Part shown: positions 1-64,000 of the stretch, in pieces
Layout of the letters: each line of letters opens with the position of its first letter
Position numbering within the stretch: position 1 is the stretch's first letter
Source of the DNA: Ischnura elegans
Taxonomy: Eukaryota > Arthropoda > Insecta > Odonata > Coenagrionidae
DNA: 64,000 bases
Assembly: GCF_921293095.1 (NCBI RefSeq)
Contig: NC_060254.1
Coordinates: forward strand, 5,828,001-5,892,000
Direction of reading: 5' to 3'
The notes under the pieces: model-generated
What the model was told of the DNA's origin: nothing
Databases searched by the model: none
Seen by the model: the letters and a program-made list of their open reading frames with translations, nothing else
Translations under genes and position numbers: made by a program

Positions 1-126
1 TTATTTGTTGATCTGATAGCAAGAAAATTCGGTCCAACACCACCAACACCCATAATGCTGAGCGTCATAAGTTTGAAACCTTACACTGAACTAAAGATTT
101 TTCTCCAAAATTCCAACCTCAAGACT
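1..126 (+). pseudogene. LTR retrotransposon pol C-terminal tail (tentative)
   Basis: Frame 1 is open from the window edge to a TAG at 127-129. It reads a basic, proline-containing stretch followed by a segment around LKPYTELKIFLQNSNLKT, which resembles the tail that follows the integrase in many Ty3/gypsy polyproteins. The stop is followed directly by a purine tract and a TG dinucleotide, the expected order for the end of pol, the polypurine tract and the 3' LTR. Family assignment is inference because only about 42 codons are visible. Confidence 0.35.
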
Positions 127-127
127 T

Positions 128-138
128 AGGGGGAGGAC
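128..138 (+). other. Candidate polypurine tract before a 3' LTR
   Basis: AGGGGGAGGAC directly follows the pol-like stop codon, and TGTATTGGGG follows at 139. This is the layout of plus-strand priming at a 3' LTR that starts with TG. No second LTR copy is in the window, so the LTR end cannot be placed. Confidence 0.3.
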
Positions 139-2100
139 TGTATTGGGGGCTTGACACCACTTTGGGTGAAATATGGTGCTGATCACAGAAATACACCTAA
201 ACACGCTTGCAATGGATGACCAAATTGAGGGAAAACATCAAGCAAGCTACAATAGGGCAACAGATATTAGAGCAGCAATTAAAAGAAAATTAATTTATTT
301 TTGACTTTGCTACAGGAGGAGTGCATGAAAGCATGAGGCTCGTTTCTGCAGCAATAGTCAAAAATAAGACTTTTCCAGGACACTTGCAGAATCTCCCTTT
401 CTTCAAAATATGAAATTTCCCTGAGCACTCCAGGTTATCTTGGTCATTGGACGCCTCGAATTTCATTCGTGATGGGCAGAGGGGTCCCATAATGATAATA
501 TTTTCTCATGATATTTAGGAAATAGAGAAAGGGAGAGAGTACACCAGGAAAAAAATCCATGATAACAATTCACCATTATAAACAAAGCGATCGCTTAATC
601 TTAACACCCGAGTAGTGAAATAACAATACAAAAAATCTTTCCAAACTGATGCACCAGTAAAAAAACAAATACATAATAAAATGAAGAATGATTAGACTTC
701 TTATACACCAAAGGTAAATAATCTTCATCACATAGAATGTCAACAAGTTATATCTAAAAGAGAGACAGCATACAAAAATCACAAACCACACAAAAATAAG
801 AGAACAGAAAATAAATGTGAAAATGCAACGTCTTATCACGTGAAAAGAAGATAACAAAAAGACATATGGTTGTAATTTCCTCATTACTCATCCTTGTATA
901 AAAGCAAGAACAAAATAGGTTGAGAAAATCGTTAATTTTGCATAGTGTCTGATCATTGGTCCATGGGAGGTACCAATGGAATTCAACTATGCAACACACA
1001 ACTCTTTACACCACTTTCAAGTCCCACAGGGAGCATCAATGCCACAGGGACACAACACGGGATCATTCAATCAGACCTCACAATCCAGCAAAAGATATCG
1101 CTAATTAACCCTTTCACTGCTGTGGACGTACTTTTCCTTCCTCCTTGCCATGAACTTTCAAGAATGAAATCCTGCAATTTTTTGCAGAGAAAGGTGGAGA
1201 AGTAGGTGTAGGATAAAAAATGGATAAGTGTGGATCCTTCTAATTTCAAACTCATATCCCAACCCACGGCACAAGAACATTAGTAAAACAAACCCATAAT
1301 TCAAACTTATGAAGCCACAGACCTATTAGATATGTTAACTGAGACAATGCAATAATCTGCCATAGAATTTGTTGCTGGCTTGGATCACAGGATTCATACC
1401 AGTGTCCGACACTATTTCCCCAATTTTCAGTCCAAATTTTAATAAAATTTCCCCAACTTCTCAGCAATAGGCAAGCAGTCAAATACAAGATTTTTTTGGA
1501 AAAACACATCAAATTGCATTGTGAAATGAAGCCACCCAACAAGCACGGAAACAAAACCCCCACCTCTCAGTAACACACTGCCACATGCTCCACCCCATAT
1601 CCACCTCACCACTCCAGTTTTCCCAATCGCACTATAACCGACTATATTTCCCTGACTCCCAGCCCCAACTTTAACCCTGCACTTCCACAGACCTGTATGA
1701 AACCAACCATCCATCACTTTTAAATTACATTACTCAATCCATAGCCATGCTACAAGCTTTCCTTTTTTGATTCCTTGTGTGTTTTTGTCAGACACTGTCA
1801 GGGTAAAAAAACATTTTTTCCAAAACACTAGCAAGATCAGCAAACACCCTGGTCCAACACTTCTCCTTTTCTGATATTTTCCTTCTTTTTCAACCAATGT
1901 TACACTTCAATAAGAAAAGCGTAAATGTACACAAGGATATTCTCCGGAAGTCTTCATGCAAAAATATTCAAACACAGACTGCAGTTTGCCAATGACTGTA
2001 ACAACATGGGAGGGGAACACAGATACCCAATTTTCTCAGAGGGAAGGAAAGTCTTTCAGTCCACGTGAGTGACCAATTTGAGAGAGAAAGCGAGACCAAC
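139..2100. other. AT-rich non-coding DNA (CCT5 intron 6 and possible LTR)
   Basis: This stretch is the downstream intron of CCT5 as seen from the minus strand. The first few hundred bases may be a 3' LTR. I looked in the minus frames for the next CCT5 exon and did not find it, so it must lie left of the window. The open frames here are short, low-complexity and without recognisable domains. Confidence 0.5.
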
Positions 2101-2220
2101 CTCAATTTCTGGTCCTCCGACCCACCGTACAGCTGGCAGATTCCTTTGGAGGAGCAGGTGATTGGCCTCGTCGTCGAAACCCCACTGGCAGATGGCCAAC
2201 GTGGCACCAGCATCTTTCAC
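2101..2220 (-). CDS. CCT5: CCT5 exon 6 (residues 292-331)
   Basis: Forty codons after a TTTGCAG acceptor encode [20 protein letters not shown]..., followed by [20 protein letters not shown]. This apical-domain segment is near invariant in CCT5. The donor is GTTGGT. Confidence 0.96.
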
Positions 2221-5200
2221 CTGCAAACCAACAACAACACTGTGAAGCAACATTCAATTAACAGCCAACCAACAAAAGAAAAACATTTCACAGGCTGGTT
2301 CACCACCACACCAATAATCCACTTTGGGGTACATTATGGGGTCCAATTCCCAATACCCCAATCCACTTTACACAGGCAAGGGAAGTGGCAGTGGTTAATT
2401 CTTTTTGTCCTGGCAGTTAATTACAGCCAAATCGCGGCTGAGTAAAATTCCTACTCATAATTATGAATAAATGTTGACTCATATCTCAATAGATGTGAAT
2501 AAATCTGGTCATATGACCAAATGGATATCATTCATATCCTCAACTTCTAAATAATTTTCAAGTTATCACACAGAAATATTTCTACTTGGAAGTCTTATGG
2601 CATCACCTTGTGATCTGACCACTAGCAACTTAAGATGAAAAACATGTAGGCTTATACATCCAAACTTTACCTTATAGAGAACTTATGGGGAATTATGACC
2701 TAGGGAGGCAACAGAGGGGCGACAAAACAGTGGACGTTATAAAGGCATACCTTCCCCACCATTCTTTTGTGATTTAAAATAAGGAAATGTCAAAATTGGA
2801 GCCCACTTGCCATGAGTTGGTGACACCATTATTGACGCGATCTGGTTCACTTACTCCTTTGGGGAGAACCTTCATTAAGGGAATGCAATACTCGCAGAAA
2901 TTAATGAGCCTCTAGTAGAGAGTTGTAATGCAATTAAGGTGGCTTGCGAGGTGGTACGTAGCTAGGCCCAATCAACAGATCCCCATTATGCCTTGTTCTC
3001 TGAAATTGTGTGCGCAGGGAGGAGGAGAAAATAGCCCAGATAATCTGAAAACATTGAGATGATTGGGAGCCATACAGCCCAGGGTTTACAACACTCACTC
3101 TGAGACAAAAAAAAAACAATGTGCCCATACCTGTTGCACCATGTCTGAGAATTTTTCAGCTTCATACTTCCGGAGAGCTCTGTAATCTTCCACAGATGTT
3201 ACGTCCAACTTATGCTTTGTCTTCGGCTTGGGTGGCTCAAACGGACACGTCAAAATTGCCAATTTCACGTCCTTCAGCAACTGCAAATAATTGAAATATT
3301 TTTTTCAACCACCGATAGTAAAATCAAGGACAGGCAGCTCGAATGGCTGCATGCTCAAATGCCATGAATAGTGATGCATTCCTGATATTCTAGGCAGAAC
3401 TGAAAATGTTGCCTGATTACAAACCGACTGTACCTTGAGAAAAGATGGCCTAATAAAGAAAGTGGCAAGTAGATGGACAACATAGAAAAGGAAGACGGAG
3501 ACTAAAAAATATATCAGGAGTGGGTAAAGAAGGATGTGAAAGACAAGAATAACGAAGATGTGAAAAGATTAGTGAATGGGAGGATTGAGTGGAGAGCTGC
3601 AATGAACCAATCTTAGAATTATTAATGACTGTTGATGAAGAGGATATTACAGCTTTCAAAATTGGTGGCTGCTATACAATGGACCCCCGCTTTAAAAAGT
3701 GTTTGACCTATGATGGACTTCCTGCACGGTCAAGAACTGATTTTGCCAGTGCTGAAGAAAATTTCACTGATTTTGGCTCCTGTTGCACAATATCACCAAT
3801 TAAGAATTAATATGCCTTATTTTTTAATGAAACTTTTTAACATGGTAACACTCACATGCATTGATGCTCTTTAAACGGATTCCTCACCCAAAATAATTCT
3901 TATGCAACAAACAAAAAATTCCCTTCAGAAATGTTAATTATTATAAGTGAGGGTCCCATGTACGTCGTTCGACAAAACCTATAATTGGATGTATATATAA
4001 TTGGACCTATAATATAGTGCAAAGAGTGCTCTTACCTTGGGCATCTGAGGATGAGAGAAGTCCTTGTCAACGATGACACCACGGACGAGGACAGTGTCTT
4101 CCAACCGGCCACCCACCTTCCCTTCAACTTTGATGAGCTCAAAATTTACGTCCTTATTCTCCATGTCAGCCACGGCCAACACAGCATCAACGGCTATCTG
4201 GGCCATCTGGCGGTGGCATTTGTTTACTCTGTGGGCGTAAGGAAAGCCATCGTCAAGGAAGAAAATACATTCTACAAGTTTTGTGTAGATGTTGTGTGTT
4301 TCCATGGAATTTTACCAATGAGGTAAATAAATAAAAGGAAAAAAAGGTTGAAATAGTGAAGAAATTTAACCCATATGTATGCTACTCAATGCCACAATGG
4401 ACAAGAGGCATATTCTGTTAGAAAGATGGGCAAGTTCATTCCTCCATCTAGCCAATCAGAGTGCATCTCGAGCACGACTGCTGTCAGCCAAGTCTCCCGC
4501 CAAACCAAGTGAGAGTTTATCAATTCAACTGACCACATCCGCACCTCCAAAAAATGAAAACTATACAAAAATTGGCAAATATAAAGCTCATATATACTCA
4601 AATATAGGGAAAATAATGTTAAGGCTTAACGGATAACTGGCTGCACGCTAGGCTTAGATTGCTTGAACAATTGAGAATGGATATCTTTAAGAGAGACACA
4701 GAGAACATATTATTAGAGCCACACTATATCACCAGGTCTGATAGAAGCGATAAATTAAGAGAGATGTTTTGCCGAACGGATAGATATGCGAATTCGTTTT
4801 TCCCCCGAACCATTAAGGACTTTAATAAACGCTAGTCCCAACCTCATTAGAGCACTTTTTTTTTTTAATAGTTGTAAACGGCTGGTGTCCTAACACCCCC
4901 TGCCACACGCCTTTTAGGCGGCTCGCGGGGTATTATGTAGATGTAGATGATGACCAAAGAACACTTAACATTATTGCAAGTAAGAATTTAATATAAAAAG
5001 GCACTAATGAGAAAAGAAAAAATGATGAGAAATTAGGTGTGCAGAGTAAAAGAAAAAAACTGAGCGACAGGAAAAATACATAAGAAAAAAAGGCTATGCT
5101 AACTTCAGCATCAAACAATAAAAAATGAAAGCACAATTCTCGAGTACGAGGCATGATATCAGAACTCAACTGTTCTCGTTTGCACCTTGATTTTGAATTT

Positions 5201-8200
5201 TTGGCTCACATTTTCCGCAGGAGATGACGCTTACAGCTTTCCTTACAGCTTAGGTCTTACAGTTCCCATTGTCAACACCAGTCATAACATGCAATGACCT
5301 TCACAGAGTTTAAAGAACACAAAACCAGGAGTTAGCAAACACACCAAAAATGTTCTTTTTATTGTCCCACAGAAATTTACAGGTTTAGGAAAATTTAGAT
5401 TTGAAAAACATTAATGATTGAGATAAGAAGGGTTCCCTGTTTCTTCACTTAGCCAACCCCTAAAAGATTCACTTCACTCGCGTAAGCAGGTCATGTGTAA
5501 AGTTCAAGAAGAAAGAAATCCATTCAATTTCATCCATTTACGTGGGGCTAGAAAGGGTTTTTCTTCATAAGTCAATGACTAATCCGTATACTTTCAATTA
5601 TATTGTAATAAGGGCAGGGGTAGCTTAAAATGTGACAAGTAGCTGACACAACATCCATGAGTGCTTCTTATTCTAAAATTTCAACTACCGAATTAGCTGA
5701 CACATCATCGAGTTGAAATTATTCAACACCATATATCGAATGAAATTAAGTGATGAAAAGTTAAAGAAGTATTATATTTTGCAAGGTTCACTACCAATAT
5801 TTCATGGTGCAACCTGTTCTCCATAGCATTGTTACATCTTCGGGTGAATGATCATGATTACCTCAGCATTTATACACAAAGTGTGTGTTGAGGGGAGGGA
5901 TAGAATGGACTGAGATAAGACCGTTTCCTTGAATTGCACTGTGAAATACAATGACAACGTCACCACCACTCCATCCCTTCTTCTTCAACGCCAAGGAAAC
6001 ATACGATGGGGGTTAGAACATGCTTGGCATCAGGCATTCGTGAGTTAAGTGTGTTGTGGATGGTGGTGCTTGGCTGGAATAGGCTCTGCTACCTAAATAT
6101 AGGCAACCAGTACGTTTTAGTGAAAATTTCAATCGTAAATCCCAAAAAGCACTTTCTAACACATGCAGTAAGCCTTCTCCTCTTACTTCAACTCACCTTA
6201 TGCTTTGCAAAATTATGTCCAAATGTATTTTCCTTGGGCTACATCATAATGGAGCACTTTGATCACGTGCTACAACTAGCCCACCAACAAATAAAATTCA
6301 AGCTATACTAGAGTATTTTCATGAGTCAGTACTAGCCTTTTTCCTGCACTTCTACACTCATTCTAATCGATTAAAGCCAAAGGAAATTAAAAATCTACTT
6401 TCATGCTGTAGTTTGAGCCCTGAAAATAGCAAATAGGGATGGTGGAGCTATGGCCATGCTTGAAACTAGTAAACATTACCTCTTTTTATTCAAACATAGT
6501 TCTGCACTCAATTTACCCCTACTTATTAAAAAAAATTATGCAATGAGCTGCTGGAGACTTGGAGGCTTAGATTTCCTGAGGAATTAGTAGTTGCCTTTCT
6601 AAGAACATCATCTTAGAACCTCAGTATGTATCGAGGTCTGATAGACACGAGAATTATATTAAAGATAGATTTTTTGCCACATGGATGATAGGCATAGGAT
6701 AATACTTTCCCCTCAAGCCATTAAGGAATTTAATAAATGCTAAATGAGTACACGCATATCCTTTTTCTTCTGTGAGCGGAATGAATTGCGACGTCCCCCT
6801 TGAGGCAGCTTGCTGGGAGGTATCCAGACAAAGACTAACCCTTCCCAAAACTTCCACTACCTATGTCCCTAATCCCTACCCTCTGCACTTAATCAACGAA
6901 TTAACGTAATAAATGTAGTTGTAATCAGCCTCTGGATGATATAACAAAACATGGGTTGTGCCCATTTGATATAAATATTAAGCCTTTAAGATTACAATTT
7001 AAGTATTATCTTTTCCCACAGTGAAAAAGTTTTAGAGAGTAAAGCCTGAAGGCATTGATTAAGTAAAATTATTGTACTAAGGTTCTGACAAGGAACATTC
7101 ACGAAGTGTCCTCCGCCGATTTCGTTCAAATTTGGTGGGATGGTAGTGTTCCATAATTAATGGGAATTTGCAAAATTTCCCGTGCCCTTAAGCCCTGTGA
7201 GCCGAGATATCTGCATCCAAAGTTGCGCGCCGGCCACCCTTTTTGAGGCGAGGGGCCCCTCACTACGGGCCGGCAGCGAGGCGTCTCTGCCGGCAAGCGC
7301 TCGGGGGAAGGCCTGGGAGCGGTCCGGGCGTCAGCGGTCTACTTACTATCTTCCCACAGACGAAAGAAGCGGTGGGTGATCCGAGGACTAAACGATGGGC
7401 AATGTTTTCGAGGAATTTTTGAATAGCTTAAATTTGTACACATACCCTTGCCGGCTCCTGCTTCTAGTAAAGATTTTCAGAAAGGTTTGAGAGGAGTCAT
7501 AAAACCCATTCCTTCCACCCTCAACTATTGTTGACTGAATGGGAAAACCAAAAGGTCTTCTCCATCTGGCGAATGACGTCGCCGTCTTCGGTACCTCTGT
7601 TTAAATCAGCAAAAATGCTTTTTCTACACCATTTGCGAAGTGAACTCCGAACGAGAACGAACAAGCGAGAGATTTTGTAGACGCGTGACCTGCAAAGCCG
7701 TTCCTTTTATTTTCATTGAAATGGTGATTAATCCTAGGAATGTAGTAAAAATATTGGACAGCAAGTTTACTGCATGGATTTCCACAGAAGAACCAACTGA
7801 TTACGAAATCGAGTTGGCGGAAATTTTAGCTGGTAAGTTTCATTAATTTTTCCTTGTTTTTCTTACTACGGTGAAGTTAATCGCATCCCATCCATTCTTT
7901 ATTTTCCCCTGTTGTAATACAATTTTCCCATTTTCAGATTCCTTGAAGTCCTGTGTGGAAAGCGAAGGATCATCCTGTGTGGTAGAGGAGGATCTAATTT
8001 TTGACTTCGAAGGGAGGACGGAAGAGGAGGAAGTAGTAAGCGAAGATGAATGCGACAGTCCAGATGGAAATGGAGACGATGTTTCTCCTTCTTCTTCGAC
8101 ATCGTACGAGCCATCTCCATTGAAAAGGAAGAAAGTGGGTGATGTTAGTATGTCACAGAAGAAGATGGCAGTGGAATATTGGCGGTCCGGAAAAACTGGG

Positions 8201-11200
8201 CCACTAAAGATAGATACTGTGAGGCACCGTTTTAGGTTCGTGACCTCAAGAAAACAGCTTGTCCGGTTTGAGGAGCAAATTAATCAGGCTGGCTCTCGGA
8301 GGGAGAAATTAAACGCAATTTCTTCATGCTTAATAGAAAGATTTAGAAGAGCAAAAGAAGATTTCCTGATAGTGCACGACAGTGACTTACGAAGGTGGGC
8401 GTATGAGGATAATGGCAAAATGACTAATCCCTTAGAAAATTTTTCTGCTTCATCAGGATGGTTGTGGAAGTTTAAAAAATCATATAATATAGTGTCTAGG
8501 AAAGTTACCAAAGTTGTTTCTCGGAAACAGAACTTTGACTGGCAAAAGACATCCGAAAAGGCACATGCTTTTGTAAACGATATCCGGCTATTATTGGCCC
8601 AGAAGCCAAATTATTTTCTATTAAATACTGACCAGAGTGGGTTTAAAAAAGAATTACACTCGGGACGAACCTTGCATTTCCGAGGAGTGAAAACGGTGGA
8701 GTCAACGGTGCAGTCCCTAGGAGCGACGACCCATTCCTATACCATACAGCCGACGATCTCGATGGATGGTGAACTTCTGTCTCCTTTATTTATTTGCCTG
8801 CAGGAGAAAGGTGGAATTTTTCCAAAAAATGTTTCTGTGTTTGAAGCTCCAAATCTTCACGTCGTAGCTTCTAATTCCGGTTTGTTGACGAAAACCATTT
8901 TGCTCGAAGAGTATTTTGGTAAAGTGCTGTTTCCAACTTTAAAAAAGGATACAATTCTCTTGGTGGACTCGTGGAGTGCCTTTAATGATAGGGAAGGAAT
9001 TCTTTCCATGAAGACAGGATCATTTCACTTTGAAATGCAGCAAATACCGCCCAAAACTACAGGCATCATACAGCCGTTGGATGTGTATTTTTTCCGTATG
9101 TGGAAGAATTTCGTGAGAAAATTCTCCGACCGTGTGTTGCTGGACCAAATAGACTTAAATTTATTTCAAAGAAATAATATTTTGAAACTTCAATCTCTGA
9201 CTCACTCACAATTCTCTGCTCCTTTGTTTAAAAATTTCATTCGCTATTCCTGGTTTCGAGCGGGATACACGAATGAAAGACCAGAAGTGCATATTACACC
9301 TGTTGACTATTGTTTCGATAGTAATATTATGAAGGATAGATGTGAAATTATAGTTGAAGAACAAGGGTGCAACTTTTTGACATTCATCAGATGCGCTATC
9401 TGTGCAAACAAATGCTGTTTTCACCATTTTTTCAATGAAAATCACAACTGTGAAAAATAAAATACTATAGATCGCCATTTTTGTTATTATTTTATCTATT
9501 GAATAGATGATTGATTCATAATTATTTTGAGTATCAATGTTTTCACCATTTTTCGCTAAAAAATTAGAAAAATTTGTGCCCTATTTCACTTCTGAATGGG
9601 ATTTCATTGTTTCAATTATTTTTATTGCGGACAGTTTTTGGGTGAATTTTTGCCTAGCATTGTATGCATTTTAAATTAAAACGGAAAACTTAAGGATTTT
9701 TGATGGCTGGGTATCATTTGGAGTTGCGCAAGGAAGAGACTTCCACGAGGTTCATAGTTCAGGACTCGATAAACAGTTATAAACTCGATAATCGGAATAC
9801 ATTATTTGAAAGTGATCGGAAGTGTTTGAATCAAATCACTCATGAGAAATTCGGGTATCTTAACTTTATTTGGTTAATGGCACCTTTAAAATAACGGAAT
9901 GTTGGTAAATTCTTCCAGAAAGAGAAAAAAAGAGTGGCTTGTGCTAAAGGTAGGGTTTTGTCTATTCCTTCACGGGGTGAGGGTAAACGATTGGGTTTTT
10001 CCTCAAGCTAAAAGGAATATTTTCTATAGGCCTGGGGATACTCGAAGGTCAAGGCACCATTTGTGGGAGTTCTTGAGGGTGGGGAAAACTGTGAACGTGA
10101 GGGAAACATTTGAAAGGAAGTGGGCGCCTTCTCATTGTGCGTTTTTTATGTTTCCCGTCCCTATTATAACTGCAAAAAAAGACCGAAGGGAGAGCCCCCG
10201 CGGCGTTGGGTCAGTGGCTACTGGTGGCACCCAAGCTAATGAGTGTCGATGGTCTTCGACTGTTCGGCATTGTCACAGTCACGAAAACGGATTTCAATCC
10301 ACCTAGAAGGTAAAATCTGGCGCATGAGTATGTAGTTCCTCGCCATTGTGCGTAAATAAGTTCAATGGACTCAAAAGAGAATGAGAAAAAAGTTGAGACA
10401 TTTCTTAATGCACCGGCATTCACTGCAGGGTTAGAGGAAATTATTACGTCGTAGACGACCGGTGTCCGTTCACAACAAAAGGAGACCATACCCTCTCAAA
10501 GACTTCAATTTACCCTGATTTTCCAGTCTTCAAGAGGTGAAGGTACTCCTTGCCTGATATTAAAGAAATGAAGGAATATAGGATGCGGTATCTAATTATT
10601 TGTTACTCCGAAAATTCTTGGAGGCGCCTTCCCCCAAAATTCATGTGGAATGTTTCTTATTTACTACAAAACTAAATGATTAAGTATGTCATTTACTTAA
10701 TACGCAAATCTGCATGGAGCTAAATGCTATAACGTTAAATTCGCTATGAGTAACATTAATTTTGCCCTTTACGACATTAAGAGTGGATATGCAACTTAAT
10801 TTGCTGGCAGGGTTAAATTCCCGGCAGGTGTACAGAGAGTACGCATCCTTTGAACTAAATTTATTATTTCTTATGGAAATTTGTCAATCGACCACGGGAA
10901 AATTATCAGCATTTATCATTTATGAATTCTAAGGAAACTGGGCTACGGTGATTTTCATTCTTGAATGCCTTAAAAATCCATAATTTCAATCTTTCCTCCG
11001 CTTCTTGTCAGCGAGAGGATGGTAGACCGCTGACGCCCGGACCGCTCCCAGGCCTTCCCCCGAGCGCTTGCCGGCAGAGACGCCTCGCTGCCGGCCCGTA
11101 GTGAGGGGCCCCTCGCCTCAAAAAGGGTGGCCGGCGCGCAACTTTGGATGCAGATATCTCGGCTCACAGGGCTTAAGGGCACGGGAAATTTTGCAAATTC

Positions 11201-13612
11201 CCATTAATTATGGAACACTACCATCCCACCAAATTTGAACGAAATCGGCGGAGGACACTTCGTGAATGTTCCTTGTGAGTAACGAAAAATAATTCAAGTC
11301 ACACATGCAGTTTGAAAGGCTACCATTGAAATTTGAAGTGGAACATGAAAGCCTTGATGACAGTGAAAAGAAAAACTCAGAAAGTGCCAATGAAGATGAG
11401 ATTTCATCGCTATTGCTCTTCCTTGCCAAAGTCTAAGTAAGACTGAGGCACACCACACCACCATCTAAACTACAAGGCTTTAAATCTTTGCTTCACTTAC
11501 TGGGTTTGTTCATAAAGGCACCGAAAAATGAACACAGTTCACAACGAGTCACCCTGTGTTAAATGGCCCAATAGATAATCTGTCACATTCATATCAGTAT
11601 GTAAATCTATCAAAGAGATTTTCCAATGGTTCAGAATGAATTTTAATTTCGCACTAACATGTTGCTACTATTTTTCCACATGGAAAAGAGTAGTGTCATA
11701 GTGCATCCAAGACTTATCAAAAATGCATTCTTATCGCTGAACAATTAAAAAATGAGAACACTGAATTCCATAGACATAACACACTAGAAAAAGAAATATA
11801 CATGTTAATCATTATTTGAATTCTCACTCCCAGAAACATCTACACCATGCCACCACTGTTGCCCATAATATTCAAATTAATTGGATAATACCTACGCTTT
11901 CTAAAAATGAATTATGCTAATGTATCAGTATTTATTCTTTTTGGCTAATCTGGGTTTCAAAACATGTTTGGAGTTTTAAATGAACAAAAGAGCATAAGCT
12001 TTGAGTAAATGTATTCCTTCATTAATTACAATACTGCTGAGTGGCATATTTGCAAATTATTAACATGACATTTTCTCCTACAGACGTAAGTAATTCTTGA
12101 TGCGTTTCCCATCTTTCCTCTTGAAAGACCCTCGGAAAGTAATATTATCATAAACATTTAAATTTACTCGGATTTTTTTAATTCGAGCCAGCAACGCATA
12201 ATCAACAAACATGGTGGAAGACAAAATGCAATCAATAGATTTTGATTAACAAAGGAAACGACCCAATTGACAGTGAACAACTTACATCTTTGATCCAAGA
12301 GTCGTCATCGCAGTTTGAATTAATGGCTCCAGGTTGTTGGCATCAACAGGGAAGGAATCCGCAATGGAGTCCAGATGTTTCACAGCACACTGAGCAGCCA
12401 ATTCAAAACCATCTGCTATGCGGATGGGGTGTATACCCTTGTCCAGCAACAAATCCGCTTGCTCCAACAGAGAACCAGCAAGAACTACAGGGACAATGCG
12501 TAACTTCAAAAAATGGAGCACTACTTGCGGTAGTAAACAACGATGGAATCATTGCTATCACACTCTTAAACCACCTAATTGAGGAGTAAACAGCGTAATC
12601 AAGGTAACTTTGAAAAGGGAATAGATAAAAAAGCCCTTGAGAACGCTTTGATGCATATAATGTTTAACATGTGACTGAAGGTATTGGTTTAAATTCAGGA
12701 ATTAACGATAGTAACTCTATGTTCATGTTTAATTAGGCATTAGGTACACTTATGAACATCAGGAGGAAACAACATTATTTACTAATATGTACGATTCTAA
12801 TACAGAAAACGAATGCCTTGGGGATTGTCACATTCATATCAGTATGTAAATCTATCAAAGAGATTTTCCAATGGTTCAGAATGAATTTTAATTTCGCACT
12901 AACATGTTGCTACTATTTTTCCACATGGAAAAGAGTAGTGTCTTAGTGCATCCAAGACTTATAAAAAATGCATTCTTTTCTCCGAACAATAGGAGTGCGG
13001 CGTTCTCAAAAGAAATCTTAATCGTTTAACGAGCAAGATCAACGCAGAGTAAGCACACTAATTAATGTTTGCGGGTATATCAGGGACCCTCTAGTTTCAT
13101 TAAACGGATACTAACCGACAACACCTGTGGTTCCATCACCAATTTCATCATCCTGAGACTGCGACAGTTGAACCATTAGCTTAGCTATTTCATGATCAAC
13201 ATCCATGAGCTTGAGGATAGTTGCTCCATCATTAGTTACAGTGACATCCCCATCGGGAGAAACCATCATTTTATCCAGGCCTTTGGGTCCAAGCGAAGTT
13301 TTCAGGGTATTCGCAATGGCCCTGCCAGCCAGAATATGTGACTGAACGGAATTAAGAGACATAAGAGAGATAACCATGAAATCAACTGAGGAAATATAAA
13401 TTTCATACGTCAAAATTGATACGCAATCACCAAAATCAAATAAAAATTGCAATAGAAATACTTCTATGACTTTAAAATCACACGTGCGAAATCATACAAG
13501 TAAATACCTTGATCGCATCTAGACCGGTTAACCTCTTCTGCTTATCTTGGTCCCGAATTATTATAAAAGGACGTCCATATTCGTCAAAAGCCAAAGTTCC
13601 TGGCATCGACAT
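2101..13612 (-). CDS. CCT5: T-complex protein 1 subunit epsilon (CCT/TRiC chaperonin), 5' part of gene
   Basis: CCT5 is one of eight paralogous subunits of the cytosolic group II chaperonin ring, which folds actin, tubulin and other clients using ATP. Six exons splice in frame into 331 residues starting [16 protein letters not shown], the conserved epsilon N-terminus. Visible landmarks are LGPKG (52-56), the nucleotide-site segment VTNDGATIL (70-78), GDGTTG (103-108), and epsilon-specific stretches such as KVGGRLEDT and [15 protein letters not shown]. The last visible exon ends in [10 protein letters not shown], so about 210 C-terminal residues (rest of apical, intermediate and equatorial domains) lie outside the window. 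Every junction is GT-AG and phase-consistent, with no stop or frameshift, so the gene looks functional. Intron 3 (about 8 kb) carries a whole transposon in the opposite orientation. Confidence 0.97.
3131..3280 (-). CDS. CCT5: CCT5 exon 5 (residues 242-291)
   Basis: Fifty codons between a TTTGCAG acceptor and a GTATGG donor encode [19 protein letters not shown]..., followed by [17 protein letters not shown]. The start (LLKDVK) differs slightly from other animal epsilon subunits at a surface position but keeps the frame. Confidence 0.95.
3440..3655 (+). pseudogene. Short LINE 3'-end fragment (tentative)
   Basis: The plus strand in CCT5 intron 4 reads like the basic RT C-terminus that ends many LINE ORFs (GRRRLKN..., then a WRAA.N segment). 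The last part, with GCAATGAACCAATCTTAGAATTATT, resembles the LINE-like tail at 33240-33290 (GCGTCAAACCAATCTTGGGATTG). Frames are broken and only the 3' end is present. Confidence 0.3.
4036..4228 (-). CDS. CCT5: CCT5 exon 4 (residues 177-241)
   Basis: The acceptor CCCACAG precedes AGTAAACAAATG. With the two leftover bases it encodes [17 protein letters not shown], then [13 protein letters not shown] and [11 protein letters not shown] before GTAAGA. Confidence 0.96.
4640..4952 (+). mobile_element. LINE 3' end with TAGATG tail
   Basis: An open frame encodes a LINE ORF2 C-terminus ([16 protein letters not shown] then [13 protein letters not shown]) stopping at TAG 4834-4836. It is followed by a 3' UTR containing GGCTGGTGTCCTAACACCCC and a TGTAGATGTAGATG tail. 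The same C-terminus, UTR and tail occur inverted at 17102-17400, so both are copies of one LINE family, probably of the CR1/Jockey group. This copy is heavily 5' truncated and lies in CCT5 intron 3. Confidence 0.7.
6550..6850 (+). pseudogene. Diverged copy of the same LINE 3' end
   Basis: The sequence parallels 4650-4900 (GAGGTCTGATAGACACGAGAATTA, CCTCAAGCCATTAAGGAATTTAATAAATGCTA) but is more decayed, with broken frames and no clear tail. It also lies in CCT5 intron 3. Confidence 0.5.
7089..7342 (+). repeat. Left terminal inverted repeat of the pogo-like element
   Basis: This 254 bp arm pairs with 11022-11275. Its inner half is GC-rich (GCGCGCCGGCCACCC) in contrast to the AT-rich surroundings. 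It ends at GCGGTCTAC, after which the two sides diverge. Confidence 0.9.
7721..9460 (+). CDS. Pogo-like DDE transposase (two exons)
   Basis: Exon 1 (7721-7832) starts [16 protein letters not shown] and ends in phase 1 at a GTAAGT donor. Exon 2 (7938-9460) follows a TTTTCAG acceptor, giving 544 residues. The N-terminus is acidic and Ser-rich (about 40-90). Residues about 170-228 resemble the CENP-B/Tc5 helix-turn-helix ([19 protein letters not shown]). The DDE core shows NTDQSGF (Asp269), [11 protein letters not shown] (Asp381) and [12 protein letters not shown] (Asp419), the order seen in pogo/Tigger enzymes with PLD as third acid. DSWSAF replaces the more usual DNAP-type sequence. The C-terminus holds a Cys/His cluster ([12 protein letters not shown]...C). 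The stop codon overlaps an AATAAA signal. Close relatives cannot be named without a search. Confidence 0.82.
11022..11275 (-). repeat. Right terminal inverted repeat of the pogo-like element
   Basis: This is the inverted partner of 7089-7342, of equal length and without a visible mismatch. That implies a recent insertion or conversion between the arms. Confidence 0.9.
11581..11748. repeat. Direct repeat, copy 1 (left of CCT5 exon 3)
   Basis: About 165 bp beginning TGTCACATTCATATCAGTAT recur at 12826 in the same orientation with only a few differences. The two copies flank CCT5 exon 3. I do not recognise the sequence. Confidence 0.85.
12286..12484 (-). CDS. CCT5: CCT5 exon 3 (residues 111-177)
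   Basis: After CTGTAG the exon reads [27 protein letters not shown] and ends TTLGSK plus two bases before GTAAGT. It is flanked on both sides by copies of a ~165 bp direct repeat (11581 and 12826). Confidence 0.96.
12826..12989. repeat. Direct repeat, copy 2 (right of CCT5 exon 3)
   Basis: Near-identical to 11581-11748, offset by 1245 bp, in CCT5 intron 2. Similarity starts sharply at TGTCACATTC and fades after GCATTCTT. Confidence 0.85.
13116..13341 (-). CDS. CCT5: CCT5 exon 2 (residues 36-111)
   Basis: The acceptor TTCAG precedes TCACATATT (SHILAG). The exon runs through the ATP-binding segments NDGATIL and GDGTTGVV and ends in phase 1 before GTTAGT. The donor splits the third valine of GVVV, and exon 3 restores it exactly. 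Confidence 0.96.
13508..13612 (-). CDS. CCT5: CCT5 exon 1 (residues 1-35)
   Basis: The 105 bp exon starts at the ATG whose complement is at 13610-13612 and ends ...LDAIK before a GTATTT donor. The residues match the highly conserved epsilon start ([23 protein letters not shown]). An in-frame ATG two codons later (MSM) could also serve as start. Confidence 0.95.
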
Positions 13613-14044
13613 GGCTGGATACGATTATAAAACTACAGATGCAACGGATTTAAAAGCAATGCACACAAATTTTAGAAGGCCATCATTCCTCGCTGCGCAC
13701 ACCGGTGGAAGATTTCTCGCACATTCTCGCATTAGCCGAGACGAGCCGCCCACAACTCTAACAGCGCATGCGCGCATAACCTCGCGGGAACTTGATCTGC
13801 TTGATCGACCTCAGAACAGTACATTTAAAATTATTTTTTTACATCTAGCTCGATTGTTTATCATTCAATTCAATATAAAATATATTTTTTCTCTTAATTA
13901 TCATCAGTTTTTAATCCCAGGATTTTTTTGATGTAGCTCTCCACTCAATTCTTCTAACATCTAGTCATAGGGGTGAACACGAACATATTTTTTTCTGTTT
14001 TGTATCCTTCATCACTAAATCTGTACGTTTCCACTTACGCCTTC
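13613..14044. promoter_or_regulatory. CCT5 upstream region
   Basis: The first 180 bp upstream of the CCT5 start are relatively GC- and CpG-rich (GCGCATGCGCGCATAACCTCGCGG near 13765), as expected of a housekeeping promoter and 5' UTR. No TATA box is evident. Beyond about 13820 the sequence is AT-rich with nothing recognisable. Confidence 0.35.
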
Positions 14045-14052
14045 CTCTGTCG

Positions 14053-14311
14053 CAGTGGCGTAGCCAGGGGGAAGGTCCAAGGGGTCCGGACCCCCCTCCC
14101 CGAAATATAAAAACACAATTATTTTCTATCATAAAATAAAACAAAATATTTAAAAATCATTAATTTAGAAAATATTTCTTTAACAAATGATGTTTTTTCG
14201 ATTTTGAAAAGTATTTAAATTATTTTAAAACCCATTTCTTAGTACCCTGTTTTTAAAAAAATTCCCCCCTGGTTTTGGACCCCCCGAACGAAATTCCTGG
14301 CCACGCCACAG
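14053..14311. mobile_element. hAT-type MITE with 8 bp target duplication
   Basis: The ends CAGTGGCGTAGCCAGG and CCTGGCCACGCCACAG are inverted repeats. CTCTGTCG is duplicated exactly on both sides (14045-14052 and 14312-14319). The 259 bp body is AT-rich with C-runs just inside the ends and codes for nothing. Short termini plus an 8 bp duplication indicate a non-autonomous hAT element. Confidence 0.9.
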
Positions 14312-14319
14312 CTCTGTCG

Positions 14320-15200
14320 TTTCGCCTCCATCGTCTGCCTCCGGGTCTTATCAGGTCATTGCGTCCAATTATGTGGCCAATACAGTTGCCCCATCTTTTT
14401 CATGTGGTTTTTAAAAGACTTCTTCTCTCGTCTTCTCCTTAAGATTTCCTCATTACTCGAAAAATCAATCCATTTGAGGTTCATCATTAGCTAGTAACAC
14501 CAAATTCGGAAAGATTTCAGCATTGATTTCCCTGTTGCTCCATCGCCTCACTTTCTTGAAGAAGCATATTCCAATCGTAAGTCCTATTGAATTGCATATC
14601 TAATTAACAAAATTATATTTTCAGCTGTTAAGAGACTCCACTTTTTGAGGAATGCCCTCTTTGCTCGGACATTTCTACTATTTCCCTCTTGCTTTATCCA
14701 TCCCTGTCCATCTTCTCCCATGGGCAAAATGCCTTCGGGAGGGGCTTGGATTGTATGCGGGTTGCCCAAACTGATAATTTTCTGTAAATTCGCACGCATC
14801 TTTATACTATCATAAAATAAGATATAAAATTCGTTTTCATAGTGATGAAAATTAAAGTCGTCGTGCTGAAATGATTATGGCAATTCATCGCTGCTTTTTC
14901 CCCAAATCTGCCAGATTTGTCAAATAATCTGAATCTTTAGAGCTCCGTTTGCAGTGATTATTACTATCCGATTAAAAAATTCGAACCTGAAACCTATTTT
15001 ATTGGTCCAATTTTGTTCACATAAGACAAATATGACCTCGAAAAAAAATCGTTTTTCAGCTCACCCATTTGTAATGTGCTAACAATAGATTTGAACGAAA
15101 TATTTCATTTACTACTTTTTTTGCTGCTATATTTCGCCTCTGAAACAATTGTAAATTATATCAGGCTACATTAAATATAAATATTCAATAATTTATTTCT
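14320..15200. other. AT-rich DNA without recognisable content
   Basis: I see no gene, repeat or element boundary here. Short frames (such as 14584-14799 minus) lack domain similarity. Confidence 0.4.
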
Positions 15201-15215
15201 AAAACTTTACTAATA

Positions 15216-16006
15216 TTGCATATTTTATATATTACAATCGTTGGATTGGGAATGCGGAATGACAGGGGAGAGAAAACAGCAGAATTTGGCAAGAGAATGA
15301 AGTTATTCATCGCAAACGTGTGGTTCAATCATCATAAAGAGCGAAGGTATATACGGAAAAGTCCAGGGGGTGAGGGGATATATCAGATAAACTGCATCAT
15401 TTTGATACAGAGGTTTAGGAATAGTGTGAAAAACTCGCGCAGATTCCCTGGGGAGGATGCGGATTCAGACCACAACCTACAGCTTATGAAATGCAACGTA
15501 AGATTTAAAAGACTTATGAAAGTTTGGAAGGCGAGGAAATGGAAAGTAGAAGCAATGAAGTGGACTATTAAGAGAGAATATCAAGAACTAGTGGAAAACA
15601 ATATCCGGGATATTGGAGATTTGCCGACTATAAAGGTTACGATAAGATTAAAACAGGAATAGTCAAAGCGGCCCAAAAGACATCTGCCTACGTTGGCAAC
15701 TTAGGAGAGTAATGAAGCCGTGGATTACGGAGGCAACGGTAGAAAAAATGGAGGAGAGAAGGATGTGGAAGAACGTAGACATAGACCAGGGCAAAAGGAT
15801 GTATAGGCAAATAAATAATCGATTACGGTGACTATAGAGGAGGAAAGCGAAGTGGAGGAGGGATAATCTTAGGTTGGGGACCTTAGACCCAGAAATCGAG
15901 AGAGCCTTTCATGATATGAAAGTTAGGAAAAGCAGTGGATATGGACAATATCCTGTGTGAGCTACTGAGGAATATAGGGAGGGAGTGTAGGAGAAGGCTT
16001 TTCGAA
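15216..16006 (+). pseudogene. RTE-type LINE, endonuclease part
   Basis: The frame from about 15240 to 15662 encodes the C-terminal half of an apurinic-type endonuclease: GMRNDRGEKTAEFGKRMKLF, WFNHHKERRY, and FPGEDADSDHNLQ with the SDH catalytic signature. This layout matches RTE/BovB-like LINEs. After 15662 the linker continues with stops and frameshifts. The copy is interrupted at 16007 by a 660 bp MITE and resumes with RT at 16671. Confidence 0.72.
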
Positions 16007-16008
16007 TA

Positions 16009-16669
16009 GGGTAGATTCCTTCATCAAAGAAAACGAAAGGCATTGATTGCGATTCGTTACCCACCATTAGTGTAGTCATAATATACAAATTATTTCGTTT
16101 TAGAAATACCGGTTTAGACGAAAGGCAATGGCCAATTGTAACCGCATTTGAAAAAGGCCAGAGTAGCGTCCATACGATGCCACTCCACGTGACGTCACAG
16201 GGACCTAGTTTCTATACGAGTAGATAGGAGTTTTACATCGTCTGAGATTACCAATGCATGCATGAGGCACAGAGCTCAGGGAAACATGTCTTAATAATCA
16301 CCTATTAAAACTGGCTAAGGTCGGAAAGTTTTCTTCGTTTGATGAGGTATTAATAATCCTAATTTAAGCCAAGCGCTACCAGCTAGCATGGTACTCTGTT
16401 ACCTGCTAGCATCCTGCGTCGCACCAGCGCTCAGAGCCTCGCTCCAAGGTCACCTCACTTGCGGCAGCGGGAACCAGAACGACGTCACAAGGGAGTTTTC
16501 CAAGGCATTCATACTTACCCGTCGCGTTTTCGCGCGCTTGAAAATTTTCCCTTTTCATTTAATCGCGAAAAATAGATATCGTCATTTAAAAATCTAAAAG
16601 CGTGAAATACGTACTCCAGGAGTAATAATCTTTCGATTTAGGCAATAAAAAAATAATAGGAAACCACCC
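16009..16669 (+). mobile_element. 660 bp MITE family, copy A
   Basis: Ends GGGTAGATTCCTTC and AGGAAACCACCC are inverted repeats flanked by TA on both sides (16007-16008 and 16670-16671), as for Tc1/mariner-type insertions. The body has no coding frame. It carries CACGTGACGTCA at 16186-16197. It is inserted in an RTE LINE. Confidence 0.85.
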
Positions 16670-16670
16670 T

Positions 16671-17099
16671 ATTAGTGCGTAGAATTTACGAAGAGAGATG
16701 TTGGTCGAAGAGTTTCGTGGAAGCGGCTCCAATTTATACACCAAAAACAAGAAATCTCAATAATGCAAAGAATATAGGACTATTAGCCTAATATCGCACG
16801 CTGCGAAAGTGGTACTGGTTATTAAACAGACGAATGGAGGTGAGGGCAAAGGAGTATTTGGGCGAAGATCAGTTTGCTTTCAGAAAAGGTTAGTCTCCTT
16901 GAGACGTTGTAAAGAGGTCCCCAACGTAAAGAAGCCTAGAATATAACCAGTATGTGTTCACCTGCTTCATGGATTTTGAAAAAGCATTTGATATAGTGGA
17001 ACCTGTGTCGTTAATGGATATTCCCAAGAAAATAGGCGTGGATTGGAGGGATATGCGCCTCATTTGTGATCTGTCTATGGCTCAGAGTGCGCAAGTGAG
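16671..17099 (+). pseudogene. RTE-type LINE, reverse transcriptase part
   Basis: Fragments of the RT domain are visible: ISHAAKVVL-like palm sequence near 16795, then FTCFMDFEKAFDIVEP and GVDWRDMRLICDLSMAQSAQVRV at 16960-17099. It is the continuation of the endonuclease remnant at 15216-16006. The similarity ends at 17099 where an oppositely oriented LINE tail begins. Confidence 0.7.
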
Positions 17100-17101
17100 G
17101 G

Positions 17102-18900
17102 TACATCTACATAATACCCAGCAAGCCGCCCAAAAGGCGCGTGGCCGGGGGTCTTAGGACACCAGCCTTTTAATCATAAATATGAAGTTCTCTAACGAAG
17201 TTACGACTAGAATTTATTAAAGGCCTTAATGGTTCGGGGGAAAAGCCTTTCTGCACCGGATCCCATACGCTCGCTTCATATTCAAGGTGCGGTCGGACGA
17301 GTGCGAAATTACACCTTTCTTTTACTTTCTCATCCGAAAATCTTCCCACAATACGCTTGATGAATCCTAATTTCTTCAGGACTATGCCGCAAACATTCCT
17401 TTTATGTGTTCCCCACGACAGGTGCGCAGCTAAGAATTAAGGCTAGGGGGGGTTTTAGGCGCAACTAATAACTACGGGTGTTTGGGGTATGGCATACCCA
17501 CAAGGGTAAGCAGGAGTTGCGGGGGCCCTCCTCCAGAATTTTTTTTAAGAATAATGGTTGAAAATGGCGAGTTTTACGGCTTTCTGAGGAATACTAGTTT
17601 AATGCTAACACTATTCTTTAAGTAATACTGATACAAATAAGTGAAATGGATTAAACTAAAAAATGTCTCTGAGCTCTGGGGGGGAGTTTATTCCCCAAAA
17701 CCCTTCCCTCGCTGCGCCACTGTCCCACGAGAGGTTCGAGGTTATTGTAACTCCCTGGTACTTCACTTCCTCTGTTTCCGTCATGTTAATACCATCCACA
17801 GCATAAACATGGTTATAGTTGGACGAACTCTGCAAAATACGTACCGACATGCATTTGCTCAGATTTAGAAATAGCGCGTCAACTTGTCTTATCGATTCAC
17901 CACATTTGAGAACGTCGTGAAGAAAGAGCGCGTGTTTTGCATGATCTACCTTTTTGGAATTCGTGCTGACAGCCATGGAGGAAGCTACGACTGTCCAAGA
18001 AAGTCATGATATTGCTAATAATGACATGCACAATTATCTTGCCTACAATCATGGTTAATGAGATTGGACGATAGTTGCCTGGGTCATGTCTGTTTCCCTT
18101 TTTGAATATCGGTATAACGCTTGCAATTTTCTAGTCTAGCGGTAACTTTCCTTCAGATAGGGACTTCTTGAATATGATCTCTAAGTAAGGTGCGATCTGT
18201 GGAGCTAACTCCTTGAGGACACGCGCGGGTATTCCCTCCGGACCCGGAGATTTACCAATCTTAATCGATTTTAGTTGTTTAGTTATCCCATCACGCTGTA
18301 TAGATATTTCTTCCATCGATTCCTCAGTATATGGGATGTCTAAATTGAAATGAGTATCGTCAGTAGTGTATACACTCTCGAAGTGGGAATTTAAAGTGTT
18401 AGCTTTGTCAATATTTTCGGTGACAAGTGTACCATCTCTGTCCAATAACGAATATACGGTTGAAGATTTTTCCAGAAGCTCTCTCGCATATGACCAAAAG
18501 GATCACGGATTTTCTTCGAGTAATTCACCGAGTACTTTTTTCTTGAACTTTCACATTGCAGTTGGCATTGAATCTTGGTTATTGAGCGTTGTGCAGCGTA
18601 ACTTTCTTTTGCTTCAAGTTCCTTCGATTTATTACCTAAGTTAATGGACTTTTTGTACAAGTTGAATAGTTTTCTCCTTTTCCTAAGGTCCCTTCTGATA
18701 TCGATGTTGTAACTGCGTGGTTCTTCATTATCACATTTCAGTTTTTGCGGAATATATTCGTTGATTCCTTGGCGCAGAATTTCCAAGAAGTGTTTCCATG
18801 TTACGTCTGTGATTTTATCCTCTGTTTTAGCCACGAATTTTGTGTAGGAGTCATAGACAATCTCGCCAAATTTAATTGAAGTTGCGGTTATCAAATAAGT
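17102..18900 (-). pseudogene. CR1/Jockey-group LINE, 5' truncated and internally deleted
   Basis: Read on the minus strand from about 18894, an ORF2 linker with PQKLKCDNEEPRSYN and RDLRKRRKLFNLYKKSI is followed by the RT start (KSPGPEGIPARVLKEL, APYLEIIFKKSLSEGKLP). It continues through GCQHEFQKGRS and then jumps from IRQVDALFLN to LSKCMSVRI, losing the catalytic FADD region. The thumb and C-terminus (VKYQGVTITSNLSW, GTHKRNVCGIVLKKLGF, HLEYEASVWDP) and a 3' tail TACATCTACATAATA (inverted) complete it. Several stops and frameshifts are present. A hAT MITE interrupts it at 17419-17722. Confidence 0.75.
17419..17722. mobile_element. hAT-type MITE inside the LINE
   Basis: The ends CAGGTGCGCAGCTAAG and CCCTCGCTGCGCCACTG are imperfect inverted repeats. 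The flanks CCCCACGA (17411-17418) and TCCCACGA (17723-17730) form an 8 bp duplication with one mismatch. Removing the element and one flank copy rejoins the LINE frame as ...TSNLSWGTHKRNVCG. Confidence 0.85.
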
Positions 18901-19329
18901 AAATATTGCGATTTGTTTTTACAGTTGACACTACATCAATTTTTAACGTTGCAAAAATTACTCTGTGGCCACTTATACCATCAATTATATGGATTTATTT
19001 AATAAACTTAGAATGGCTTAGTGCTAAAAGGTCTAATATCTTATTTCCTCTCGTAGGCTAGTCAACTACTTAAACGAGAGAGAGTGATTACTTTGAGTAA
19101 GATCTCGCTGATTTCTCTACTCATTAAATTCGGCTTTACAGTGTAAGTATCCCAATTAATAGATGGAAGACGACACTTCACGTCCTCTTTCTTTCTATCT
19201 AAAAATCCTATTCTTTTCCTTCTCCCTCCCTCCCTCGTTTCCCTAACATTCTACCCTCTAACACCATTTTCAACATCCCCTCCCCGCTAAGTAGGTACTC
19301 GCTCCATCTTCTGCCTGCTCCGTATCTCA

Positions 19330-19650
19330 TCTAAAGGTTGCCTCTCCTCACCCACCATGTCCAGCACTTCGTCGTTCCTCCTCTCTGTCCATTTCACCTT
19401 CTCCATTCTTCTCCATACCCACGTCTCGAATGCCTCCAGTCATCTCTCGTCCTCCTTCCTGAGTGCCCACGTTTCCGTAACGTAAAGCGCTACTGTCAGA
19501 CACGTCATCTGTTCTTTGAACTCTTAAATGACGATCCTCTCAAAAGCTCCTTCCTGTTCATAAACGCCTCCTTTGCTAACGCAGTTCTCTTCATGATTAC
19601 CTTACTACTGTATCCGTTTTCCTCTAATACGCTGCCCAAATAGTTGAAAT
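19330..19650 (-). pseudogene. LINE reverse transcriptase C-terminal fragment
   Basis: On the minus strand the sequence reads LGSVLEENGYSSKVIMKRTA, then LRKRGHSGRRTRDDWRH and EEWRR.NGQRG. These correspond to the post-catalytic part of an RT (a YLGS motif followed by a basic region) with frameshifts. The same region of a related element is at 60540-60665. Confidence 0.5.
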
Positions 19651-19744
19651 GCTTTACTCACTAATTGATTTGCCGAAATAGTTTAATTCCAGTTTTCGCT
19701 CACTCACAGGGAAACCGACATGACCCAGGCATCTATCATCCAAT

Positions 19745-19992
19745 GTCACTAACATCGATTATAAGATACTAGAGAATGTCGTCGTTAGCAATATCATGAT
19801 TTTCTTGGACAGTCGCAAATTCCTCCACGGCTGTCAGCACGGCTTCCAAATAGGTAGATCTTGCGAAACACAACTCGCGCTCTTTCTTCATGGCGTTCTC
19901 AAATCTGGTGAATCGATAAGACAAGTTGACGCACTATTTCTAAATCTGAGAAAATGCATGTCGGTACGTTTTTTGCAACCTCTAAATGTTTA
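19745..19992 (+). pseudogene. LINE RT fragment, same family as 17102-18900
   Basis: An open frame encodes FLDSRKFLHGCQHGFQIGRS, CETQLALFLHGVLKSGESIR, then QVDALFLNLRKCMSVRFL. It has the same abrupt VDALFLN-to-KCMSVR join as the minus-strand copy at about 17850, in opposite orientation. Confidence 0.7.
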
Positions 19993-20292
19993 ACTATCGA
20001 CCTCATTTCTCTACTACATTGATTCTACTCCGCATGGCATATTTTAATAGGATTAAATCCATGATGAAAAATTAATTAAAGACATAAGCCACACCCAAGC
20101 GTATTGTTTTGTTGTATTCAGGTGCACTTTTTATGACCGCGTGGTGTGCTCAAGGAATAGGTGTGCTGGCGATCACTCTGCAGCCGATCGTGTGTTGGCG
20201 CACATGTAGATTCCTTTGTTTCGCTGAATCTGTTGGGGGTTGGCGTGTTATCCCTTGGGGTGGGTACAATCGGCTTAACTTCCCCACCGTAC

Positions 20293-20319
20293 GGGGGTGG
20301 GGGGAGGGGGGGGGGAGGG
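20293..20319 (+). other. G-run cluster with G-quadruplex potential
   Basis: Four runs of at least three G separated by single T or A bases (5, 6, 10 and 3 G) fit the G-quadruplex pattern. The surrounding 20100-20460 shows no gene; overlapping open frames exist on both strands only because of base composition. Confidence 0.6.
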
Positions 20320-20478
20320 CGCTCCCCAACAGTGGTTCCCAAAGAGACGGGGCGGACCAAATTCACTCCTTCTCAATCCATCCAACACACTTGCTCCTGA
20401 AGGAACATTTCAACACCCAGCACAGAGCTCTCATCCACATCTATTGTAGTCGCTAACTCATCATTCTCCATCCTAGTA

Positions 20479-22058
20479 GGGTTGTTCAAGCCTATCAGAA
20501 CGGTCTAAAAAAACGAATGTATATCACTTCTGATGTAATTTCATTTTGATTGGGATGAATGACAGATGCGTTGAAAAAGTAATGATGGAATTATTAGCAA
20601 TCAAAATTCGAACAATTTTAAACGCCGCCAAAAACGGTCCGCCATCTTGAAATAGAGGTGATGACGAAACAAGCCTGTACGGCTGGCCTGTACCCTCGAT
20701 CGCTCGATGCCAAGCTGAGCACTCTGCATGCCGACTGGACATTTGCCAAGGTTATTCCTTATTTTGAAATGGCCTATGTTGTGCATGAAGCTTCCGGATG
20801 GATCAAGGCGACATAAAATCCATTCTTCAAGTTAGGCAGGCAACGTATGTAGTGTAATTGTTGACAGGAATTGAAAGTTTTGTATAGCTGCATTTGCAAG
20901 GAAACTACCTACGTGCAGTGAACTTTCATTTTGCCGCTAGTGCAAGTGAACAAAATTTGTGCCCTTAATGTACCCCTGAGTGAATTGATTGCATATAGAC
21001 GATGAAGTAAAGAGTGAAGCGACAAGTGAAGTGAGTTGTGAATGTAACATCTTCGACGAAATTATTTATTTCTTCCATGCTGGTTCAATCAACCCTATAC
21101 ATTTCGATCTAAGGTATCTAACTATTGCGAAGGATATGTTTCATATTTGAGCTAGTTGTACTTAGAGGATACATCGAACGTATATTAATTTTCATTCGTT
21201 TGTTCGCCTCTAAGTTCTGTTTGATTTTATTACCTATTGCCAATTCATTTGGAGCATTCGTCAGTGTTTACATTTCACGAATTTCGTTGCGCTGTTGTTT
21301 GTTTTGGTCATATTTTGGTTACGGTAATAGTGAAAGTGAAATTCGAAGTTTTTTGATGTTACAATAACTGGTTTAGCCAGTTTAATAATTTGTTTCAGCC
21401 TATTCATTTCATTGTCTTCGTAATGTCAATGCAAAATAACGTAATCTGATTCTAAGTCGTTAGTGATGAGTGGTAAGTGAGGTGTGGAGAATCCTTACGA
21501 ACTTCAAGGAGTGCAAATTCTTTTGTGTGTGCAGAGTGATTGGAAAACCGATTGTCGTGTTTTATTAGTGTTACATAATAGTGTTTTATATTTATTGTGA
21601 GCCAAGTTTTTTATTGAATCAGTTGATTTGGATGATACTGATTATACGTATCAAAAAGACAGCTCGTGAAATGTGTGCGTTGTAGTGCTATTTGTGATAT
21701 GATGAGCAATAAATATGTACAAGTAAGGGTAATTTTGCTTATTATTACTCTTATTAAAGGATAAATTTGGATTTTCTTTAAACACTGATCTGGCGGCAGG
21801 CGCTGGAGATCTTTTAAAAAAAGTGGAATAACCCTGCTGAGCCACTTCAAACACTGCAGTAGGGCATCTACAGGCTTGTGACGTCACACACCAATTCAAG
21901 ATGGAAGTAGGGCTTTTTGGCGTAACGTAAAATTTGTCACTGTTTAAAGCCTTCTCTAAACATGTACAATGAAGAAAATAGCATAATATTATTGTCATTG
22001 CTCCTTCTGAAGCACGATCTTTCGATTTCTTAAATAAAAAAAATATGGTGAACAACCC
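20479..22058. mobile_element. 1.6 kb relative of the 660 bp MITE family
   Basis: The termini GGGTTGTTCA and TGAACAACCC are inverted repeats flanked by TA. The right ~50 bp (ATCTTTCGATTT, a run of A, then AACAACCCTATTA) align with the right end of the 660 bp family (ATCTTTCGATTTAGG...AACCACCCTATTA). A GTGACGTCAC motif near 21878 recalls the CRE-like site of that family. No transposase frame is recognisable, so it is probably non-autonomous too. Confidence 0.55.
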
Positions 22059-22327
22059 TATTATAATAGTTTTAATTTATCTAGAGATTTAATCTATTCA
22101 AGTCTGTGCTAAGTTCTTTGCCAACGTTCGGTGTGCTCTGGAAGGACAGGGGGTATTCTGGGCATTATAAATCCCCTCAAATACTAAGTCAGAGGCACTC
22201 AATGGCTCCATTTCTAAACCCTAACTCCACTCACAATCAGTCCCGCTGACTACGGGACATTGCCGAGAGTGGACACTGCCGCATTTAACAAATACTTAAC
22301 GTTGAATGGTCCCCTCTTCCCCCAGTG

Positions 22328-24300
22328 GAATAGCATTATGCTATTCTCCGATATTGCAACCGATGTTGCTATAATATAGCGTATTGCAACGCCTATGCTA
22401 TTTGGTATTCAGAACGGTTGCAATTCGTGTTTTTACTACACCGGAAGACGTAATTCTCAGAATAGCATAGGCCCGTAGCAATTCACTATTCTGAACGGCA
22501 AATTGCAACCGGCAGGGTTGCAATAATATTACCCGGTCTTCGAGGCCGAGCTATTCGGTATTGCAACCCAGAAAACGTGCGCATTGCGATGTCGAATTGT
22601 TTTTCTGAGGTTAAAGTAACCTTATCAAGCATTGAAAAATGGAATAATAGCCAAAAATAAAATGATATCAGCTTTATTTTAATTAAATAATGGGAGCATA
22701 AGTGATGAATATTTAACTAGTTAAGTGAATTGGGTAGAAATTAACATTCGCGCTTAATATATGAAGCACAAGCTTGCTTCATCGACAGTACGAAAACAAT
22801 AACAATTAATGCAAAGAATTACTACGATTACCCCAAATTTTACGTGTTTTATTCATAATTTTATTTCATCATTTGACTAGCTACTAAAAATATCCTCAAT
22901 GTAGGCTATCCGGTCGATTCTTGAAAATTTTCAAGCTTGTGTTAACACACTAACTCGCCAAATATAATAATAGTTATAGCTTTCAATGAAAACCATATAT
23001 TACCATAATAATACCATATACTTTGATCAGCCGTCCATTTCCTCAATTGGACAGTATATACAAATACATATGCAACGAGTCGAAATTATTTTCCCCACTA
23101 TTCGCTACCTTCTACAATTAAAACTTAAAATTTACAAACTTATAACACGGGCAGTCGACATGAATTACTTGCTTGAAAACAAAGGATTTCTCCGAACACC
23201 AATAAAGTTTCCGAACAAATATGATTCGCCACAAACGTTTAATGGAATATCCATGTACATCATTAATGCAATATTCATTATAGTGGAATGCAATGCAATA
23301 TAGTGGAATTCAATACAAATTGTTTCCTCTATAGGCAAGTAAGTTATTCACACAATTAAGTTTCAGTATATCGGCACAGTTCAGGGTCTATCAAAAATTT
23401 CAGTGAGTACATTAAAATCAGCTGATACGAAAACAATAATAACTGACACAACAGCACTTTCCACACGATTCACTATTGCTAGATTCACTTTTTCACAGCT
23501 GTTCCATCCATCCTCAAATTCACCATCACCTCCCTCTGCTTTTTCCAAATCTGCAGCTGAAGTATCGATACTATTCCATCATAATACATGAAAGCACAGC
23601 TGTGACGTTGCCACCTACTTCATTTCCTAAACAGAGAATGAATACTGAAATAAGGGAGTCATATAATATAAAGCTAGTATTAGAAACGGAAGCTTTTAGT
23701 TCATACAGTAAAGCTATATCGTCACGAGCAAAGCAATAAAAGTTGATACATATTTATTTTGACATGCAACGAACAGACTTCGAAGCCTAAGACAATTACG
23801 AAACTATGCTATGCGAGGTCGTAATCACGTTAAACAACCGATCGGATACAGGTAATTGATTCAATATTCATGCCCGATAAATCATCATTATCATAATCAA
23901 ATTACAATCTAACCCACCTGTCTGAAGCCATTGTGAAATCTATCACAGCCACAACAAACAGCTGATTTCCTAAATGAGATTTTCAAAGCGTATTATATAA
24001 ATCCAAGATTTTAATATAATTTTTAAATGTAAATAAAGCAATTTTTTATAATTGCAAGTCAATATTCCGTAAAATACAGAAAATTTTATAAAATATTTTC
24101 TCCCTCATTGGTTGCGAAAACTGTTCAGAAAGTTTTTCATACGGGAAGAGGCGGAGCTTCCAAATAGCTCGCGCAAGAAATAGCATGCTGCTATTCCGAA
24201 CAAAATTATTACTACGCTTCATTCAGAATACGGGGTCGTTGCAATAATGACCCGCAGAATAGCATGTGCTATTTTTTGCAACGCTTATCCAGAATAGCAG
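22328..24300. mobile_element. Foldback-like element with subterminal TTGCAA/GAATAGCA repeats
   Basis: Both ends carry dense, mostly inverted arrays of two short words, GAATAGCA or TGCTATTC and TTGCAA(C): about eleven occurrences in 22328-22572 and several in 24178-24300. The outermost bases are GGAATAGCAT on the left and CCAGAATAGCAG on the right. The 1.6 kb between is AT-rich and I recognise no protein in it. Such arrays are typical of transposase binding sites at transposon ends. Confidence 0.5.
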
Positions 24301-24309
24301 CCTTGGATG

Positions 24310-25480
24310 CCTACTTTTTGCCACCCCTTTGACCTTGACTGTGACCTTTTTGGGTTAACGGTTTAACTTTCGTTTCGTGTTTTTTTTTGTTTTTCTTGGC
24401 TTTTTTTCTACATCGAATTTTTTTAACATTGAAACCACGCAAGGCAAATTTTAGATTTTGGTTTGGACCCACATTGCAAGGTCAAAAGGCCAAAATTGTA
24501 ATTTTTTCTATCACTCAACAAAAATACGACCTTTTGCGATGAGTATGCCAATTTTCATGAGCATAGCTCGAGGGGAAGTGAAGTGAGTAAATGTAAAAGA
24601 GGTCAAAAATGACTCGCGATCAACAGAAGAGCTTTCAATTTCAGGATGTTTGTCGTTTGTCATAACCGTGAGTCAAATTTATTACTATGAGCCGCGAAAG
24701 ATTTAATCAAAAAACATTTCAAGTTTATTCCTCAAGTTCTCTGTTCCTATGCACATCGTATCCGAATCACTGACAAGCTTCGCGCCCTAATTCAAACATA
24801 TTCACCTAAATTTAACGAATAAATTAATGGAAGTTAGTTTTGATCACTCGATTTGAAATTCTAACTAATTAAAATTAAAATTTTATAAAAGTTAAAGACT
24901 TAATTTCATGTCTAACTACATTTTTAACTTGTAATTATAATACTTTACAGTTTACAATCGCGCTCGAAGTACCCTCCACAAGCCATACAAGCAGGGGTCG
25001 GCGGACAGTCTCTGAAAAATAATTGATCCCGGACATTTGAAGCCACCGTAGACATTTGAACCCGGCTCCACGGGGAATGAAGCCTCCCCACCACAACACT
25101 CACTATATTGAAACTGGGACTGTGATTTTGAAAGTCCACTAAATAATCTCTGCTTCCATAATTCGGATACGATGTCTCCGTTTTAATCTGCCCTCCCAAA
25201 GTTCCCCTTCACAATCATTATTTAAAACAAAAACCTAATTTTTCTCAGTTTCAGTTCAAGAAATCTATTCACCATGCGTTGTAAAAAAATGTCACCCGAG
25301 TTTGACGAGCAATATCTCAAAGACCGCTCCTTTCACTTTATTATTTTTACGGCGTATTAAATATTTTCTTTTTTTCGCTGACTGATGGCATGCATAATAT
25401 ATAGATGCTAATAATTACTTCATTGTGCGCACAGAAACGACATTTCAGCCCATTTTTCTGTTTGCCGCATCGATGCACCA
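24310..25480. other. AT-rich DNA without recognisable content
   Basis: No gene or element boundaries are visible. Near 24330-24360 and 24478 there are several GACCTT/AAGGTC words in tandem and inverted arrangement. The minus frame at 24945-25199 has no recognisable domain. Confidence 0.35.
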
Positions 25481-25489
25481 CTTTTAAGG

Positions 25490-26173
25490 CTATCTATTGA
25501 CAGGAATCATGAGGGTTCAAGGGGAACCCTCTTGGGGTTACAACCTCCGGGGCCGGGACCCAAGCCCGTGGCTTATTCGCCCGATCACCCGGGGAGGGGC
25601 TGGACGGGAAGGAAAAAGGATGGAAGCGCCGTCGCGATCGGAGCCCGCCGACGCCTCCAGGGATGGGAAAGGGCTGGAAGGAAGTGGGAGTAGGGATAAA
25701 GCACCCCAGTACTATGGAAGCAAAGGGGGCCCTACCTAGCGAAACCATGCGTACGCAATTTCTCTGCCACCATCCCGGGGAGATTTTTCTATGAGGAAGA
25801 AAAATCCCGGATAGGGACAGTGGGAAGGCTATCTATTGACAATGTGTTCGGGGGTCCAGGGCGGATCCCCGCAAGGATACCTCTCGAGGACCGGGAACCA
25901 AGTCAGAGACTTATACGCCCGAGCCTCTCGAGAGGGGGAGGACAGATAGGAACAAAGGATAGAGGCATCGCCGCGATTAGAGCCCGACGACGCCTCAGGG
26001 AAAGGACGGGGAAGGAAGGACGGGACGAGGAATCCTGCACCGTCACAAAGGCGGGCAGGTCCTACTATTAGCGAAACCAAGCAATATGCAATTAATATTC
26101 TAACGACCTTGGGGGATTATTCTACGAGGAAGAATAATCCAACGATCAAATCGTTAGATGCTATCTATTGACA
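25490..26173. repeat. Tandem array of ~335 bp structured units
   Basis: CTATCTATTGACA begins units at 25490, 25829 and 26161 (periods 339 and 332; the third is partial). Aligned positions form hairpins whose sequence changes while pairing is kept. Stem 1: GAGGGTTC/GGAACCCTC in unit 1, GGGGTCC/GGATCCCC in unit 2, ATTGGGG/CCCTAAT in unit 3. Stem 2: AAGCC/GGCTT versus AAGTC/GACTT. Terminal stem: GATTTTTC/GAAAAATC versus GGATTATTC/GAATAATCC with similar loops (TATGAGGAA, TACGAGGAA) and an outer TCTAACGA/TCGTTAGA in unit 2. Units are GC-rich in AT-rich surroundings. Open frames exist on both strands in each unit, but I recognise no protein. Another CTATCTATTGAC lies at 47157. Confidence 0.75.
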
Positions 26174-26217
26174 GTAGAATTGGGGTTAATTTCTCCCTAA
26201 TCAGGTATATTTGTTGC

Positions 26218-26262
26218 TTAACCCTTAATTAACCGGTAACGTGCAGTCTGAGAGACCGCTGC
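26218..26262. other. Possible piggyBac-like terminus
   Basis: TTAACCCTTAATTAACC followed by a GTCTGAGAGAC palindrome looks like a TTAA target plus a C-rich terminus with a subterminal palindrome. Similar GCGGTCT...AGACC palindromes are at 26603 and 27012. I find no matching opposite terminus, so this is tentative. Confidence 0.25.
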
Positions 26263-26340
26263 GTTTCTAAAATTATGAATAGATATTTTCAAAAGTGCTG
26301 AATTCAATTGATTCGGCTTTAACTTTGTGAAAATCCATGT

Positions 26341-26478
26341 TGAAATGAAAATATACAAACTTGGAAACTTTCCACAGGAAAATTTATTGGTACTTGATAA
26401 TGACGCCTCAGCGTCGAAACGCGTCGTACCAATAAATTTTCCTGTGAAAAGTTTCCAAGTTTGTATATTTTCATTTCA
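26341..26478. repeat. 53 bp inverted repeat capped by the hammerhead-like core
   Basis: Arms 26341-26393 and 26426-26478 pair at 52 of 53 positions around a 32 bp apex. Weaker pairing continues outward (TAGATATTTTC near 26281 with CAAAATATCTAT near 26490). The arms are AT-rich and non-coding. A transcript from either strand would form a long stem with the ribozyme-like element at its tip. Confidence 0.9.
26389..26430 (+). ncRNA. Hammerhead-ribozyme-like motif
   Basis: The order is stem I GGTAC...GTACC, core TTGATAA (26394-26400), stem II GACGC-CTCA-GCGTC (26402-26415), core GAAA (26416-26419), a minimal stem III CGCG and GTC before the predicted cleavage point at 26425/26426. This matches the compact hammerheads known from Penelope-like elements, where CUGANGA...GAAACGCGUC is typical. 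Two core positions differ from the consensus: C3 is U and G8 is A. These two bases pair with each other in active ribozymes, so U3-A8 would be a compensated pair; decay is the alternative. Activity is not established. Confidence 0.55.
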
Positions 26479-26499
26479 AAATTGCTGTTTCAAAATATC

Positions 26500-27622
26500 T
26501 ATAATCCTCGTTAGCGTCATGATTTTGTATAATAAGGACATATAGCACACTTAAAATTTAACGTTCTTATTATTTATTTCTGAACATTTTCAACTGAATT
26601 TGAGAAGCGGTCTGTGAGACCTCACGCCACTAAATTGGAAAAACCAATAAACGTAATGCTGGTGGAAATGAATCAAAGAGTTGTTAAAACAATTCCTAGT
26701 GATTTTTCAAGAATAATAACAACAATAATAACTAACAATAATAATTAACAATTTATAAGGAAGCATTTCTGGTTGCATAACGTGGATAATTAAGTACTTG
26801 ATTTAAAAAAGTACCATAATAAAAATAACTCAAGTGTTTTTGATATCAGTTTTTTGATCCTGTTCCAAATAACAATTTTTACTGAAAAAGTTGGTTCGTA
26901 TTTGGAATTCAAAATATAATATATAAGTTTTATAATAGTTGAGAAGTCAAAGAAACAGCAAACTAAGCAATAAAAATGACTTTGCGACGTTTTACGAATC
27001 ATTGTTTTATTGCGGTCTCCCAGACCGCATGTCACTGGTAGTGTATCAAATATTTCACGTCAATGGTGAAGGGATAAGAAGTCTCCTGAAAAGGTGCGAA
27101 GAGGGATTTCTAAAAACCGATGGGATTTTATGTAGGTATGAAGATGCAAAGGCAACAAAAAGATGTTTCGCAGATGAATCGCCCAGCCTTTGCGAGGGTG
27201 TTCCCAATCTGCTCGAGAGAGGGCGTCTTCTCTCCTCGTTATTGTTCTGTCCTGCCAATGGGTCCCACAAGGCCCCCCCTCCCTTGGGTCCACAACTCTC
27301 TCTCCAGGCCGACGGCGTCGCTCGGTGGCTGCTGCAAATGCCTCCCACGGGGAAACGAGAAACTCAGTGCGTGCTAATGCCTCTCCTAATTGCCCTCCCA
27401 CACTCTCTCACTCTCCGTCTCTCGCTTCGACCAATCCGGCTGTGTTGCTGTTCGGGGGTTGGATGGGGGTGGTTGCAATGGGGTGCGATGTGCAGCAGAC
27501 GACAGCGCGAGACCTCTTTAAGGGAGTCGATAAACGCTCGCTCGCTCTCATTCCAAAAGCGGAAGAGGGAGGAGAGGGAGGGAGAGCAAGAGGGAGGAGA
27601 CACATATTTTGTCACGCGAATA
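26500..27622. other. Unassigned region, AT-rich then GC-rich
   Basis: 26500-27000 is AT-rich with ATA/AAT microsatellite-like runs. 27070-27620 is unusually GC-rich and open in several frames on both strands, the longest 26939-27628 (229 codons, plus). None of these shows a recognisable domain, and low-complexity Ser/Arg/Pro composition suggests base composition rather than coding. A host exon or CpG-rich promoter is possible but unsupported. Confidence 0.3.
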
Positions 27623-28275
27623 GGGTAGTTTCCTTCGTCAAAGAAAACGAAATGCATTGACTGCGATTCGTTACCCACCATTAGTGTATTCATAATATAC
27701 AAATTATTTGGTTTTAAAAATACCGGTTTAGACGAACGGCAATGGTATCAAGTTATCCTCATTTGAATAAAGCCAGATTGGCGCCCATGCGATGCCACTC
27801 CACGTGACGTCACAGGGACCTAGTTACTATACGAGCAGATAGGAGTTTTACATCGTCTGAGGTTACCAATGCATGCATGAGGCACAGAGCTCAGGGAAAC
27901 ATCTATTAATAATCACCTATTAAAATTACCGATGGTCGGAAAGTTTCCTTCGTTTGATAGGGTATTAATAATCCTTATTTAAGCCAAGCGCTACCAGCTA
28001 GCAGGGTACTCTGCTACCTGCTAGCAGCCTGCATCTCAGCGGCGCACTAATACTCGCCCCAAGGTCACCTCACTTTACGGCAGCGGGAACCAGAATGACG
28101 TCACATCCCATCATTCATACTTAGCCGTCGCGTTTTCGCGCGCTTGAACATTTTCACTTTTCATTTAATCGCGGAAAATAGATATCGTCATTTAAAATTT
28201 TAAAAGCGTGAAATACGTACTGCAGGAGTAATAATCTTTCGATTTAGGCGATAAAAAAATAATAGGAAACCACCC
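27623..28275 (+). mobile_element. 660 bp MITE family, copy B
   Basis: Ends GGGTAGTTTCCTTCG and AGGAAACCACCC are flanked by TA. It is a near full-length copy with CACGTGACGTCA at 27801-27812. The internal site GCTACCAGCTAGCAGGG is uninterrupted, unlike copy F. Confidence 0.88.
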
Positions 28276-29521
28276 TATTGCACGTCAATGGTTAAAAAAA
28301 GAATAAGTCTACAGCTTAAGCATATAGATGAAATAAAATTTAGTGGGGATGAAATCGGAAAAAGCTCGACATGCTGGTGGAGGGTGCTTTGGCAGCCGTT
28401 CAGAAAAATAGGATTAAATATTCGAAAAGTGGCGTTGAAATGAATCATTTACAGAATGGGAGGGGAGGGAAAACAAATGATTCACGGTTAGCGTTGGCGC
28501 ACATAGAGCAATAAACGACCTTCAGCGTTTCAAGAACATCACGGGAATTTTCCTGTGGATTCACAATTGATCAAACCCCGCGATAATTAAACCGGGTCAC
28601 TGTGTATTTTATTTCTGTGAACGCCGCAATTGGGCACTGGAGTCTTAACCTCGCGCGTTTATTAATTTGCAATTTTTTCTATGCCCTTTCATGTCTTATA
28701 TGAAGGGGAAATAAATTAAATTTAAATGATATTAGCCGTTGATTTAATAGAGCAATTTCACTCACGCCTGTGCAATTTCAAATAATGGCGGAAAGATGAT
28801 GACGAAGAACGCCGGGGATAGTAGTTCACTTACTCATCGCCTGCGTGGCGCTTGGATCGTCATCGAAGCGTGTTTCCCCATGGATTCAAATGTGCTTTCC
28901 TCCGACGCTGTGCTGCCACTCGCACTCTCCCAACTAACACCCACCCACCATTCGGCGACCGTGTTTTCTTCTCGCGGGAGGAATAAGTTGGAATTGCGCG
29001 TGTTTTAATCAACCCTCTCTCTGCAATCCACCCCCCCTCCCTCTCCACTCCTGCTCCAGCAGCTAATTCACTTCCCACCACTGATTCCACTCACGAATTT
29101 AAGTTCTACACACTCAATTAAAGTGAATTAAATTGGTATTAATTCTGTTTCTAGTTGAGCACGGCGGACGCTCTCCTACTTATATTCACACCAATGCATT
29201 TGTGCAATAACATTAATCGAAAACGTAGTATACCTATATACATCGCCCTATTTCTCTCAACACAATATGAATGGATATGGTACATATTACATGCATGTAT
29301 TAAAAATCCACTCACCAATACAATTAAATATTTATCGTTATTAAAACTGAATGTCGAGGAAAACGTTGGAATGTTTCAATAGCAAAAAAAACTTGGGTTC
29401 AAGTTAACTGAGCCTTTATTATCTTTCATATTTGTTTCACGGTAGATGCGAGCGTTGTGTAGCCCCCTTAGCTCGGGACCCTCGGATATTGTCGACATGG
29501 CCAGACGGCTCTCGCTGTTTA
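28276..29521. other. Unassigned DNA
   Basis: No recognisable gene. Contains AGTGGGGATGAAATCGGAAA (28342), matched at 35767, and a frame at 28796-29008 (plus, 70 codons) without domain similarity. Confidence 0.35.
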
Positions 29522-30044
29522 GTCATCACTAGAGGCAAAGATTATCGGTGAATAAAAACTGTGAATTTCGTCATAAAAATCTGTCAATTTCGGTTTAAAA
29601 TTTCGTCATAAAACTGCAATTTCGTCATAAAAAAATACAGTTTCGTCATAAAAATTCGCTCGTCACAAATATTGTTTTTTATCCCAAGAACAGTAATCAC
29701 CAACAAAAATGCTTATTGGCATCTTAAATATATTTTTAATGGTAAAAACCATGACAAAGAAGGGTCAAAGCAAATGCTAAAGGAATAAGTTAAGCATTTG
29801 TTACATACACATCATAAACACTTTTTGCTATGTATGTATGTATTTCAACCGCATACCGCATGACAAATGCGGGATTTATATACATGGGGAATATTTTTGA
29901 TTGGTCTAAATTTCATTGTCTCATTGGCCTGCATGATGTAAAAAACTTATAGTTTTTACTTAACAAATTGATAACAAAAGTCTTTAAGGTCTTACACAAA
30001 AAATATAATATCAACACATGCAATTACATATGTGTTTGTCAATA

Positions 30045-30704
30045 GGGTGGTTTCCTATTATTTTTTTATTGCCTAAATCGAAAGATTATTACTCCTGGAG
30101 TACGTATTTCACGCTTTTAGATTTTTAAATGACGATATCTATTTTTCGCGATCAAATGAAAAGTGAAAAATTTCAAGCGCGCGAAAACGCGACGCGTAAG
30201 TAGGAATGAAGGGAAAAAGTCCGTACGACGCATTTCTGGTTCCCCCTCCCGCCTGGTAGGTGACCTTGATCGAGGCTCTGAGCGCTGATAGGACGCAGGA
30301 TGCTAACGGGTAGCTGAGTACCTTCCTGTCTGGTAGCGCATGGCTTAAAAAAGGTTTATTAATACCTTATCAAGCGAAGAAAACTTTCCGACCTTAGCCA
30401 GTTTTAATAGGTGATTATTAAGACATGTTTCCCTGAGCTCTGTGACTCATGCATGCATTGGTAGCCTCTGACGATGCATAACTCCTATCCTCTCGTGTAG
30501 AAACTAGGTCCCTGTGACGTCACGTGGAGTGGAATCGCATGGGCGCCAATCTGGCCTTTTTCAAATGAGGATAAAATTTGACCCTTGCAATTCGTCTAAA
30601 CCGGTATTTCAAAAACCAAATAATTTGTGTATTATGAATACACTACTGGTGGGTAACGAATCGCCATCAATGCCTTTTGTTTTCTTTGATGAAGGAAACT
30701 ACCC
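30045..30704 (-). mobile_element. 660 bp MITE family, copy C
   Basis: This is an inverted copy: GGGTGGTTTCCTATT at the left and GAAGGAAACTACCC at the right, with TA on both sides. The CRE-like site reads TGACGTCACGTG at 30515-30526. It lies within the hAT-like element 29530-32776, so it inserted later than that element or was carried by it. Confidence 0.87.
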
Positions 30705-31991
30705 TATTATCTATATTTTTTTAATATGCCCTCTGAGATTATTCACACTCTGGAATTTAAAATTGGCTGAATCCTTATTTTACTAGAATTGAGATCCATT
30801 GGTAAAACTTGACTTTAATTATACATTTTTGGAAGTTTAGTGGTTCTTTTATTTATATTTCCATGCATGGAAAATCCTCTTCCTGCATCTACATTTGCCA
30901 CAGGTATCCACAGGGTTTTCACACAATTTTCTACAAAATGGGAAAAATCATTTTAAAAGGCCAGAATTCGTGGAAGTACTGAAAATGCTTTTCCTTCTTC
31001 CTGAACTGATCCAACAGAATCCTTCACAGCAGAATAGCCAAAAAGTTCTTGAGTTTCTGTTAATGATTATATGAGGACATTAGCAACAAGTGTGCTTAAG
31101 TCCATCACATCAGTTGTCAATATACACCTTTAGTTAAATAATCTTCCCATGGCTGTAATAATGTTCCTCCCTGGGTCACTGTATACAAGGAATGACAACT
31201 TGATATTAGTCTTTATCCTATTTGCTTCAGGACCTCACACATGGAAAGTTTCACAGATTTTTTGAGACTATTAAGCGAAGATTCATTTTCTTTTCCAAAC
31301 TGTGCATTGCTGGCTAGGGTAAAGGAATTCTATAAATTAAGGTTGATTCGGTTCTTAAATTTTTTCGGCTCTCGGTACCGTTCTGGTTCTCCCCCATCAG
31401 TTCTCGATACTCGGTTCCAAGGATGAACTCTATTTAAATTTCCCATTAATTCAGGTAATTAAACAACCACAAGAAGTGAATGAAAATAATTTCACGAAAA
31501 ATGTTAATTAACAAGAAAGGTCTGTTAAAAAAACTCAAGATCGCCTCCATAATTTTATTTACCAAGTAAAAAAGTTAAATAACACATTGTTAAGAATGCA
31601 TGATCGACCGACATGTCTCATTATGTACATCAGGCAGCCACTGGTTCTTTCTCCAGGTTTTTTTTGTAACTTCTAAGTGAGATTAAAATACATTCTGTGA
31701 TGTAACTAGCTTAAATTGTTACTTAAATTGACAACTGATTTGCATGCTTCACTCTCGCAGTTCTTATAACCTCAACAATAAACTGCTCAACACGCCGGTA
31801 CAGCGACAACATTCATAAACTAAGCGGCCATGAATTAACGTAAAATTGTAATGCGGGGTTGCATTCTGCAGGATAACCACACTTCTCGACGGCTTGCATA
31901 GGTTTATCAACTTACGAATAGGCTCTCGAAACGCATCTTGCTCGTATATCGCAGAATTGCTGTATATACACATGAATCAATCTTAACACCA

Positions 31992-32127
31992 CTCTCAGAC
32001 GAAACGATTTCCCGCTGGTGCCGTTCACGGCACAGCACACGGCGCTGCAGAAAGTCGTTTCGTCTGAAAGCCGCCCGAATTTCACGTGAACGGCGGCCGG
32101 TGAAAAGTCGTTTCGTCTGAAAGCGGC
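31992..32127. mobile_element. Short palindromic MITE-like repeat
   Basis: TCAGACGAAACGA and GTGCCGTTCAC on the left match inverted GTGAACGGCGGCCGG and TCGTTTCGTCTGAAAGCGG on the right. The word AAAGTCGTTTCGTCTGAAAGC also recurs inside (32053), and a diverged version ends at about 32325. No target duplication is clear. Confidence 0.5.
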
Positions 32128-32784
32128 CTCAATGTAGCATAGCCTATATTTCACGCCGTAGACGGAGCATCGCCGGGCCGGATTGAAATGGGCGCCTTGC
32201 CGTCAACGCAACTGTTTGATTCGACTCGTTTGAAGACATCCATAGACCTATAGTGAGTTGAAAGAACGTCACCGTGCCGTGGCCGGCTGCAGGCGAAAAG
32301 TCAGCTTGTTTGAAAGCGGCCTACGTGGCAGCGACTACAGAATGTTACAATTTTGGCGAGAGTGACAAATTGACGACCCCTTAAATGCGCGTGCTAGGGA
32401 GCAACTCTCAAAAGAAGAAAGACATTGACGCCATGCAATCGGAAAGTAATATATGCATTTTCAAATTTTTTTTTACTTTTTGGCCTTGAATACGCTGCGA
32501 ACCATTTCGGATTTGGGTGCCAAATTCAAATCCTCGCAACAGTTCCGAGCCGGTTCCAAAGCACCGACTTTATGCGCTCGGTTCTTGATACCGGTTTTTT
32601 AAGAAAACTTAAAGTAACGGTGTATTTTTTACCGGCAACGGTGGAAAATATCGCGCCAAATTCGCAGAAAAAGTGCTTAAACGCGAAATTTCGTGGAACC
32701 AAGTGAATTTCGCGCAACCTTGAAAATTTCGCGTTATATTTCGCGTTTCGCGGTTCGCGAAAATTCGGTGCCCCTAGTCATCAC

Positions 32785-33340
32785 ATATAAACCAACGACT
32801 GCAAACCCTACGCCGACTGGCTAACGAAAGCCTGCTCATCCGCCAACGTGGCAGGCTTTAAATCGAACCTCCTACTTTAATGCACACATCTTACTCTTCC
32901 CATTCCTCTCTTCCGTCTCCTTGACATGCAAGGTTAATTGCAAAGGCAATAGCTGACAACAGACATCCTTGCCTTACACAACGGCTCAGTTTTTCCCTTT
33001 AAAAACCTATTTTATTATCCTCAGAGCCACCTTTGCTCATTACCCTTCTACCCGGCTTCTTACTGATTGTGAGACCCCATGTTTACTTTTATCTTCACTG
33101 ATTTAAATTTCCCTATAAGTACTCTCAATCAGTGAAATATCAATGGGAGGAGTGTGGATTCACACCAACTGGTCGGAACTGACGCTCGATAAAATAGAAA
33201 ATTTACGACGGTACAACCTAGCTGATAGGATGAGAATTAAGTAGGGAGCCGCGTCAAACCAATCTTGGGATTGACCACTGATGATTACAACTTAATTGTA
33301 ACATTTTATAGCAATTCACCCACCCTTAGACGCCAGTTCC
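32785..33340. pseudogene. Decayed LINE fragments (tentative)
   Basis: On the minus strand near 32940-33010 a short frame reads LSRCVRQGCLLSAIAF, resembling the RQGCLLSP motif of LINE reverse transcriptases. On the plus strand near 33240-33290 GCGTCAAACCAATCTTGGGATTG resembles a LINE 3' end. Neither is long enough to classify. Confidence 0.3.
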
Positions 33341-34763
33341 AGTGGAATGAGTTTCCGAGCGCAATTTAATTTCGTTCCATGTTTTCAGGGAAGAGGTAGC
33401 TGGTTGGCTATCTCGCGTCCACTCCAACACTATTTCTTTTTAGTTACACCTTCTCGTGCACTTCCTTTCGTCTATTATTGGCTATCCTACTTTGTGAGAG
33501 TAATTTACACGAAGTCCTCTCAAGGGGTCATTGAAACCAACAAGCCTTTCCACCGCTACCAGGTGGCAGTCTAAGGTAACGTATGTGGACATACAATTCT
33601 CAATATTAATCTACAAGAGTCTTAGAATCCCTGCGTAAGATTTTACAGCTCACATGCAGGAGTGGTTATTGAATTAAAAATAATAATATTTGGCCATCTT
33701 TCTTTGGAATCCTACTTATTCTCGAAAGATCTATTCCTGATTTTTACTTAGTTCCGACTTTCATCGCGACTTCAAAAACAAGCCACTTTTCATCGGGTGT
33801 GTTACAAGCGTCGAGAATGAGTGGTGCTGAGAATAAAAATCTAAAGAACTATGCTAGAAACTACGTTTACGTCGCCATCTACATTTACGGTCGCCATTTA
33901 TGCTGTCCGCGCGCTTTTCAATAGATGTTCTCAGTGCGGCGAAGACTCCAGAGCGATTCATTTGTTTTTAGTAATGATCAAAAGTTCCTGGAGTTTAGGC
34001 CAAATGATGCAAATGTGTTTTGCCGACGTTTCGGTTTATTTGTCAACCATCCTTAGGGCTTTAAATGAAAAAAAAAATGTGTACAATATTGATAAATAAA
34101 TAAATAAAATGTTACAAGCAATTTTTATTTTTAAAATAATATAATAAAAAGGGAATACAAAAGAATTCGTACATACATAATGTTTGCAGAAGAGACTCGA
34201 GCGGAATATCATTAAAAAAAAGTTTTCGATTCGAGTCTTTTAACCTTTCGATTCGATAATCTGGAACACACATTTCGGCTCTGATTACAGTTTATTTATC
34301 GGCAGAATTCGCTCCGCTCCTCCCTTCAGCGAAGGGTTTGGTGAGTTCAGAAAACCCATTGAAAATGAGCGTTTGGCGACGAAAAGTTCATTGTCCAACT
34401 GGGTAATGCTCAATTGTCAACAATTTGAACCACGAAATAGCGCAAGCAGCCATGTTGGCCTCGGGAATTGCGCTCCATGTGAACGCGGCGGAAATCACGC
34501 AACACTGACACTGTTTCTCAACACCACTTTCAAGGATTACTACAGTAGGCTGGAAGTCGTTAGAGTCCAGGATGACACGAATTAGGCTTACAATTACCTA
34601 CATCGATTCAGCAATCAAGAGTATTTACTTTCTTGAAAAGGGTTGTGGTATCTTCAGAGGAAATGTTGAGTCTCGTAAGCCACAGGTATATTCATCATAA
34701 GGGCCTGTGAATTTTGCCCGTGGTAGAACAATACGACAGATTTCTGACTTCAGCTGCCAATAA
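33341..34763. other. Unassigned AT-rich DNA
   Basis: No domain-bearing frame, tRNA or element terminus seen. Short frames at 33347, 33851 and 34373 (plus) are not recognisable. Confidence 0.35.
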
Positions 34764-34765
34764 TA

Positions 34766-35426
34766 GGGTAGTTTCCTTCATCAAAGAAAACGAAAGGCAT
34801 TGATTGCGATTCCTTACCCACCATTAGTGTATTCATAATATACAAATTATTTGTTTTTAGAAATTCCAGTTTAGGCGAATGGCAATGGTCAATTTTAACC
34901 GCATTTGAAAAAGGCCAGATTGGCGCCCATGCGATGCCACTCCACGTGACGTCACTCCACGTGACCAAGTTTCTATACGAGTAGATAGGAGTTTTACATC
35001 GTCTGAGATTACCAACGCACGCTGAGGAACAGAGCTCAGGAAAACATGCATTAATAATCACCTATTAAAACTGCCTATGGTCGGAAAGTTTCCTTCGTTA
35101 GATAAGGTAGTAATAATCCATATTTAAGCCAAGCGCTACGTGCTAGCAGGGTACTCAGCTACCATCAGCAGCCTGCGCCTAGCGGCGCACTAATACTCGC
35201 CCCAAGGTCACCTCACTTTGCGGCAGCGGGAACCAGAATGACGTCACACGGGCTTTTCCCCGCATTCATACTTAGCCGTCGCGTTTTCGCGCGCTTGAAA
35301 AATTTCACTGTTCATTACATCGCGAGAAATAGATATCGTCATTTAAAAATCTAAAAGTGTGAAATGCGTACTCCAGGAGTAATAATATTTTGATTTAGGC
35401 AATAAAAAAATAAAAGGAAACCACCC
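34766..35426 (+). mobile_element. 660 bp MITE family, copy D
   Basis: Ends GGGTAGTTTCCTTCA and GGAAACCACCC are flanked by TA. Full length. At 34936-34966 the CRE/E-box segment is partly duplicated (CCACTCCACGTGACGTCA followed by CTCCACGTGACC), unique to this copy. Confidence 0.87.
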
Positions 35427-37547
35427 TATAGGAGGAATAACTAACGTGCTCTCCAAAAACAATAATGGATATAGCAGTCAGATTAAATTACGCAGCGCGC
35501 ACAGCAAACAACTCTCTGCAGATTTCCTTCCTTTACCGGTTGAGTAAATGACAAAAAAATCAAATTACCGAGATTGGCGTTTGTGTGGTTTAGCCGCCTC
35601 ATGTCTTCGAGTGAGTAGCCTTGGGGTTTGGCAGCGGACTATGCGATTCGATCCAACGTGCTCCTATATCGATATCACGCGTCCGAGCCTCCAATCTAAT
35701 CTGGCACGAGCCCTACCAAGAAAACAAAGACACGCGACTGGGCGCAAGCAGGAAGTAATGTCGCGCAGTGGGGATGAAATCGGATAAAGCTGACGGAAAC
35801 CTCAACAGCGTTTTTTTTAGCTTGGAAGTTAGAACTGCGAATAAAGATTCTCTAGTTATATTTAAATAACATACTGCAGTCATTTGTTTCCCGTGCCTTC
35901 ACGTCAATGACTTACATGGGGTAAAAGTGGAAAAGAAAACGCAAAACACGAGTTATCTTTGCTGTAGTTTTATGAACTGTGAAGTGGAAAAATGATTTTT
36001 ATACCATTTTAAAACGCAACTTTATTTTATATTATTAGGTTTTCCAAATATTTAAATATAGGTACAATTAACTATATTGCTGCTGCCTGTTTCAACCAAT
36101 TTTGCACATCCATGCGGAGAAGAAGTAGATAACGCCGCAGGGTGACTTAAACCCCGCCATTTGAGCATCAGTCCCACAATTCTCGCGCGTTTCGTCCCTC
36201 TAACATCTAATCGTGCTCGTGGGGGCGCACGCGTGCAGCCAAGAAAACAAAGACACGCGGCTGGGCTCAAGCAGGAAGCAATCGGAGCCTCGTCGAAATC
36301 CTCCTCGTCTTGGACCTGATAAATAACAACAACAACAATTGCTACGATCCCGAATTCTCCAATCGCAAAGCGCCATCCTTCCGCTCACTCGTAGAGGCTC
36401 ACGAAACGATCGTCAACCGCAAAACAAACGAAGAAAAGAATGCGACTCCTACGAGTGGGCTTTTGCCTCCATAAAGGTCTGCTGAAAGTGCGTTGGCTGC
36501 AAATGTAATCCATACCTTCTATTGGTCTATGCTTATGGTTGTATTTCTAGGAGTAGTGTGAATCAATGGAAACTCGTCAAAATTAAGACGGTTACGTTTT
36601 AAAAAAAGGAAGGAATATTTAACTCCTCCATTTTCTTGTTTTATCACATGTTTATTGCAAGAAGAAAAGTTGTATTTGAACCCTTTCAATATCAATATTT
36701 TTCTCTTATTTTTGTTTCGAAGTTCTTTATTTCCTCGAAAAAGCTTAGCATTTTACTAATTATTATCTGTGATCAGATCTTTTAACCATGGGAGATGTGT
36801 CGGTTAGAGATCACAGATGTTTCTGGAGAGTGCGTCGTCTATGCTTTTGATTGTTGGCGGGCGTATCAAGGAGTTCGCCATTTTGTTCTACCTCAAGTGA
36901 AGCAGCGATACACAGTTTATTGATATAAACACGGCCACCAAAACTCAATATGTCCTATAATGACGGAAGGAAAAATAATTTTCAAGACGTGCGCGAAGAA
37001 AAGTCGATGAATGCGTGGCGTAAAAATTTGAATACTTCAAATTGACTATCATCATCAGTTGTTACCCAGAAGGCACGGCACCCTCCGTATCTAATTCGTA
37101 TCTAGAAACATAGTATCCATTGACCAAGGGGATACTATGCCGCTCCGTCGCTTTTCGTCAACGGATACAATCCATTTATGGTCTGTTGACGAAGCGCGTA
37201 CGAAGCATTTAAACGTCCGCTACGAAGTGCATACGAAGGAATACGAAGCGCGCAGGAATACAGTGCTCAGACTGGTCTCAATCGACATACATTAGGTCGA
37301 AATGTTAGATAAATCGTAGCCCTTACGACCGGAAAATATATCGAAAGAAACACAATCTAGCTATCGCCATTAGCAGCAAAGAACATTTGGAATTGGAAGT
37401 TCTCAAAGAGTTAAACAATACTCTCTCACGAAATCTAATCACTACGAAAAACTCCAACTTACTCGACCATTTAAATTACTTGGCGAAAAATGAGATCCAA
37501 AAGGCTAAATCATGTATCCTCAGCATGCGGCATCCTTAACTACTTAC
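35427..37547. other. Unassigned DNA with small direct repeats
   Basis: A 45 bp direct repeat starting CCAAGAAAACAAAGACACGC is at 35716-35760 and 36239-36283 (41 of 45 identical). At 37188-37250 TACGAAG recurs about five times. No gene is recognisable. Confidence 0.4.
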
Positions 37548-37721
37548 TTGGGTCGCGGTCCGTTTCACGCTTCAAGCGATTTGAAGCGACACCGCTCTGA
37601 AGGCCGGTCCGTTTCATTCCTTCGCTTTGAAGCGCTTCAAGCAAGACGGTGAAACGGACCGGCATTTCAGAACGGCGGGCATTTCGACTTGGGTTGCTAG
37701 GGAGTTGTTGAATGAAAGAGT

Positions 37722-38592
37722 TTGTTTATAAACATGTTATCAATCAGACATCTCGATCTTACCTTCAATCGCACGGAAATGGAATGTTTTTTTTTCCAAT
37801 TCCTAACAAATATTCTTGATGGCGAATCGGATACGAGTGATGACGCTAGTACAAGTGAGAGTGAGGAGGAATTGGGAAACGTCGATGAGGTGGATTTATT
37901 AGTAATTTATGCCATTAAAATGATGGAGGCGAGGGGAAATCTGGCATTGAAGCCACGGATTCTATCTTACGTAGAAAATGTGGTGGGGAATTACAGTGCA
38001 CTAACGTTCTATTGTCATTGATAAGCCTGATCTTATTTAAAATAATAAATCAATCGTATGGCGAGCAATGCAGCTACCGTTCATGACGAGCGGGTGTTAA
38101 AAAAATCACGGCTCTCTTACATTTGAGCCATCAAGAGGAATCCCTTCCCAATGATACCCACATCATTGCAGACTCTGCTAATGGAATCAATGAGTATTTG
38201 TATTCAGAGATTCAGTGATTTTACGGGTCTTGATGCGAAACGAAAAGATGAACTACATTGCGGGATGACTTTGCATCAGAAACTCTTCAATGCTAAGTTT
38301 TCGAAGGCTCAAAAAGTAATGAATGATAAAAAAGTAAGAGACAAATTGAAATTAATTATATGTGGAACAGATAACGGTATTCATCTTGGCTTGTTGTGCG
38401 CTCCATAATAATTGTGAAGAAAGTGGAGGCGAAGAGCCCGATGTAGCTCCAATTGACGTGGAAAGAGTATCGATTAAATTTAATGAAAACATAATTAGGA
38501 TGAGAGGGGTGAATAAAAGGCAGATAATCATGATTATGAATTACCTCAGCACTAATTACATTTATACATCTAAGAAATTAAATACATTATAA
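37722..38592 (+). pseudogene. Harbinger-type transposase remnant (outer element)
   Basis: An acidic N-terminal part (37722-38021, SDTSDDASTSESEEEL) is followed after a gap by C-terminal sequence: HQKLFNAKFSKAQKV and, in the next frame, ILACCALHNNCEESGGEEPD. The latter matches the CC.LHN.C ending of DDE_Tnp_4 transposases such as the intact one at 41966-43409. The DDE core between is deleted and frames are shifted, so the enzyme is dead. Confidence 0.65.
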
Positions 38593-38682
38593 TTATAAAA
38601 CAATAACAAATTACAAGAACTTATTATAAAAATACATTGAAACTCTTCTTACTTATTTCATATCAATTACGTTAAAAATATT

Positions 38683-38945
38683 ATGAAAACCCATACAAAA
38701 AATGTCACTGATTTAAAAAAATTAGTTTCTTCATCAAATCTATCACTGTTCTTTACAATTCCATTTTCTCCTCGGGCCTTTGACGCTTCTCTTCATCTAA
38801 TTGTTTCCCTCTCCTCCGTCGCCTTTTTTCTTTCTTCCCTCTCTATTTCGCGCTCCCGCTTGTTATTTTCCTTTTCCTGGTTGATATTTTTAATGAACTC
38901 CTCAATTATTACATCGACTCGCCTCTTCTTTGGCATTGCTTGGGA
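38683..38945 (-). pseudogene. Myb/SANT-type partner gene, C-terminal remnant (outer element)
   Basis: On the minus strand MPKKRRVDVIIEEFIKNINQ is followed by a Glu/Arg/Lys-rich coiled-coil stretch ending at TGA. This resembles the coiled-coil tail of the second Harbinger protein (compare 40035-41227). The DNA-binding part is missing. Confidence 0.45.
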
Positions 38946-40034
38946 AAAATGAATTGAAAGAGATTACCACAAGAAATAATGTTACTTTAGGGACTTCTAA
39001 GCTAATTAATTCAATAAACTAAAGTATCGTCACAGTAAACACACTATTAAATAGAAACATCATAAATAACTATAACGCTAAAGTCATTAACATCTCTTGA
39101 AATAATTCATCGTTTGTATTCACTTACTTTCTGCAGATTTTGATGGCCCTTCACGGCATGGCGGCTTCCTTTAACCGATCGGGCATGCACATTTAATATT
39201 ATTTTTCTCTCCATTACTTTCAATTATTAACCAAAACCTTTCTCAGCTACGATGGTAATGTCTTCAATTCCACAGCTTTATTTATTTATCTCACCAGTGC
39301 ATAGTAACCGTGATAATGGGTGCTTTCCAATCACGTATCTGCGCTGATCTGTTTGAAACTGTTTAGCTCAGAGCGTGTTCCAATCGCACCTGTGACGTCA
39401 TCTGCGCTAAACAGATGGAAACACATCCTGCACCGTTGTTCGTCTGCGCTAGCAGACGAAAATTATGATGGCGGGAAGATATTTTGCTGACGGAAAATGA
39501 ATTCCACCATCTCAAACATAAATATGATGATCATTTGAGAATAATAAACAATAATTTGGTCTAATGTATTAGATAAGATTAACCTCGTAATTTGGGAAGC
39601 ATAATATTTTTTTCGTCAAACATAATTAAATAATGAAGCATAACATTGCTAACAATAGAACAAAAGGCGTCAGCAAGAGGAGATTTTCTCGAGTAATTGG
39701 CCTCATCAAAAGAGTTAGAAATGGAAAATGTAAGCTAAACGAAATTGTTATATTGCTTAGATTCTAAGCTGATTTATTTCATTAACTTACATGGATATCC
39801 TTAAAGCTGAGCGAATTATATACAAAGTATCCTTCAATGTTCAAGTGACGTTATATTTGCATTCCCTTAATTGTAATTCAGTACTGCAAAATTACTTTAA
39901 AAGCGGCAGATTTATTATACGGTGCTAACATTTTTTACGGCTTTACCTGCGTGATGTGAATAAGTTGTATATGTATCTCAATCCAGAAATGCGAAGTAAA
40001 GTATACCTGCCGGCACTGCAGCCTTACAGGAGAA

Positions 40035-41227
40035 ATGGGGGAATTATTGACCCACGGATGCTTCCTTGGAAGGAAACAAATTTTCCTCGAAGAAAATACT
40101 AACATCTTATTCTTTCCTGAAGAAGAAGTGAGTGCACTCACTCCAATTCCACATGTGGAAGGGGAAAAGGCAGACACGGCACAGGAATGTCAAGTTACAG
40201 ATAGTAGGTGTTAATGGTGTTACACTCTTTGCTCTAATTTTGATCCTAATTATTTGCATCATAGCCCAAAACATTTGTGTATTATGCCTTACTTTACAGA
40301 ATTTGATTGGCCAGAGCCTGCCGTATTGGCATTAATTACTGCATATGAAGCAAAATCAGATGAGCTTAATTCTGTTAAGAAAAGGCCTAAATTTTGGGAA
40401 AATCTGTCTGCGCAGATGAGTGACCTTGGCCACAAGGTTATCTAATTTTCCATTTTGTACTCATTAATAATGATAATTCTAGTTGAATTCTGTCAATCAT
40501 TCCTTTTTGTTTTTATTTTTGAAAGGTAACTGCATCACAGGCGAGAAACAAATTCAATAATTTACTTGCCCGATATAAAAAATGTGTTGACAATATGGGA
40601 CCTCATGCCTCTGGAAGAGCACCCATGAGGTTTAAGTATTTTGACCAATTTCAGGAGATATTTGGCCATAGGAATAATGTATGCTCCTCATATGTGGGAG
40701 GGTCATCTCTGATGGCCAATCCCATCCGCTCTGCTAAGGCCACAAATGTTCCTCTCACATCATTGGAGCCTAGGCTCCCCTCATCTCACTTTGCTGTTGA
40801 GCCTGGAACTTCCGCATTAACTAAGGAAATGCTTTCCACTAATGCAGAGGGAGGTGAAAGAGCCAGGACGAATGTTGTGGATGTGATGAAAAAGAAACCT
40901 CCCCATGGCAGTGGGACTAAAGCAGCAAGAACAAGGTCTCAGCTGGAACAGCAGTGGCTGCATCATTTGAAGAGATGCGAGGAGAAGGATGACAGGCAGA
41001 AGGTCATCAATGAACAATTGATGATGATACAAAGAGAGAGGATGGAACTGAAAAAGAAAAAATTAGAAATTTGGGAGGCCATGGTCGAGGAGAAAAGGTT
41101 AAATGAGCAAAGAAAGGAAGATGAGAGGAGGGATAGGCACAGGGAAAGGATGCAGGTAGAGAGGGAAAAAATTAGGCTCCTGCAGAACCTTCTCACAAAA
41201 AAGGGGAGCCTTAACAGCAATGATTAA
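40035..41227 (+). CDS. Harbinger Myb/SANT-like DNA-binding protein (3 exons)
   Basis: Exons 40035-40203, 40300-40436 and 40526-41227 join in frame (donors GTAGGT and GTTATC, acceptors TTTACAG and TTGAAAG) to give 335 residues starting MGELLTHGCFLGRK. Residues about 57-160 form a trihelix/Myb-SANT-like domain: FDWPEPAVLALITAYEAK, RPKFWENLSAQMSDLGHK, then VTASQARNKFNNLLARYKK. From about 225 to 330 a charged coiled coil rich in Glu, Arg and Lys follows. In Harbinger systems this second protein binds the transposon ends, brings the nuclease to the nucleus and is required for transposition. Exon 1 is less certain than the others; a start at 40254 or 40284 within an extended exon 2 is an alternative. 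Confidence 0.8.
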
Positions 41228-41479
41228 GTTGCTATATTTGGAAAAGTCAAGTTTTATTTTTTTTGTTTCACAGTTGTATTATTTTATTTCCCCAATGGAG
41301 CCAAAGAAGGTGAGAGATATTCATATCCCCAAGTGAAGGCACAATTATTTATATTACATAACCATTTTTTGTGATATCTTGCCATTAAATATTACTCTTT
41401 TGGTTGTTTTTCTGTTTAATCCGGGTTTTATATTTTTTAATTCTATGTATAATGTATTTTATTTTTCAAATCAGAAAAT

Positions 41480-41960
41480 TTATTGATGACCTTATCAAAT
41501 GGATTTTATCTTCACCATTCTTCCAACTGCTGTCAATGTCCATGTCAGTCGGGTTGCCTCTTCCGCCAGTACAGCCTTACTGAAGTCCATCTTCTCCACC
41601 TTCACTGCCATTGAAGACTTCACAGTAACCCTGGCAAGGGGCCCTTACAGGGTGCTACCATCCAGGCCAGATGGACCCAGGTTTTCTTATGAGGTTGTTA
41701 CTCCTCCTTTCTGTCCCTTGAGAGACAGGCCCCGGGCTTGCCACCGGCAAAGCGGAGTTTTCAGCTTTATCACCAGTCTTAAATATTGGTGTAATGTGGC
41801 TGAATTTCCGGTAAGAGGGTAAAAGACCATTATCTAATGAATGGTTGAAGAGCAAGGTGAGTGAAAATGCCAGTGATTCTGAAGAAATATTGGTGGAATA
41901 CCATCTGGCCCAGGTGATTCGTAACTATCCAAATTTACAAAATAATAATAAATCCAAAAA
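41480..41960 (-). pseudogene. LINE reverse transcriptase fragment inside the inner Harbinger
   Basis: On the minus strand SPGPDGIPPIFLQ, then in another frame LFNHSLDNGLLPSYRKFSHI and TPIFKTGDK, match the start of a LINE RT domain. The frame is broken and no endonuclease or tail is seen. It fills the space between the two convergent Harbinger genes. Confidence 0.5.
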
Positions 41961-41965
41961 TACAA

Positions 41966-43409
41966 TCACTGAGGAAACATTTGCCGGAAAAGGTTCATCC
42001 TCCTATCCACCTGCAAAGGATTAATCCCCTCAGCATGACCATCAGCATGACCCTCAATATTCATGCCTGCATCTTCCTCATCTATCATAAAATCCTCATC
42101 TTCCCCTTCCTCTAGGCATATGTTATGCAGCACACAGCAGCTTAAAACTATTTTGGTCATCATCTGGATGTTTGATATTTCTAAGTATTTTAAACGTCGA
42201 AAGCGACCTTTGAGGAGACCAAACGCTTTCTCGACAACCATTCTTGTCGAAGAATGCAGAAAATTAAATTCTAAATGTTGGGGAGAAAGAGCACCATTAT
42301 CCTTAAAGGGAGGCACAAGCCATTGCAGGGAAGGGTAGGCAGAATCTCCAATGATGAATTTATCGCCAGGAAACAATTCCTCAACTTCCTCCTCTGCAAA
42401 CCTGAAAACCTCCGACCTCCTGAGGACTCTAGCGTCATGGAGTGATCCTGGCTCCCCACACACTACATTTGTGAATCTCATGTTGTTATCCACAATACCC
42501 TGCAGAATTATAGAAAAAAAATTTTTCCTATTGCAGTAATCCATGGCATTTTCCAGGGGTTTTTTAATAGCAATATGGGTCCCATCAATTGCTCCTATAC
42601 ACCCACGAATGCCCCTCAGGTCCTCAAAACCCTGCTCAACTGCTGCGATTCGATTTCCTCGTGGCCATTTGATTTGGTCATTTATAATGCTGTTGAGCCA
42701 GTCCACAACACGTTTTATGACTCTAAATGAAGAAGATATAGAAATATCGAACCTATCTGCAATGGTTCTCAGAGGCTCAGTATTAGATAAATACCACAGG
42801 GTCAGGAGGAAACTTAGCTCCGATGAAATTTTAGCCATGCCATCTGGATGGTGTGGAATTGATCCACTTGCTTGAAGGTCGTCTGAAGGAAGAAAATATT
42901 ATTTTATACTACTGAATTTGGCTCTATAATATGCTCTGATATTCTTCGTACAATAATTGCAGTCTTGATGCTCACCTATCAAACGATATGCAGTTATGCG
43001 TCTCAGCCGAAAGTGACTACGGAACTGCTCATCATCGTAGCCGTGTGCTGTGGCAAGGAAATTGTGGACGCGCACCTTTCTTCTGCCACGTAGAAGCAGC
43101 TCGAACAAGGGGAAAATTGCATCGTGGTCAGCTTCCCCCTCATTCTCATCGGAAGCTTTAAATTAAAATTTTCGAATTTGAATGCTTTCAGAATGGTCGC
43201 ATCAGTTAAATCCACATTTTTATAATTAACTCAAGGATATAAGGAAATGGCCGATCGCTAACCGATTACTAAATAATGCAGCTATCGATAAAAGATCATT
43301 AATTACTATTCTTACATGAACTACTCATGTTTTCCCATTCATCGTCACTGCTGCTGCTGCTACTCGACATGGGTTGCATCACATAATCCAGAACCAGTTG
43401 GTTCTCCAT
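41966..43409 (-). CDS. PIF/Harbinger DDE transposase (3 exons)
   Basis: Exons 43409-43316, 43155-42976 and 42882-41966 splice in phase (donors GTAAGA and GTGAGC, acceptors TTTAAAG and CTTCAG) into 396 residues starting MENQLVLDYVMQPMSSS. A Ser/Asp-rich N-terminus is followed by a helix-turn-helix-like region (LRTIADRFDISISSSFRVIK). The DDE_Tnp_4 nuclease shows GAIDGTHI (Asp191), IGDSAYP (Asp271) and VVEKAFGLLKGRFRRL (Glu309), plus the terminal CCVLHNICLE. All three catalytic residues are present and no stop interrupts the frame. The length is typical of the family. With the Myb/SANT partner it makes a complete Harbinger system. Confidence 0.9.
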
Positions 43410-44280
43410 CACGGAGGACGGAAATACACTGCCGATAGTTTCTGATATATTAAAAAAAGTTTATACTAATAAACAAGCACGCGCTCATGCCAAGTTATTT
43501 ACATATTCAAATACATAAAACATATCAATAATTTGAAGCAGGAAGACTGACCAAAGGGGCAAGGTGAGCTACTACTCTTCTAATGTGTTGAAAGAATACG
43601 TCGATCTCCTTGAAGGAAACGAAATGATTCGTCGATGTGATCAATAAACGTCGATGTAAATTATTAGTAACTAAACAGCTGGAAAGCAAGTCAGGTGAAC
43701 GGAAGCTCTGAAATGTTTAAGGCGCAAAAAACAACATAGAGAACCAAGGCGCAGCTCTACGGCGATATTTGATTATTAAGTAGCAATAATTCCATTATTT
43801 TCTTTCAATTGACACTTATTAATGCATTTATTAAATACAAAATGAAATAGACGACCAATTGTGTTCATAATTTATGTTTCGAAGGTCAGGTCAGAAGCAT
43901 CAGGTCATTTGAACATTCAACTTTTGCCGCCGAACGGTCCGCCATTTGTAAACACAACGGTGCAGATGCGTTCCAATCGTCTGTTTCAGTTTGCGCTAGT
44001 GTGTTCCGTTCTGTTGCGATGTGAGCTGATCTGCGCAAGGTGATTGGAAAGCACCCAATATCATGGGAAATTGGCGCAATTTCTCGAATGATTGCAAACG
44101 ATATATCGCATTCGCTCCAAACACTTCACGTAAATGCTGGGGCGTTTGGAGCTATCAAAGTTGATAATTTATGCTCGCTCCCGGGCCCCACCTCCTGTGC
44201 TTCAGAGCCCTCCAAAGCGTGAAACGGACCGACCTGAGGCGCTTGAAGTAGCTTGAAGCGTGAAACGGACCGCGACCTTG

Positions 44281-45463
44281 GTAAATCTTAAGGGCCAATT
44301 TCAGTTACCATCCGCATCCGAAATCATAAGACTGAATAGAGGCGAAAATTATAAAGCAAGTGGGAATATAAGAGATTGAGATCCATACTCGAGAACTTAT
44401 TCACATTGTAAGCAACAAAATTAATTTCAAAAATCAAAATCTGGAAATGATCCGGCCCTCAATTTTTAGGAGCCTTCCCTGTCTTTGCACGTCGCACTGC
44501 TTTCCGCATCCACTTAGAATGAAATTCAGGAATAAAGGAAACATCGCTATCCTTAAAAAATCCAATTTTCACCAACTTAACCACAGAAATCCCTAAAATG
44601 TGGTAAAACGTAGCGTAAATTCACTCGTAAACAACGTCGGTTCTAACGGCAGCCGGAACAACAAAACACTACTCGTGCCGACGACTGACGTCAGAGCAAA
44701 TGCCGTCTCTTGCGATCGGGCTTTCTTTCTCAGTGGCCATCCGAGAGAGAAAATAGGCCCAGGCTGGATACGAATCATGTACGAAGGGTATATAAGTATC
44801 CATGTATGAACTGTATACCAGTGTGTCATATGTTAAATCACGAGTTTTCAGGAAATCAGGGCGTATATGATACAATTTTATCGATGCGTATGAATTTGCT
44901 AGTCCCCTTGTATCATTTTAATATATTTCTTTCGTCATTAAAGGATATAAAGACACAAAACCTTTTCACTAACTTCCTATGCGCGATTTCTTGTATCTTG
45001 ATGGTGAACCCTCGTATACGTCAAATTCCTGAGCCGTCTGGATAACGCTTCGAATATTGATTTCACGCAGTTCTCCATTCATTTATTCTATCAGTTAAAT
45101 TTTTAAGCCTTGTATAAGTTATTTTACTGTTATACCGATCACATGTTGACGATATTTATATTTGTGACGCAGTACCGTCCGAATGCTTCGGCAGCCTCGG
45201 ATTCCATCAAAATTGATGATTTTTTCAACACGTGAGGTCGTGGGAATCACCATGGCGACCACATTTATAAACAGGGTCCTGCTGGCTTCACTTTTACAAT
45301 TCACAAACGGCCTCTTGGCTGATCAAGGCTCCACCATGCCAGCTAGAGTGTTTTGGGACTTTTTCCTTGCAATGTGAGGGTGGGAAAGTTGGCTCGTTGA
45401 TTTGAATGCCGTAATTGTTACTTGGTGCAGAAGGCATATTTAAATGGTTACTTGGTATTTATT
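44281..45463. other. Unassigned DNA
   Basis: No gene or element recognised. Overlapping short frames around 44600-45045 lie on both strands and have no domain similarity. Confidence 0.35.
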
Positions 45464-45471
45464 CAATCCAG

Positions 45472-45751
45472 CAGTGGTGTAACTATGGGGGGGGGGGGGG
45501 TGAGGGGGATAGGTCCCCCCCAAAGGCTCAGAGAAATAAAAATAATATTAAAAACTATTGTCTAGTTTTGGCATATAGTAAACTTTAACGTAACCTTTTA
45601 CTGAAACCCTAATTTTAAGTGTTAAAATTATGTAAAATGTATTTGCAGGCATGCCATTTTTCCAAAATTTTCCTAAAAGGGGGGTGGGGTGGTGGGTGGG
45701 AGGTCCTCCTTTCCCATCCCTCCCCAAAGCATATTCCTAGTTACTCCACTG
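45472..45751. mobile_element. hAT-type MITE with 8 bp target duplication
   Basis: The ends CAGTGGTGTAACTATG and CCTAGTTACTCCACTG are inverted repeats. CAATCCAG is duplicated exactly (45464-45471 and 45752-45759). A run of about 14 G lies just inside the left end. No coding content. Confidence 0.92.
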
Positions 45752-45832
45752 CAATCCAGCCAACACCTCCTTATTTCATTGCAGTTGATTATCTAAAATC
45801 GTAAACACAGCCTACGGATTGTCATTCCCTCT

Positions 45833-46094
45833 CGGTGGCGGATACAGATGGGGGGCGCAGGGGGCGCGCGCCCCCCCTTTGCGGGGCCACCCGTATTGCC
45901 AAACATAGCAGAACCATAATTTTAACTTTTTTATATCATAAGATGGCATTGTCTTGAATGTGTGTTAAATCACTTTAGTTAAAATTTCTGAAGCTCTGCA
46001 TGTGACTTGATTATTTTTTATTGCGATAAAAGTAAAGGTAACTCAAGATGTCTTTTGCGCCCCCCCCCTTGAATTTTCTCTGTATCCGCCACTG
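45833..46094. mobile_element. hAT-type MITE with 8 bp target duplication
   Basis: The ends CGGTGGCGGATACAGA and TCTGTATCCGCCACTG are inverted repeats. TTCCCTCT is duplicated exactly (45825-45832 and 46095-46102). GC-rich just inside the left end, AT-rich centre, no coding content. It lies only 81 bp from the previous hAT MITE. Confidence 0.92.
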
Positions 46095-46110
46095 TTCCCT
46101 CTCATTTGCA

Positions 46111-46172
46111 GGGCGATCGGCCCAATGGTTAGCCCATTATACTCTTATGCAAGATTGGTTCGAACCCCAAAG
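46111..46172 (+). other. tRNA-like sequence, possible pseudo-tRNA or SINE head
   Basis: CCCAATGGTTAG resembles an A box and GGTTCGAACCCC matches the B box/T-arm consensus at a tRNA-like distance. The anticodon arm is not a clean stem and the acceptor ends do not pair well, so it is unlikely to be a functional tRNA. Confidence 0.3.
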
Positions 46173-47528
46173 ATGAGTATTTTTTTCCTTCGCTTGTCAT
46201 GAATACTTCAATGGAGTTTTCCACTGTTATGTTTTTTAAAGTGTATTTGACTCTTTTTAAATACTCTTCACCTACGGCTGACCTAGAAACCATTAAAAAA
46301 ACAGACTTCGTTGAATCGTGGAGTTTTTATGGTCCAAAAGTGCGCAGGAAAAATAACTGTTACTTTACAGGTCGGCTGTGTTAGAAGAATAATTCAAATA
46401 AGTCAAATCCGCTCAAAAAATAAAACGGTTGAAAATTCATTTGAAATATTCATATGTGCACGAAATATTCAAGATGAAATATTTCCTTGATGGCAATCGG
46501 AAATAGGCTGATTTTACAATTTGAAATAGTGAATTGCAACGGAAAAAAGGGAGGAACTGGACGGAATGAGCACTAAATACGAACCAATTCGATTTAACGC
46601 CGAACAAAGAATGCTGCATTAGAATCGCGCTGTCAAATTCCCCAGCCTCCCTCCCCCCAATCCACTCGCAGGTGCAGTACGAAATATGCGACCAATGTAA
46701 CCGACTCATGCCCATTACACAAAACCATAGGATCTAGGATCTCTTTCTCTGACGAGCTCTTCCAGAAACTTCTATGGTTTCATCCCTCTCCACGGTAACC
46801 TTCCGGCGACTTCTAGCCGTAGTAAACAAATGAATGATTAATTATTTGTCGCTATCGAATGATGTCCATCGTCATTCATAGAGTGGTCCATCGATTTCGT
46901 CGTCGCCTGATTCCGAATGGCGATTGATTCGTTCATATCTTGGGAAAATTTAATCATCGCGGCGCGAGGCGGTGAAATCCTCACTTGACTCATCTCGGCG
47001 ATTAGTCGCGAATCGGCAGATGCCCCGCGAATCGAAATCTCGCCAACTGTCGATTATATCGCGACGAGTGACCGTTTATTGCTTCTCCCGTGCGTGGATT
47101 AAGAAGAGGATCTGTGAGTGTAGGCACCGATATGATTGACCAGAGGTGGGATCCGGCTATCTATTGACTCAGTTAGGCAAATGTTTATCGAACTCTGATG
47201 ATCAACGCCACCTCCGCATTTATATATATCAGCCGAGTGATATTATTCATTAATATCGATGACGGGCACGGAATCTGGTCGAATTAGAGAAGAGAATGGA
47301 TATATATTGATATGAGGGCTGGATTGACCTCTTCCAATAAAGACTATTCCTCCTCTATTTGCGCAGATAGCAAGTGCCAAGCGGCGATTCGATGCGTTGA
47401 GGCGGTGGTAGAGCCATCTATCGACAGAGATTGCACCTACACAATAGAAAGATCCACATATTCCATCCAAATCGTGCAGGCTCCCATGAAAAGTGCGGAG
47501 ATCCACGACATTTCTAAAAAATACAATA
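46173..47528. other. Unassigned DNA with a CTATCTATTGAC motif
   Basis: No gene recognised. CTATCTATTGAC at 47157-47168 repeats the first 12 bases of the tandem units at 25490. GCCATCTATCGACA at 47413 is a near match. The following sequence does not align with those units. Confidence 0.35.
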
Positions 47529-47901
47529 GGGTAGTTTCCTTCATCAAAGACAAGGAAAGGCATTGATTGCGATTCGTTACCCACCATCAGTGTATTCATA
47601 ATATACAAATTATTTGGTTTTAGAAAGACCGGTTTAGACGAATGGGAATGGTCAATTTTATCCTCATTTGAAAAAGGCCAGATTGGCGCCCATGCGATTC
47701 CACTCCACGTGACGTCACAGGGACGTAGATGCTATACGAGTAGACAGGAGTTTTACATCGTCTGAGATTACCAATGCATGCATGAGGCACAGAGCTCAGG
47801 GAAACATCTCTTAATAATCAATATATCTAAAAAAGTGAACTACGTACTCCAAGAGTAATAATCTTTCGATTTAGACAATAAAAAATAACAGGAAACCACC
47901 C
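47529..47901 (+). mobile_element. 660 bp MITE family, copy E (internally deleted)
   Basis: Ends GGGTAGTTTCCTTCA and AGGAAACCACC are flanked by TA. The CACGTGACGTCA site is at 47706-47717. About 290 bp of the right half are missing after CTTAATAATCA at 47820. Confidence 0.85.
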
Positions 47902-49186
47902 TATTATTGTAGACCAATGTGAAGGGTTACAAGCCGAAAGCTCTTAAATTTCCAGGTGACAGCCGTTTAAAAAAAACACCAAAATTGGCGATTAGGGGGA
48001 GAGAGGGAAAGCATTGAGGGTCAATAATTTGGAAAATGAGATTAGAATGTGGAAAAAATATTTATTTAGGAGTAATTATTCATTATTTTCACTAATTACT
48101 ACAACAAAAAGTTTTGAATCGAATGGGAAGCGAAACATAAGATTCAAAAGTGCTTAAAAATAAAAAAACTGTGTCAACTTTGACAATGTTTTTTCTTAGA
48201 CATAAAAGGCGTTTTTAAAACAAAAATGAGCTCGATAGGTAAGCAAATGATGCTTAATGACAATGCACTTTTGAATGCGTTCAGGACTTCTATTTTATTC
48301 AAATACCCATTGGGGAATTCCACTGAAAATATGGATTAATACGCGATAAAAAATCGCCTTCATTCTAAAAATTTCAGTGAAAGCAGTTATTCTCTAACCT
48401 GCGTATTATTCGTAAAATTACACTTTGACAATTGTAAACTTATTAATCTTGCGCTCCAAACGACCCATCGCCATGTTGGCTGAGCGTTTCGTCAGAGTCC
48501 AGTAAACAATACGTTTACGTGGTGCCAGTAGACTATTTTCCCAGTTTTAGAAAAAACCATGAGTCTCTTCGTACAATTTATTTTTTTTCATAGCGTTATA
48601 TGTTAATTTTATCATCAGTCATGTTAAATATTTATCCTGAATAATTGACAGGCTAAAAGAATGCATGCAAACTGGGAAATGTAGCACAGTCTTGACAAAT
48701 AGCTCTCATTATTTTTTCATCCTCTGTATCTACTTTCGATTTTCACATCTGGTGTCACCTTAGCCCCAGCAGTGCAAACGCTCAAATTTATGTCAGTTGA
48801 CCCTATCCAACTGTTGAATCACCGTATGTCTCTCTCCCAGACCCTAGGAATGCTAAGTACCTAAATCGGCGTCAAATATGATACATTGTATTTCTCCTAA
48901 ACGTTAACTTCGCATATTCCAATATTGCACCAAGTACACATTAACAGCAATGAGTAAATGGCAGTAGTTAAATGAGATACAAACCAAGCTTTAGATGACA
49001 AGCGAACGAGATTTTTGATTTAATTAATGTTACATTTCAATTTCACGGCTTCTCAACTCCGCAACAGAAATCTTCATAACTGGAGAAGAAATAAGCAACC
49101 ATGCATAATAGGGCGGATCGCAAAAATCGATTTTTTTTCAAATCCATCTGGCCCAATGAAAAAAAGTTGTGGGACCGATCAAAAAT
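47902..49186. other. AT-rich DNA without recognisable content
   Basis: No reading frame with domain similarity, RNA gene or element boundary is visible. Confidence 0.4.
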
Positions 49187-49806
49187 AAGGCCTGAAAAAT
49201 TTGAGACCTCTAGGTGAACCCCTGACCCTCGCTCAAATGCAATTTAGGGGGGGGAGGGTCAAAATTCGAAAAATATAATATTTTATGGCCATTCCCTATA
49301 GATTTTGCCGAGTTACGGCCCTTATAGAGCAAATTTTTGTGCATTTTGACGTATCTGCCACCGTTTAGCCACAAAATGCCTAATTTGAGTCCGCGCCCGC
49401 GAAGAAAATATTCCAACGCCCACGCAGCGTCGCGGATACAAGAGCAGCAAGCCGATCCCGTCCCCTCCCCGCTCGCTTTTCCCCCTCCCACGCCTCGAAT
49501 ACAGCAAAATTCATCCCGCATGTGCTGCTAGGAGGGCGTTTATCTTTGATAATATAAATCGGAAGATGGTAGAAGGTAAAAAAGGATGCGTTGTAAGACG
49601 ACTTGTCCCCTATTTGGCGCCTCGCCGGCGTTAAACAAATCGATATTACGAACTTTTAGAGGAGAGATTAAATCTTTTTATAACCGAGAACGCAGGAAAT
49701 GAGCCTACGGTCTATGAAGAGGCCTCTCGATTGGCTATGAAGGTGTGGGAACTTAGGATATGCACTTCTATTCCGGTATTGTCCGATAGCTGTGACTAAA
49801 TGGATT
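49187..49806 (+). repeat. Left arm of the long inverted repeat
   Basis: Highly similar to the inverse of 51438-52049 over its first ~560 bp. The innermost ~60 bp are diverged. Confidence 0.85.
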
Positions 49807-51437
49807 TTGGGTGAAGGCCGCTCGCGTCCCCTCCCCGCTCGCCTCTCCCACGACCAAAATGCACCAAAATTCACACCAAGTGCGTCTTTCTTCGTTAGTC
49901 TTACTAATATTTGATGTTTCAGCATCTTTCGGTGAGGAAAATCACGAAAGAATTACCTAATTATCTGCTTTCCAGTCTGTATTTCTTATGTCAGTGTCAT
50001 TCATCGTCTTTCGCTGCTGTCAACAAAGTTTTGGTAAATTCTTTCGCGAATCTCCCGTCCGCATGTATAATAAAAGGAATAATTGAATTCAAATTTGAAC
50101 GTTCATAAATAGATTTTTAATTTCCACAGCGCTAAGCTCAGATATATCCGTAGGAACCGGAGTCGCTCTCCAATATATCATCAGCGGGTAGTCCTTTACG
50201 TCGATATTAATATCCAGCAATTAAAAAAATCTCGGATTGGTCGCCAAACGCATCCTTGCAGCAACGCAAATTGGGTCCCTAGATTATCCTCCCAATGTTC
50301 ATGTCGCAAATCCAAGTCAACATAGTGCAATTAGCAAATAGACCACTGTAAGGGATGAAATACGATTTGATGCTTTCCCGGCGAATGATGTGGGTAAAAT
50401 CTTTTCAGGGTTTAACAAAATTTATCCCTTAGGATGAGCCCCGAGTCGGAGCTTTAAATGTTGGCCATTATGGAAAAATTAACCCGGTGGGAATCCCGAG
50501 AAGAGTTTACTGCAAGGGATGTTGGAATTATGCTTATAGCAAAGGGATGATGCCTCCTTTTTGGGCAGTATTCGCTTGGTACCATCATAATCAAATCCTT
50601 TTTAATTTTGTGTATCTACTTTTCACTCGGAAAGGAATCGATAATCGCAGATTTTATAACTTTTGCTAATCCTCCGACGGGGGAGGCAAACCTCCAAAAG
50701 TGGGACCCTGTTTCTGCAACTAACACCACACATTCCCCTCTAAATTTGTATTGATAAGTCCTCTTGCCTTTTTTCATCAGACTTTCATCGTCTTTCATAT
50801 CAATAAAATGCAGCCCTTTGATGACACCTCTCTTTTCTTATTCACAGTAATTAGCATCTTTTTCTGTCTACGTAATAGATTCTGGTACACTAGCTTTGAT
50901 GTATCTTACGAAGTTATGACTTTTGCATCAGCTAAAGTTGCGGGAACGATCATTGCTGTTGATTGGTTCTTGCATATACCTCTATCACAGTTGGCAGACG
51001 CATTTTCCCCGAAGAAGTTCCAATTTGAGTTTATAGTCCTTAATGTTTATTTCATGAGGAAAGTAGAGATACAAATCGGCTAATTTCTCGTGTTTAATTT
51101 TATTCGGATGAATTGATGAAGAAAATTTTTGATACTATTTTCCCGTGCAAGAATTGACGATGTTGACTCATCGCTCTCCGATGATTCCCTTTTTTTCCTC
51201 AGTTATCGAGTTTCTTTAGGATTCAATCCAGCAGCCATCATCTTTCTTTTCGTCATCTTGTCTCTCAAAATACTTCTTCATTGGGGGAAGCTTATACTCC
51301 TCCATGCACTTACACGCAAAAATATCGAATAATTTAAATTGTTCCTTTAAAATTGTTTGAGTTTTACACTTCAATAAAACCCTACTTTTGGCCTATTCTA
51401 ATTTTCCGTAAGTTATAGTACTTCCTGTGGTACCGCT

Positions 51438-52049
51438 AAATCCATTTAGTCACATTCATAATGGATGAGAAGCGCGTCAACATAGTTGACACACCTTTAT
51501 AGCCACTCGAGTGGCCTCTTCATAGACCGTAGGCTCATTTCCTGCGTTCTCGGTTATAAAAAGATTTAATCTCTCCTCTAAAAGTTCGTAATATCGATTT
51601 GTTTAACGCCGGCGAGGCGCCAAATAAGGGACAAGTCGTCTCACAACGCATCCTTTTTTACCTTCTACCATCTTCCGATTTATATTATCAAAGATAAACG
51701 CCCTCCTAGCAGCACATGCGGGATGAATTTTGCTGTATTCGAGGCGTGGGAGGGGGAAAAGCGAGCGGGGAGGGGACGGGATCGGCTTGCTGCTCTTGTA
51801 TCCGCGACGCTGCGTGGGCGTTGGAATATTTTCTTCGCGGGCGCGGACTCAAATTAGGCATTTTGTGGCTAAACGGTGGCAGTTACGTCAAAATGCACAA
51901 AAATTTGCTTAAGAAGGGCAGTAACTCGGCAAAATCTATAGGGAATGACTATAAAATATTATATATTTCGAATTTTGACCCTCCCCCCCTAAATTACATT
52001 TGAGCGAGGGTCAGGGGTTCACCTAGAGGTCTCAAAATTTTCAGGCCTT
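51438..52049 (-). repeat. Right arm of the long inverted repeat
   Basis: Inverse of 49187-49806. Small substitutions (such as GGCAGTTACG for GGCAGATACG) show the arms have aged since insertion. Confidence 0.85.
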
Positions 52050-52245
52050 TTTGTTATGACGTCTTATTTTGCATACGTTAATAACTCTAACTTACTTATG
52101 TAGATATGTGAAAAAAACCTTTTTAATGTTATGAGAGCACCCCGTTCGACTTTGAAGCATAATTTTTTTGTATAAACGAAAGAAGCAACGTCTCAAATAA
52201 TCGGCCTTAAAATTTATCGAAATCTGCTCAAAATTACAAAGAGCA

Positions 52246-52542
52246 TTTGGTTTTAGAAATCCCAGTTTAAACGAATGTTAATGGTCAATTTTAACCTCAT
52301 TTGAAAAAGGCCAGATTGGCGCCCATGCGATGCCACTCCACGTGACGTCGCAGGGACCTAGATGCTTTCCTTACGAGTACATAGGAGATTTACATCGTCT
52401 AAGATTACTGATGTATGCATGAGGCACAGAGCTCAGGGATACATCTCTTAATAATAACCTATTCAAACTGCAGAAGGTCGGAAAGTATCCTTCATTTGAA
52501 AAGGTTTTAATGATCCTTATTTAAGCCAAGCGCTACCTGCTA
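52246..52542 (+). mobile_element. 660 bp MITE family, copy F, left part (5' truncated)
   Basis: Similarity begins inside the family at TTTGGTTTTAGAAAT and lacks the GGGTAG end. The CRE-like site at 52339-52350 has a mutated last base (CACGTGACGTCG). The copy is cut at GCTACCTGCTA by the insertion 52543-55097 and resumes at 55098. Confidence 0.8.
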
Positions 52543-55097
52543 TAGAGCGTTCCACATTTAGTTGACAGTATGGGATCTTATGGAGAATCGTTTCCCATGT
52601 TAATCTCCATAAGGCCAGGAGCGCGGTGTTGTCAATAACAGCACGAAAATTAATGTTGCGCTACACACTGATTAAAAATTGCATTCCTATGTAGGAAGAG
52701 ATGCTGCATTCATTAGTGCCAACAGTTTTTCGATAAAAATTATAGCAAAAGCTATAAAAAATATTTCCTTAAATTTCCGTCAGAAACGCGAATTATTTTA
52801 CTCAATCTTCTTCTCGCAATTGCTGCCTGACCACTGTCTGTATTGAGTTGAATCTTCTGCACATAATTTTTCGTACTATTTTCTCTTTGATGGTCTTCAC
52901 CAATTTTACAATGATTGAGTTAAAATGTTGTTATGCCGACGTAACACCCTTTAGGACAAGAAAATTTTGATTTTTGCAAGGTACAAAGTAGTCGCTTACT
53001 AACTTACGTTTCTTACGTCATAGGTCCCTATATGCTGCGTATCAAATGTAAAGAAAATTACAAAGTTATTTTTGGTGAAAATTTCATTAACTTACATCAA
53101 ATCTGAAGCGAGTTACAAGGTTTTGATCTTGAGAAAAAATATTACGGCGCCGCTGGGCCGGGCTTCTCGCTTTTTCTTGCGGGGAAAATTCTCGGGCGGA
53201 AAAGGAGTTTTTTGTCAATGCATACTATGAAATGTATTTATCTATTCGTTTCATATCCTAAACAGAGAATACTCATACGTCGTTACAGCAGTGTTTTTAT
53301 CTGAATACATTGATACACGAAAGTAGGCAAGCGGCTTGGAAATAAGACGCTTTCGCCTTGGGTGTTTCGGTCCCACCGCAGAAACCAAAAAGAGAATATC
53401 TCATAATCTGTGCAAAACACTACCCCATCCAGAGCACGCCTTTTACAAAAGGGGGCTTGGGTTTTTTTCTGAGTTCCTTTCATAGGGTACCATAAAACCT
53501 GCCCCAGAATCGTCCCTAGCCGAAGGGGCCGTGGGAAGAATTTACGAAGGTGTTCAGGTTGTCATTGCATTTTTTTGGAGTGAACAAGTGTTGTGTGGTC
53601 TGCTGAATTTGAAAATTGTGAAGTGTGTTTTACACTTATCTCTGCTGTAACACGCCCAATCAATATGTCCGATACAAAGAAGAGGAGAAAAGGTGAGAAG
53701 CTCATAAGCCACGAAAGACAGTTGGTGCTCAAAGTCTTCTCGTACTTCAGGAAATCTCTCAGCATTAGTGAGGCCTGCCGAGAAGCTTCGAAGGCTACCG
53801 GGTGCTCGGAGTCCGCTGTTTAAAGAGTGAGAAAGGAAAGCTCCAGTGGTCCATTGGTAACTCCTTCAAAAACTAAAGAAATAAGACAGCCTTACAAAAA
53901 TTCGAGAGCAGTGATTTTCGACGATTTTGTGAGATCGGGAACTAGAAGGAAGGTACATGAATCCTTCGTGAAAAATATTCCTCCGACTTTAAAATCCATC
54001 TTAAACTCGGTAAATATGGATAGTATTCGCCCAGATTACAAAAGGACAACACTATATCGTCTTCTTTTGGACATAGGCTTCGTGTAGGCAGGGGGAAAGG
54101 AATCATCCTTATCGAAAGGGATGATATTATTCCTTGGAGGCACAATTAATTATTTAAGGCAGCTAAAAAAATATCGTCGCGAACACAGGACGAGTGTATT
54201 CACAGGCGAAAGTTGGATCGATGTTGGACAAATAGTGAACATTAGTTTGCGAAATAAACAATTAGAAAATCCGCGTCAAGCTTTCCTTGCTGGACTAAAT
54301 ACTGGGCTTGGCCCCCACTTCCCGAGGAGGACGATTTGCAATTATACACGCAGGAACGGAAAATGGGTTCATAAAAGGAGCATCGCATGCGTTTCTGTAC
54401 ATAAAGAACTCAATGGATGAGCATGAAGAAAAGTGGGTGGCGAGTGTTACGAGAGATGGTTTGAGCACTCACTTCTTGCAAACTTACCCGAAGGATCAAT
54501 TATAGTGGTAGATCATGCCTCTTGTTACTCGAGAAATTGGAATCCTAGCTCAATACACGGTGGAGGAAAGAAAACATTAAGGAAAGTAGCTTTGAAGATG
54601 TCAGCTTGAAAAGAGATCTTTAATTTACAATAAACCAAATACGGGAAAATTTGGAAAAATTAAAGATTGATGATGCCTTATACAACATCGCCTTTCATGT
54701 AATACTAGCCAGAGCCAAAAAATATTGCATAATATGGAAGGAACAGAAAATTTGTCTCATTCAGGAATGGTGATAATTTTTATTATCCTTCAATTTATTG
54801 TTATTTTTTACATTACAGAATTTTCATTATTCAGCTTGTGCATTGAATAAGTGCATACAAAAAATAACAAAAGACTTTTCCTTTTATATTGCATCAAAGT
54901 TATTGTAATTTACGCTAAAAGATTCCTTAATATACGCCGTCTTTCGTGCGATCCCTAACTCCTTTTTGAACTATACCATTTTGGCGCCAATTTATGTGTG
55001 GTTGCATACGCTGTTAGGATGCCTGCCGGCGGAGCGGAAGCTTGGCAACACTGTTATCCATAAGGCCCGTACTGTCAACTAAATGTGGAACGCTCTA
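52543..55097 (+). mobile_element. Tc1/IS630-like transposon inserted in MITE copy F
   Basis: ~28 bp inverted repeats begin TAGAGCGTTCCACATTTAGT. TA is duplicated at 52541-52542 and 55098-55099. Removing the element restores CTGCTAGCAGGG, the uninterrupted sequence seen in MITE copies B and D. The interior carries a broken DDE_3-type transposase. Confidence 0.88.
53665..54600 (+). pseudogene. Tc1/IS630-like transposase, inactivated
   Basis: Starting MSDTKKRRKGEKLISHERQL, a helix-turn-helix region (FSYFRKSLSISEACREASK) is interrupted by TAA at 53822. Further pieces are FDDFVRSGTRRKVHESFVKN, IRPDYKRTTLYRLLLDIGFV (then TAG), an IDVGQ segment, GRFAIIHAGTENGFIKGASH, and IIVVDHASCYSRNWN. The order matches DDE_3 enzymes, in which the last segment carries the second catalytic Asp. 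The first catalytic block reads TGESW where DETW is usual, so its Asp seems lost. At least two stops and two frameshifts make it non-functional. Confidence 0.75.
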
Positions 55098-55376
55098 TAG
55101 CAGGGTATTCTACGTTACCACCAAGCTCGGCAGCAAGCAGCCTGCATCGCAGTGACGTTCATAGCCTCGCACCCAGGTGGCCTCAAACAGCAAAAGCCAG
55201 ACGTCACACGGGCTTTTCCCAGCATTCATACTTAGACGTGTTTTCGCGCGCTTGAAATTTTTCACTTTTCATTGAATCGCGGAAAACAGATATTGTCAGT
55301 TAAAAATATAAAAGCGTGAAATACTTATTCTAGGAGTAATAATCTTTCGATTTAAGCAATAATATAATAGGAAACA
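55098..55376 (+). mobile_element. 660 bp MITE family, copy F, right part
   Basis: Continues copy F from GCAGGGTATTCTACG to the right end, where AGGAAACAGCTTCATT replaces the usual AGGAAACCACCCTATT, so this terminus is mutated. Confidence 0.75.
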
Positions 55377-55920
55377 GCTTCATTATTGCTAATAGATGCA
55401 GTCGTTTCAACCTATACTAGGAAGTCTTCTTAACTTCTGAATTCGCGACGCTTTGCTTGAAGTTAAGCCGATAAATCCGCCAGGGCCGCGTGACTCGTGG
55501 CAAAGTTCTACCTACGCTATCGCATCGCGGATATAATCGATGAATCGATCGATTCCCCCTCCGATGTTCGACTGTCTAGCTCGTCACGCGCTCCATCTAC
55601 AAGATCAACAATGCATTGGCGAGGGGAGATAGATTCCATTATCTTTAGGTATCCCATAGTCCCCATCGGCTGTCAATATACATCATTTGTTGGCTTAGCG
55701 GTCCACTCTTTCCCTTTCGATTAATTATCTCGCCTTACGATCGTCAATTAACTTGGACGCTTTATCGTCTTTGGTTGACCCTTCATACACACACCTTCCT
55801 TCATTCCAACGCGGATTCATTATCTATCAATTTCCCGACCTTGTTCCGTCATACGCCTTCACCTCAAGATAAAAGCAGTTCTCACAAACTCAACCAGGTG
55901 GATCAGTCCAACTATGTGGA
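55377..55920. other. Unassigned DNA
   Basis: No gene recognised. The frame at 55497-55724 is Ser/Arg-rich and without domain similarity. Confidence 0.35.
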
Positions 55921-56294
55921 CAGCACCACGGCCGTCTTTAAACAGGCCGGAGTGACCGAATTGGCAACGTCGCGCGCCCGTCATCTAGGAGGCCTGCGGG
56001 ACTGCTCTCACCTGCGACCAAGTCTATTGTTTCGGCGTAGAATATCGGCAAAAGAAATCGCTTTGAGGCAAGGAAATCCACTAAAAAAACTGCTGTTTTA
56101 CTTACCACGGGATAATCGTGCATCCATTGCTGATTATGAAGCAGGAGCAGACAGGAATGATACAAATTAGTTATGTATAAAACAGATGATTTTATTGAAA
56201 TATATAGTCACCGAATTGAAAGCTGTCACATAATTGTAGAGTATTTTCTCTTATTGGAAGTGTGTCTAGCGACATCCAATCTGTTATTCCTCAC

Positions 56295-56530
56295 TTAAGT
56301 ATAATTATTTAGAAATACATTTGTCAGAGATTTAATAAATCTTGCAAAAAAATAACTGTTCGGTACATTGCACTGAAAACAGCTGTCTTCATAAATTCCT
56401 CTTAAATTATCGTCAAGGATGATAATTTTAAGAAATGTAGCCTCATACTTGGGTTCTTCTAGAGTCATCATAATGGCCAATGCATGAAGACCAACGCTTA
56501 TTACAGACATACAAGGAGAAATAAGTCCGT
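56295..56530 (-). pseudogene. Transposase C-terminus of the outer element (distal piece)
   Basis: On the minus strand the frame reads MSVISVGLHALAIMMTLEEP and ends FFARFIKSLTNVFLNNYT at a stop. It continues the frame at 58922-59125 across the inserted MITE. Confidence 0.4.
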
Positions 56531-58921
56531 TTTACACGGTACATGGAATTGCGCAATCTGACGTACGTGCGAAGGCGCAATCAAAATTGCGTCGTGTAAA
56601 GCGGTGAATTGCTAGAACAGATGCGAGACGGCAAAATTGTAGCCCAATACCAGGAAATCCTGGGTAAGAAACTAGAAGAAGGAGCAGAGAACCTGAGTGT
56701 AAATGATTCGATAGAGAGAAAATGGCTTAATATAAAGAAGGCCATGGAAGAGGCTTCAAAGGAGACCATAGGAGAAAGAAAGAGAACAAGGAATGAAGAA
56801 TGGTTAGATAATAAGTGCAGAAAAGCCATAGAAGGGAAGAATATAGATCGAAGGAACACCATCCAGAAAGAGACAAGACAAAATGTCGAAAGATATAAAG
56901 AAAGCAGAAGACAAGCAAATAAAATACTACGAAAAAAGAAAAAAACAGTACTTAAAAGGGTATGTGGAAAAGATTGAGGTACTGAACACACAAAATGAAA
57001 GTAGAAAGTTATACCAGGCAATCAAACGGATGACAAATAAATTTCAACCAAGAACAACCAAGAAGAAGGATAAGAATGGGAGGTTGGTTGGAACAGAGGA
57101 AGAAGTAATGGGAAGATGGGCCGAGTACTTTAAGGAATTGCTGAATGCCAATGAGATAGATGAGGAGGATGGAGAAATGTTGGACATGAGGGTGGACACC
57201 AGTATTAGTAGGACATCAAGTGAGGAGGTGGAGGAGTCGTTAAAACGGCAGCGGAATGGGAGAGCTCCAGGGGAAGATCAAATTGTACCGGAGTTAATCA
57301 AGCATGGAGGAAAAAAATTAACAAAGAACCTACATATACTGATATGTGAAATATGGGAGAAAGAAGAGATGCCTGAGAAATGGAAGATTGGTTTAATTTG
57401 CCCTATATTCAAGAAAGGAGATAAATTGCAATGCAGCAACTATAGGGGAATCACATTACTAAATGTCACTTACAAGATACTTTCTTGTATACTGCAGAGG
57501 AGACTTAACACGTATGCTGAAGTAATCCTTGGTGAATACCAATGTGGCTTCATGCCGGGAAGAGGAAAAACCAACCAAATCTTTGTAATGAGACATGCAT
57601 GCATGGAGAAATGTTATGAGTGCAACATTGACCTACATATGCTTTTCATTGATTTCAAGCAAGCTTTTGATAGCGTCAATAGAAGAAAAATGTTGAAGGC
57701 ATTGGAGGGATTTGGAATACCAAAAAAAACTAATTAAGTTGGTAAATATGACTATGGAAGGATCTCAAGCTAAGGCCTATATCGGGGGCAAGAATAGTGA
57801 AGCCTTTAAGATAACAACTGGAGTAAGACAAGGAGATTCTCTATCATCAATAGGTACCATTAAATCTGTGTCTACATGAAGCCATGAAAGAACTGGAGTT
57901 AGAGGGGTCAATTGTGCATAAATCTACTCAGGCATGTGCCTATGCCGACGACATAGTTCTAATGGCACGGAATATGGATTCTCTGAAAGAAATATTCAAA
58001 ATCTTAGAACAAAAGAGTAAGAATATAGGGCTCAGAATCAATGAGAGAAAAACGAAATACATGAAAATGTCGACCACGGAAGACAGAAGATGGACTCAAA
58101 ACGTTATATTTGGGCAGTACAACTTTGAAAATGTGAAATATTTCAGCTAACTCGGTACTAATTTAAACTGTAAGAACTCAATGACAGAAGAGATCAACAA
58201 GAGGATAATGGCTGGAAATAGGACTTACTTTGCTAATAGTATAGCTCCTGAAGTCAACTCTTCTATCTTCCATGAAATTCAAGATCTATAAGACACTTAT
58301 CAGACCGGTCGTGACATATGGAGCAGAAACGTGGAGCATCTCCGCTGGAAACGAGCAAGCTCCGCGGATATTTGAACGGAAGATTTTGCGAAAGATATAT
58401 GGTCCCGTGACAGATGGGGTAACTTGGAGGATAAGAACAAACAAGGAAATAGAAAATATTATCCGAGGCGAAGACGTAGTGAGATTTGTGAAGACCCAAC
58501 GGCTAGCTTGGCTAGGTCATGTAAAAAGAATGAGTGAAGAAAGGATGCCTAAGAAGATTCTACATGGAAATATGGATGGAATGAGAAAAAGAGGAAGACC
58601 GAGGAAAAGATGGATGCAGGATGTGGAGAAGACATAAAGGCTATGAGGATTGTCAGATGGTGGGAGAAAGTGCAGAACAGGAGAGAATGGACAGGCGTCT
58701 TGACGGAGGCCAAAGCCCATTCCGGGCTGTGGTGCCGAGGAAGTAGTAAGTAGAGACGGCAAAATAGCCCCTGTTCTAACGAAAATAGAACATGGGCTAT
58801 TTTGCCGTCTCGCGTCCACGCATTCTCGCATACGTTCTAGCAATTCACCGCTTTACACGACGCAATTTTGATTGCGCCTTCGCACGTACGTCAGATTGCG
58901 CAATTCCGTGTGCCGTGTAAA
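56531..58921. mobile_element. Palindromic MITE interrupted by a LINE
   Basis: 88 bp inverted repeats (56531-56618 and 58834-58921, 86 of 88 identical) begin TTTACACGGTACATGGAATT. Without the LINE and one target copy the MITE would be about 263 bp, with a further internal palindrome (GACGGCAAAATAGCCC paired with GGGCTATTTTGCCGTC). The arms themselves contain GAATTGCGCAATC and GATTGCGCC words in mirror arrangement. Confidence 0.85.
56638..58752 (+). pseudogene. LINE, 5' truncated, with 13 bp target duplication
   Basis: GAGACGGCAAAAT flanks it on both sides (56625-56637 and 58753-58765). The ORF2 part runs from a basic linker into the RT: RNGRAPGEDQIVPELIKHGG, WKIGLICPIFKKGDKLQCSN, YRGITLLNVTYKILS, GFMPGRGKTNQIF, FIDFKQAFDSVNRRK, GVRQGDSLS, AYADDIVLM (catalytic YADD) and the C-terminal TYGAETWSIS...AWLGHVKRM...GRPRKRWMQDV. 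Frameshifts occur in A-runs near 56935 and 57724, with a further break near 57865 and a stop at 58148. The 3' tail is AAGTAGTAAGTA. The clade (RTE- or CR1/Jockey-like) is not settled. Confidence 0.85.
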
Positions 58922-59125
58922 GTCTTTGAAATAGGCATCTTCACTACCCTCATTTGAAATACATGAACATGCACATATATCAATGGTTAAGTGCTGCAAT
59001 GCCTTCCTGACAGCATACCCACAAACGTAATTGAGACCCGAATATTCCTCGGCAGTGATTAATATTGGTTTGCTCATAATTTCCAGGAGGTCTAACTGAT
59101 TGAGTATTAGCTCATCATCTTCCAA
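58922..59125 (-). pseudogene. Transposase remnant of the outer element (proximal piece)
   Basis: The frame starts MEDDELILNQLDLLEIMSKP and includes GLNYVCGYAVRKAL and CACSCISNEGSEDAYFKD. The Y..GY..RK followed by a Cys cluster recalls the C-terminal part of P-element/THAP9-type or hAT-type transposases, but I cannot decide between them. Coding similarity stops exactly at the MITE terminus at 58921. Confidence 0.4.
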
Positions 59126-59377
59126 CGCTTCAACTTACAAATAAATAACTTACCTTCGACTACAGCTAATATGATAGGTTAAAAATGAATCTTCTAACGT
59201 CATCTCCTGCAAAAATAGGGTTTAGAGGAAGAAAATTAACTTCAAACGAGTCATGTCGAGTATCTTATTCACCACGAGTCCACTGTTGTAGAATGATAAA
59301 CAAATAATAAACAGGCCTCATCCGCGTTGTTGCCAAATATCATCCCTCCGGCCTGTTTAAAGACGGCCGTGGCAGCA

Positions 59378-59613
59378 CACAGGTGTAAAACAGATGCAGT
59401 GATAAATACATATGGAAAAGAATATATTTGAATGCGCGAGGTACTCCCATGACATTTATTGCACTGGGTCGGATGTGGTTTCAAAAGGTCTCCATGTAAT
59501 AGCATTTAAATCATTTTTAGTCTGGCTAGTCTTTAGTTTAACTATAAATTCGCCTTGTGTTCGCATACCCACCCATTGGTGCGTCCCATTGTGGCGTCGT
59601 CTACTCGCACACG
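59378..59613. other. Unassigned DNA
   Basis: Short spacer between two transposable elements. No recognisable content. Confidence 0.35.
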
Positions 59614-60231
59614 AGGCCCAGCGCACACGGTGTGACTGTTTTACAGCTACCGTTGCAAACCAGTTGCGCGCGCAACTGTTTTGTGACCTCGACATTGTAT
59701 TTGAGTGGGGAGGCGCACACGACGCAACTGGTTTTTGACGATCTCAAAACAGTCTGAAACCAGTCACATGCAACCGTGGGCCCGCGGTTGCTGTTGCGTT
59801 GCAGACTTCAGTTGCACGAGACCACGTGGTGTTTTGGTGGTATTTTGACGGCCGTATAGTGTCGATCTCAAAGTGAATGATCAAGAACTCAACATGAAGC
59901 TCTTTGGAGCAGTAGAGAAGCATGAAGTCCTGAACAAATACAAACTATCTAAAGTCTTTGAGTCTTTGGTATTGATAACAGTTCACAGCATCTTCTTCGC
60001 CTGACTCTGTGATAGTAAGCTCTGACAGCCAAGGCAAGGGCTAAAAAGCAACACGTACCGCACTAAATAAACACTCCACTGATTGCACAATAGACGAAAC
60101 TGATTTACAACCAGCCCTTTGTCATTACACCCGTGTGCGGACAGAAGTTTTATTTCAGTTGCAAACTGGTTGCAGACGCAACTGGTTCCCAACTGTGGTC
60201 ACAAAATAGTCGCTCCGTGTGCGCTGGGCCT
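59614..60231. mobile_element. MITE with AGGCCCAGCGCACACGG termini
   Basis: AGGCCCAGCGCACACGG at the left is matched by CCGTGTGCGCTGGGCCTT at the right. CAACTGGT/ACCAGTTG words recur near both ends (59655, 59720, 60165, 60180). No coding content; no clear target duplication, so the superfamily is open. Confidence 0.65.
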
Positions 60232-60539
60232 TAAATGATAAGTTAAAACTCTGCACTTACGTAAAAGTGATGTTCATAGCAGCGTGAAAACGATAATGAA
60301 TGTCAATCGGCTTCTAATCCTGTCAAGCGGCAATCACTCAATTTACTCTAAAAAAAACTGCTTGGTGAGTTTACCAACTCCTTTCTGTAGAACACACTCG
60401 TACTAGAACACTACAGAACATATCGTAACAGCACTATTCTCTCTCCTGGTCTTTTTGCGTCGCATTGTCACTGTGGAAATACTTTACGCCATCATATAAC
60501 GTTTCGAACTAACCATTCCACTGTGAGAAGGTTTGGTGA

Positions 60540-60668
60540 AGTGTAGGGCTTAACGGTTCGGAAATATGGACACATAGGAAAGAGGGGTAGAAAAGACTTG
60601 AGGCGTTTGAGATGCGGGTGAGCAGAAGAATGGAGATGGTGAAGTGGACGGAGAGGAAGACATCCTAA
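60540..60668 (+). pseudogene. LINE RT C-terminal fragment
   Basis: The plus frame reads GSEIWTHRK, then KRLEAFEMRVSRRMEMVKWT and ERKT. This is the conserved YGSETWTL...RLEAFEMWVWRRM...SWTE block near the end of many LINE ORFs. Stops are present and nothing else of the element is nearby. Confidence 0.5.
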
Positions 60669-60669
60669 C

Positions 60670-61635
60670 GCAGCGATTGAATTAATTTTTGTTACCACTA
60701 CTTACAGTTTATTATGTTTATTTATTGATTTTTCCCCTTAATATCTGGCGTACAAAAATTATTAATTTCCGTGTTCTCTCTTCTCCATCAAAATCATCAA
60801 CAACCAATTATCGTTTTTTCCATGGCAACTTTGATACTACAAGTTATTGAGGGTTTTACACATCAATAGCTGCCCCGGCGAACTTCGTACCGCCTAATGA
60901 TCAGTGAAGAGTTTAGTTACACTATTGATATGTAAAGAGCGGCTGTACTAGTTTTTATAATTTTTCACTTATAATAATAAAAGAAAAATAAAACAACATA
61001 AATATGTATTACAATGGCTTGTTATAAAAACATTTGCTTTATTCAATCTACATCAGGCAAAAGGGGGCACGTATATGCGGATTCATTTCAATGAATTTTT
61101 GAATTTTTTTTGTTTTTAATTGTGAAATTTTAGACTTTTGGTCGTACAGTTAAAAGTCAAAATTTAATGCATTCAATAGCTGGACTTTTTGAGTTTTTAA
61201 GCGTAAAAAAAGTTATAACTCGCGCCAGTTATAACTCGGTACGGAAAAGTACACTGCGTAAAAGTGCCCCGGTCTACCCAACACATTCGGTCAACACATT
61301 CTTGAGTCATGTAAGCTCTTATATACAACAGTTTTTGTTTTATTATCAGGCGCAAGAACAAATAAATCGGATGGTTTAGCAATAAGTGAACATGCTGTGT
61401 CCGTGGTTCCTCCGCAGTACTAGCTGTCCAGGCTGCAAATCTTCTTCAGTAACCTGGTCTACTGCTTCAGCTTCCTTTTTTTAGAGCGCTTGGTTGCTTC
61501 TCTGTGCATACGGTGAAAATTTTCCTGATCATTCTCGACCCAATCCATATAGGGGATATCCTCTATCTTCAACAGCCTCGATTCCCCAGTCACCAGTGCT
61601 CGAATCGGTCTTCCCAAAATAGCTATGCCGGAGTG
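60670..61635. other. AT-rich DNA, probably including decayed gypsy 3' sequence
   Basis: No recognisable gene. The part from about 61200 to 61635 may be the degraded C-terminal end of the adjacent minus-strand retrotransposon, but no LTR pair is visible. Confidence 0.3.
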
Positions 61636-61639
61636 TAGG

Positions 61640-64000
61640 CAGTGAGGCGGTTGACTCGCAGTCTAATGGCAAAAAGAGACTCATGTAGGTGCTGGTCCCA
61701 CCTCTTATACTTCTCGTCCGAGAGGTGCATCCGCAAATATCTTCTTCAATTTCTGGGTCCTTCTCTCAGTGGGGTTTTCCTGATGATGATTAACAGTCGA
61801 TGTCCTGTGTTACATTACCCATGCCTCTAATGCTTGAATCCATCGCCTTGAAGTGCACTGAGACCCGTTGTCGGCGAGAAGACATCTGGGATAGCCATAC
61901 CGACTGAACACCTCAGTCTTCAGAAGATGGAGTATTACCTCCGAAGTTGCCTAGGGTACAGGAAAGGCTTCTACCCACTTAGTGAACAAATCGGTGACAA
62001 CCAGGATACCAGCCTTCCCACGTGCCGTCCGAGGATAAGGTCCCATCAGCTATTGAGCCAAAACTTCCCAGGGTTGATATGGTCGTCTTCTTCTTGCGCT
62101 GGTACTGGCCTTCTGGTCACTAGTCTTGGTGCATGCACATACTGGACACTCTTGTACATACCTTTTTACGTCTTGGCGAATATGCATCCAGAAGAACCGT
62201 CGACGAATTGATAAGTATGTTTCCTCCTGTCCTGGATGCCCAGCTCCCGGCTCATTTTGGAACTTCTCTAATATGGCCCTAGCTTCAGATCTTGGCACCA
62301 TAAGCACCGGTGACTGATCCGAGTTATGGGAGACATATAAAAGAAAATCGTCCTCGAGACTACGATTCTTATAACGCATCTTGAAAGTAGCAGGAACACT
62401 TCTACTATCAGTGCAGCGTTGGCCAACCGAAGATTTCATCTCCTTACAGGCCCTACCATTACCTATTATGCCATCTCCTAATAATGCCCATAATTAAAGA
62501 TTTACTTTCCCCAGTAGAAGCCAAAAGAACAGGTAAGTCTTCCTTCGGTTTTCTTAACTCCGGAACAACCCTCTCCACTAGCCTTCGATTTTGTTCCAGT
62601 CACTTCATTTAGGCATTTTAAGAGATGAGTTGTCAGTGTAAAGATGGAATGTCCTCCCTTCAAGATAGCCTCGAAATTTCCCATTAGCCCAGACTGCCGC
62701 CAAAGCCTCCTTCTCAGCTGTGTAGTAATTCATCTCTGTTGATGATATCATCCTTCTAGCATTCTCGAAAATCCTCCTCTCGCCCCGTTCATTCTCTTCA
62801 AAGAATACAGCTCCAAATCCAAGATCGCTGGCATCTGTCTGTAAATTTCATTTCCTGCGAGGGTCTGGGTGTGCCAACCTTGGAGCATTACAAATGCTTT
62901 CCTTGATCTGTTCAAAGACTCTTTGTTCACGTTCAGTCCATTTGAAGGGATCTGTCTTAATGAGTCAATCAGTCCGTGGAGCAGCTTTTACTTCAAAATG
63001 AGGTTCAAAAATACTGTACCAACCACAAAGTCCCAAAAACTGACAAACTTGCTTCTTAGTTTTTGGTTAATTGTATTTATAAATAGCCTTATTCTTTTAA
63101 GGTTGCCTTTCTAGACCTTCAGGAGTTAAAAAATGTCCGAGGTATTGCACCTTGGGGTTAACAAAGTGGCATTTCTTCAACTGGCAAGTTATTCCATGGA
63201 TCCTCACTATTTCCAGTACTTAAGATAGTTGCGTAAGATGTTCTTAACATCCGTTTCTATTATAGACAAGAATGTCATCTAGGAAAACTTGTTGACAAAA
63301 AATACCAATATATCCGGAGAGTACCTCATCCATTAACCTAATAAAAGTGGTGGGAGCATTTTTCAATCTGAATGGCATGACCCGGAATTGGTAGAGACCA
63401 CGAGGAGAAGCAAAGAAAGTCATTTCTCTTGAGCCTTCTTCCATCTCCACCCGCCAAAACCCTGAATTTAAGTCGAGAGTGCTGAATATCTAGGCACCAC
63501 TAACTTTCTTCAAATCCTTAAAATCAGGCATGGGATAGGCATCAATCACATTCTGAAAATTAAGCTTTCTAAATTCAACAGAAAGCCTGTAATCCCCGTT
63601 TTTCTTTTTTGGCAGCACAACTGGCGAAACCCAATGAGAAGTCGATTGTTCAATTAATCCATTTCTCTACATTTCCTGTATTTTCTTGTATAAAAATGCT
63701 TTCTTGTCAGGATTCATGGGATATAGCCTATGTTTAATGAGTTCAATACTCTTGTAAATAATTTAATGTTTTACGGTGGAAACCAATGCTCATATTTAGT
63801 GAAGAAGTCATGGCCAAGGCCATCGCTGATCAAATCCTTAATAATTAATGCAGGGATGTCAATGACTATGTTGGAACACTTTGCTCTAAGGAATGTTCGG
63901 CCTTGAACTCTGTGAAGCACATCATTTGCGGCACCGATAACTCTGTTGCTAGGATAAATTTAAATTAGGGATGAGTCGATTCCAAATGTCGATTCTCGAT
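61640..64000 (-). pseudogene. Ty3/gypsy retrotransposon pol, decayed, runs off the right edge
   Basis: On the minus strand domains appear in pol order. A linker follows from the window edge. The RT at about 63450-63244 shows ASPRGLYQFRVMPFRLKNAP and VFLDDILVY, a variant of the YLDD box. RNase H-like pieces lie at about 62930-62600. The integrase zinc finger at 62280-62130 shows GHPGQEETYLSIRRRFFW and CPVCACTK (HHCC), and integrase-core pieces lie at 62040-61640. Numerous stops and frameshifts make it non-functional. It is an old genomic copy of a retrotransposon; no envelope-like gene is seen. Confidence 0.8.

Follow-up and report, generated by a model that had tools for sequence, protein, structure and literature searches.

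Tandem copies of a dispersed SINE-like family in Ischnura elegans and their probable link to R1-clade LINEs

Two related elements at one target site

Within the window, by which we mean the whole 64,000-nucleotide stretch of Ischnura elegans DNA that was analysed, from 5,828,001 to 5,892,000 on contig NC_060254.1, the 13-mer CTATCTATTGACA occurs exactly at positions 25490, 25829 and 26161, at spacings of 339 and 332 bp. With up to two mismatches allowed there are six matches in the window, a number that none of 100 shuffles reached. We attribute the threefold recurrence to two related elements of about 320 bp, U1 and U2, occupying one site, and the features of the locus are as follows.

25486-25502: 17 nt AAGGCTATCTATTGACA, common to copies 1 and 2 of the target-site duplication (TSD, T)
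25489..25502, no strand: TSD copy 1, GCTATCTATTGACA
25503..25826, predicted RNA sense minus: U1, putative full-length R1-type SINE
25511..25531, minus: U1 RNA 3'-terminal hairpin GAGGGTTC/GGAACCCTC, 8 nt from the 3' end
25553..25584, minus: U1 double stem around an AAGCC/GGCTT hairpin, with a counterpart in R1-clade LINE 3' UTRs
25763..25826, minus: U1 two-part hairpin at the 5' end, with a 10-bp outer stem and the inner stem GATTTTTC/GAAAAATC
25811..25826, minus: U1 RNA 5' end TTCCCACTGTCCCTAT (16 nt), identical to the genome's own 28S rRNA across the R1 site
25828..25841, no strand: TSD copy 2, separating U1 from U2
25842..26159, predicted RNA sense minus: U2, putative full-length R1-type SINE of another subfamily than U1
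25850..25870, minus: U2 RNA 3'-terminal hairpin GGGGGTCC/GGATCCCC
25891..25922, minus: U2 double stem around an AAGTC/GACTT hairpin, with a perfect 17-nt match to the 3' UTR of the R1-clade LINE R1c
26098..26159, minus: U2 5'-end two-part hairpin, outer UCUAACGA/UCGUUAGA and inner GGAUUAUUC/GAAUAAUCC
26160..26173, no strand: TSD copy 3, with flanking genomic DNA thereafter

The initial annotation had taken CTATCTATTGACA as the start of each of three tandem units. The 13-mer is indeed present at all three positions, but it does not mark a unit start: copies elsewhere in the genome end at the same inner boundaries without it and carry direct repeats of their own, which argues that the 13-mer is a TSD lying outside the element. 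On sequence grounds the plus-strand order of the locus is T-U1-T-U2-T, the product of two distinct insertion events at a single site. With nine family members as queries no match extends past 26159, so the ATTGGGG/CCCTAAT hairpin, formerly assigned to a third unit from 26161, belongs to flanking DNA and that unit falls away. Open reading frames in U1 and U2 reach 80-84 aa at most on both strands, and no long ORF is present.

Genome searches covered the Ischnura elegans assembly (1,722,721,009 bases in 110 contigs) and gave 3,552-4,687 first-look candidates per query, which are not verified copies; the best 40 were scored in each (U1, 48 rows from the best 40 of 3780; U2, 48 rows from the best 40 of 4687), and the loci are biased to young copies because of this selection. 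U1 is 97-98% identical to its six best other matches and U2 up to 99.7%, with the same boundaries kept. Sixty loci were fetched with the two queries and 59 analysed, L059 being a duplicate of L029. An exact TSD of at least 10 bp flanks the copy in 55 of the 59, with lengths of 11-19 bp and with 13-14 bp in 33 of the 55; no exact 10-bp TSD was found in the other four (L044, L051, L054 and L082).

These data bear directly on the earlier proposal of a tandem array, in which non-coding RNA genes or a satellite would have multiplied head-to-tail by recombination with CTATCTATTGACA inside the unit. Two direct-orientation units at these spacings, with conserved structure, would suit an array, but the dispersed copies with their private TSDs contradict it. 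The divergence pattern also speaks against it: U1 and U2 are only about 70% identical to each other across 263 positions, yet reach up to 98% (U1) and 99.7% (U2) with copies elsewhere. We give an array next to no weight and favour two separate insertions at one site; a structured mobile element was among the options that the initial annotation had raised.

U1 and U2 are, by these measures, members of a dispersed, non-coding, SINE-like family. As in SINEs, the copies are short, non-coding and dispersed with TSDs, and some are truncated at the predicted RNA 5' end (six copies plus the 28S copies described below). Searches with simple patterns found no Pol III promoter from a tRNA, 5S or 7SL gene, with a B box in 0 of 19 copies and isolated A-box-like matches in three. 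ARAGORN found no tRNA in the window, Rfam at gathering score found no known RNA family there, and an Rfam E-value scan of 25400-26600 gave two chance-level matches overlapping U2 (E 0.31 and 0.51). A conventional SINE descended from a tRNA, 5S or 7SL gene and fitted with an R1-type tail would likewise be dispersed, about 320 bp long and without a long ORF, but the promoter patterns, the absence of a tRNA from the window and the lack of an Rfam match to the units make such an origin very unlikely. With no Pol III promoter pattern found, the family is by strict definition SINE-like and nearer to a SIDE; for brevity we call it the SINE.

RNA strand and folded structure

Truncated copies with TSDs (L042, L043, L053, L056, L050 and the partner of L073) keep the window-left end of the element and lose the right; L051 is truncated likewise, with no TSD of at least 10 bp found. 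As target-primed reverse transcription loses the RNA 5' end, the end missing from these copies should be the 5' end, which makes the minus strand the RNA strand. Read on the minus strand, the 5' hairpin contains 37 G.U cells as against 4 A.C. Together, the truncations and the G.U excess are two independent signs indicating that the RNA strand is the window minus strand.

In 18 copies, drawn from several subfamilies, roughly the first 64 nt of the predicted RNA form an outer stem of 10 bp and an inner one of 9 bp. The alignment (A2) takes in 18 of 19 copies, L071P being left out for a large internal gap; R1b, described below, was left out of alignment A4. In the 18 copies 93.5% of 339 cells are paired, and 10 of the 19 pairs have changed on both sides. 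Against 500 shuffles, which do not remove the relatedness of the copies, covariation was 0.484 versus 0.230; none of the shuffles reached this or three further measures, and 21 of them reached the fifth, further pair types (25 versus 21.9). In slid controls, which keep relatedness, the paired fraction falls to 38-62%. Of this hairpin the initial annotation had named the inner stem, GATTTTTC/GAAAAATC in U1, and had missed the outer one. The stems named in the initial annotation are present in U1 and U2, and the compensatory change it had claimed is real in this hairpin across more copies, which supports its view that selection acts on a folded RNA rather than on protein. Folding energies were computed on the plus strand, the complement of the predicted RNA, and were unremarkable for U1 (z -0.5) and strong for U2 (z -4.25).

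Toward the 3' end, the double stem and 3'-terminal hairpin occur in 11 copies of one 3' type; another six copies, with a second 3' type, have a different fold. RNAalifold reported no pairs on the mixed 3' half because the two types had been aligned together; pairs appear once the copies are split by 3' type.

A conserved structure at the RNA 5' end would also be expected of a self-cleaving element, whether a retrozyme or a SIDE with an HDV ribozyme, in which a ribozyme in the 5' hairpin would set the RNA 5' end by cleavage from a co-transcript; this would be compatible with mobilisation by R1. Such SIDEs have a precedent in Drosophila, where R2/R1 SIDEs are described as carrying the R2 ribozyme (PMC3414825). 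The absence of a B box from all 19 Ischnura copies, together with T-runs of at least four in 16 of the 19, makes co-transcription plausible. The loop of the SINE 5' hairpin, UUCCUCG, presumably resembles HDV L3, but we take the 9-bp inner stem to be long for HDV P3. A scan of 25400-26600 against Rfam, admitting E values up to 5, gave no ribozyme match, and the HDV pseudoknot could not be fitted by eye, with neither a P2 partner nor a P1.1 GG. On balance we consider a self-cleaving 5' end unlikely.

R1 target sites, 28S rRNA and a partner LINE

The R1 clade of LINEs is best known for its rRNA-gene specificity, and the segment TTCCCACTGTCCCTAT at the start of the U1 RNA is one that we take to be 28S rRNA spanning the R1 insertion site. 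The targets of the SINE resemble the same site. Across 51 non-redundant sites (4 of 55 were dropped as redundant targets) the target logo has G/A at +1 in 47 and T at +2 in 41, with CA at -2/-1 favoured by a rule of the script. The SINE TSDs start with TG in RNA sense, as the R1 TSD does, and TGT is found in 31 of the 51. The SINE target can be written (G/A)ACA|GT and the 28S R1 site GACA|GT; past this motif the mean target preference is weak.

A 27-base 28S segment has 10 exact sites in the genome, and a search of viral contigs with the 28S pattern gave no matches. Two of the genomic sites (L097 and L098) have the SINE exactly at the 28S R1 site, R1-like LINE 3' ends of two kinds are found at four (L090 and L093; L091 and L095), one (L092) has 28S without an insertion within the 120 nt read, and one (L089) has a diverged 28S flank. 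At L094 and L096 a different insertion stops about 60 nt short of the R1 site on its upstream side, near what we take to be the R2 site, and these are presumably R2 elements. In the longer pieces L099 and L100, an RNA-5'-truncated SINE lies between two copies of TGTCCCTATCTACT, the 14-bp R1 duplication. The family has thus been found inserted at the 28S R1 site with a 14-bp TSD, although most copies lie elsewhere; with their flanks, L099 and L100 are 89% alike and perhaps represent one duplicated insertion. Separately, GGTTTCGCTA..TAGTAGG, at about 80-100 in SINE sense, is strongly conserved and is similar to GGTTTCGCTAGATAGTAG, the antisense of the 28S stretch immediately downstream of the R1 site.

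The 28S-like letters of U1 lie in the 5' arm of its outer stem. A copy of the L046 type, with the usual arms, forms 10 of 10 outer pairs. When the 28S-like arm of U1 is combined on paper with the 3' arm of L046, 5 of 10 pairs remain, versus 9 of 10 in the real U1. In the 3' arm, U1 and the L046 type disagree at five of ten letters; four of these restore a pair, and column 62 is unpaired in U1. The reverse mix retains 8 of 10 pairs, as three of the four restoring letters are tolerated by the old arm as G.U, which offers an easy path and leaves selection on the re-fitted arm likely rather than certain. Foldback copying is a less likely source of the matching arm, because two letters of the 3' arm, at columns 56 and 57, are still those of the L046 type and form G.U pairs.

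A candidate partner was found beside a U2 copy at L064, where an R1-like reverse transcriptase and the RT of the 28S element R1a are 50% identical across 197 residues. The joined locus L064+L103 reads, in sense orientation, T, U2, T, R1 LINE, T, second SINE, T, the 15-bp T being TGTCTCAGCTTAGTA. The LINE (R1c) starts within its coding region and ends GCCCCCAACACTAG; its RT matches RVT_1, and among the 120 of 909 matches listed the named homologues include 'type-1 retrotransposable element R1'. Its 3' UTR holds AAGTC-TCT-GACTT within a CCCGGG stem, and 17 nt of it, ATAAGTCTCTGACTTGG, are identical in U2.

The 3' part of the LINE gave 95 first-look candidates, of which the best 40 were scored. 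Four of 10 further LINE copies (L105, L106, L109 and L111) are followed by the SINE after a T of 14-15 nt, and T is repeated beyond that SINE, perfectly in L105 and L106 but with one mismatch in L111 and three in L109; in L106, L109 and L111 a further SINE-like start comes after the recurring T. No SINE match was found in the 3' flanks of the other six, of which L108 is followed by the 28S T and five (L104, L107, L110, L112 and L113) have neither SINE nor 28S T in the 3' flank. SINE and R1-clade LINE thus share targets and stand in common arrays, both at L064+L103 and in these four flanks.

The 3' ends of SINE and LINE have a common structure, a common tail and the one 17-nt block, and no long sequence identity. 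Covariation in the common 3' stem is modest, at 0.209 versus 0.127 (reached by 5 of 500 shuffles), and double-change pairs number 2 versus 1.9 (382 of 500). With the UTRs of the 28S elements R1a and R1b as queries no SINE locus was matched at E up to 0.01, and the best match between U2 and R1a was 20 nt at E 0.2. R1b is the second 28S R1-like element, at L102; its R1-like frames, at 1-705 and 1530-1901, stand apart, so it is probably interrupted.

Re-insertion at used sites and a proposed route of mobilisation

Reading of the flanks revealed family partners separated by T at L030, L034, L038, L067, L072, L073 and L078, as in the window. L071 has two partners, with T common over about 12 nt; L039, L050 and L061 have a partner without a clear outer T, and at L044 the insertion is nested in the GGGACA of a U1 copy itself. 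A third T (12 nt, at most one mismatch) was found in 10 of 55 loci versus 23 of 2970 tests with the Ts of other loci, a control that gauges chance sequence matches and not insertion rates. In L052 the third T is a local repeat; in the other nine it lies beyond the RNA 3' end of the main copy, which argues that the main copy entered the 5'-side T, a direction partly built in because loci were picked by youth. By this rule U1 was probably inserted first in the window and U2 second. In L067 and L030 the outermost T is one base off and the two Ts flanking the young copy agree, as predicted if the copies inserted sequentially. Two further groups, L068/L081/L088 and L061/L075/L083, each occupy one position in diverged repeats; their flanks are 74-90% alike and their SINEs 97-99.7% identical to U2, which suggests independent insertions guided by sequence.

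Collectively, these observations make it very probable that U1 and U2 represent two subfamilies of one non-coding SINE, and that this SINE uses the proteins of an R1-clade LINE to move by target-primed reverse transcription. An R1 protein would bind an RNA bearing the 5' hairpin and the R1-type 3' structures, and we infer that recognition runs through the latter. The R1 endonuclease would then nick (G/A)ACA|GT-like sites on the window plus strand, matching the observed preference, and reverse transcription would proceed from the RNA 3' end, consistent with the 5'-truncated copies that carry TSDs. A second cut some 14 bp away would yield duplications of the lengths observed. Insertion restores the cut site together with its flank 5' of the element, so the next SINE or LINE could insert at the same site, giving T-U2-T-U1-T in sense orientation. 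More tentatively, the TSDs of old SINEs and LINEs may act as docking sites across the genome, re-used beyond what the weak target preference would give and so building mixed arrays at arbitrary loci, with U1 having in addition captured its 5' arm from 28S and had the partner arm re-fitted by compensating changes.

The closest described relatives are the hybrid R2/R1 SIDEs of Drosophila, reported in the 28S R1 site, one of them found among R1 copies in tandem arrays with the TSD between neighbours (PMC3414825). Like these, the Ischnura SINE is short and non-autonomous, with R1-type 14-bp TSDs, a structured 5' end and an R1-type 3' end; unlike them, as they are described there, its fetched copies lie at ordinary sites except for two, with candidates in the thousands, and its 5' end does not have a recognised R2 ribozyme structure. 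In the 28S R1 arrays of Drosophila, new copies are reported to enter the 14-bp TSD 5' of an existing copy, and R1 is also reported at non-28S sites with 4-9 bp of identity to the 28S site (PMC2718515). The Ischnura loci follow the same 5'-side entry rule, whereas their arrays stand at several unrelated sites and mix LINE with SINE. SART1 proteins are described as acting in trans on a foreign RNA, which they mobilise by way of the SART1 3' UTR (PMC7265360). The trans mode we propose, the R1 target and the TSD agree with the R1 clade (R1, SART1), whereas the telomeric repeats and poly(A) tail reported for SART1 are absent from the SINE, which has no long ORF (PMC7265360).

Tandem re-insertion of R1 at one TSD is known from Drosophila 28S genes; in Ischnura it takes place at ordinary sites and with a SINE of many copies. 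No R1-dependent dispersed SINE was found in the titles and abstract openings of the open-access literature searched, and a search for SINE28 gave nothing related by title. The family joins a many-copy SINE to the R1 clade and offers natural arrays from which to read the order of insertion, the choice of target and the structure of the RNA.

The window contains several other elements. At 26330-26489 lies a separate foldback with 64-bp arms, 92% complementary and 32 nt apart, that looks like a MITE-type hairpin; in the Rfam scan it scores 58.4 on MIR6140, under the curated cut-off of 140. A 537-aa stop-to-stop frame at 7847-9460 has Tc5 transposase domains, and a 310-aa frame at 41966-42898 has DDE_Tnp_4, from the name of which we assume it to be Harbinger-type. 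A fragment at 62050-62493 matches Integrase_H2C2 and probably belongs to an LTR-type element. The reverse transcriptase fragment at 56847-57737 matches RVT_1; R1a and R1b pieces have no match in the window at E 0.001, so this is a different LINE.
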